Shown: positions 1-35,355 of the stretch, in pieces
Layout: each line of letters opens with the position of its first letter
Numbering within the stretch: position 1 is the first letter of the stretch
NCBI GenBank assembly: GCA_024710805.1
Contig: JANJUB010000029.1
Location: 1 to 35,355, forward strand
DNA: 35,355 bases
Reading direction: 5' to 3'
From: Fimbriimonadaceae bacterium
GTDB lineage: Bacteria; Armatimonadota; Fimbriimonadia; Fimbriimonadales; Fimbriimonadaceae
Notes under the pieces: generated by a model
Databases searched by the model: none
Seen by the model: the letters and a program-made list of their open reading frames with translations, nothing else
What the model was told of the DNA's origin: nothing
Made by a program: the position numbers and the translations under genes

Positions 1-1
1 C

Positions 2-3594
<3,593 letters not shown>

Positions 3595-3596
3595 GC

Positions 3597-5090
3597 CTAG
3601 TAAGCTTTGGCGAACACGACGCGCTGGGTGCTGGGCCGTCCGGTCAGCACGCACTTGCCCGGCTTGGCGTCATCCGGGTGGAGCGGCTTCATCGGAATCG
3701 CGCGGATCGTGGCTTTGGTCTTCTCCGCGATGATCGCCTCGGTTTCGTCGGTGCCATCCCAGTGGGCGACGACGAAACCGCCGCCGCCTTCCCCGGCAAA
3801 GCATGCCTCGAACTCTTCCCACGTGTCGACCCGAAACGTGTTTGCTTCGCGGAAGGCCAATGCCCGCGCGTAGAGATCATGCTGCATAGCATCGAGTTGC
3901 GCGTGGATGTAGTCGGCGAGCTGATCGAATGCGACCGTCACCTTCTCACCGACGTCACGGCGCGCGACGACACAGGTGCCGCCCTCGAGGTCGCGAGGAC
4001 CAATCTCGACGCGAATGCACGCGCCCTTGAGTTCCCAATCATTGAACTTGAATCCCGGCGACAGCTGATCGCGCTTGTCCACCTTCACCCGAACTCCATG
4101 CCCGCGCATCAAAGCTGCAAGTTCGTCGGATTTCGCGTAAGTTTGCTTCCGAATGTCCTCATCTCGACCCATCGGTAAGAAGACAACTTGGGTCGGCGCG
4201 AGCCTCGGCGGCACCACGAGACCCTTGTCATCGGAGTGCATCATGATCAGCGTGCCAATGAGCCGCGTCGAGACTCCCCAGGACGTCGCGAAGACGTGCT
4301 CCAACTTGCCCTCCTTGTTGGTGAAGGTCACATCGAAGGCCTTGGCGAAGTTCTGGCCGAGGTGGTGGCTCGTGCCCGCCTGGATCGCCCGCTTGTCCTG
4401 CACTAACGCTTCGATGGTGTAGGTGTGATCGGCTCCGGCAAAGGTCTCGTTCTTTGACTTCACGCCCTTCAACACCGGGACGGCCATCCATTCCTCGGCG
4501 AACCGGGCATAGCACTCATTGAGGATCGTCAGCGCCTCTTGCTCCGCATCCTCGAAGGTCGCATGAGCGGTGTGACCTTCTTGCCATAGGAACTCGGTCG
4601 TGCGCAAGAACAGCCGGGGACGAAGCTCCCAGCGCATGACGTTGGCCCACTGGTTGATGAGGATCGGCAGGTCGCGATACGACTGAATCCAGTTCTTATA
4701 GGTGTGCCAGATGATGGTCTCGCTCGAAGGGCGGATGACATAGGGTTCTTCGAGCTTCGCATCGGGATCAACACCGAGGCCATCCTTTGTTTGGGCGAGC
4801 CGATGATGGGTGACGATCGCGCTCTCTTTGGCAAACCCCTCCACGTGCTCGGCCTCTCGAGCGAAAAACGACATCGGAATGAGCAGCGGGAAGTAGGCGT
4901 TCACATGCCCGGTTGCCTTGAACATGTCGTCGAGGGCGCGCTGCATCAGTTCCCAAATGGCGTAGCCATTGGGGCGGATGACCATGCTTCCACGCACCGG
5001 CGAGTTCTCCGCCAACTCGGCCCTCTTGACCAAGTCGTTGTACCAATCGCTGAAGCTAACGTCTCGAGAAGTGATGCCTTGCTTGCTCAT
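3597..5090 (-). CDS. proS: Prolyl-tRNA synthetase, archaeal/Thermus-like type
   Basis: Charges tRNA-Pro with proline in the cytoplasm. The start chosen is ATG at 5090 ([10 protein letters not shown]), giving 497 residues, the usual length of the type without the editing insertion; a GTG at 5168 would add an unconvincing 26-residue leader. Class II signatures are RPSSET at 120-125, a motif 2 region [17 protein letters not shown] at 157-173, and a motif 3 region from GVSTRLIGT to [13 protein letters not shown] at 272-299. An anticodon-binding domain follows ([16 protein letters not shown]), then the C-terminal domain ending [18 protein letters not shown], typical of this type, whose terminal tyrosine enters the active site in known structures. 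It is the last gene of the long minus-strand run begun by metG. Confidence 0.96.
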
Positions 5091-5167
5091 GCGAGCTTCG
5101 ATTGTGGCAGATTGACAGCCGACACCCACGAGGCGTCGCAGTGGGTTCGTGCCGCGAGTGGAACGCA

Positions 5168-5641
5168 CTAGCGCGACCGCTGGTCGTAAACGACGATCCG
5201 GACGTTGGCATCCACCGCTAGAGACTCGAGTTCTGACCTCATCACTTCGAGTGCGCGAACCTGAGGGAACCCTCCGGATCCCGACCCCAGCACCGGAAAG
5301 GCGACGCTCTTGAATCCCCGTTCCTCAACAATCCTCATCGCCGACCGCACGCTCTCTCTGATCGAGTGCTCCGACGCCCGCCACGCCATATTGATCGCGG
5401 CGACGTGGATGACTGCTCTGAAGCGGAGTTTGCCAGCCCCCGTCAGCACTGCTCCTCCGAGCGGAATCTGGCCCTGTCGGGACAACTCGCGGAAGGGAGC
5501 GAGCCCCGCCCGGCGTTTGATCGCGCCGGAGACGCCCTGCGGCAGCAAGAGCCACCATGGGATCACATTTCGGTTCCAAGCATTGACGATCACCTCGACA
5601 TCTTGATCGAGCAAATCACCATGTACGATGGTCGCCTTCAT
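5168..5641 (-). CDS. Macro-domain protein (ADP-ribose binding/hydrolase family)
   Basis: A single macro domain of 157 residues. Visible family motifs are IVNAWNRN near the N-terminus (adenine side of the site), [12 protein letters not shown] (substrate loop), and [10 protein letters not shown] (phosphate loop). Relatives bind ADP-ribose or remove it from proteins, nucleic acids or O-acetyl-ADP-ribose; the substrate here cannot be told from sequence. It lies 6 bases after the YjbR-like gene and 77 bases before proS on the same strand, so probably one transcript. An HxTx 2'-phosphotransferase or other partner is not adjacent. Confidence 0.85.
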
Positions 5642-5647
5642 CTCGCG

Positions 5648-5977
5648 TCACCTAGCTGCGAACTCGTGGGCGGCGACGATGTGGTCCTCTATGACTGCCC
5701 AATCCAACCCGCGGTCCAGCCGGACTCCGATCCACCCGCTGGGCCCCACGTAAGGCGGGCGGAAGTAGACCTCCGGATCTTCGGCGAGCAGCATCTCTTG
5801 GATTCCCGGGCGGGCGGCGAGCCAAACCGCAACTCTGCCATCGCCGTGGTGATTGTCGAGAAACGAGCAAAACTGCCGCTTCTTCTCGATGAAGAAGCAG
5901 GGTGTACCGTGGCTGAGTTTCTCGTAAGCGCCGGGCAAAGCCAGACACATCTCTCGGACTCGGTCGAGGGCAGTCAC
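5648..5977 (-). CDS. MmcQ/YjbR family protein
   Basis: A 109-residue protein of the YjbR (DUF419) family, a double-wing DNA-binding-like fold of unproven function. Family features are the N-terminal VREMCLALPGAYEKLSHGTPCFFIEKKRQF, the central VAVWLAARPG and the YVGPSGWIGVRLDRGLDW segment close to the end. The start is a GTG at 5977 (MTALDRVREM), which fits where the family usually begins. It sits between the NYN and macro-domain genes on the minus strand with short gaps (34 and 6 bases), suggesting co-transcription. Confidence 0.82.
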   Translation of the reverse strand: MTALDRVREMCLALPGAYEKLSHGTPCFFIEKKRQFCSFLDNHHGDGRVAVWLAARPGIQEMLLAEDPEVYFRPPYVGPSGWIGVRLDRGLDWAVIEDHIVAAHEFAAR

Positions 5978-6011
5978 TCGACAAGCATATCCGGGAGAAG
6001 TGGTTGTCTGG

Positions 6012-6914
6012 CTACTTCACCAACGAACGCACGTCCGGATGGTCCCAGTTCACGACTAACACCGAGTAGTCGTTCGGCTCGCCGCGCCGCTTCTCGACCT
6101 TGACCGCGCCGACATCCACGAGATCTTGGAGAAGATGCTTTCGCTCCCAGTCCTCGAGTTCGGTCAACCCATCACGCAGACGGTGCAGGTACGGGCTGAT
6201 CCAGACCTCGGGCTTGTCTTGGAAGTTCTCCATGAGGATCACCAGGGCGTTGTACACGTACTGGTCGTCGATCGACTTGGCGGCAGCGAACTCGGCGGGC
6301 GGATACTCCGGCTCCGGGGCCGGGGGGGCGACCACGGCCTTCGCCGTGGCCATGATGGCCTTGGGCTTGGGGGCGACGGTAATCGGCTCGACCATCTGCA
6401 CACGGATGGTCGAATCGATCAGCCGCTCCGCATCCCAGTAGCAATCATCGCCGACCACTTTAAGCAAGTCGCCGGAAGTCTGCTTACGGAACGCTACGAC
6501 AATAACCTCGCGCCCATGCTCCACCAAGTGTCGGATCAGCGGAATATAGTCACGATCACCGGCCATCAAATAGAATGTCCGCACATCGTGGCGGGTGTAC
6601 AGCGTCGACATCGCGTCGATGCAAAGCTTCATGTCGGCCGCATTCTTCTGATCGGTCCCCACCACGTGGTGAGGCTCGATGCCCATCAGAGCTAGGGGAT
6701 TCTGAGCTGAGGGGATTCGTTCAAAGTCTGCGTATGAATGTTGGATAATACTGCGTTCGCTACGATCGACTTTTACTTTCTGTTGGAGACTGCGGAGAAT
6801 AGAGATTGACGCATCGACCGGATCCATATCATCCGGCAACCGATTCTTGAAATAGTAGTAGACGTTTTCAAAATCGACAAACAATGCGGCATAACCAGTT
6901 ACGGTGGGTGCCAT
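6012..6914 (-). CDS. NYN-domain (LabA/DUF88-like) putative ribonuclease with C-terminal helical domain
   Basis: The first ~165 of 300 residues form a PIN-like NYN domain: VDFENVYYYF carries D14 and N17, KNAADMKLCID carries D94, and MAGDRDYIPL carries D120 and D122. These acidic positions normally hold the metal for RNA cleavage. A Pro/Ala-rich linker (about 180-207) leads to a C-terminal region (IDDQYVYNALVIL to the end) that looks like a winged-helix or OST-HTH-type RNA-binding module; this second assignment is tentative. It lies 23 bases after the csaB-like gene. Its first 200 bases are noticeably more A+T-rich than the neighbours. Substrate unknown. Confidence 0.86.
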   Translation of the reverse strand: MAPTVTGYAALFVDFENVYYYFKNRLPDDMDPVDASISILRSLQQKVKVDRSERSIIQHSYADFERIPSAQNPLALMGIEPHHVVGTDQKNAADMKLCIDAMSTLYTRHDVRTFYLMAGDRDYIPLIRHLVEHGREVIVVAFRKQTSGDLLKVVGDDCYWDAERLIDSTIRVQMVEPITVAPKPKAIMATAKAVVAPPAPEPEYPPAEFAAAKSIDDQYVYNALVILMENFQDKPEVWISPYLHRLRDGLTELEDWERKHLLQDLVDVGAVKVEKRRGEPNDYSVLVVNWDHPDVRSLVK

Positions 6915-6937
6915 GATGCCAAGGGTACCCGTATGGG

Positions 6938-8008
6938 CTAAACCCGTCCGCGAAGACCTTCACGAACGGCATCGACCGACACCATTGCCGCCGTTCTGAA
7001 CTCATCTCGCTTCTTCGCCATGATCTTCAGGTGCCGCTCTCGATCGCGCTGAAAAGCGGTGAAGTTCTCAAAGATCCGCTGCGCGGTGATCCCTTCGATG
7101 GCGATCGAGCCCCCAAGATCGAGCATCTTCGCGTAGGCCGCGACCTTCGGATCGTAGCTGATCATAAAGGGCGGAATACCAACCGTTGTAGCAAGGATGC
7201 CGGCGTGAAGGCGCATTGCGATCACCGAATCCATTCGCGCCATTCGGCCCTGGACTTGCATCGGGGTGCTGAGCTTGCGGATATCCGGGACTTTGCCGCC
7301 CTGGGTCTTGCTGATCTCCATGATCAGCGGCCCATCGTGCTTGGAGTCCATCTCGATGAGCACGGGCATCATGTTCGCCTGGAACAACAGCCGAGCCAGG
7401 TCGCCGAATAGCTGAACGGCGTCCTTTGCATTCTTGCCGAATGGGCGAGGCGCAATGCCTACAGTTTTCATGTTGCCAACGGCGAAGCTCGCGTCGTCGC
7501 TGGGGGGTTGATCGGGCAGAAGGAACGCGAGGTCGGCCCCAACCTTGATAGCTTTGTTGACTCCGATCTCCTTCAGTGCTCCGGGAGACATCGGGTCGCG
7601 ACATACGATCCCATCGGCAGAGTTGAACGCCGCCGCCGCCATCCGCTTGGCGAAGAACCCGTCCAGCGGACCGACGCCTTGCCCAACGAGAAACACCTTC
7701 TTGCCGGACTTCTTTGCGCGCTTGACGAGACTTGAGTAGTAAGCGACGCTGCGGGCGCTGGTTGCATCTTGAAAGATGCTGCCGCCAGGAAAAACGAGCG
7801 CATCGCACTTCTCGACCTCGTCGTTGAATGCGGACATGTCCTTGCGCGGAATCGACTTCAGTCCGTAAAGCCGGTACGTGTCTTCGGGAGCGCCGCTCAT
7901 GACACTGAGGTCGAACTCGCGGCCGATTCCCTGCACAAAGCCCAGCAGAATGGCGTCATCGCCAAGATTTCCGCATCCAAAGTGACCGGCCAGAAGGAGG
8001 TTCGGCAT
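6938..8008 (-). CDS. csaB: Polysaccharide pyruvyl transferase, CsaB family
   Basis: CsaB-type enzymes add a pyruvate ketal to a secondary cell-wall polymer, creating the ligand for SLH-domain (S-layer) proteins. The 356-residue chain has the N-terminal GHFGCGNLGDDAIL nucleotide-fold loop, FPGGSIFQDATSARS, VGQGVGP, and the family's C-terminal MRLHAGILATTVGIPPF followed by ISYDPKV. It starts three bases after the stop of the DUF5693-like gene, a pairing I recall from several Gram-positive and other phyla. No SLH protein is in the window, so the envelope role is inferred from family and partner. Confidence 0.9.
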   Translation of the reverse strand: MPNLLLAGHFGCGNLGDDAILLGFVQGIGREFDLSVMSGAPEDTYRLYGLKSIPRKDMSAFNDEVEKCDALVFPGGSIFQDATSARSVAYYSSLVKRAKKSGKKVFLVGQGVGPLDGFFAKRMAAAAFNSADGIVCRDPMSPGALKEIGVNKAIKVGADLAFLLPDQPPSDDASFAVGNMKTVGIAPRPFGKNAKDAVQLFGDLARLLFQANMMPVLIEMDSKHDGPLIMEISKTQGGKVPDIRKLSTPMQVQGRMARMDSVIAMRLHAGILATTVGIPPFMISYDPKVAAYAKMLDLGGSIAIEGITAQRIFENFTAFQRDRERHLKIMAKKRDEFRTAAMVSVDAVREGLRGRV

Positions 8009-8011
8009 AGG

Positions 8012-9826
8012 CTATTTGTGTGCCGTCGCAAAGCGCGACCAAGCACCCCACCCAAGTGCGCCGATTATACCGCCGAGAACCAGACCCACCAGAATCCTTG
8101 TAAGTCCAACGGCCAGCGGCGTATGCAAGTGGCAGAGTGTGTTGACCAAGCTGGTTTGACCGATGGCGGCGACCATCGCCCCGATCGCCAACCACCCTGA
8201 AGCCAGCGTCTCGCTCCGGCGCGCGATCAGCGCTCCCAACAAGATCACCAGCGCCGGATGACCGATCAAGAACTCTTTGGTGCGCGGCCGAACATAGAGC
8301 CACTGATCGAGAAGGGCGCGAAACTGCATTTCCACTCCGCTGACCCCAGCCGGACTGTCGTTGCCGGTGCGCGTGGCCATAAACAGGAGCGCCGTCAAGA
8401 GAACGAACCCGAGCAACGCTTGACCCCACCGGACCGGATCGACCATCGCGGACCGCCACTGGCCATTGCGCATCCAAAACCAGATTCCGATGAACGCGAT
8501 CGGCGCGAAGTGCGCGAGTTTGACTCCGCTGAAGCTGTCGGCCTTAACGAGGAACGGCAGACCGTTGAGCAAACCCGCCACGACGAGCCCACCGACGAGG
8601 CTGATCATTGATGTCCTCACGTAGCCGCTCAGGATGTTTTTCGGCGGAGCATGAACGAGCAGAGTAAACGCCAGGACCGGATAGAGCATTGCGGCGACAA
8701 GCGCCGCGTAGTTACGCCCGGCTTCCGTCACTCCAGAAACGACGGCCGCCACAGCAAGGATCAGAGCGAGTCGCGATCCCAGGTTGAAGAAGTTGATTCC
8801 GGAAAGTTGGGCACCGAACCACAGAGCCGGCAGCACCGAGATCGCCAGCAAGGCCAACAACCAACTCGGCGTACCAGGGTCGGTGAAAGCATGGGGCGTC
8901 CCGGGGACGAGACCTTCCTTGCGCAGTTGGGCGGAAACCTTTTTGACAAAGTCAGTCAGGCCCGACATGGGCGGATCGGAGGTGTAGGACAGGGGCCGAA
9001 GCAGCAGTATCCGCTGGTTGCGCTCGGCCGCCGCCTTGCCGTAGCGCTCGAGCGCTCCGCCGAGGGTCAGTTTGTCGATCTCGGCGGCCTGCGCGGCGTG
9101 AAGCCGAACAACTTGCTCCGGGGCTTTCGCCACAACATTCGCGTCGCCGCCGATCTTGGCAAACTCCGGCGTGGCGTAAAGAATCTTGCTTTGCGCGAGC
9201 GACTCCAGCAGAACGGGAAGGGCATCTCGTCGCCCAAGCACCTGATCGCCCTGCGGCAGGAAGAAGCCGGTCCCCGCCTCCGCCGCCGCGGCGATGGTCT
9301 TGCGCACGTAATCCGAGCTGACTCCGGCGGGGTTGCTCATCCGAGCCACGATGAAGAGCCCGTTCCCACGGATCTCGTTTGCCGCTTCGGCATCGATGCT
9401 GATCGCCACGGTACGGGCGAGGGAGCCGCTGAGGCCACCGATGGGGATCGTGCTGCCGCCATTCGGCACAAACATGTTGAATCGCCGCTCGAGCCCCTGC
9501 GCAATGCGCGCGCGGAGCGCAGTGTCTTCGTTGGTCAGCAGAATCGCTTGCGGAACCAGGCTCGCCCGTCCATCTGAAACGAGGTCGCCGATCGTCTCCT
9601 CGGACATGACCACGCCGGTAAGCCCCGCCGACTTCAGCTGGCCCAGAGCTTCCGCCACCGACAGGTTGGAAGATGCGGCAAAGTCGGCAACCGTATCGAG
9701 TTCGAGGGTAACTCCGACCGCGCGGTTTAGCGACTCCGCACGGTAACGATACGACAAGCTGAAGCACGCGAGCAACGCGGTCACCACGCAGCTGACCAGC
9801 AGCCAGCGGACCGCGCTCTGGATCAC
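8012..9826 (-). CDS. DUF5693-like polytopic membrane protein
   Basis: A 604-residue membrane protein. One N-terminal helix (about 7-25, LLVSCVVTALLACFSL) precedes an exported domain of roughly 290 residues (VGVTLELDTVADFAASS, LGQLKSAGLTGVVMSEETIGDL), followed by about nine C-terminal membrane helices. This plan and these sequences match the DUF5693 family as I remember it, commonly beside CsaB. Its GTG start overlaps the metG stop (GTGA) and it precedes csaB by three bases, so the three genes are probably co-expressed. A role in moving or modifying a cell-wall polymer is plausible but unproven. Confidence 0.82.
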   Translation of the reverse strand: MIQSAVRWLLVSCVVTALLACFSLSYRYRAESLNRAVGVTLELDTVADFAASSNLSVAEALGQLKSAGLTGVVMSEETIGDLVSDGRASLVPQAILLTNEDTALRARIAQGLERRFNMFVPNGGSTIPIGGLSGSLARTVAISIDAEAANEIRGNGLFIVARMSNPAGVSSDYVRKTIAAAAEAGTGFFLPQGDQVLGRRDALPVLLESLAQSKILYATPEFAKIGGDANVVAKAPEQVVRLHAAQAAEIDKLTLGGALERYGKAAAERNQRILLLRPLSYTSDPPMSGLTDFVKKVSAQLRKEGLVPGTPHAFTDPGTPSWLLALLAISVLPALWFGAQLSGINFFNLGSRLALILAVAAVVSGVTEAGRNYAALVAAMLYPVLAFTLLVHAPPKNILSGYVRTSMISLVGGLVVAGLLNGLPFLVKADSFSGVKLAHFAPIAFIGIWFWMRNGQWRSAMVDPVRWGQALLGFVLLTALLFMATRTGNDSPAGVSGVEMQFRALLDQWLYVRPRTKEFLIGHPALVILLGALIARRSETLASGWLAIGAMVAAIGQTSLVNTLCHLHTPLAVGLTRILVGLVLGGIIGALGWGAWSRFATAHK

Positions 9827-11763
9827 TTAACCTTGGCCCCTTCTGGCGTCTCGCGGTCGGGCTGGAGCAGGATCGCCTTCCCTTCATCATCGGTTGCGGC
9901 GAGGAGCATGCCCTGGCTCTCGACGCCTCGCAGCTTCGCCGGCTTGAGATTCACCACCACAACCACCTGCCGCCCGACCAAGTCCAGAGGCGCATAGCTC
10001 GCACGGATTCCCGCAACGATCTGTCGCCGTTCTTCACCGATGATCACCTGCAGCTTGAGCAAGCGATCCGATCCTTCGAGCGGCTCTGCTTCCAACACGC
10101 GGCCGATGCGAAGCTGCATCCGAGCGAACTCCTCGATGCCGATCAACTCGGCGACTTCGGGAGCGGCGGACGGTTCTGGCTTGGGCTCGGCTTTCACTTC
10201 GGGCTTGGCCACAGGTTCGGGCTTGGGTTCTTGTTTCATCTCGATTCGGGGGAAGATCGGCTTGGGTGTAGCCAAGGCTGTACCAGCGGGTAGCGTCGCG
10301 GTCTCGCCAACCGCGGCGAAATCGTGAAGCGGTTCGACGCCAAGCTGGCGGGCGATCTCGTCGCAGGCGAAGGGCATGATCGGACGCAGCAGTCCCTCGG
10401 CCGTCCTCAGTGTCAACAGCATCGAGCGCAGGACACTCGGCAGGTTGGGATCGCCCGACTTGGCCAGCGCCCACGGCGCACGAGTGTCGATGTACTTGTT
10501 CAGGAACCGGATGAGGTCGATCGCGATGTCCACCGCCTGATCCCAGCGGAAGTCCTCGAGGGCGGACACATAAGCGCGCTTGGCATTGGCGATCGCCGAC
10601 TCGACATCGGCCTCGATCGGCGCATCCGGCACCGTCCCACCCGCGAACTTGTGCGACATCGCCAGGGAGCGGTTGAGCGCGTTACCAAGATCGTTTGCGA
10701 GGTCGCTGTTGTAGCGCCGCTCGACCTCCTCGACGCTGAAGTCCTTATCGCCTTCATAGGGCAAAAATGCGGCAAGCGCGTAGCGGACCACGTCGATTGC
10801 GATCTCGGGATCGCACTGTGAGGCAGCCACAATCTCGTCGGCCAGCCCCTGCGGAGTGATCAATCCCCCCTTCGATTTAGATATCTTTTCACCGGAAAAG
10901 GTGAACCAACCGTGGGCGATGACGGTCTTGGGCAGCGGCAGATCGGCGGCCATCAGCACCGCCGGCCACAGCGTCGCGTGGAAGCGCGTGAAGATCTCCT
11001 TCGCCATCCAATGCACGTCGGCGGGCCACAGGGACTCCCAGTCGCCCTCCGGCCAACCCGTCGCCGACAGGTAGTTGATGAGCGCGTCGAACCAAACGTA
11101 GATGACCTTCGTGTCATCGCCCGGCACAGGGATGCCCCATCCGGTGTTGTGCCGCGTGATGCACATGTCGCGCAGCCCCTGCTTGATGAACGAAATCACC
11201 TCGTTGCGGCGGGTATCCGGGCGAAGGAAGCCGGGGTTGTCCTCGATGTGCTTGAGGAGCGACTCGCCGAACGCCGAGAGCCGGAAGAACCAGTTGTCCT
11301 CGCTCACCCAGCGCACCGGATTGCCGTCTGGGCTCTTGCCGTCGACCACATCCGATTCCTTAACGAACGCCTCCGAGCCCACGTCGTACCAGCCCTCGTA
11401 CTTGTCCTGATACACGTAGCCTCGCTCGCGCAACCGTTCGAATATGGCCTGAACGACCTTGGCGTGTCGCGGCTCGGTCGTGCGGATGAAGTCGTCGTGC
11501 TCGATTCGCAGCGTCTTCCACTCCTGGCGGAAACGGTCGCTCATCGCATCGACGAACGGCATCGGAGCTTGACCAGCGGCCTCGGCGGCTTCTGTAACCT
11601 TGGTGGCGTTCTCATCGGTACCGGTCAGAAACCACGCGGGTTCTCCCCGCATCGCCCGATAGCGCCGCTCGAAGTCGCAGACCGCCGTGGTCAGCGCCGT
11701 CCCAATGTGGGGAGCGCCGTTCACATAGTAGATGGGCGTGGTGACATAAAACCGCTTGGCCAT
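9823..11763 (-). CDS. metG: Methionyl-tRNA synthetase with C-terminal tRNA-binding domain
   Basis: Charges initiator and elongator tRNA-Met. Start ATG at 11763 gives MAKRFYVTTPIYYVNG and 646 residues; an upstream in-frame start at 11805 would add a leader unlike the family. The class I motifs are PHIG (18-21) and KISKS (293-297). The segment where many MetRS enzymes carry a zinc knuckle (GWYDVGSEAFVKES to NWFFRL) has no cysteine, so this is the zinc-free form. A Lys/Pro/Glu-rich linker (about 515-540) connects to a Trbp111/EMAP-type tRNA-binding domain (FARMQLRIGRVLEAEP to the end). It heads the seven-gene minus-strand run. Confidence 0.97.
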   Translation of the reverse strand: MAKRFYVTTPIYYVNGAPHIGTALTTAVCDFERRYRAMRGEPAWFLTGTDENATKVTEAAEAAGQAPMPFVDAMSDRFRQEWKTLRIEHDDFIRTTEPRHAKVVQAIFERLRERGYVYQDKYEGWYDVGSEAFVKESDVVDGKSPDGNPVRWVSEDNWFFRLSAFGESLLKHIEDNPGFLRPDTRRNEVISFIKQGLRDMCITRHNTGWGIPVPGDDTKVIYVWFDALINYLSATGWPEGDWESLWPADVHWMAKEIFTRFHATLWPAVLMAADLPLPKTVIAHGWFTFSGEKISKSKGGLITPQGLADEIVAASQCDPEIAIDVVRYALAAFLPYEGDKDFSVEEVERRYNSDLANDLGNALNRSLAMSHKFAGGTVPDAPIEADVESAIANAKRAYVSALEDFRWDQAVDIAIDLIRFLNKYIDTRAPWALAKSGDPNLPSVLRSMLLTLRTAEGLLRPIMPFACDEIARQLGVEPLHDFAAVGETATLPAGTALATPKPIFPRIEMKQEPKPEPVAKPEVKAEPKPEPSAAPEVAELIGIEEFARMQLRIGRVLEAEPLEGSDRLLKLQVIIGEERRQIVAGIRASYAPLDLVGRQVVVVVNLKPAKLRGVESQGMLLAATDDEGKAILLQPDRETPEGAKVK

Positions 11764-11850
11764 GAACGTTAGATTATGACCCGCCGAGCCCGGAATTCCC
11801 CGCAATCCACCTAGGTATTAACCGCGCCTCGTGAGGAACTCCTAGATGGG

Positions 11851-12537
11851 ATGGGGTTCTTGCGCTTACTCACCGGCTGGGTCTTTGGCTACGTGCTCGT
11901 CGCGACGGCGCACGCGGGGGCCTATCTGCCCGAGATGGATCGGTTTCTGTCGTACGGACAGCGAGCGGTCGATGCTGGCCACATTGACGCGGCCCGAGCC
12001 GCGACCGACGTGATTCTCCTCGGTGAAGTCCGGTACGCGCTTGGCGATGGCCCCGCCGAGGCGCGAGAAGTGCTCGAAGCCGCCATGCGGGAGTGGGAAG
12101 TTGCGACGGACGGAGAGGTTCAGTTCGTCGAAGTTCCCGCCCATGAAGCCCAGGTCACGATCGGTTGGGCCAACGACCTACGCTTCCGCAATCTCGAGGC
12201 GGGCGGAGTTGCCCGCTGGCAAAGAGCCGTACGACGCGATGGCGACGCCATGCGAGGCGAGGTATCCGCGACGATCGAGCTTCGATTGCGCGCTCCTTCG
12301 GGCCGACGGCTCAATGGCGACCAACTCATGCAGTGTGCGTTGCACGAGATCGGCCATATCCTCGGTCTCGACGACAGCTCTGCTCGCGGCGAGGCGATGG
12401 GCCCGCTCGACCTCCGCCGCCCGATCACCCGGCTTGCCGAGGGCGATCTGACTGCCCTGCGCGAACTGCGCTCACGGGCGTGGAATCTGCGGGACATCGT
12501 CACCCAGGCCGAGGCCCTGGCCATGGCCAGACCCTAG
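11851..12537 (+). CDS. Secreted metzincin-like (matrixin/snapalysin-type) metalloprotease
   Basis: A 228-residue protein with a hydrophobic N-terminus (GFLRLLTGWVFGYVLVATAHA) that reads as a signal peptide. The zinc site is HEIGHILGLDD at 165-175, i.e. HExxHxxGxxD: H165, H169 and probably D175 as ligands with E166 as base. Aspartate in the third position is known in snapalysin-type enzymes, whereas matrixins have histidine. M183 shortly after may be the Met-turn. GAGGA at 11833-11837 could serve as a distant ribosome binding site. It is divergent from metG across 87 bases. Substrate unknown. Confidence 0.8.
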   Translation: MGFLRLLTGWVFGYVLVATAHAGAYLPEMDRFLSYGQRAVDAGHIDAARAATDVILLGEVRYALGDGPAEAREVLEAAMREWEVATDGEVQFVEVPAHEAQVTIGWANDLRFRNLEAGGVARWQRAVRRDGDAMRGEVSATIELRLRAPSGRRLNGDQLMQCALHEIGHILGLDDSSARGEAMGPLDLRRPITRLAEGDLTALRELRSRAWNLRDIVTQAEALAMARP

Positions 12538-12603
12538 CTCCCTGGAAGCTCACAGACGTCACGCGGAAGCGAGAAAGGTTGCCGCGGGTACGCTCCCGGG
12601 TTC

Positions 12604-13326
12604 ATGGAGCGCAAGCGCATCTCCCCCGCCGAACCCATCACCGATCTTCGGCGAGTTCCCATTCGCGAATGCGGTGAACCGCTCGTCGACTTCTTGGAGG
12701 CCTGTCCCGGAGTGCGCCTCGACCGGCCCCGATTCAACTACCGCCGCGAGACGCTCGTGCGCGAGCGCGTCGCCGAAGCCATCAATCTTGCCGTGCCCCG
12801 GCTACCGAAGGACTACTATCTGGCCATCGTCGAAGGGTGGCGTCCGATGTACATCCAGCGGCGCATGTACCTCGGAATCTGGCAGCGGTTCAAGGAGCGA
12901 CATCCCGACTGGTCAGACACCAAGCTCAAGCGAGTGGTGAACCGCTACACCGCGCCCTTTGACTCGCCCAAGGTGCCGCCGCCCCACTCGACCGGCGGGG
13001 CGATCGACATGATCCTCGTCCGCGAAGACGGCTCGCCCCACGACCACACCACTCCCTTCGATCGCTTCGACCCGCACTGCTACTCGATGGATGCTCACGG
13101 GCTTTCCGACGAGGCCCGCCGAACTCGCGACATCTTGTGTGAGGCCTTTGCCGAGACGGTTCTCACCAACTACCCCAGCGAGTATTGGCACTGGAGTTTT
13201 GGGGATCAAGGCTGGGCCTACCGCGGGGGACACGAGGCCGCGATTTACGGCCCGATCGTGCCCGAAAACTACGTCCCCAATCCGGCCGATGCCACCGACG
13301 AACCGCTGAGGCTTCTCGATGCATGA
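12604..13326 (+). CDS. VanX/DdpX-like D-alanyl-D-alanine dipeptidase
   Basis: M15D-type zinc dipeptidase of 240 residues, expected to cleave D-Ala-D-Ala or related dipeptides. Signatures are EGWRPMYIQ (the arginine of the active site), HSTGGAID with zinc ligands H128 and D135, and EYWHW with catalytic E193 and ligand H196. The spacing (7 and 3) equals that in VanX (H116/D123, E181/H184). No signal peptide is obvious, which suggests a cytoplasmic enzyme, as VanX is. There is no vanH, vanA or vanRS nearby, so resistance is not implied; peptidoglycan dipeptide recycling is more likely. Confidence 0.88.
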   Translation: MERKRISPAEPITDLRRVPIRECGEPLVDFLEACPGVRLDRPRFNYRRETLVRERVAEAINLAVPRLPKDYYLAIVEGWRPMYIQRRMYLGIWQRFKERHPDWSDTKLKRVVNRYTAPFDSPKVPPPHSTGGAIDMILVREDGSPHDHTTPFDRFDPHCYSMDAHGLSDEARRTRDILCEAFAETVLTNYPSEYWHWSFGDQGWAYRGGHEAAIYGPIVPENYVPNPADATDEPLRLLDA

Positions 13327-13385
13327 ACTCGGCACGGGTATCCTCTTAGCGATTTGAGGCCCACGAAACACAGCAGAGGGCAGGC

Positions 13386-14360
13386 TTGACGCTTGCCCCA
13401 GAGCTTGTCGAGGCGTTCCGACGGGAGATCAGCGGGGCCACCTCGGTGCTCATCGGCACCCACCTCAATCCGGACGGCGACGCCCTCGGATGCGCGCTGG
13501 GCATGTCGTACTTCCTAGGCCAGGAAGGCATCGCTCACGAGGTTGTCTGCCATCATGCTCCGCCGTTCAATCTGCAGTTCCTACCGGGCGTCGGCAAGAT
13601 TCGCCAGACCCCGACTCGCAAACACGACCTGGGCATCATCGTCGACTTGGACAGCCTCGAACGGTTAGGCTCGCTCGCCCCGAATTTCGCTGAGTTGCCG
13701 CGACTCGTCGTGATCGACCACCACGTTCCCCACGAGGCCCCGGGCGATGTGCGCATCGTCGACACCCATGCCCCAGCGACAGCCGTGATCATCACGCGCC
13801 TGTTTGAGCTGATGGAAGTCGAAATGACCCCGGAGATGGCGACCTGTCTGCTCACCGGCGTGGTCACCGACACCGGCAGCTTCCGTTTTCGAAACACCAC
13901 CGCCGAGGCCCTGAGCGTGGCCGCTCGCCTTGTCGAAGCCGGAGGCAACATCAACCGGATCAGCGAAGAGGTGTTCCAGCGCAAGCCTCTTTCAAGCGCG
14001 CGACTCCTCGGCTATCTGCTAGAACGGATGACGCTCGAGATGGACGACCGCCTCTGCTATGGCGTGCTCGACTTCCAAGACTTTCTGCACACCGGCGCCG
14101 AAGACGTGGATACCGAGGGGTTCGTGAACGAGCTGCTCTCGATCCGAACGGTCGAGATCGCGGCGATCTTCCGCGAGCCGAAGCCAGGGCGGGTGCGCGT
14201 CTCCCTGCGATCGCGCGGAGACCATGACGTGGCGGCAGTCGCCCGTGAAATCGGCGGTGGTGGGCACAAGAACGCGGCCGGGTGTTCGTTTGAAGCCGAA
14301 ATCGAGGAGGCGTTGGAGCTGGTGCTCCCCCGATTGCGCGCATGCTTGGCGTCGTCCTAA
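13386..14360 (+). CDS. nrnA: DHH-family bifunctional nanoRNase/pAp phosphatase (NrnA)
   Basis: Degrades 2-5 nt RNA fragments and dephosphorylates pAp. Motifs of the DHH/DHHA1 superfamily are all present: NPDGD at 28-32, IVDLDS with D87, DHH at 111-113, a TDTGSF motif, and the DHHA1 loop GGGGHKNAAG at about 290-299. Length 324 fits the family. The likely start is TTG at 13386 with a GAGGGCAG purine tract just upstream; no earlier ATG is plausible. Its last 19 bases overlap truB, the common bacterial order nrnA-truB. Confidence 0.93.
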   Translation: MTLAPELVEAFRREISGATSVLIGTHLNPDGDALGCALGMSYFLGQEGIAHEVVCHHAPPFNLQFLPGVGKIRQTPTRKHDLGIIVDLDSLERLGSLAPNFAELPRLVVIDHHVPHEAPGDVRIVDTHAPATAVIITRLFELMEVEMTPEMATCLLTGVVTDTGSFRFRNTTAEALSVAARLVEAGGNINRISEEVFQRKPLSSARLLGYLLERMTLEMDDRLCYGVLDFQDFLHTGAEDVDTEGFVNELLSIRTVEIAAIFREPKPGRVRVSLRSRGDHDVAAVAREIGGGGHKNAAGCSFEAEIEEALELVLPRLRACLASS

Positions 14361-15208
14361 TCGACAAGCCGCTTGGGATCACGTCTCACGATGTGATCGC
14401 TCGGCTTCGTCGTAAGTTCCAGACCCGACGGATTGGCCACGCCGGCACCCTCGATCCGCTGGCGACCGGTCTGCTGGTGGTTGCGGTGGGACCAGCAACT
14501 CGGTTCCTCCAATATCTACCCCTCGAGCCCAAGGAGTACGTGGGGACGATCCGCTTCGGCGTCGAAACCACCACGCAAGACGCCGAGGGTGAGGTCGTCG
14601 CCGAAAAGCCGGTGCCCAGCGATCTGATGTCCGAGATCTCCGGAGTACTCGCAGAGTTCAAGGGCTCGATTCAACAGCTGCCGCCGCTCTACAGCGCGGT
14701 GAAGAAGGAAGGCAAGCCACTCTACGTCTATGCCCGCCGCGGCGAGGAGGTCGAGCGAGAACGTCGTACGGTCTTCATCAGCGAGGCGGAACTCTTGGCC
14801 CAAACCGGCAACGAAGTGGACGTCCGCGTCGTGTGTTCAGGTGGGACCTACATGCGGACATGGGCACACGATCTCGGCCAACGGCTCGGTTGCGGAGCGC
14901 ACTTGAGTGCCCTTCGCCGTACCCGAGTGGGCAAGTTTGCGATCGAGGACGCCGTCACGCTCGAGGAAGTTGCACCCGGAGATCTTCGACCGCTCGTCGA
15001 AGCCTTGCCCCCCGTTCCGTTGGTCGAAATCACCCACCGACAAGCCGAAGCGATCCGCCACGGGCAAGCTATCGGTTTCCCTCGCCCTCCGGCGGGGTTG
15101 GTGTGCGGGTTGGTGGGTCCTGAAGGCGACGTCATCGGTATGGCGCGAATCCAAGGACAAGAGCTGCAGCCCGAATGCGTGATCCCCGTTCTGGGCGGCG
15201 GAGACTGA
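14342..15208 (+). CDS. truB: tRNA pseudouridine-55 synthase
   Basis: Forms pseudouridine at position 55 in the T-loop of tRNAs. The N-terminus VVLIDKPLGITSHDV and GHAGTLDPLATG, with catalytic D38, are diagnostic; YSAVKKEGKPLYVYARRG is the conserved central segment and CSGGTYMRTWAHDLG the later one. The ~70-residue C-terminal tail (HRQAEAIRHGQAIGF, CGLVGPEGDVIGMARI) resembles a PUA-like extension. It overlaps nrnA by 19 bases and is followed two bases later by the DUF2752 gene. Confidence 0.97.
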   Translation: MLGVVLIDKPLGITSHDVIARLRRKFQTRRIGHAGTLDPLATGLLVVAVGPATRFLQYLPLEPKEYVGTIRFGVETTTQDAEGEVVAEKPVPSDLMSEISGVLAEFKGSIQQLPPLYSAVKKEGKPLYVYARRGEEVERERRTVFISEAELLAQTGNEVDVRVVCSGGTYMRTWAHDLGQRLGCGAHLSALRRTRVGKFAIEDAVTLEEVAPGDLRPLVEALPPVPLVEITHRQAEAIRHGQAIGFPRPPAGLVCGLVGPEGDVIGMARIQGQELQPECVIPVLGGGD

Positions 15209-15210
15209 CG

Positions 15211-15651
15211 ATGTTCCGCTTCGAACCAGTTGCCAGCCGCAAACCGCTCTCTGGGCAGCTCGTATGGTTCCTCTTCTGGCTAGGAGTGACGGTCGTAGGT
15301 TTCTTTCTGACCCCCAGCCCCGCCGGGCATGGCACCCATACGCAGCTCGGCCTTGCGCCCTGCGCCTCGGCGTCAATGTTGGGACGACCCTGCCCTGGCT
15401 GCGGACTCACGACCAGCTTCACGGCAACGGTGCATGGCCAGTTCCTGACCGCCTTTCGGGCAAACGCCTTCGGACCCTTCCTTTACGCGCTGTTCACGAT
15501 CTCAGCGCTGGTGTGCGGCGTGACCTACGCTCGAAAGATTAGGTTTGTCACCGACACCAAGGGCTTCAACTGGGCCCTCGGCATCTTGGTCGCGAGCTTC
15601 CTACTGTACGGCGGCCTTCGGTTCTTGCTCGTCACCGACTACGGTCCCTGA
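15211..15651 (+). CDS. DUF2752 small membrane protein
   Basis: A 146-residue protein with two to three membrane helices (WFLFWLGVTVVGFFL, FGPFLYALFTISALVCGVTY, ALGILVASFLLYGGLRFLLV) and the hallmark motif CPGCGLTTSF. The DUF2752 family carries this conserved CPxCGLT block; its function is unknown. ATG at 15211 is chosen because it lies two bases after truB and gives a family-like length. Its last 13 bases overlap the end of convergent prmC. Confidence 0.85.
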   Translation: MFRFEPVASRKPLSGQLVWFLFWLGVTVVGFFLTPSPAGHGTHTQLGLAPCASASMLGRPCPGCGLTTSFTATVHGQFLTAFRANAFGPFLYALFTISALVCGVTYARKIRFVTDTKGFNWALGILVASFLLYGGLRFLLVTDYGP

Positions 15652-16460
15652 GCCCTCACCACTCGCGCGACGCCGCTGAGGTCGAACGCCGGCAGATAAA
15701 CGCGCCAGCCCGCGTCTCGGAGGAGCACCTGAACCAGCTCAGCTTGGTGGTCGCCTACTTCGAGGAGCATCCAGCCTGAGGGCTGAAGCCACGCCTGAGC
15801 CTCCCGCGCCAGCCGTCGGTAGAAATCGAGACCGTCCTCGCCGGCGTACAGCGCCTGGGGCGGCTCGTGTAGTTCGATCTCCGGAGGAAGTGGATCCCCC
15901 GTTCCCACGTAGGGTGGATTAGAAACGATCAAGTCGAATCTTCGACCGGCGAGCACTCCGCTGAAGACATCGCCCTCGATCACCTCCAAATGGGTACCCA
16001 ACGCCTCCGCATTTCGGGTGGCATACCCCGCGGCCGCAGCGGAAACATCCACCGCCGAAACCTGCCAATCGGGTCGCTCAAATGCGATCGAGATCGCCAC
16101 GCATCCCGAACCCGTACCGATATCCAACACCTTAGCCCCGGTCGGCAAGTCGAGTTCTAGCGCGGCCTCAACGAGCGTTTCTGTCTCCTGGCGGGGAATC
16201 AAAACGCCCGGTCCAACCACGAAACGGAGACCGAAGAACTCGCGCACGCCCGTGAGATAGGCGAGTGGCTCGCAACCTAAACGACGCTCGAGCAGTGCGT
16301 CAAGTTCGGCGGGAACCGGCCATTCGCCGTGGACAAGGACCTGGGTGCGATCAACGTTGTAGACATGAGCCGCGAGCACTTGGGATTCGAGCGCAGGATA
16401 GTCGATCCCCGTCTCGGCGAGGGCCGCCGTTGCTTGTCGTAGCCACTCAGCAAGCGTCAT
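15639..16460 (-). CDS. prmC: Peptide chain release factor N5-glutamine methyltransferase
   Basis: Methylates the GGQ glutamine of RF1/RF2. The 273-residue chain has the N-terminal helical domain (LESQVLAAHVYNVDRTQV), GPGVLIPRQETE (substrate-binding, 83-94), the SAM loop DIGTGSG (113-119) and catalytic NPPY (181-184). No prfA lies next to it. Its ATG overlaps the stop of the upstream membrane-protein gene (ATGA), so the pair is probably translationally coupled. Confidence 0.95.
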   Translation of the reverse strand: MTLAEWLRQATAALAETGIDYPALESQVLAAHVYNVDRTQVLVHGEWPVPAELDALLERRLGCEPLAYLTGVREFFGLRFVVGPGVLIPRQETETLVEAALELDLPTGAKVLDIGTGSGCVAISIAFERPDWQVSAVDVSAAAAGYATRNAEALGTHLEVIEGDVFSGVLAGRRFDLIVSNPPYVGTGDPLPPEIELHEPPQALYAGEDGLDFYRRLAREAQAWLQPSGWMLLEVGDHQAELVQVLLRDAGWRVYLPAFDLSGVARVVRAQGP

Positions 16461-17320
16461 TCGCCGAGGGTGTTCCGCTCAAGTTCTTGCTCGGCCTCGC
16501 GGACCATGCGGAGTTCGTTGAGTGTCTGGGTCATCGCCAGCCGCGAACGCAGATGATCTTCCTGTCCCACGCTCGAGGCGATCAGTTCCTTCGATGCTGA
16601 CTCGACCTCGTCGGCGAGGTGGGATAGCATCGTCACGGTCTCCGTCGCCTCATCGAAGGTGACGGGCAACAGATCCTCGCCGCGGGTGATGTTCACGGTG
16701 CCTCCGAACTGCTCCACCACGTCGATCACGACCGACTGCCAGCCCTGGGGTCCGGCGTTTGGCTGATAGCACGACTTCAAGAGAAGCAAGAGTTCGAGCA
16801 TGGCGCGATCGGCGCTCTGGAACGCGTGGTCGCGAATGCTCTTCCAGTGCTCGGGGAGTTCGGGATCGGTCCAGAAAGGGGTCGCAAGCGCACTGTTGAC
16901 GCGCCGCCAGTTGCGGGCGGCTTCTTCAAGGAGAGCCCCGGCCGTGGGCGAGAGTTCACGATGAAGGCGGCGCCGCTGTAGCGATCCGTTCAACTCGTTG
17001 ATAAAGGGCTTGGCTTCCCGGAATACGTCCTTGTTGGGGAGCGCGTCCACACGCCGCTTCCGCTCGCTGAGATAGAACGCACCGAATCCGGCGAGGGTCA
17101 AGACGTTGAGCCCCATCCACACCATGATGTTCGACAGGCCAACCTGAATGGAGCCGGTCCCGGCCAGAATGCCGAAGCCCGCCCCCATCACCGCCGCGGT
17201 TACCCCAATGATCGCCCCCGCGACGCCCATGCGCCGTTGATCGACATTCTCGCGCTTGACCACCTCTTGCAGGTAGTCGCTCAGAAAGGGCAGTTGCTTG
17301 GACCGACCCGAGAAGAACAC
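16457..17320 (-). CDS. Hypothetical membrane protein with two N-terminal helices
   Basis: Unrecognised 287-residue protein. A short basic N-terminus precedes two membrane helices (about 34-56 MGVAGAIIGVTAAVMGAGFG and 64-85 IMVWMGLNVLTLAGFGAFYL). The remaining ~200 residues are predicted mostly helical and cytoplasmic, rich in Glu/Arg, with coiled-coil-like ends (LSHLADEVESASKELI, LNELRMVREAEQELE). GTG at 17320 is the first possible start, since a stop codon lies just upstream in frame. It is coupled to prmC through an ATGA overlap. No enzymatic motif seen. Confidence 0.75.
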   Translation of the reverse strand: MFFSGRSKQLPFLSDYLQEVVKRENVDQRRMGVAGAIIGVTAAVMGAGFGILAGTGSIQVGLSNIMVWMGLNVLTLAGFGAFYLSERKRRVDALPNKDVFREAKPFINELNGSLQRRRLHRELSPTAGALLEEAARNWRRVNSALATPFWTDPELPEHWKSIRDHAFQSADRAMLELLLLLKSCYQPNAGPQGWQSVVIDVVEQFGGTVNITRGEDLLPVTFDEATETVTMLSHLADEVESASKELIASSVGQEDHLRSRLAMTQTLNELRMVREAEQELERNTLGE

Positions 17321-17365
17321 GGTTCATTATGGATGCACCGGGCTCGGGGGGTAGGTCAGATGGCT

Positions 17366-17498
17366 TGTTGGGGTGTTGGCGGGTTAACTTATTGGAGCGT
17401 TGAACTTTAGACAGTTGGGCCGTTAGCTTGCGGCTCGCGATGAGTGGTGATCGCGATCCCTCCGTAAGGTTCGACGCCAACACACCAACACGCCAACC
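17366..17498. repeat. Degenerate GTTGG-type intergenic repeats with inverted arms
   Basis: In the 208-base gap between two divergent genes, a left block (17366-17385) contains repeated GTTGG words at 7-9 base spacing. A right block (17475-17498) contains the complementary CCAAC words, so the ends can pair imperfectly. Further GTTG/GTTA words lie between. No clear promoter was identified, though TATCTT at 17511-17516 could be a -10 element for the downstream operon. Confidence 0.45.
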
Positions 17499-17528
17499 GG
17501 ACAATCCCGGTATCTTCATTTCACCCCT

Positions 17529-18728
17529 GTGATTCGCCGCATCACCCTCGAGAACTTCATGTCCCACGTCAACACGGTCATCGAACCGGCGGCGGGATTG
17601 ACGGTGATCGTTGGTCCGAACAACTGCGGGAAGTCGGCCATCGTCGCGGCCTTGCAGTGCCTCAGCTACGGTGCCTATGGCAAGCCGTTCGTTCGCCACG
17701 GGTGCCGATACGCCAAGGTCACCGTCGACACCGGTGAAGGGGACCGAATCGAATGGATGCGCGAGAACGACTCCGTGACTTACACCATCAACGGAGTGAA
17801 GACGCATCGTGGCGTCGTGCCTGACGACTTGCCGAAGCTGCTGAAGATCAACCGGGTCGTGGCCGACGACGACGAGTCGGAGTTCGACATCCACTTCGCC
17901 GAGCAGAAGCAACCGATCTTCCTCCTCGGCAAGGCCAAAGATGCCGCGCTCTTCTTCGCATCATCGTCCGATGCCGGATACCTGCTGCGCATGCAGCAGA
18001 ACTGGAAAGACCGGATTCGCGATCGCCGCAGAGAGGCTAACCGGCTGAGTGAGGGCTTGATCTCAGATCGCGTTCGTTACGAGGGATACGCGCCGCTTGC
18101 CGACATCGAGCCAGCGATGAAAGAGATCGAGGCTCACTATGCCGAGCTCGCCGAGATCGAGCAGAGTCGTGCGGCACTCCTGGGTTTCCTCAAGCGACAG
18201 AAAAACACGCTGCGATCGGTGGAACACCAACACGCCGCCGCCCAAGCCTTGCACGAACTGCCGAGTGTTCCCGCTCTGGCCGATGAAGAGAGTTGCCGTA
18301 AGGTGGTTTCTCGATGGCGATCGCTGCGCCGTTCGGTAATGCGGGAAGAGTTGCTCGGCAAATCCCTAGAGATTGCCGCACCTCCGACCCTCAGCGACAC
18401 TGCCGGACTCTCCCAACTCGTGCGTGACACCCATAGGAAGCGCCACTACGTCGCAAAAATCGGAGCCAAAGCCAGCGTCGTCCAGGCCCTGGAAGATCCT
18501 CCTGTTCAGATCGACACGAGCGGCCTCGCCCGTGCGATTCAGGCCGTGAAAAGTGCCAAGCGCGCGGTCGATCTTGCCACGCAGAAGCTGGATCAAGACC
18601 GAGCGGCACTCGACAAGTCGGCGGCAGATCTTCGCGAATACGTGTCTCGCCATCCCGAGTGCCCCACGTGCGGCGGGGCTATCGATCCCGAGCGGTTCCT
18701 GAATCGACAGGAGCACACGCATGCGTGA
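17529..18728 (+). CDS. Rad50/SbcC-like N-terminal ATPase half ending in a zinc hook
   Basis: A 399-residue chain corresponding to the first half of a Rad50/SbcC ATPase. The Walker A loop GPNNCGKS is at 29-36, after the typical N-terminus IRRITLENFMSHVNTVIEP. A Q-loop-like FAEQKQPIFLL follows (about residue 123). Residues ~155-375 are helical and charged, consistent with the rising arm of a coiled coil. C378-P-T-C381 followed by GGAIDP is the Rad50 zinc-hook motif. The protein stops 18 residues after the second hook cysteine, so the returning arm, signature motif and Walker B are missing here and appear in a separate gene (19924-20643). The stop overlaps the nuclease start by 8 bases. Start GTG at 17529 has no clear ribosome binding site. 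Confidence 0.9.
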   Translation: MIRRITLENFMSHVNTVIEPAAGLTVIVGPNNCGKSAIVAALQCLSYGAYGKPFVRHGCRYAKVTVDTGEGDRIEWMRENDSVTYTINGVKTHRGVVPDDLPKLLKINRVVADDDESEFDIHFAEQKQPIFLLGKAKDAALFFASSSDAGYLLRMQQNWKDRIRDRRREANRLSEGLISDRVRYEGYAPLADIEPAMKEIEAHYAELAEIEQSRAALLGFLKRQKNTLRSVEHQHAAAQALHELPSVPALADEESCRKVVSRWRSLRRSVMREELLGKSLEIAAPPTLSDTAGLSQLVRDTHRKRHYVAKIGAKASVVQALEDPPVQIDTSGLARAIQAVKSAKRAVDLATQKLDQDRAALDKSAADLREYVSRHPECPTCGGAIDPERFLNRQEHTHA

Positions 18729-19653
18729 GTTCCGTGGCCTGCTCTTCATCGGCGATCCCCACCTCGCCCATCGTGCGCCGGGATATCGCAAGGATGACTA
18801 CGGTCAGGCGATCTTGGAGAAGCTTCGGTGGTGCCTAGAATACGCCGCGCAGGAGAATCTCCAACCCGCACTCCTCGGAGACCTCTTTCACTGGGCCCGC
18901 GACAACGCGAACTGGTTGATCGCCGAACTCTGCGAGATGCTCCGCGGGCGCGACGTCATCGGCATTTACGGCAACCACGACGTCCACCAGAGCATGCTCA
19001 CCGACAACGACTCGCTGAGCGTGCCCGTAAAGGCCGGACTCCTCCGCCTCATAACCGAGCGCGATGTGTGGGAAGGAATCGTCGGCGGATACCCCGTTGT
19101 GGTTGGTGGCACGCCTTATGGCGCGTACCGCCCAAGCGACTATCCTCCCGGGTACGGCGGCAAGAAACTCGTCATCTGGATGATGCACCACGATGTCACA
19201 GTGCAGGGCTACCTCGGCAAGATGGACCCCGAGGAGCTGCCCGGCATCCATCTGGTCGTTAACGGCCACATCCACCGCCGGCTTGATCCCGTGGTTGTGC
19301 GCCGCACGACGTGGCTGACCCCGGGCAACATCGCTCGCACCAAGCGCTCGGAAGGGGTGAACACGCCGGCCGTTCTACGAATCGATGTTTTGGCCGAGGG
19401 CTTGTGGGATGCCCAGTACATCACCGTCCCCCACCGTCCTGCCGAGGAGGTCTTTTCCGAGGTGCCGGCCATCGATACCGAGCTGCCCTACGAGGGGTCG
19501 TCGGCTTTCGTGAGGGGCCTCAGCGCCATCCGCGGCGGCCGGATGGGGGGTGAAGGACTCCGAGCGTTCCTCGACCACAATCTCGATCAGTTCGAGCCCG
19601 AAGTTGCCGCCAAGATTCGCGAACTCGCCGATGAGGTGCTATCCGATGCCTGA
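18721..19653 (+). CDS. Mre11/SbcD-like metallophosphoesterase (putative nuclease)
   Basis: A 310-residue calcineurin-type phosphoesterase with the full motif set of Mre11/SbcD: GDPHLAH (D12, H14), GDLFHW (D54), GNHD (N85, H86), MMHHDV and GHIHRR. Mre11/SbcD enzymes act on DNA ends together with the Rad50/SbcC ATPase, and this gene lies between the two ATPase halves, overlapping both flanking genes by 8 bases. The C-terminal ~90 residues (AEEVFSEVPAIDTELPYEG to the end) may hold the capping and ATPase-binding parts but are shorter than in SbcD. Confidence 0.92.
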   Translation: MREFRGLLFIGDPHLAHRAPGYRKDDYGQAILEKLRWCLEYAAQENLQPALLGDLFHWARDNANWLIAELCEMLRGRDVIGIYGNHDVHQSMLTDNDSLSVPVKAGLLRLITERDVWEGIVGGYPVVVGGTPYGAYRPSDYPPGYGGKKLVIWMMHHDVTVQGYLGKMDPEELPGIHLVVNGHIHRRLDPVVVRRTTWLTPGNIARTKRSEGVNTPAVLRIDVLAEGLWDAQYITVPHRPAEEVFSEVPAIDTELPYEGSSAFVRGLSAIRGGRMGGEGLRAFLDHNLDQFEPEVAAKIRELADEVLSDA

Positions 19654-19927
19654 TATCCAAGAACTCGACGTCCTTCGATCCCGATATGACAAGCTCGCGG
19701 CTCAGCGGAGCGCCGCCGAGGCGCTGCTCGAAAACGCGAAAAAGGAACTCGCGAAGCTCGAGGCTGAAGCCAAAGAGACCTACGGAACGAGCGATCTCGC
19801 CGAGCTGGAAGCCCAACTGGCGAAGATGGAGCAAGAGAACCTCGAGAAGCGACGCGCTTATCAGCAGCAACTGGACACGATCGAGGAGAAGCTGAAAGAG
19901 GTCGAGGAGAAGTTTCCCAAGGAATGA
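19646..19927 (+). CDS. Small coiled-coil protein (93 aa) of the split Rad50 operon
   Basis: ATG at 19646 (MPDIQELDVLRSRYDK) overlaps the nuclease stop by 8 bases, and the stop overlaps the next start as ATGA. Nearly every residue is helix-forming, with heptad-like hydrophobics and many Glu/Lys/Ala (AEALLENAKKELAKLEAEAK, then LEAQLAKMEQENLEKRRAYQ), so a coiled coil is a safe reading. No catalytic motif and no cysteine. Its position just before the C-terminal ATPase half suggests it supplies part of the missing returning arm of the Rad50 coiled coil; that is inference. A longer in-frame version starting at 19550 would run antiparallel to coding logic inside the nuclease gene and is rejected. 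Confidence 0.82.
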   Translation: MPDIQELDVLRSRYDKLAAQRSAAEALLENAKKELAKLEAEAKETYGTSDLAELEAQLAKMEQENLEKRRAYQQQLDTIEEKLKEVEEKFPKE

Positions 19928-20643
19928 TCTTCGAAGAACTTACGCGTCCGGAATCGCCAGTTCGCCTCCGCGACCGGTTTATGAGGCTCCGTGCGCAACG
20001 CGACGAACTCAAGCACGTCATCGAGCGGCACGAAAAGCGATTGGCGGAGCTTCAGCACGAAGTCGAGCTCGAAGCCAAGGTCGACCAGGCGATGGCGACG
20101 CTGACCGATCAGCTGTTCAGCGACGTCGCCGAGTTGCTCCAAGACCGGCTCACGACCGCGCTCGAGGAAGTGCTCGATCAGCCCCTGCGCTTCCGAGCCG
20201 AGACCAAGCTGGCTCGTGGCGTGGCCACGGTCCGGTTCTGGATCGAGCGCGACGGCAACGAGGAGGACATCCTCAAGGGTCAGGGGGGCTCCGTGACCAA
20301 CGTGCTCAGCGTGTGCCTGCGGATGTTCGCCCTTCGCCGCTGCGACGAGAAACTCCACCGGCCCTTCCTCGTGCTCGATGAGCCCGACGCGTGGCTCCGG
20401 CCCGACGTGGTGCCTCGCTTGGTGAAGATCATCGCGGAAGCGGGTCGAGAGTTAGGCTTCCAAACTATACTGATCAGCCACCACGACATCGATCTCTTCT
20501 CGCAGTACGCGGATCGGGTTTACCGGCTGGATCCCCAGGGCGACGGTTCCGTCCGGGCACGGATCGTGGGCGGTTCGGTTACCGAAGATGAGGTTGAGGC
20601 GGGACCGCCGAGGATGCCCACCAACCTGTTCGACGACCTTTAG
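19924..20643 (+). CDS. Rad50/SbcC-like C-terminal ATPase half
   Basis: A 239-residue chain holding the second half of an SMC/Rad50-type ATPase. Residues about 10-65 are a charged helix (LKHVIERHEKRLAELQHEVE). The ABC signature region is QGGSVTNVLSVCLRMFAL (from Q120), Walker B is FLVLDEPDAW with D152 and E153, and the switch histidine follows ILIS at H186/H187. It has no Walker A and no zinc hook, so it can only complete an ATP site with the product of 17529-18728. It overlaps the coiled-coil gene (ATGA), and its stop overlaps the convergent glycosidase stop. Confidence 0.9.
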   Translation: MIFEELTRPESPVRLRDRFMRLRAQRDELKHVIERHEKRLAELQHEVELEAKVDQAMATLTDQLFSDVAELLQDRLTTALEEVLDQPLRFRAETKLARGVATVRFWIERDGNEEDILKGQGGSVTNVLSVCLRMFALRRCDEKLHRPFLVLDEPDAWLRPDVVPRLVKIIAEAGRELGFQTILISHHDIDLFSQYADRVYRLDPQGDGSVRARIVGGSVTEDEVEAGPPRMPTNLFDDL

Positions 20644-21368
20644 TTGCCGGCGACGAGATTGCGCCGCGTAATCACCAGCAAGTTCGAGAGCTTGCGATTT
20701 GGCGAGACCAGCATCTTTCCGCCGTAATACAGACACGTGCTGCCTCCGCCATCGAGGCTCAGTCCGGCACGTACGCCCTGCTTCACCATCGCATGACCCA
20801 ACTGGCTTAGCGTCACCTTTGACTGCGTGACCAAGAAGACGACCTTTCCTTGCTTGGTGGTTCCGACACCGACCCGGGCGGCTCGGCCCCAGATCGCGGG
20901 GTCCTTAAACGCTTGGCCCCGCGGGTTCGGTACGACCTTGCCTCCGTTCACCACGCGTACCGCTCCGCGCAACCCGAACTGGAAGCTCGACCAATCGGTT
21001 GGCCGGTGGAACTTCTCGTCGAAGATCGAAAGCTCTCCGGTCCACGCCACGCCGAGCCCAGAACCACGGGCTCCATGCGCGACGAGTTTGCCATTCACCA
21101 AGACGTCGGCTACGGGAATCTGGTGCTTAGGCGAAAAGAACGTGCCCGTCACCGCGATCAGCGGCTGCTCCTTGCCAATCAGCTTCCACACGTTCGTGAG
21201 CTGGTTGCTGTGAACGGTCTTGGCCGACAACGATGGACTGCTCAGGTTGCAGACCACCACATGGTAGACCGCGTTCCCGTACCTCACCATTTTGTGGGCC
21301 GCATGAGATGCGGGGCTCGGTGCGGATGGCGTCGCCAAGGCGACGATGGCAGCTGCGGTGGCAAACAT
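20640..21368 (-). CDS. NAGPA-like phosphodiester glycosidase family protein (exported)
   Basis: A 242-residue protein with an N-terminal signal-like segment (MFATAAAIVALATPSAPSPA). The remainder matches the phosphodiester glycosidase (NAGPA, DUF2233) domain: VTGTFFSPKHQIPVADVLVNGK near residue 75, then ARVGVGTTKQGKVVFLVTQ, and the diagnostic LSLDGGGSTCLYYGGKML near the end. The human member uncovers mannose-6-phosphate; the bacterial members' substrates are mostly unknown, with polysaccharide phosphodiesters suspected. A good AGGAGG lies just upstream of the ATG at 21368. Confidence 0.85.
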   Translation of the reverse strand: MFATAAAIVALATPSAPSPASHAAHKMVRYGNAVYHVVVCNLSSPSLSAKTVHSNQLTNVWKLIGKEQPLIAVTGTFFSPKHQIPVADVLVNGKLVAHGARGSGLGVAWTGELSIFDEKFHRPTDWSSFQFGLRGAVRVVNGGKVVPNPRGQAFKDPAIWGRAARVGVGTTKQGKVVFLVTQSKVTLSQLGHAMVKQGVRAGLSLDGGGSTCLYYGGKMLVSPNRKLSNLLVITRRNLVAGN

Positions 21369-21404
21369 GGCGGGCCTCCTGAGAGTGGGTACTTCTATTG
21401 TCCG

Positions 21405-22292
21405 TCAAGGTTCAGGAGTTCCCACTGGCTTTTTTGCCGGGATGAACCCATGATCTTGAAGAAAGGACCGCAACTCGCCCATGTAGAGTTCGGGGTGAAT
21501 CCACCTTCCTTCCGCATGGTCCGAGTTTGGGAGCCACACCAGCCGGCCGCGATCGCCCAACGCGGCCAAGTTGCGCTCGGCTTCAGCGGGCACCGCAAGC
21601 TTGTCCTTCGCACCGTGCAAGAGCAGCACGGGGATGGTCGATTGCGTCAGTGCCTTGGCCACGTCCACCCGGTAGGGATTGACTCGGACGAGCGGCCATG
21701 ACAACCAGAGTGTCGGAGCGAGCGCGATGCTCAGCCACTCTCCGCCCACAAAGCGCCACCAGCCTCGGACCGCCGACGGCAGTCTCGAATATGAACAGTC
21801 CAGCACGACCCCGCCGATCGTGTCGGATTCCGCCGCGGCAAAGGCGGAGGCAGCGGCCCCCATGCTGCTTCCGATCAAGACCACCTTGACTCCAGGATAG
21901 CGTCGGTTGGCCTCCGCAACCGCGGCATGGACGTCGGTGCGCTCAAGCCACCCCATTCCACATAACTTGCCCGAACTGCGTCCGTGAGCGCGAAAGTCGG
22001 GCAACAGGCAAGCACAGCCGTCGTGATACAGTTGCGCGGCCACCGGCGCCATTTCGGACCGCGACATCAGGTAGCCGTGGAGGAGTATGGCGACGCAAGA
22101 GGGCGACTCACGCGGAATCCACCAGGCACGCAGCGTCTGCCCGTCGTTCGTTTGAATGGTCAGGTCCTCTTGAGGAACCCCCAGCATCCCGGGAGAAATG
22201 AACACCGGAGTCCGCGGCGGGCGTACACTGAACCATGCGATCACAAACAGGATCGCCACGTACACGACCAACGCTGCGAGTGCGTACATCAT
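21405..22292 (-). CDS. Membrane-anchored alpha/beta hydrolase
   Basis: A 295-residue protein with one N-terminal membrane helix (ALAALVVYVAILFVIAWFSV) and a serine hydrolase domain. The oxyanion segment LLHGYLMSRSEM, the nucleophile elbow GSSMGA with S143, the acid D230 in HGAKDKLA, and the histidine H259 in NSDHAEG form a complete triad. It resembles the YqkD/BEM46 type of envelope hydrolases with a short cap. Substrate unknown. It starts 23 bases from the divergent ASCH-like gene. Confidence 0.87.
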   Translation of the reverse strand: MMYALAALVVYVAILFVIAWFSVRPPRTPVFISPGMLGVPQEDLTIQTNDGQTLRAWWIPRESPSCVAILLHGYLMSRSEMAPVAAQLYHDGCACLLPDFRAHGRSSGKLCGMGWLERTDVHAAVAEANRRYPGVKVVLIGSSMGAAASAFAAAESDTIGGVVLDCSYSRLPSAVRGWWRFVGGEWLSIALAPTLWLSWPLVRVNPYRVDVAKALTQSTIPVLLLHGAKDKLAVPAEAERNLAALGDRGRLVWLPNSDHAEGRWIHPELYMGELRSFLQDHGFIPAKKPVGTPEP

Positions 22293-22300
22293 GAATGCGC

Positions 22301-22306
22301 TAAAAT
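22301..22306 (+). promoter_or_regulatory. Possible -10 element before the ASCH-like gene
   Basis: TAAAAT lies 9 bases before the ATG at 22316 in the 23-base divergent gap. No good -35 match is seen 17 bases upstream. If real, the transcript would be nearly leaderless. Confidence 0.35.
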
Positions 22307-22315
22307 CTCCCGTCC

Positions 22316-22663
22316 ATGTTCGCCCTTAACTTTTACACCGACTTGTATGGCGATGTCCTGAAGAACCATCGCAAAACCGTGACCATTCGGTTGGGCGACA
22401 AGTCCGACAAATACCGCGACGGCATGCTCACGTGGGTCACGGTCGGGCCTCGATTCGGCCGTCGACAAAAGCTGTATACCGCAATCCTCGACCGTGTCGA
22501 GGTCAAGACGATCAGCGAACTCTCCCCGCGCGACATCGAGCGAGAGAACCCCGAGTTCCGCTCGCAAGACGACGTCATCGAAATGCTCTCCCGCATTTAC
22601 GGCGAGTTCATCACGCCGGAGCATCGGGTCACGGTGATCTACTTCTCGCGCGTCGACGAGTAG
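22316..22663 (+). CDS. ASCH-like domain protein (putative RNA-binding)
   Basis: A 115-residue protein. The N-terminus with HRKTVTIRLGDKSDKYRDG, the central strands MLTWVTVGPRFGRRQKLYTAILDRVEV, the KTISELSPRDIERENPEFRS helix and the final HRVTVIYFSRV match the plan of ASCH domains, a PUA-related beta-barrel proposed to bind RNA. Function is not established for this type. The downstream methyltransferase begins five bases after the stop, so they are probably co-transcribed. Confidence 0.72.
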   Translation: MFALNFYTDLYGDVLKNHRKTVTIRLGDKSDKYRDGMLTWVTVGPRFGRRQKLYTAILDRVEVKTISELSPRDIERENPEFRSQDDVIEMLSRIYGEFITPEHRVTVIYFSRVDE

Positions 22664-22668
22664 TCTCC

Positions 22669-23403
22669 ATGTCGTCCTTCGGTCCCGTCGCCCCCTTTTA
22701 TGACCAGTTGATGGCGTCGGTGCCCTACTCGATGTGGGTCAGCTACTACCAACTGCTTCTCGCGCACCAGGACATCTATCCGAAGCGCCTCCTCGATGTT
22801 GCGTGCGGGACGGGCATCTTGGCGGAGTTGCTCCACGCCGAGGCTTACGACGTGACCGGCTTTGATCTGAGCGCGCCGATGATCGAGCGGGCACGTCAGA
22901 AGGCCACCGAGAAGGGTCTGCCGATCCGCTACGAAGTGGCCGATGCCGCCACGTTCGACCTCGGTGAGACCTTCGACGCCGCCTACAGTTTCTTCGACAG
23001 CCTCAACTACATCACTGACCCCGACGATCTTCAGGCGTGCTTCCACCGGGTTGCCAAACATCTTCCCATCGGGGGGTCTTGGATCTTCGACCTCAACACG
23101 CGGTACGCGTTCGAGCAGGAAATGTTCGACCAGTCGAACTTGAAGCCAAATGCCCCGGTCCGCTACGATTGGCACGGTGAATGGGATCCTCACCGGCTGA
23201 TCATTCGCGTCAACATGAAGTTCTGGGTCGAGGGCCAGGAGTACACGGAGACCCACGTTCAGCGCGCCCACCCCCACGAAGAGGTCATCGAAATGCTGGA
23301 GGACGCGGGATTCGACCGGATTCGCGCCTTTCACAGCTACACCCTCAACCCTCCGCGGCGGACGAGCGATCGCTTGCATTACATGGCCGTTCGCACGCGG
23401 TAG
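22669..23403 (+). CDS. Class I SAM-dependent methyltransferase
   Basis: A 244-residue Rossmann-type methyltransferase. Start ATG at 22669 gives MSSFGPVAPFYDQLM, the usual opening of this family. The SAM loop is LLDVACGTG at 41-49, followed by VTGFDLSAPMIERARQ (acidic loop) and AAYSFFDSLNYI. The C-terminal FWVEGQEYTETHVQRAHPHEEVIEMLEDAGF is typical of small-molecule methyltransferases of this group. Substrate unknown; a glycosyltransferase follows 12 bases later. Confidence 0.9.
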   Translation: MSSFGPVAPFYDQLMASVPYSMWVSYYQLLLAHQDIYPKRLLDVACGTGILAELLHAEAYDVTGFDLSAPMIERARQKATEKGLPIRYEVADAATFDLGETFDAAYSFFDSLNYITDPDDLQACFHRVAKHLPIGGSWIFDLNTRYAFEQEMFDQSNLKPNAPVRYDWHGEWDPHRLIIRVNMKFWVEGQEYTETHVQRAHPHEEVIEMLEDAGFDRIRAFHSYTLNPPRRTSDRLHYMAVRTR

Positions 23404-23415
23404 GCTTGGCGTTCG

Positions 23416-24411
23416 ATGCGCGTCACCCACGTCGTCCGGTTCGATGCTGGCCTCTACTACGGAGGCGGAGAGATACAGGCCGAGCGGACGGGGCAAGCTT
23501 TGCGCGATCTCGGCGTCGAGGTGGTTCCTTTCTCGCCAACTCAGCGCGAGTTCGGCGACCTCGTCCATTTCTTTGGCAACTTCGACTATTTCGACGATGT
23601 TGCGTCACGTCTGCGCGCCGCGAAGATCCCGTATGTCGTTTCGCCGATCTTCGTGTCGCCGCGCACCGAGGGACGGCTGAAATGGCGGCGAACTCGTCAA
23701 TCGGTGCTCGGGCAGTATCCGAAGCGAACGGCTTCCTTGCTTGCCGGCGCCCGGTGCCTTTACACCCTCACCGAGCATGAAGAACGGAACCTGAGGGCCT
23801 ACTTCGGCTCCGATCTACCCGAGATGGTGCGAATCCCCAATGGCGTTGAGGATCGGTTCAGTGAGGGAAATGCGATCGCTTTCCACTCTCGCTTCCGAAT
23901 CGAACCTCCCTTCGCCATCCACGTCGGCACCCTGGACGCCAGCAAGAACCAGTTGGCTTCGATCGCTGCCTGCGGATCGGACATCCAACTCGTCATCATG
24001 GGCCGAGAGAACAACGCCGCCTACGTCGAGAAGTGCCGAGCGGCGGCAGGCTCGAACATCCACATCCTCGGCTCCTTTCCCCACTCGGACCCCGTGCTCA
24101 CCGATGCCCTCGCGGCAGCCAGTGTCTTTGTACTGCCCAGCTATCGCGAGTTGTTTCCGCTATCGGCCCTTGAGGCGACCGTCGCCGGCTGCCACTTGGT
24201 GCTTTCCGACCGATGGGGAGGCGAAGCGATTTGGGGGAGTGACGCCGCGTACGTCAGCCCCGATGATCCCGCCGCGATCCGTCAGGCCATTAGAGAGCGA
24301 ATCGACCTTCCCAAGCGCACCAGGGACGAGATCGAACCCTATCGGTTCCAGTACAGTTGGCCACGCGTCGCCGAGCGCATCTTGAGCACCTACCACATGG
24401 CGTTGCGCTAG
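23416..24411 (+). CDS. GT4-like glycosyltransferase (copy 1 of a paralogous pair)
   Basis: A 331-residue GT-B fold glycosyltransferase. Features are a glycine-rich N-terminal loop (GLYYGGGEIQAER), the middle IPNGVEDRF, the donor-domain start AIHVGTLDASKNQLA, and the C-terminal PSYRELFPLSALEAT, which carries the Ex7E-type motif of GT4 enzymes. It shares long stretches (GDLVHFFG.FD, RNLR.YFG, IPNGV) with the minus-strand gene at 25304-26314. It likely works on a surface glycan; acceptor and donor are unknown. Its stop overlaps the stop of the convergent FkbM gene. Confidence 0.88.
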   Translation: MRVTHVVRFDAGLYYGGGEIQAERTGQALRDLGVEVVPFSPTQREFGDLVHFFGNFDYFDDVASRLRAAKIPYVVSPIFVSPRTEGRLKWRRTRQSVLGQYPKRTASLLAGARCLYTLTEHEERNLRAYFGSDLPEMVRIPNGVEDRFSEGNAIAFHSRFRIEPPFAIHVGTLDASKNQLASIAACGSDIQLVIMGRENNAAYVEKCRAAAGSNIHILGSFPHSDPVLTDALAAASVFVLPSYRELFPLSALEATVAGCHLVLSDRWGGEAIWGSDAAYVSPDDPAAIRQAIRERIDLPKRTRDEIEPYRFQYSWPRVAERILSTYHMALR

Positions 24412-25307
24412 GCGCGGCGACACCAGACATTCACCGCGAGCCCCATCTCAGGCGTCGGCGGGAAGTCATAGACCGGGTCGTCCTCGTGCAGCACGTTGAA
24501 CCGGTAGCTGTTCCACTGCTCGATCTGTGCTTTGATCTCCTGGGCAGTCCAACCAAGCTTGGGGGCGATCTCCCAATGAAACTCGTAAAAGAGGTCGGGG
24601 TGGTGGTTCCGAATGGTCTGCTCCGCTCCCTTGATCGCTTGCGGCTCAAACCCCTCCACATCGATCTTGAGGAAGCCTACGTTCTCGAGCGCTAACTGCT
24701 GAACCATCGAGTCGACCGAGTACACGGGCACCTTGACCGACTCCGCGCCGGGGCCGGTCGTTGCTTCGGAGAGCGTTGCCGCATCCGAGCTTCCGGGAAC
24801 GGTGAAGAAGTTCAGTTCGCCATCCGTCTCCCCCACTGCCGCGCTGAACAGCGTCACATTCCGCAGATTGTTCAAAGCGAAGGTGCAGGCGGCTCGCTTG
24901 GCGGTATCGGGATTCGGTTCGACCGCGATGACCGGCTGATCCGTCTTCGCCGCCACCATCGCGGCGACCACCCCCATGTTCGTGCCGATATCGAAGTAAG
25001 CACCTGGGTTCGAGCTCAGGCTCTCGAGGATGTGGCCCACGGTCGCGTCCTCGTAGTGGGGCATAAGCGCGATGCCCCGCGCGTAGCGGTCGCGGAAGTC
25101 ACCCATGAACTTCATCCCCGAGACCTCAAACACAAAGTAAGGCTTCCTAAGATCGACCGTTCGCTTGACGATGCTGTTGATCGTCTTGCGGATCACCTTC
25201 GGCATCCGCTCGCCAATCCGCAACCAACGAAGGGCCCGGTCGTGATTCCCCACCAACGGCTGGGTCTCCTGCAGAATCCTCTGAAAGTCGTCGAACGTGT
25301 AGATCAT
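24408..25307 (-). CDS. FkbM-family methyltransferase
   Basis: A 299-residue SAM methyltransferase. The SAM loop is FDIGTNMGVVAAM (from about 105), followed by VIAVEPNPDTAKRA, the FkbM-typical NLRNVTLFSAAVGETDGELNF, and GFLKIDVEGFEPQAIKGA near residue 204. FkbM enzymes methylate hydroxyl groups on sugars or small molecules. Its ATG overlaps the stop of the upstream glycosyltransferase (ATGA), so it probably modifies that enzyme's product. Confidence 0.92.
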   Translation of the reverse strand: MIYTFDDFQRILQETQPLVGNHDRALRWLRIGERMPKVIRKTINSIVKRTVDLRKPYFVFEVSGMKFMGDFRDRYARGIALMPHYEDATVGHILESLSSNPGAYFDIGTNMGVVAAMVAAKTDQPVIAVEPNPDTAKRAACTFALNNLRNVTLFSAAVGETDGELNFFTVPGSSDAATLSEATTGPGAESVKVPVYSVDSMVQQLALENVGFLKIDVEGFEPQAIKGAEQTIRNHHPDLFYEFHWEIAPKLGWTAQEIKAQIEQWNSYRFNVLHEDDPVYDFPPTPEMGLAVNVWCRRA

Positions 25308-26314
25308 CGGCTGGCGAGCACCTGCCGGTATTGTGCATCAATCTGCGCGGCAACACTGGGCCAGGCGTAGGTGCTCGCGTAGCGCTTGCGCTGATCGTCG
25401 CGTTGGTGGGCCCGCGCCAATGCCGACTGGATTGCATCCCGCCAGCGCGCCACGTCGTCGGGAGGGCAGTACACGGCATCGCCTCCGAAAAACTCTTCGG
25501 CTCCCCAAGCATCGCTCAGAACAAGCCTTGCCCCTCCACATGCGGCCTCGAGTGCGGAGAGGCTAAGGACCTCCATGCGCGAAGGTTGGCAGAACACTTC
25601 GGCAGCCGCATAAGCCGACGAGAGCATCGGGTCGCCAGGGGGCAAGGCACCGAGAAGATGGACATTCGGGCCAGCCTCCGCCCGACACTGCGCGACATAC
25701 CCCTCATCATCCATAGCTCCGTACAGCACAAGGTCGACCTCCAGGCCGGCAACGGCACGGATCAAAGTCAGCTGATTCTTGCGCTCCGCGAGGCGCCCCG
25801 TGCAGATGACGACCGGTCGCCCGAACGGATGGGCGGCCCGAAAGGCGTCTGGCGACCCGGAAGCGAACTGCTCGGAGACCCCGTTCGGAATCGGGACGAA
25901 GGGAGCAAGGTGCTCGCCGAAGTAAGTTCTCAGGTTGCGCTGCTCGATCCGACTCAGCGTGAACAGCCTGGCCGCCTGCTGGTACAGCTTACGCTGCCCC
26001 CGGTAGATGCTCCGGTCGGTCAGCCTCTTCCGAATCGCGCGCAGGCTAAGAGCCGCGCCCTGGACGGGCGGCAAGAACACCGGCGAGCACACGTAGGGCA
26101 CCCCCCGAACCTGACATTGGCGGGCAACATCCCAGTAGCTATCGAAGGTGCCAAAGAAGTGCACCAAGTCGCCCAGCGAGCGGTTGAGAGGCTGGTGAAT
26201 CTCGATGTCCCAGCCCCGCTCCTCGAGCGCGGCCTTTGTGGCTTCGGCTTGGTTCTCGAGACCTCCCCCGACCAAACCGCCGTGGAGACTCAGCACAAAC
26301 GTCACTCTCGGCAC
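25304..26314 (-). CDS. GT4-like glycosyltransferase (copy 2 of a paralogous pair)
   Basis: A 336-residue GT-B glycosyltransferase, paralogous to 23416-24411. Features are the N-terminal HGGLVGGGLENQAEA, IPNGVSEQF, VICTGRLAERKNQLT and PSRMEVLSLSALEAA (Ex7E-like motif). The start is GTG at 26314; an internal GTG nine bases on is also possible. It follows sucC by 31 bases on the same strand and is coupled to the FkbM methyltransferase gene. Donor and acceptor unknown. Confidence 0.88.
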   Translation of the reverse strand: MPRVTFVLSLHGGLVGGGLENQAEATKAALEERGWDIEIHQPLNRSLGDLVHFFGTFDSYWDVARQCQVRGVPYVCSPVFLPPVQGAALSLRAIRKRLTDRSIYRGQRKLYQQAARLFTLSRIEQRNLRTYFGEHLAPFVPIPNGVSEQFASGSPDAFRAAHPFGRPVVICTGRLAERKNQLTLIRAVAGLEVDLVLYGAMDDEGYVAQCRAEAGPNVHLLGALPPGDPMLSSAYAAAEVFCQPSRMEVLSLSALEAACGGARLVLSDAWGAEEFFGGDAVYCPPDDVARWRDAIQSALARAHQRDDQRKRYASTYAWPSVAAQIDAQYRQVLASR

Positions 26315-26345
26315 GCGCCGAGGTTACCGCAGACTCAACACGAGC

Positions 26346-27497
26346 CTAGGCGTAAGCCAGGCTTACGATCTTCTGCGCGGCTTCCTGCATCGTCCCCGCC
26401 GGAACAATCCGCGAGCCCGCCAAGATCGCGCGGCCCTCTTCGGCCGCCGTGCCCTCGATGCGCGCCACGACCGGAATCGTCACGTTCAAGTCCTCAAGTG
26501 CCGCGAGCACACCCTTCGCCACTTCGTCGCAGCGAGTGATGCCGCCAAAGATGTTGATGAGAAGGCCCTTGACCTCCTTATCCATGAGCACCAGCTCGAC
26601 ACACGACTTAACGCGCTCCTGTTGCGCACCGCCGCCGACGTCCAAAAAGTCTGCCGGGCGGCCTCCGGCGTCGCTGACCTCGTCGAGCGAGCACATCACC
26701 AAGCCCGCGCCGTTGCCGATGATTCCGATGTCCCCACCCAGGCGAACATAAGCGATCCCTCGGCGCGATGCTTCGGCTTCGATCGGGTCTTCGGCGCTGT
26801 CTTCCTTGGTCTCGTCGTACTCCGGATGGCGGAACATGGCGTTGTCGTCGATCGACACCTTGGCGTCCGCCGCGATCAGCTTGCCGTCGGGCGTCAGCGC
26901 CACCGGGTTGATCTCCACCATGTCGGCGTCGGACTCCAGATACGCCTTGACCAGCTTCTTGATCATCGAGATCATCTGGTTCTGCGCAACCTTGGGAATC
27001 CCCGCCGCCTTCACCGCTTTGCGGAGCTCAAAGTCGCCAAGCCCCCACGCCGGATCGACGTGGACGCGAACAATCGCCTCGGGCGTGTCGTGGGCGACCT
27101 CTTCGATATCCATGCCGCCCCGAGCCGAAATCATCACCAGCAACTTCTGCTCCGCGCGGTCGAGCAAGACCGCCAGGTAGTACTCCTCAGCGATGTCCAC
27201 CAACTCGGCAACGAGAACCTTCTCGACCACCATGCCGGTCGGATTCTGAATGCTGACCAGCCGCTTGCCGATCAACTCGCCGGTGAAGGTGGCCGCATCC
27301 GCGGCGTTGTCAAACAGCTTGACGCCCCCGGCCTTTCCTCGGCCGCCCATGAGCACCTGAGCCTTAACGACGACGTTGCCGCCGAATCGCTCCGCGATCG
27401 CGCGCGCCTCCGCCGCGTTGTTGGCGACTTCGCCGCCGGGAACAGGCACGCCATAGCGCGCGAGCAGGTCCTTGGATTGGTACTCGTGGAGCTTCAT
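26346..27497 (-). CDS. sucC: Succinyl-CoA ligase (ADP-forming) beta subunit
   Basis: TCA-cycle enzyme subunit that, with SucD, interconverts succinyl-CoA and succinate with ATP formation. The 383-residue chain starts MKLHEYQSKDLLARYGVPVP, the family hallmark, then KAQVLMGGRGKAGGVKLF in the ATP-grasp domain. The C-terminal CoA-ligase domain has GAGLVMCSLD, FLDVGGGA and INIFGGITRCDEVAKG. sucD is not adjacent, which is unusual since sucCD is commonly an operon; two glycan genes follow instead. Confidence 0.96.
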   Translation of the reverse strand: MKLHEYQSKDLLARYGVPVPGGEVANNAAEARAIAERFGGNVVVKAQVLMGGRGKAGGVKLFDNAADAATFTGELIGKRLVSIQNPTGMVVEKVLVAELVDIAEEYYLAVLLDRAEQKLLVMISARGGMDIEEVAHDTPEAIVRVHVDPAWGLGDFELRKAVKAAGIPKVAQNQMISMIKKLVKAYLESDADMVEINPVALTPDGKLIAADAKVSIDDNAMFRHPEYDETKEDSAEDPIEAEASRRGIAYVRLGGDIGIIGNGAGLVMCSLDEVSDAGGRPADFLDVGGGAQQERVKSCVELVLMDKEVKGLLINIFGGITRCDEVAKGVLAALEDLNVTIPVVARIEGTAAEEGRAILAGSRIVPAGTMQEAAQKIVSLAYA

Positions 27498-27544
27498 ACG
27501 GAGGCTTTGAGGATACCTTGAGGCACAGTAAACTCACCGCTTCG

Positions 27545-28717
27545 ATGTCGCCACGAATCTACGCCGATCACGCCGCCACGACTCCGCTGCTTCCTGCCGC
27601 CCGCGAGGCGATGTTGCCGTGGCTGGAAGCTGGCTTCGGCAATGCCTCGTCGATCCATAGCGAGGGCCGCCAAGCGCGCGCCGCTATCGATGAAGCCCGA
27701 GAGGTGCTGAGCGAGGAGCTCGGCTCTCTGTTCGCGGAAGTGATCTTCACGGGCAGCGGCACCGAAGCGGCCAACCTGGCCTTGTTCGGAACCGCCCTTT
27801 CCGCGATGGAATGTGGAAGTCCACGCAAGCGCATCCTCATCGGGGCCGCCGATCACCATTGCGTGCTCCACACGCAAGAGCGGCTCGAGCAGTTCGGATT
27901 TGTCCTCGACCTGATTCCGGTCGACCGCGCGGCGCGTGTGGATTTGGACGCACTCGAAAGTCTGCTCGGAGACGACGTGCTCCTCGTGGCGCTACTTCAC
28001 GCAAACAACGAGTTCGGCACCCTTGCGCCGGTACGAGAAGCCGCCGTACTTGCCCAACGGGTGGGGGCGAAGGTGTTCATCGACGCGGTGCAGACCTTCG
28101 GCACGTTGCCGGTTCAAGTGGACGATCTTGGGGCGGATATGCTTGCTGTTTCCGCGCACAAGGTGTACGGACCGAAGGGCGTAGGGGCGCTGTACATCCG
28201 GGCGGGAACCGGCGTGTCACCGTTGATCGTCGGCGGCGGCCAAGAGCGGGAAATGCGCGCCGGCACCGAGAACCCGGCCCTGATCGTGGGGTTTGCGGAG
28301 GCGGTTCGCCACTTCTCACGACTGAGTGAGGCACCCGAACCTTATCCCGCCACACAGGGCTTCCTCGCTGGGTTGAAGGACAGCGTCCCGCCCCACGCCA
28401 AATCCGACAATCGCCGGACCGTCCAGAAATCTGAAATCCTCACGCTGCCGGGCCACATCCACTTAGGGTTCCCCGGCATCAGCGCCGAGTCGCTGCTGAT
28501 CCGTCTCGACCGCGAGGGCGTGAGCGCATCCGCTGGCGCGGCCTGCTCCGCGGGGAGCCTTGAGCCGAGCCATGTAATGCTCGCGGCTGGGTTCTCTCCT
28601 ATCAAGGCCAAAGAAGGCATCCGATTCAGCTTCGGGCGTTATCAGTCGTTCGAAGATGGGGCTGAGGCTGCAAGCCGATTAAAGAGAGTCTTGGCCGATT
28701 TCCGGCGGATGTCCTGA
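27545..28717 (+). CDS. Cysteine desulfurase (NifS/IscS-like)
   Basis: PLP enzyme that takes sulfur from cysteine for Fe-S clusters or tRNA thiolation. The ATG at 27545 gives MSPRIYADHAATTPLLPAAR, the standard opening, and 390 residues. The PLP lysine is K206 in SAHKVYGPKG, GSGTEAANLAL binds the cofactor phosphate, and the catalytic cysteine is C334 in AGAACSAGSLEPSHV. No iscU or thiI lies next to it, so whether it serves Fe-S or tRNA sulfur is open. It is divergent from sucC across 47 bases. Confidence 0.93.
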   Translation: MSPRIYADHAATTPLLPAAREAMLPWLEAGFGNASSIHSEGRQARAAIDEAREVLSEELGSLFAEVIFTGSGTEAANLALFGTALSAMECGSPRKRILIGAADHHCVLHTQERLEQFGFVLDLIPVDRAARVDLDALESLLGDDVLLVALLHANNEFGTLAPVREAAVLAQRVGAKVFIDAVQTFGTLPVQVDDLGADMLAVSAHKVYGPKGVGALYIRAGTGVSPLIVGGGQEREMRAGTENPALIVGFAEAVRHFSRLSEAPEPYPATQGFLAGLKDSVPPHAKSDNRRTVQKSEILTLPGHIHLGFPGISAESLLIRLDREGVSASAGAACSAGSLEPSHVMLAAGFSPIKAKEGIRFSFGRYQSFEDGAEAASRLKRVLADFRRMS

Positions 28718-28735
28718 AGGGTGAAGCTCACGTGG

Positions 28736-28759
28736 GGCAGGGATGCCTCGTGCCCTGCC
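28736..28759 (+). terminator. Hairpin after cysteine desulfurase, possible terminator
   Basis: A 7-bp stem (GGCAGGG / CCCTGCC) with a 10-base loop starts 18 bases after the stop. There is no T-run, so termination by this hairpin is uncertain. Confidence 0.35.
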
Positions 28760-28779
28760 TGTTCTGCAAACGCGCACTT

Positions 28780-28822
28780 ACTCCCCCTCTCCGCAAGCGG
28801 GGAGGGGGTCGGGGGGTGGGGT
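28780..28822. repeat. Left inverted repeat of the DUF559 unit (43 bp)
   Basis: This 43-base block matches the reverse complement of 29195-29237 at 39 of 43 positions. Within it, CCCCCTCTCCGC and GCGGGGAGGGGG pair as a long hairpin (one mismatched pair) with a tiny loop, followed by a G-rich tail. Its last base is the first base of the DUF559 stop codon. Confidence 0.9.
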
Positions 28823-29181
28823 CAACGTTCGACCGTACGCCCGTAGCGCTCTTCGCACCGCGTAATGACTCGTTCGATCCAATCCGTGACCGGAGCAGCA
28901 TCGAACATGAAGAAGTCACGGTTGGGGATGCGCAGGGTCTCGATGCCGAACATCGCGATGCTCTCGTCGCGATCCCTGTCACACTCGGCGTCATGCTGCT
29001 CTCCGTCGAACTCTACGGCGAGCATTGCTTCCTTGCAGAAGAAGTCGAGGACGGAGCCGGCAATCGGATACTGCCGGCGAAACTCAAACCCCAGGCGGTG
29101 CTTGCGGCACTTCTCCCAGAAGATGCTCTCGGCGACCGACATCTCCTTGCGCAGCCTGCGGGCGCATTCTTTCTCGGGCAT
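28822..29181 (-). CDS. DUF559 (PD-(D/E)XK/Vsr-like) nuclease-fold protein
   Basis: A 119-residue protein of the DUF559 family, related to very-short-patch-repair and other PD-(D/E)XK nucleases. Family features are RRLRKEMSVAESIFWEKCR at the start, FEFRRQYPIAGSVLDFFC with D46, LAVEFDGEQH with E57 and D59, and the ending helix/strand DESIAMFGIETLRIPN. Activity has not been shown for most members. The gene almost fills the space between two 43-bp inverted repeats: its stop touches the left one and its ATG is 14 bases from the right one. It is antisense to any 5' extension of the helicase frame, which supports the later helicase start. Confidence 0.88.
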   Translation of the reverse strand: MPEKECARRLRKEMSVAESIFWEKCRKHRLGFEFRRQYPIAGSVLDFFCKEAMLAVEFDGEQHDAECDRDRDESIAMFGIETLRIPNRDFFMFDAAPVTDWIERVITRCEERYGRTVER

Positions 29182-29194
29182 GATCTACAGGTTT

Positions 29195-29237
29195 ACCCCA
29201 CCCCCCAGCCCCCTCCCCGCCCGCGGAGAGGGGGAGT
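29195..29237. repeat. Right inverted repeat of the DUF559 unit (43 bp)
   Basis: Reverse-complement partner of 28780-28822 (39/43 identical; the differences are two bases in the hairpin loop region and two before the G-rich tail). It ends 34 bases before the helicase ATG and contains the same internal hairpin. Confidence 0.9.
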
Positions 29238-29271
29238 CAGGAGCTTCGAGCCCGAGCCTTGCGCTAGACTG

Positions 29272-31326
29272 ATGTCTGTGTCCTCCGGGCGTGATCTCAT
29301 CGAAGCTGCATTCGCCGAGCTGCGTCGGCGGCCGGGATTCGTCGATCGCCCCGATCAGCTTCATCTAGCCCACCTCCTGGGAGATTGCATCAGCGGCAAG
29401 TCGAGCGGCGCGTTCGAGGCGCCCACGGGACTCGGAAAGTCCCTTGCCGCACTGATTCCCGCCATCGCCTACGCGACCGCCGAAGGCAAGCGAACGGTCA
29501 TCGCCACCTACACCAACGTGCTCGCCGAGCAATATTGGCGGCACGACTGGCCCCTCGCGGTCAGCCTCTTCCCTCCCGAGCCGCCGATCAACGGCGCGTT
29601 CCTCATCGGGCGCCAACGTTATGCCTGCCTCGCTGCGAGAGGCGACTACCACGCAGGCACCCTGCGCTCTTTCGTCAACGAAGCCGAACTCGGTATCGAG
29701 TCGGAGTTTCGGGCCCACGTCAATCTGGCCCCCCGAGAAATGGCCGGGCTGTGGAACTCGATCGTCACTCCACCGGTCTGCCCGGCTCGCCTGTGCCACC
29801 GCTACAACGACTGCTTCTATTACAAAGCGCGGCGGGCAGCCGAGAAGGGAAACGTCATCATCACGAACCACAGCGTGGTGATCCAGGATGCTCTGCTGAA
29901 GCGCGCCAGCACCGGGGAACTCAGCCTGCTGGGCAACTACGACTTCTTGGTCCTCGACGAGGCCCATGACTTCCTCTCCGCGGCGGCAAACGGACTCGAG
30001 TTCGAACTCAGCGAAACCAAGGCCCAGCAAGTTGTCGGCATTGTGCGCCGGATGCAAGCCACGCTCGACCCCATCGCTCGCGACGCCGGACAAGCGGCGG
30101 TATGGCAGCAGGCCTGCGATGCATTTACCGAAGGAATCCTGACCGCGGCGAAACGCATCGGGTTCGACATCCCTTCCGGCATTATCAAAGTCAACCCGCC
30201 CCAACTGCTTGAGCATCCGGGCGTCCGGGCTTCAGCGCTGCCCGACCTCGAGGGATTCGCTCAGGGCCTCTCGGCCGACATCGCTGGCATGACCGAGGGC
30301 TTTGTGAAACTCACCGAGGCGATGCTCAAGAGTTGGGCCCAAGAGGGACACGCGAAGCCCGAGGCGCAGGACACGGTACGCAACTATCTCATCTTCTTGC
30401 GCGAGTTCGGCGAGAACACCCGCCACTTGTTCACGCCCGCCGACGAAAGCGATGTTGGTGTCACGTACAGCAACTCGTCGGGACGGGGCGAGTTCTTCTC
30501 GGCGATGCTTCGGCGCGACGTGGTGGGTCTCGAGGGGCCGTTGCGGGACTTGCTTTGGGCGCGGACCCCCTTTGCCTGCATGTCCGCCACCCTGGCGGTC
30601 GACGGCCGTTTCGACTTCTTCCGTCGTCTGTCCGGCGTCGACCCCCAGTACGAGGAAGTACTGCCTTCCCCCTTCGATTTCGCCAGCCAAGCCGCGCTGT
30701 ACATCCCTCCTTCGGGGCGGATCCCGGACCCGGCGACGGCCCGCAAACAAGGGATGGAAGATGCCTATTACGCCGCACTCGCTCGCGAGATCGGCAGCAT
30801 TCTCGATGCCCTTGACGGACGGACGCTCGTCCTCTTCCACAGCCGCAAGGAGATGGAAGCGGTCCACCAACTGATGCCCAAGCGCGAGGACCGTCCGATC
30901 TTCATTCAGCGGTCGAGCGGAGCAGCGGCGACGGGCGAGAAGTTCAAGTCAAACGTGAAGTCATCGATGTTCGCGTTGCGCTCGTTCTGGACCGGATTCG
31001 ACGCCCCCGGCGAGACCCTTTCGTGTGTCGTGCTGGTCCGCGTTCCGTTCGAGGTGCCGGTCGATCCCGTAGCGGTCGCCCGGATGGCCTGGCTGAGTTC
31101 ATTGGGCCACGATCCGTTTGTTTCCTACACGCTGCCGGTCGCGAAGATGATGATGCGTCAGGGAGCGGGACGGCTCATCCGTCGGGCCGAAGATCGCGGG
31201 ATCATCGCCCTGCTCGACCCTCGCCTCCGCTCGAAGGGCTACGGCGAACAGATTATCGAGAATCTACCCGCCGGAATGCGGAGCTTTGATGACATTTGGG
31301 ATGCCGTCGCGCACGTGCAACCGTAG
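29272..31326 (+). CDS. dinG: DinG/XPD-type superfamily 2 DNA helicase
   Basis: A 684-residue Fe-S helicase. ATG at 29272 (MSVSSGRDLIEAAFAEL) is chosen because the frame upstream is covered by the DUF559 gene and its repeats. Walker A is APTGLGKS with K56, and the DEAH box is at 229-232. Four cysteines at 119, 170, 175 and 181 (RYAC, then CPARLC and C) match the 4Fe-4S cluster of DinG/XPD. Later motifs include ACMSATLAVDG, LVLFHSRKEMEAV, FWTGFDAPGE and MMRQGAGRLIRR. There is no N-terminal exonuclease domain. DinG unwinds 5'-tailed DNA, D-loops and R-loops. Confidence 0.93.
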   Translation: MSVSSGRDLIEAAFAELRRRPGFVDRPDQLHLAHLLGDCISGKSSGAFEAPTGLGKSLAALIPAIAYATAEGKRTVIATYTNVLAEQYWRHDWPLAVSLFPPEPPINGAFLIGRQRYACLAARGDYHAGTLRSFVNEAELGIESEFRAHVNLAPREMAGLWNSIVTPPVCPARLCHRYNDCFYYKARRAAEKGNVIITNHSVVIQDALLKRASTGELSLLGNYDFLVLDEAHDFLSAAANGLEFELSETKAQQVVGIVRRMQATLDPIARDAGQAAVWQQACDAFTEGILTAAKRIGFDIPSGIIKVNPPQLLEHPGVRASALPDLEGFAQGLSADIAGMTEGFVKLTEAMLKSWAQEGHAKPEAQDTVRNYLIFLREFGENTRHLFTPADESDVGVTYSNSSGRGEFFSAMLRRDVVGLEGPLRDLLWARTPFACMSATLAVDGRFDFFRRLSGVDPQYEEVLPSPFDFASQAALYIPPSGRIPDPATARKQGMEDAYYAALAREIGSILDALDGRTLVLFHSRKEMEAVHQLMPKREDRPIFIQRSSGAAATGEKFKSNVKSSMFALRSFWTGFDAPGETLSCVVLVRVPFEVPVDPVAVARMAWLSSLGHDPFVSYTLPVAKMMMRQGAGRLIRRAEDRGIIALLDPRLRSKGYGEQIIENLPAGMRSFDDIWDAVAHVQP

Positions 31327-31335
31327 GTTCTACGG
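31321..31335 (+). terminator. Weak hairpin at the end of the helicase gene
   Basis: CCGTAG-GTT-CTACGG is a perfect 6-bp stem spanning the stop codon. It has no T-run, so its terminator role is uncertain. Confidence 0.25.
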
Positions 31336-31390
31336 GGTCAATAGGATCAGAGCCGGTACAAATACTGTGTATTTTTCGACAGAATGCCCT

Positions 31391-31428
31391 TATACTGAGA
31401 GTGGCTTCTTACGGAGTGTTTTGGAGGG
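31391..31428 (+). promoter_or_regulatory. -10 element and ribosome binding site of the PEP-CTERM gene
   Basis: TATACT at 31391-31396 resembles a sigma-70 -10 box; no good -35 was found. GGAGGG at 31423-31428 lies 3 bases before the ATG at 31432. The surrounding stretch is markedly A+T-rich compared with the rest. Confidence 0.45.
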
Positions 31429-31431
31429 TTT

Positions 31432-31959
31432 ATGAAAAAGCTATTGTTTGCCTCGATGCTCGCGGGATTGTCCGTTGCGTCACAGGCGATTATCTTTGAG
31501 TTCGAATCGAACAACACGACGGGAACCGCGAACCTGATCACGCGAGGGGCCTCGCCGTGGGCGGACGTAGGACAGCTTTCTCTGAATCCGGCAGGTGACA
31601 ACGATTACTTCATGTTCACCTTGTTCGCCGGCGAAACGCTGACCGCGATCACGACGCCGATGCAGACGCAGTTCTCGGCCCCGGACACGATGATACATCT
31701 GCTCGATCCGGGCTTGGTCGAGGTCGCGTTTAACGACGACGCCGGCAGCGGATTTGGGTCGGCGATTCGCTACACCGCGCTGACGAGTGGCACGTACTAC
31801 CTCGGCATCACCGGTTTTGGCGACCGGAACTTTGTGGGCAACCACACCGAGTTCGGCGACTATGTCCTGACGATGAGCATTGTGCCCGAGCCGGGAACAA
31901 TGATTGCGCTGGGTGCGGGTGCCGCGGCTCTCGTGGCGCGCCGTCGCCGACGAGCCTAG
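31432..31959 (+). CDS. Secreted PEP-CTERM protein (DVUA0089-like)
   Basis: A 175-residue exported protein. The signal peptide MKKLLFASMLAGLSVASQA is followed by a domain starting FEFESNNTTGTANLI, with DNDYFMFTLFAGETLTAIT and SGTYYLGITGFGDRN, resembling PPC-like/DVUA0089 beta-sandwiches. The C-terminus is VPEPGTMIALGAGAAALVARRRRRA: a PEP motif, one hydrophobic helix and an arginine cluster, the sorting signal cut by exosortase in known systems. No exosortase is in the window. A strong palindromic terminator follows. Confidence 0.9.
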   Translation: MKKLLFASMLAGLSVASQAIIFEFESNNTTGTANLITRGASPWADVGQLSLNPAGDNDYFMFTLFAGETLTAITTPMQTQFSAPDTMIHLLDPGLVEVAFNDDAGSGFGSAIRYTALTSGTYYLGITGFGDRNFVGNHTEFGDYVLTMSIVPEPGTMIALGAGAAALVARRRRRA

Positions 31960-31978
31960 GACGCATACCCTCCACAAA

Positions 31979-32015
31979 AACGAAGGCCGGACAGGATATC
32001 CTGTCCGGCCTCGTT
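31979..32015. terminator. Bidirectional terminator, 28-bp perfect palindrome
   Basis: A perfect palindrome (31984-32011, arms of 14 bases, AGGCCGGACAGGAT and complement) extends by four more pairs across one bulged A. An A-run lies on its left side, giving a T-run for the minus-strand transcript. It sits between the convergent PEP-CTERM and superoxide dismutase genes and could stop both. Confidence 0.85.
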
Positions 32016-32032
32016 GCATTGGCGTGCCTCGA

Positions 32033-32764
32033 TTAGCTGACGGTGACGGCCGCGCCGCGAGCGTTGACGGCGTCCCAGTCGATGCACTGGAGATAGGCGT
32101 CGATATACTTGGCGCGCGCCGTCTGGAAGTCCAGATAGTAAGCGTGCTCGTACACGTCCATCGCGAGCAAGAGCGTGTGGTTCCAGATCGGGAAGCTGTT
32201 CTGGGCATCACCGATGTAGTTGAACACGCGCTTCTCGGCGTGGTCGTAGGCCAGGTAGACCCAGCCGCGACCCGCGATACCGGTCGCCTTGAACTCCGCC
32301 GCCCACTTTTCGAACGAGCCGTAGGCCTCGTTGATCAGCTCGGCGACCTTGCCGGTCGCCGGGCCGCCTTCGCCACCCATCGTCTCAAAGTAAACGTTGT
32401 GGTTGATGTAGCCTTCGTAAGCGAAGGTGTAATCGACCTTGAGCGCTCGCATCATGCTGTAGATCTGGTTCGCCTTCGCGGGGTCGACTTCCATCTCGGC
32501 GAGCGCCTTGCGGATCTCATTGGTCTTGTTGGCATAACCCTGCCAGAGCTTCAAGTGCTCATCGTGGGTCTTACGACTGATGCCCACCCGCTCGGAGGTG
32601 TAGACCTTCTCAGGGATGGCTTGGGGAACGGTAACGAGTTTCAATTCCATGGCGGTTTCCTCGGACAACGTTGACGCGGAACTCAGGAGGCTGAACGAAG
32701 GGCCGAGAACGGCACCAGCGGCTCCCAACCTCAAGAGCTCGCGTCGAGTCATGTCTAAATCCAT
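32033..32764 (-). CDS. Tat-exported Fe/Mn-type superoxide dismutase
   Basis: Converts superoxide to peroxide and oxygen. The first ~38 residues hold a twin-arginine signal (MTRRELLRLGAAGAVLG then SFSLLSSAS), so it is probably exported or membrane-anchored. Metal ligands by alignment to the family are H70 (SRKTHDEHL), H122 (INHNVYF), D203 and H207 (AMDVYEHAYYLDF). G118 and Q188 (GDAQNSFPI) favour the Mn-type arrangement. After H70 the usual HHxxY gateway is replaced by LKLWQGY, an odd change at the active-site entrance. A second start four codons in (ATG, 32752) also fits. Confidence 0.88.
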   Translation of the reverse strand: MDLDMTRRELLRLGAAGAVLGPSFSLLSSASTLSEETAMELKLVTVPQAIPEKVYTSERVGISRKTHDEHLKLWQGYANKTNEIRKALAEMEVDPAKANQIYSMMRALKVDYTFAYEGYINHNVYFETMGGEGGPATGKVAELINEAYGSFEKWAAEFKATGIAGRGWVYLAYDHAEKRVFNYIGDAQNSFPIWNHTLLLAMDVYEHAYYLDFQTARAKYIDAYLQCIDWDAVNARGAAVTVS

Positions 32765-32845
32765 CAGCAGTTTCCTACGTCTTGCAGGTTCTACGAGGGT
32801 ACCCGTCCGAGCGTTCGGAGGGCCGACCAGAACAGGGGATCGCGG

Positions 32846-32851
32846 TATAAT
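32846..32851 (+). promoter_or_regulatory. -10 box of the tRNA-Gln gene
   Basis: A consensus TATAAT ends 10 bases before the mature tRNA. The hexamer 17 bases upstream (CCGACC, 32823-32828) is a poor -35. Confidence 0.6.
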
Positions 32852-32861
32852 CGACTCCAGT

Positions 32862-32935
32862 TGCCGGATCGTCTAATGGCAGGACAACGGTTTTTGGTGC
32901 CGTATGTCTAGGTTCGAGTCCTAGTCCGGCAGCCA
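32862..32935 (+). tRNA. tRNA-Gln (anticodon UUG), CCA encoded
   Basis: The acceptor stem TGCCGGA/TCCGGCA, D stem GTCT/GGAC (one G-T), anticodon stem ACGGT/GCCGT and T arm CTAGG-TTCGAGT-CCTAG fold a complete cloverleaf. The anticodon loop TTTTGGT places TTG at 34-36, i.e. glutamine. G is the discriminator base and CCA (32933-32935) is encoded in the DNA. Confidence 0.95.
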
Positions 32936-33033
32936 CTTCTCCCCAGAAACGGACGAAGCGGGCCTCATCCGTTCGCACGGGCCAACGCGTCTCGAATCCT
33001 CTCCACGGACGGGACCCCGCCCGGATAATAGCG

Positions 33034-33255
33034 TCAGCTTGGGGGAACGGTCAGGTCTTCTCGGGGAACGGAGCCAAACACGTCCCGGCCGTCAACCAGC
33101 AAGGTGGGCGTGTCGTAGCCTCTCCGCACATCGTCGCTGGGCAGTTCCGTCAAATCGACGGACGTGAACCCTTCAGCACCGAGGGCCTCCAGCATCAAGA
33201 GATGCATCTCCTCCGAGGGCGCGCAGTTCCGCTTGGTAAGAAACTCGATCCTCAT
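33034..33255 (-). CDS. Small thioredoxin-fold-like protein (73 aa)
   Basis: Starts MRIEFLTKRNCAPSEEMHLLM, a strand-loop-helix typical of glutaredoxin-like folds, with a single cysteine (C11) where the CxxC motif would be. The middle YDTPTLLVDGRDVFG includes the cis-proline region (TPTLLV) of thioredoxin folds. Function unknown; possibly a thiol or metal-handling protein. It is divergent from the subtilase gene. Confidence 0.7.
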   Translation of the reverse strand: MRIEFLTKRNCAPSEEMHLLMLEALGAEGFTSVDLTELPSDDVRRGYDTPTLLVDGRDVFGSVPREDLTVPPS

Positions 33256-33365
33256 CTGCCCTTAGTATGTCGCGAAGCGTGCCGTCACTTTCATCGAAGT
33301 GTGGCGACGAAATCACCTGGTTTCAAGCTGTGAACAGAGCTATGTACGAGTTCTTCGCGCATCCC

Positions 33366-33394
33366 TTGGCATTCACAAAACTCGTCGCTATAAT
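33366..33394 (+). promoter_or_regulatory. Sigma-70-type promoter of the subtilase gene
   Basis: TTGGCA (33366-33371), a 17-base spacer and TATAAT (33389-33394) make a near-consensus promoter. It lies about 72 bases before the GTG start. AGGAAGG at 33452-33458 is a good ribosome binding site 8 bases before that start and supports it. Confidence 0.8.
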
Positions 33395-33466
33395 GCAACT
33401 CGTGCGGGCTCGAGGTTCGATCCGCAGTCATTATCAGCCCTATAAGGGATTAGGAAGGTGTCTTAG

Positions 33467-35089
33467 GTGAACAAGTTCTTTGCGGCGGCCGCCACGGCCG
33501 CCATGGCCACTTGGGGTGCTGCACAAGCCCCCGCCGAGTTCGTCGATGGCGAGGTTCTCGTCAAGTTCCGTGCGGGTGCGCAGATGTCTGCGCCGATCGA
33601 CCACGCACGCATCGGTGCCCGGCCCGTTGAGACGCTGCGTCGCCTAGAGGTGCAGCGCGTCGCTCTGCCGAAGTCGGTCAGCATCGATCGGGCCTTGACT
33701 CACTACCGCAACCTGCCCTACGTCGAGTTCGCCGAGCCGAACTACATCGCGCGGCACTTCCAAGTGACACCCAACGACCCCAGCTACGGCACTCAGTGGG
33801 CGTTGCCCAAGATCAGCGCCCCGACCGGCTGGAGCATCACCACCGGCAGCACCGGCGTGACGATTGCGATCATCGACACGGGTGTGGACAAGAACCACTC
33901 CGACCTCGTTGGTAAGCTGGTCGCAGGGTACGACTTCGTCAACAACGACAGCGATGCCGACGACGACAACGGGCACGGCACGCACTGCGCCGGCATCGCC
34001 GCCGCACTGACGAACAACGGTATTGGCATTGCCGGCGTCGACTGGAATGCCCGTATCATGCCGGTCAAGGTCCTCAATGCCAGTGGATCCGGCTCTTACA
34101 CCGGGATCGCCAACGGCATCACTTGGGCAGCAGACAACGGGGCGAAGGTCATCTCGATGTCGCTCGGCGGGGGTTCGGGATCGAGCACGCTTGAGAGTGC
34201 GGTGAACTACGCCGCGAGCAAGGGCGTGGTGATCGTCGCCGCGGCCGGCAACAGCAACACGACGGCGGCCAGCTACCCGGCGTACTACGCCGCCTGCATC
34301 GCCGTGGGTTCGACGACCAGCACCGATGCGCGGTCGAGCTTCAGCAACTACGGCGCCTCGTGGGTCGACGTAGCCGCGCCCGGTTCGAGCATCTACTCGA
34401 CGTATGACGGCAACACCTACGCCACGCTCAGCGGCACATCGATGTCGACTCCGCACGTGGCGGGCCTGGCCGGGCTCTTGTGGGCGAAGCAAGGCGCAGG
34501 CGCCACGGCGACCACCGTGCGCAACGCGATCGAGCAGAACTGCGACAACGTCGGGACCTGGGTTGCCTACGGCCGTATCAACGTCGCCAAGGCGCTGGGC
34601 GCGACCGGCGGCGGTGGCGGCGGTGGAACGACAACTACCAACTACGCTCCGACATCGATCCAGGTGTTCGCCGGAACCGTCGTCGGTGGTTCAGTCAGCA
34701 GCCTGACGACCAGTGACAACGTTCGGTTCGACCTCCGTAGCGCGGCCTCGGGCAACAATCGGATCGTGGATTACGATGCCATTCTCAGCGGTGTCAACCG
34801 CGGTAACGGCGTCACGCAGATCGCACTCACGGTAGAGAACCAGATGACCATCAGTGGCGCGCTGTCGGTCTATCTGTTCAACTACTCGACGGGGCAGTAT
34901 GTGCAGATCGGCTCTCAGAGTGTCGCCACCAGCGATACGACGACGACCTACACGATCACCTCGGGTGCGGCCAACTACGTGTCGAGTTCAGGAGAATGTA
35001 TCGTCGGGTTCTATCGCACGCGGCGGAACAAGACCTACTACAACCTGCGCTCCGACCTCGTTCGGGTCGCAGTCACGACCAACAACTAG
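33467..35089 (+). CDS. Secreted subtilisin-family (S8) serine protease
   Basis: A 540-residue protease. The signal peptide is about 1-21 (NKFFAAAATAAMATWGAAQA), followed by a propeptide-like region (FVDGEVLVKFRAGAQM, to about 105) similar to fervidolysin-type prodomains. The catalytic triad is D137 (IAIIDTGVD), H170 (NGHGTHCAG) and S325 (SGTSMSTPHVAG). A polyglycine linker near 383-389 and a Thr-rich stretch lead to a ~150-residue C-terminal domain of beta character (TSIQVFAGTVVGGSV...) that I do not recognise; it may bind a substrate or the cell surface. A promoter precedes it and a terminator follows. Confidence 0.93.
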   Translation: MNKFFAAAATAAMATWGAAQAPAEFVDGEVLVKFRAGAQMSAPIDHARIGARPVETLRRLEVQRVALPKSVSIDRALTHYRNLPYVEFAEPNYIARHFQVTPNDPSYGTQWALPKISAPTGWSITTGSTGVTIAIIDTGVDKNHSDLVGKLVAGYDFVNNDSDADDDNGHGTHCAGIAAALTNNGIGIAGVDWNARIMPVKVLNASGSGSYTGIANGITWAADNGAKVISMSLGGGSGSSTLESAVNYAASKGVVIVAAAGNSNTTAASYPAYYAACIAVGSTTSTDARSSFSNYGASWVDVAAPGSSIYSTYDGNTYATLSGTSMSTPHVAGLAGLLWAKQGAGATATTVRNAIEQNCDNVGTWVAYGRINVAKALGATGGGGGGGTTTTNYAPTSIQVFAGTVVGGSVSSLTTSDNVRFDLRSAASGNNRIVDYDAILSGVNRGNGVTQIALTVENQMTISGALSVYLFNYSTGQYVQIGSQSVATSDTTTTYTITSGAANYVSSSGECIVGFYRTRRNKTYYNLRSDLVRVAVTTNN

Positions 35090-35100
35090 TCATCGGAGAA

Positions 35101-35135
35101 AGCCCGCCTTCGCAGTTTGCGGAGGCGGGCTTTTT
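35101..35135 (+). terminator. Rho-independent terminator after the subtilase gene
   Basis: A 14-bp stem (AGCCCGCCTTCGCA against TGCGGAGGCGGGCT, one G-T pair) with a 3-base loop is followed directly by a run of T (35131-35135). It starts 11 bases after the stop codon. Confidence 0.92.
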
Positions 35136-35177
35136 CATGCCTGAATCGAATTCGCGTGCGCGTGCCTCTTCAAAGGC

Positions 35178-35355
35178 ATGAACTCCGTCAACCCATCCGT
35201 CATCGAACTCAAGACCGATGCCTTCAAAGCCGAGGTCATCGACAATGGCGCGCCCATCCTGATCGACTTCTGGGCCCCTTGGTGCGGCCCCTGCCGCATG
35301 ATGAAGCCCCATTTGGAAGAGACCGCCAAACAACTCGCCGGAGTCGTTCGAGTCT
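35178..35355 (+). CDS. trxA: Thioredoxin (3' end outside window)
   Basis: ATG at 35178 opens MNSVNPSVIELKTDAFKAEV. The next part, APILIDFWAPWCGPCRMMKP, contains the redox motif WCGPC and the typical thioredoxin surroundings. The frame is open to the window end; about 59 residues are visible of the usual ~105. It follows the subtilase terminator, so it should have its own promoter. Confidence 0.93.
   Translation, partial: MNSVNPSVIELKTDAFKAEVIDNGAPILIDFWAPWCGPCRMMKPHLEETAKQLAGVVRV

Follow-up and report, generated by a model that had tools for sequence, protein, structure and literature searches.

The operon studied here, from a Fimbriimonadaceae bacterium (GenBank assembly GCA_024710805.1), very probably encodes a DNA-end processing complex of the Mre11-Rad50 (SbcCD) type in which Rad50 would be built of three chains; we infer its assembly and activity from the sequences and predicted structures. 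Canonical Rad50/SbcC consists of a single chain with a coil that runs out from the ATPase head, turns at a zinc hook, and returns. In the window, that is, the whole analysed stretch of 35,355 nucleotides (contig JANJUB010000029.1, forward strand), the two Rad50 lobes were found on separate genes with a nuclease gene and a coiled-coil gene between them, so that no single continuous Rad50/SbcC polypeptide is encoded.

Composition of the operon

The operon consists of four intact open reading frames (ORFs) at positions 17529-20643, which overlap by 8, 8, and 4 bases according to the rechecked coordinates. The genes are as follows:

17529..18728, + strand: Rad50 N-chain, 399 aa, GTG start; N-terminal ABC-ATPase lobe, arm, and predicted C-terminal zinc hook
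18721..19653, + strand: Mre11/SbcD-type metallophosphoesterase, 310 aa; PF00149 at E 3e-7 (above the cut-off) and profile matches
19646..19927, + strand: small coiled-coil chain, 93 aa; 23-row alignment, dN/dS 0.028, and profile match to the phage coil
19924..20643, + strand: Rad50 C-chain, 239 aa; motifs invariant in a 27-row alignment, and predicted fold

By our own reading of the sequence, the operon is flanked by the bacterial housekeeping genes nrnA, truB, and prmC, and its GC content (0.618) equals that of its surroundings (0.616 and 0.619). A prophage remnant in the window was rejected for these reasons. Two further genes were observed nearby. A phosphodiester glycosidase gene (NAGPA, E 4e-22) lies on the opposite strand at 20640-21368 and overlaps the end of the C-chain gene by four bases, and a gene for a small ASCH-domain protein (PF04266, E 1e-4) lies downstream of the operon at 22316-22663.

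The N-chain carries a Walker A motif, GPNNCGKS, at residues 29-36 and the zinc-hook motif CPTCGG with cysteines 378 and 381, Walker A and the hook cysteines being invariant in the alignments, and the chain stops 22 residues after CPTCGG. It matched PF13476 (E 9e-13), and its family profile, compared with solved structures, matched the Rad50 N-lobe (3qkr, E 8e-10) and, separately, the Rad50 zinc-hook fragments 6zff (E 3.4e-6) and 1l8d (E 4e-4). The AlphaFold2 model had a pLDDT of 77.5 and a low pTM, and its best fold match was Rad50. Motifs and model together point to a Rad50-like N-terminal ABC lobe, and the sequence predicts a zinc hook on the same chain. When the position of the cut was counted in 64 N-chains, including both copies of the locus in the sister genome G001, CxxC was located 12-46 residues from the C-terminus in 62, which indicates that Rad50 is cut just past the turn of the hook. 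The two exceptions are the sister loci L083 (N-chain at 378-1886) and L096 (N-chain at 3419-5686), which lack the hook CxxC and have a different helical tail instead, which suggests that the hook was lost or replaced once.

The arm, which connects the lobe with the hook, consists of helices with PP turns between them, and the PP-PP spacing was 38-40 residues in 113 of 177 cases. The arm ranged from 186 to 505 residues across the N-chains. In the window (17973-18650) and in the N-chains of loci L055-L132, tandem PP-marked units of ~39 residues were observed, the number of which depends on the species. From this repeat pattern, the arm could be a rod of modular build that differs from the coil of ordinary Rad50.

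The nuclease profile matched Mre11 (4hd0 and 1ii7; Mre11 E 4e-7) and SbcD (2q8u), and residues D12, H14, D54, N85, H86, H156, H183, and H185 were invariant in a 21-row alignment. These matches indicate a calcineurin-like phosphoesterase of the Mre11/SbcD kind with conserved metal-ligand residues.

In the C-chain, the motifs KGQGGSVTNVLSV, FLVLDEPD, and ISHHD were read. The chain comprises a coil helix (residues 12-84), the signature GQGGSV (119-124), Walker B FLVLDE (148-153), and the H-loop SHH (185-187). Its profile gave weak SMC/ABC matches only against solved structures, and the AlphaFold2 model (pLDDT 84.5) showed a 73-residue helix followed by an ATPase lobe, for which the best fold match was the C-lobe of P. 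furiosus Rad50, with SMC heads near-equal. The invariant motifs and the modelled fold are consistent with a C-terminal ABC lobe of the Rad50/SbcC kind. Searches of the operon with PF13558 gave no match, and no operon chain reached the cut-off of a curated NCBIfam model, the Rad50 model scoring 52.5 bits against a cut-off of 700.

The small coil is composed of two helical halves that flank a conserved YGT(D/S)D break in its alignment. Its length was 93-105 residues among the loci and did not correlate with arm length. The independence of the two lengths argues against the simple view that the small coil makes up the whole returning strand. It is proposed here to be the middle piece of the Rad50 arm.

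These results agree with the initial annotation in the four genes, their coordinates, and their overlaps. Walker A and the zinc hook were confirmed on the 399-residue chain by motifs and profiles, the signature and Walker B on the 239-residue chain by their invariance among relatives, and the Mre11-like nuclease between the ATPase chains by its matches to Mre11 and SbcD. The proposed division was retained in part: the ATPase halves are indeed separate, but two Rad50 chains had to be replaced by three, namely, N-lobe with arm and hook, small coil, and coil with C-lobe.

Conservation and spread among cells

All four genes are also present and intact in the sister species G001, at 86-97% identity to those of the window. 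The dN/dS values between the two were 0.13 for the N-chain, 0.06 for the nuclease, 0.028 for the small coil, and 0.065 for the C-chain, which indicates that purifying selection acts on each of the four genes and thus that the operon is not decaying. On comparing the window with 12.9 kb of G001, homology was confined to the operon (window 17505-20648); the surroundings consequently differ in the two species of one genus. The sister genome (locus L054, JADZEW01) is labelled Methanoregulaceae archaeon, a label that looks wrong, since this genome is the sister of that of the window, in which the genes for TruB and PrmC are of bacterial type.

Genome contigs were scanned once with a C-chain alignment, which gave 103 relatives, and 79 of these loci were read. 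The order N-chain, nuclease, coil, C-chain on one strand was found in 60 of them, whereas seven were cut by contig ends and 12 had the C-chain only. As the whole layout recurs in dozens of loci, chance is excluded. According to database labels, the holders are mainly Planctomycetota (Pirellulaceae and Planctomycetaceae) and Thermodesulfobacteriota, and other phyla contribute single cases. Cultured holders include Thalassoglobus neptunius and Desulfacinum hydrothermale. In a sample of Planctomycetota, a C-chain match was obtained in 16 of 244 genomes (strong in 15), and the distribution of the split set is patchy.

In a nuclease tree built by a quick method, the 67 cellular rows formed one group, separated from the phage copies by a long branch (support 92, not starred). 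The same quick method gave six changes for Planctomycetota and three for Thermodesulfobacteriota. As this is far fewer than with shuffled labels, the tree suggests that the four-gene set was inherited mostly vertically, with some transfer. No additional conserved neighbours of the four genes were found, the other recurrent clusters being antisense ORFs or limited to a few loci.

For nine genomes with the C-chain only, the N-chain gene was searched elsewhere in the genome, and it was present in six. Where the contig was readable, this unlinked N-chain gene was followed by the nuclease gene, and in three cases by the small-coil gene as well. The N-chain was not found in the remaining three of the nine, all of which are metagenome-assembled genomes that may be incomplete.

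The initial annotation had regarded the division as an old, functional design and had pointed to related genomes for the same gene order. Both points were supported, by the wide conservation and by dN/dS values of 0.03-0.13. Neither of the two signs named there against such a design appeared: no full-length SbcC with frameshifts was found in relatives, the sister having four intact genes and no canonical SbcC, and the layout, instead of being absent elsewhere, is widely conserved across phyla and phages.

Relatives in phages

The four genes were also detected in phages. Microcystis phage Mvi-JY20 has them in the window order with very divergent sequences, and in a 485-kb phage the window order is kept but interrupted. 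In the window's own family, genome G147 contains a four-gene set in window order whose sequences are likewise very divergent (locus L046, 5348-8457); this set was placed on a long branch close to the phage copies, and its neighbours may be phage genes.

In relatives of Bacillus phage vB_BboS-125, the order was N-chain, small coil, C-chain, nuclease in 27 of 27 viral contigs, and CxxC was located 9-20 residues from the C-terminus of the N-chains. Profile-profile comparison of the cellular and phage families gave E 2.7e-36 for the N-chain (through the hook), 2.2e-23 for the nuclease, and 3e-13 for the C-chain. The small coil also matched (E 7e-6, 84% probability), which is weaker evidence because it is a coiled coil. 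Thus, these phage sets share with the window the same four proteins and an N-chain that terminates at the hook, while differing in gene order and being distant in sequence. That these four proteins recur together in another order is the strongest sign of one machine.

In vB_BboS-125 itself, an AP2-domain gene (gp33; locus L050, 5584-6156) lies between the N-chain and small-coil genes and is possibly a homing insertion; gp32, gp34, and gp35, which belong to the split set of this phage together with a nuclease, carry only the annotations exonuclease, hypothetical protein, and ATPase. No useful matches came from viral-contig scans that used as queries the C-chain of the window, the alignment of this chain, or the C-chains of G147 and the Microcystis phage. 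Tunturi_5 gp23 was a candidate N-chain at first and was then dropped, and alignment A1 was set aside as too diverse.

Comparison with SbcC and other known systems

Whether the split set replaces ordinary SbcC was evaluated with PF13558. No canonical SbcC was found by this search in the window genome or in the sister G001, while it was found in 29 of 61 relatives, a few of the matches being weak. When a strong match and a frame of >1000 aa were required, ordinary SbcC was present alongside the split set in 11 of 28 holders outside the window's own family. The split set is therefore not simply a substitute for SbcC, and a different job is possible for it; simple replacement is unsupported in general, even though neither the window genome nor G001 has a canonical SbcC by this search.

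The operon resembles SbcCD/Mre11-Rad50 in having an N-lobe, a C-lobe, a zinc hook, and an Mre11-type nuclease in one operon, with the same motifs and predicted folds. It differs in that Rad50 appears as three chains cut just past the hook, in the arm of ~39-residue PP-separated units of variable number, and in the signature GQGGSV, with curated Rad50/SbcC models below cut-off or without a match. The lobes of P. furiosus Rad50 were reportedly crystallised as two separate chains (1f2t, 1f2u). The likeness is that separate N- and C-lobe polypeptides pair as one ATPase head; that case is an engineered construct, whereas here the genes are divided naturally. Mre11/Rad50 fusion proteins are described for Mimivirus R555 and its relatives (PMC3175470), which also have an altered organisation of these genes, but by fusion instead of fission. 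In the relevant part of a jumbo-phage review, SbcC/SbcD are treated as ordinary near-universal genes (PMC7824862). No description of a split Rad50 was found in the open-access literature searched; the initial annotation likewise named no described family with such a layout.

Proposed complex and alternative explanations

In the proposed complex, the lobe with Walker A and the rising arm would come from the N-chain, and so would the zinc hook, placed at the extreme C-terminus of that chain. The C-chain would contribute the signature, Walker B, and the H-loop, together with the lowest part of the returning coil. The small coil would most likely pack along the arm as a detached segment of the returning strand. 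One ABC head is expected to form when an N-lobe and a C-lobe pair in trans, two such heads would close upon ATP, and two hooks would be joined via zinc. At the base, a dimer of the Mre11-type nuclease would cut DNA ends, presumably in the service of repair.

This reading is supported by the domain identities, the co-conservation, the fixed cut point, the recurrence in phages, and the purifying selection. It is further supported by the genomes in which an unlinked C-gene is accompanied by an N-chain gene, the lack of any other conserved neighbour, and the 1f2t/1f2u precedent. Counted against it were the near-equal similarity of the C-chain fold to Rad50 and SMC heads, the missing hook cysteines of L083 and L096, the small coil that does not scale with the arm, and the coexistence with SbcC.

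Among the alternatives, it was considered unlikely that the operon encodes, instead of a repair complex, a distinct system of defence against phages or plasmids in which Rad50/SMC-like parts are used with a nuclease. Such a system would suit the patchy distribution, the coexistence with SbcC, the fact that two congeneric species have the operon in different surroundings, and the generic resemblance that the ATPase chains show to defence ATPases; PADLOC reported LmuB, GajA, and, for the C-chain, mad3 (E 1.6e-11). However, this similarity was generic only, the nuclease matched no PADLOC defence model, and the whole set was assigned to no known system. Moreover, conserved neighbours are absent and phages themselves carry four-part relatives, which DNA-end processing fits better.

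It is highly improbable that the N-lobe and C-lobe proteins are separate machines that share just an operon and do not complete one another. The location of the C-gene elsewhere in the genome in some lineages would favour such independence, but each chain is without half of the ABC active site, and an ABC head requires both lobes, a single lobe being unusable as an ATPase. In addition, most of the tested genomes with an unlinked C-gene have the N-chain gene, and phages retain all four genes.

That a single-chain sbcC was caught while decaying, or was divided by a sequencing error, might be supposed from the canonical single chain and from the draft genome of 207 contigs. This reading was rejected as having a negligible probability, because the nuclease and coil genes sit between the halves, every piece is under purifying selection, and the layout is conserved across phyla: the sister species has it, as do dozens of genomes and phages, among them named strains (L078, L108, L113).

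With less assurance than the three-chain complex itself, we favour the view that the operon belongs to an ancient, undescribed branch of Mre11-Rad50. Its three-chain Rad50 would be divided at the hook and have an arm of ~39-residue modules, a lobe joint that is not covalently closed, and a C-lobe that is possibly a detachable gate. This branch would act as a separate machine, which in bacteria and phages either accompanies SbcCD or takes its place. Because curated models miss the pieces, genomes and phages with the split set can look SbcC-less, and the set fills a likely annotation gap in both. A natural and widely conserved Rad50 that is cut just past the turn would demonstrate that no covalent link is needed between the hook and the returning strand. 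The split Rad50 would thus be a ready-made tool for asking whether the rod must be closed, what role arm length has, and whether the lobes can part.
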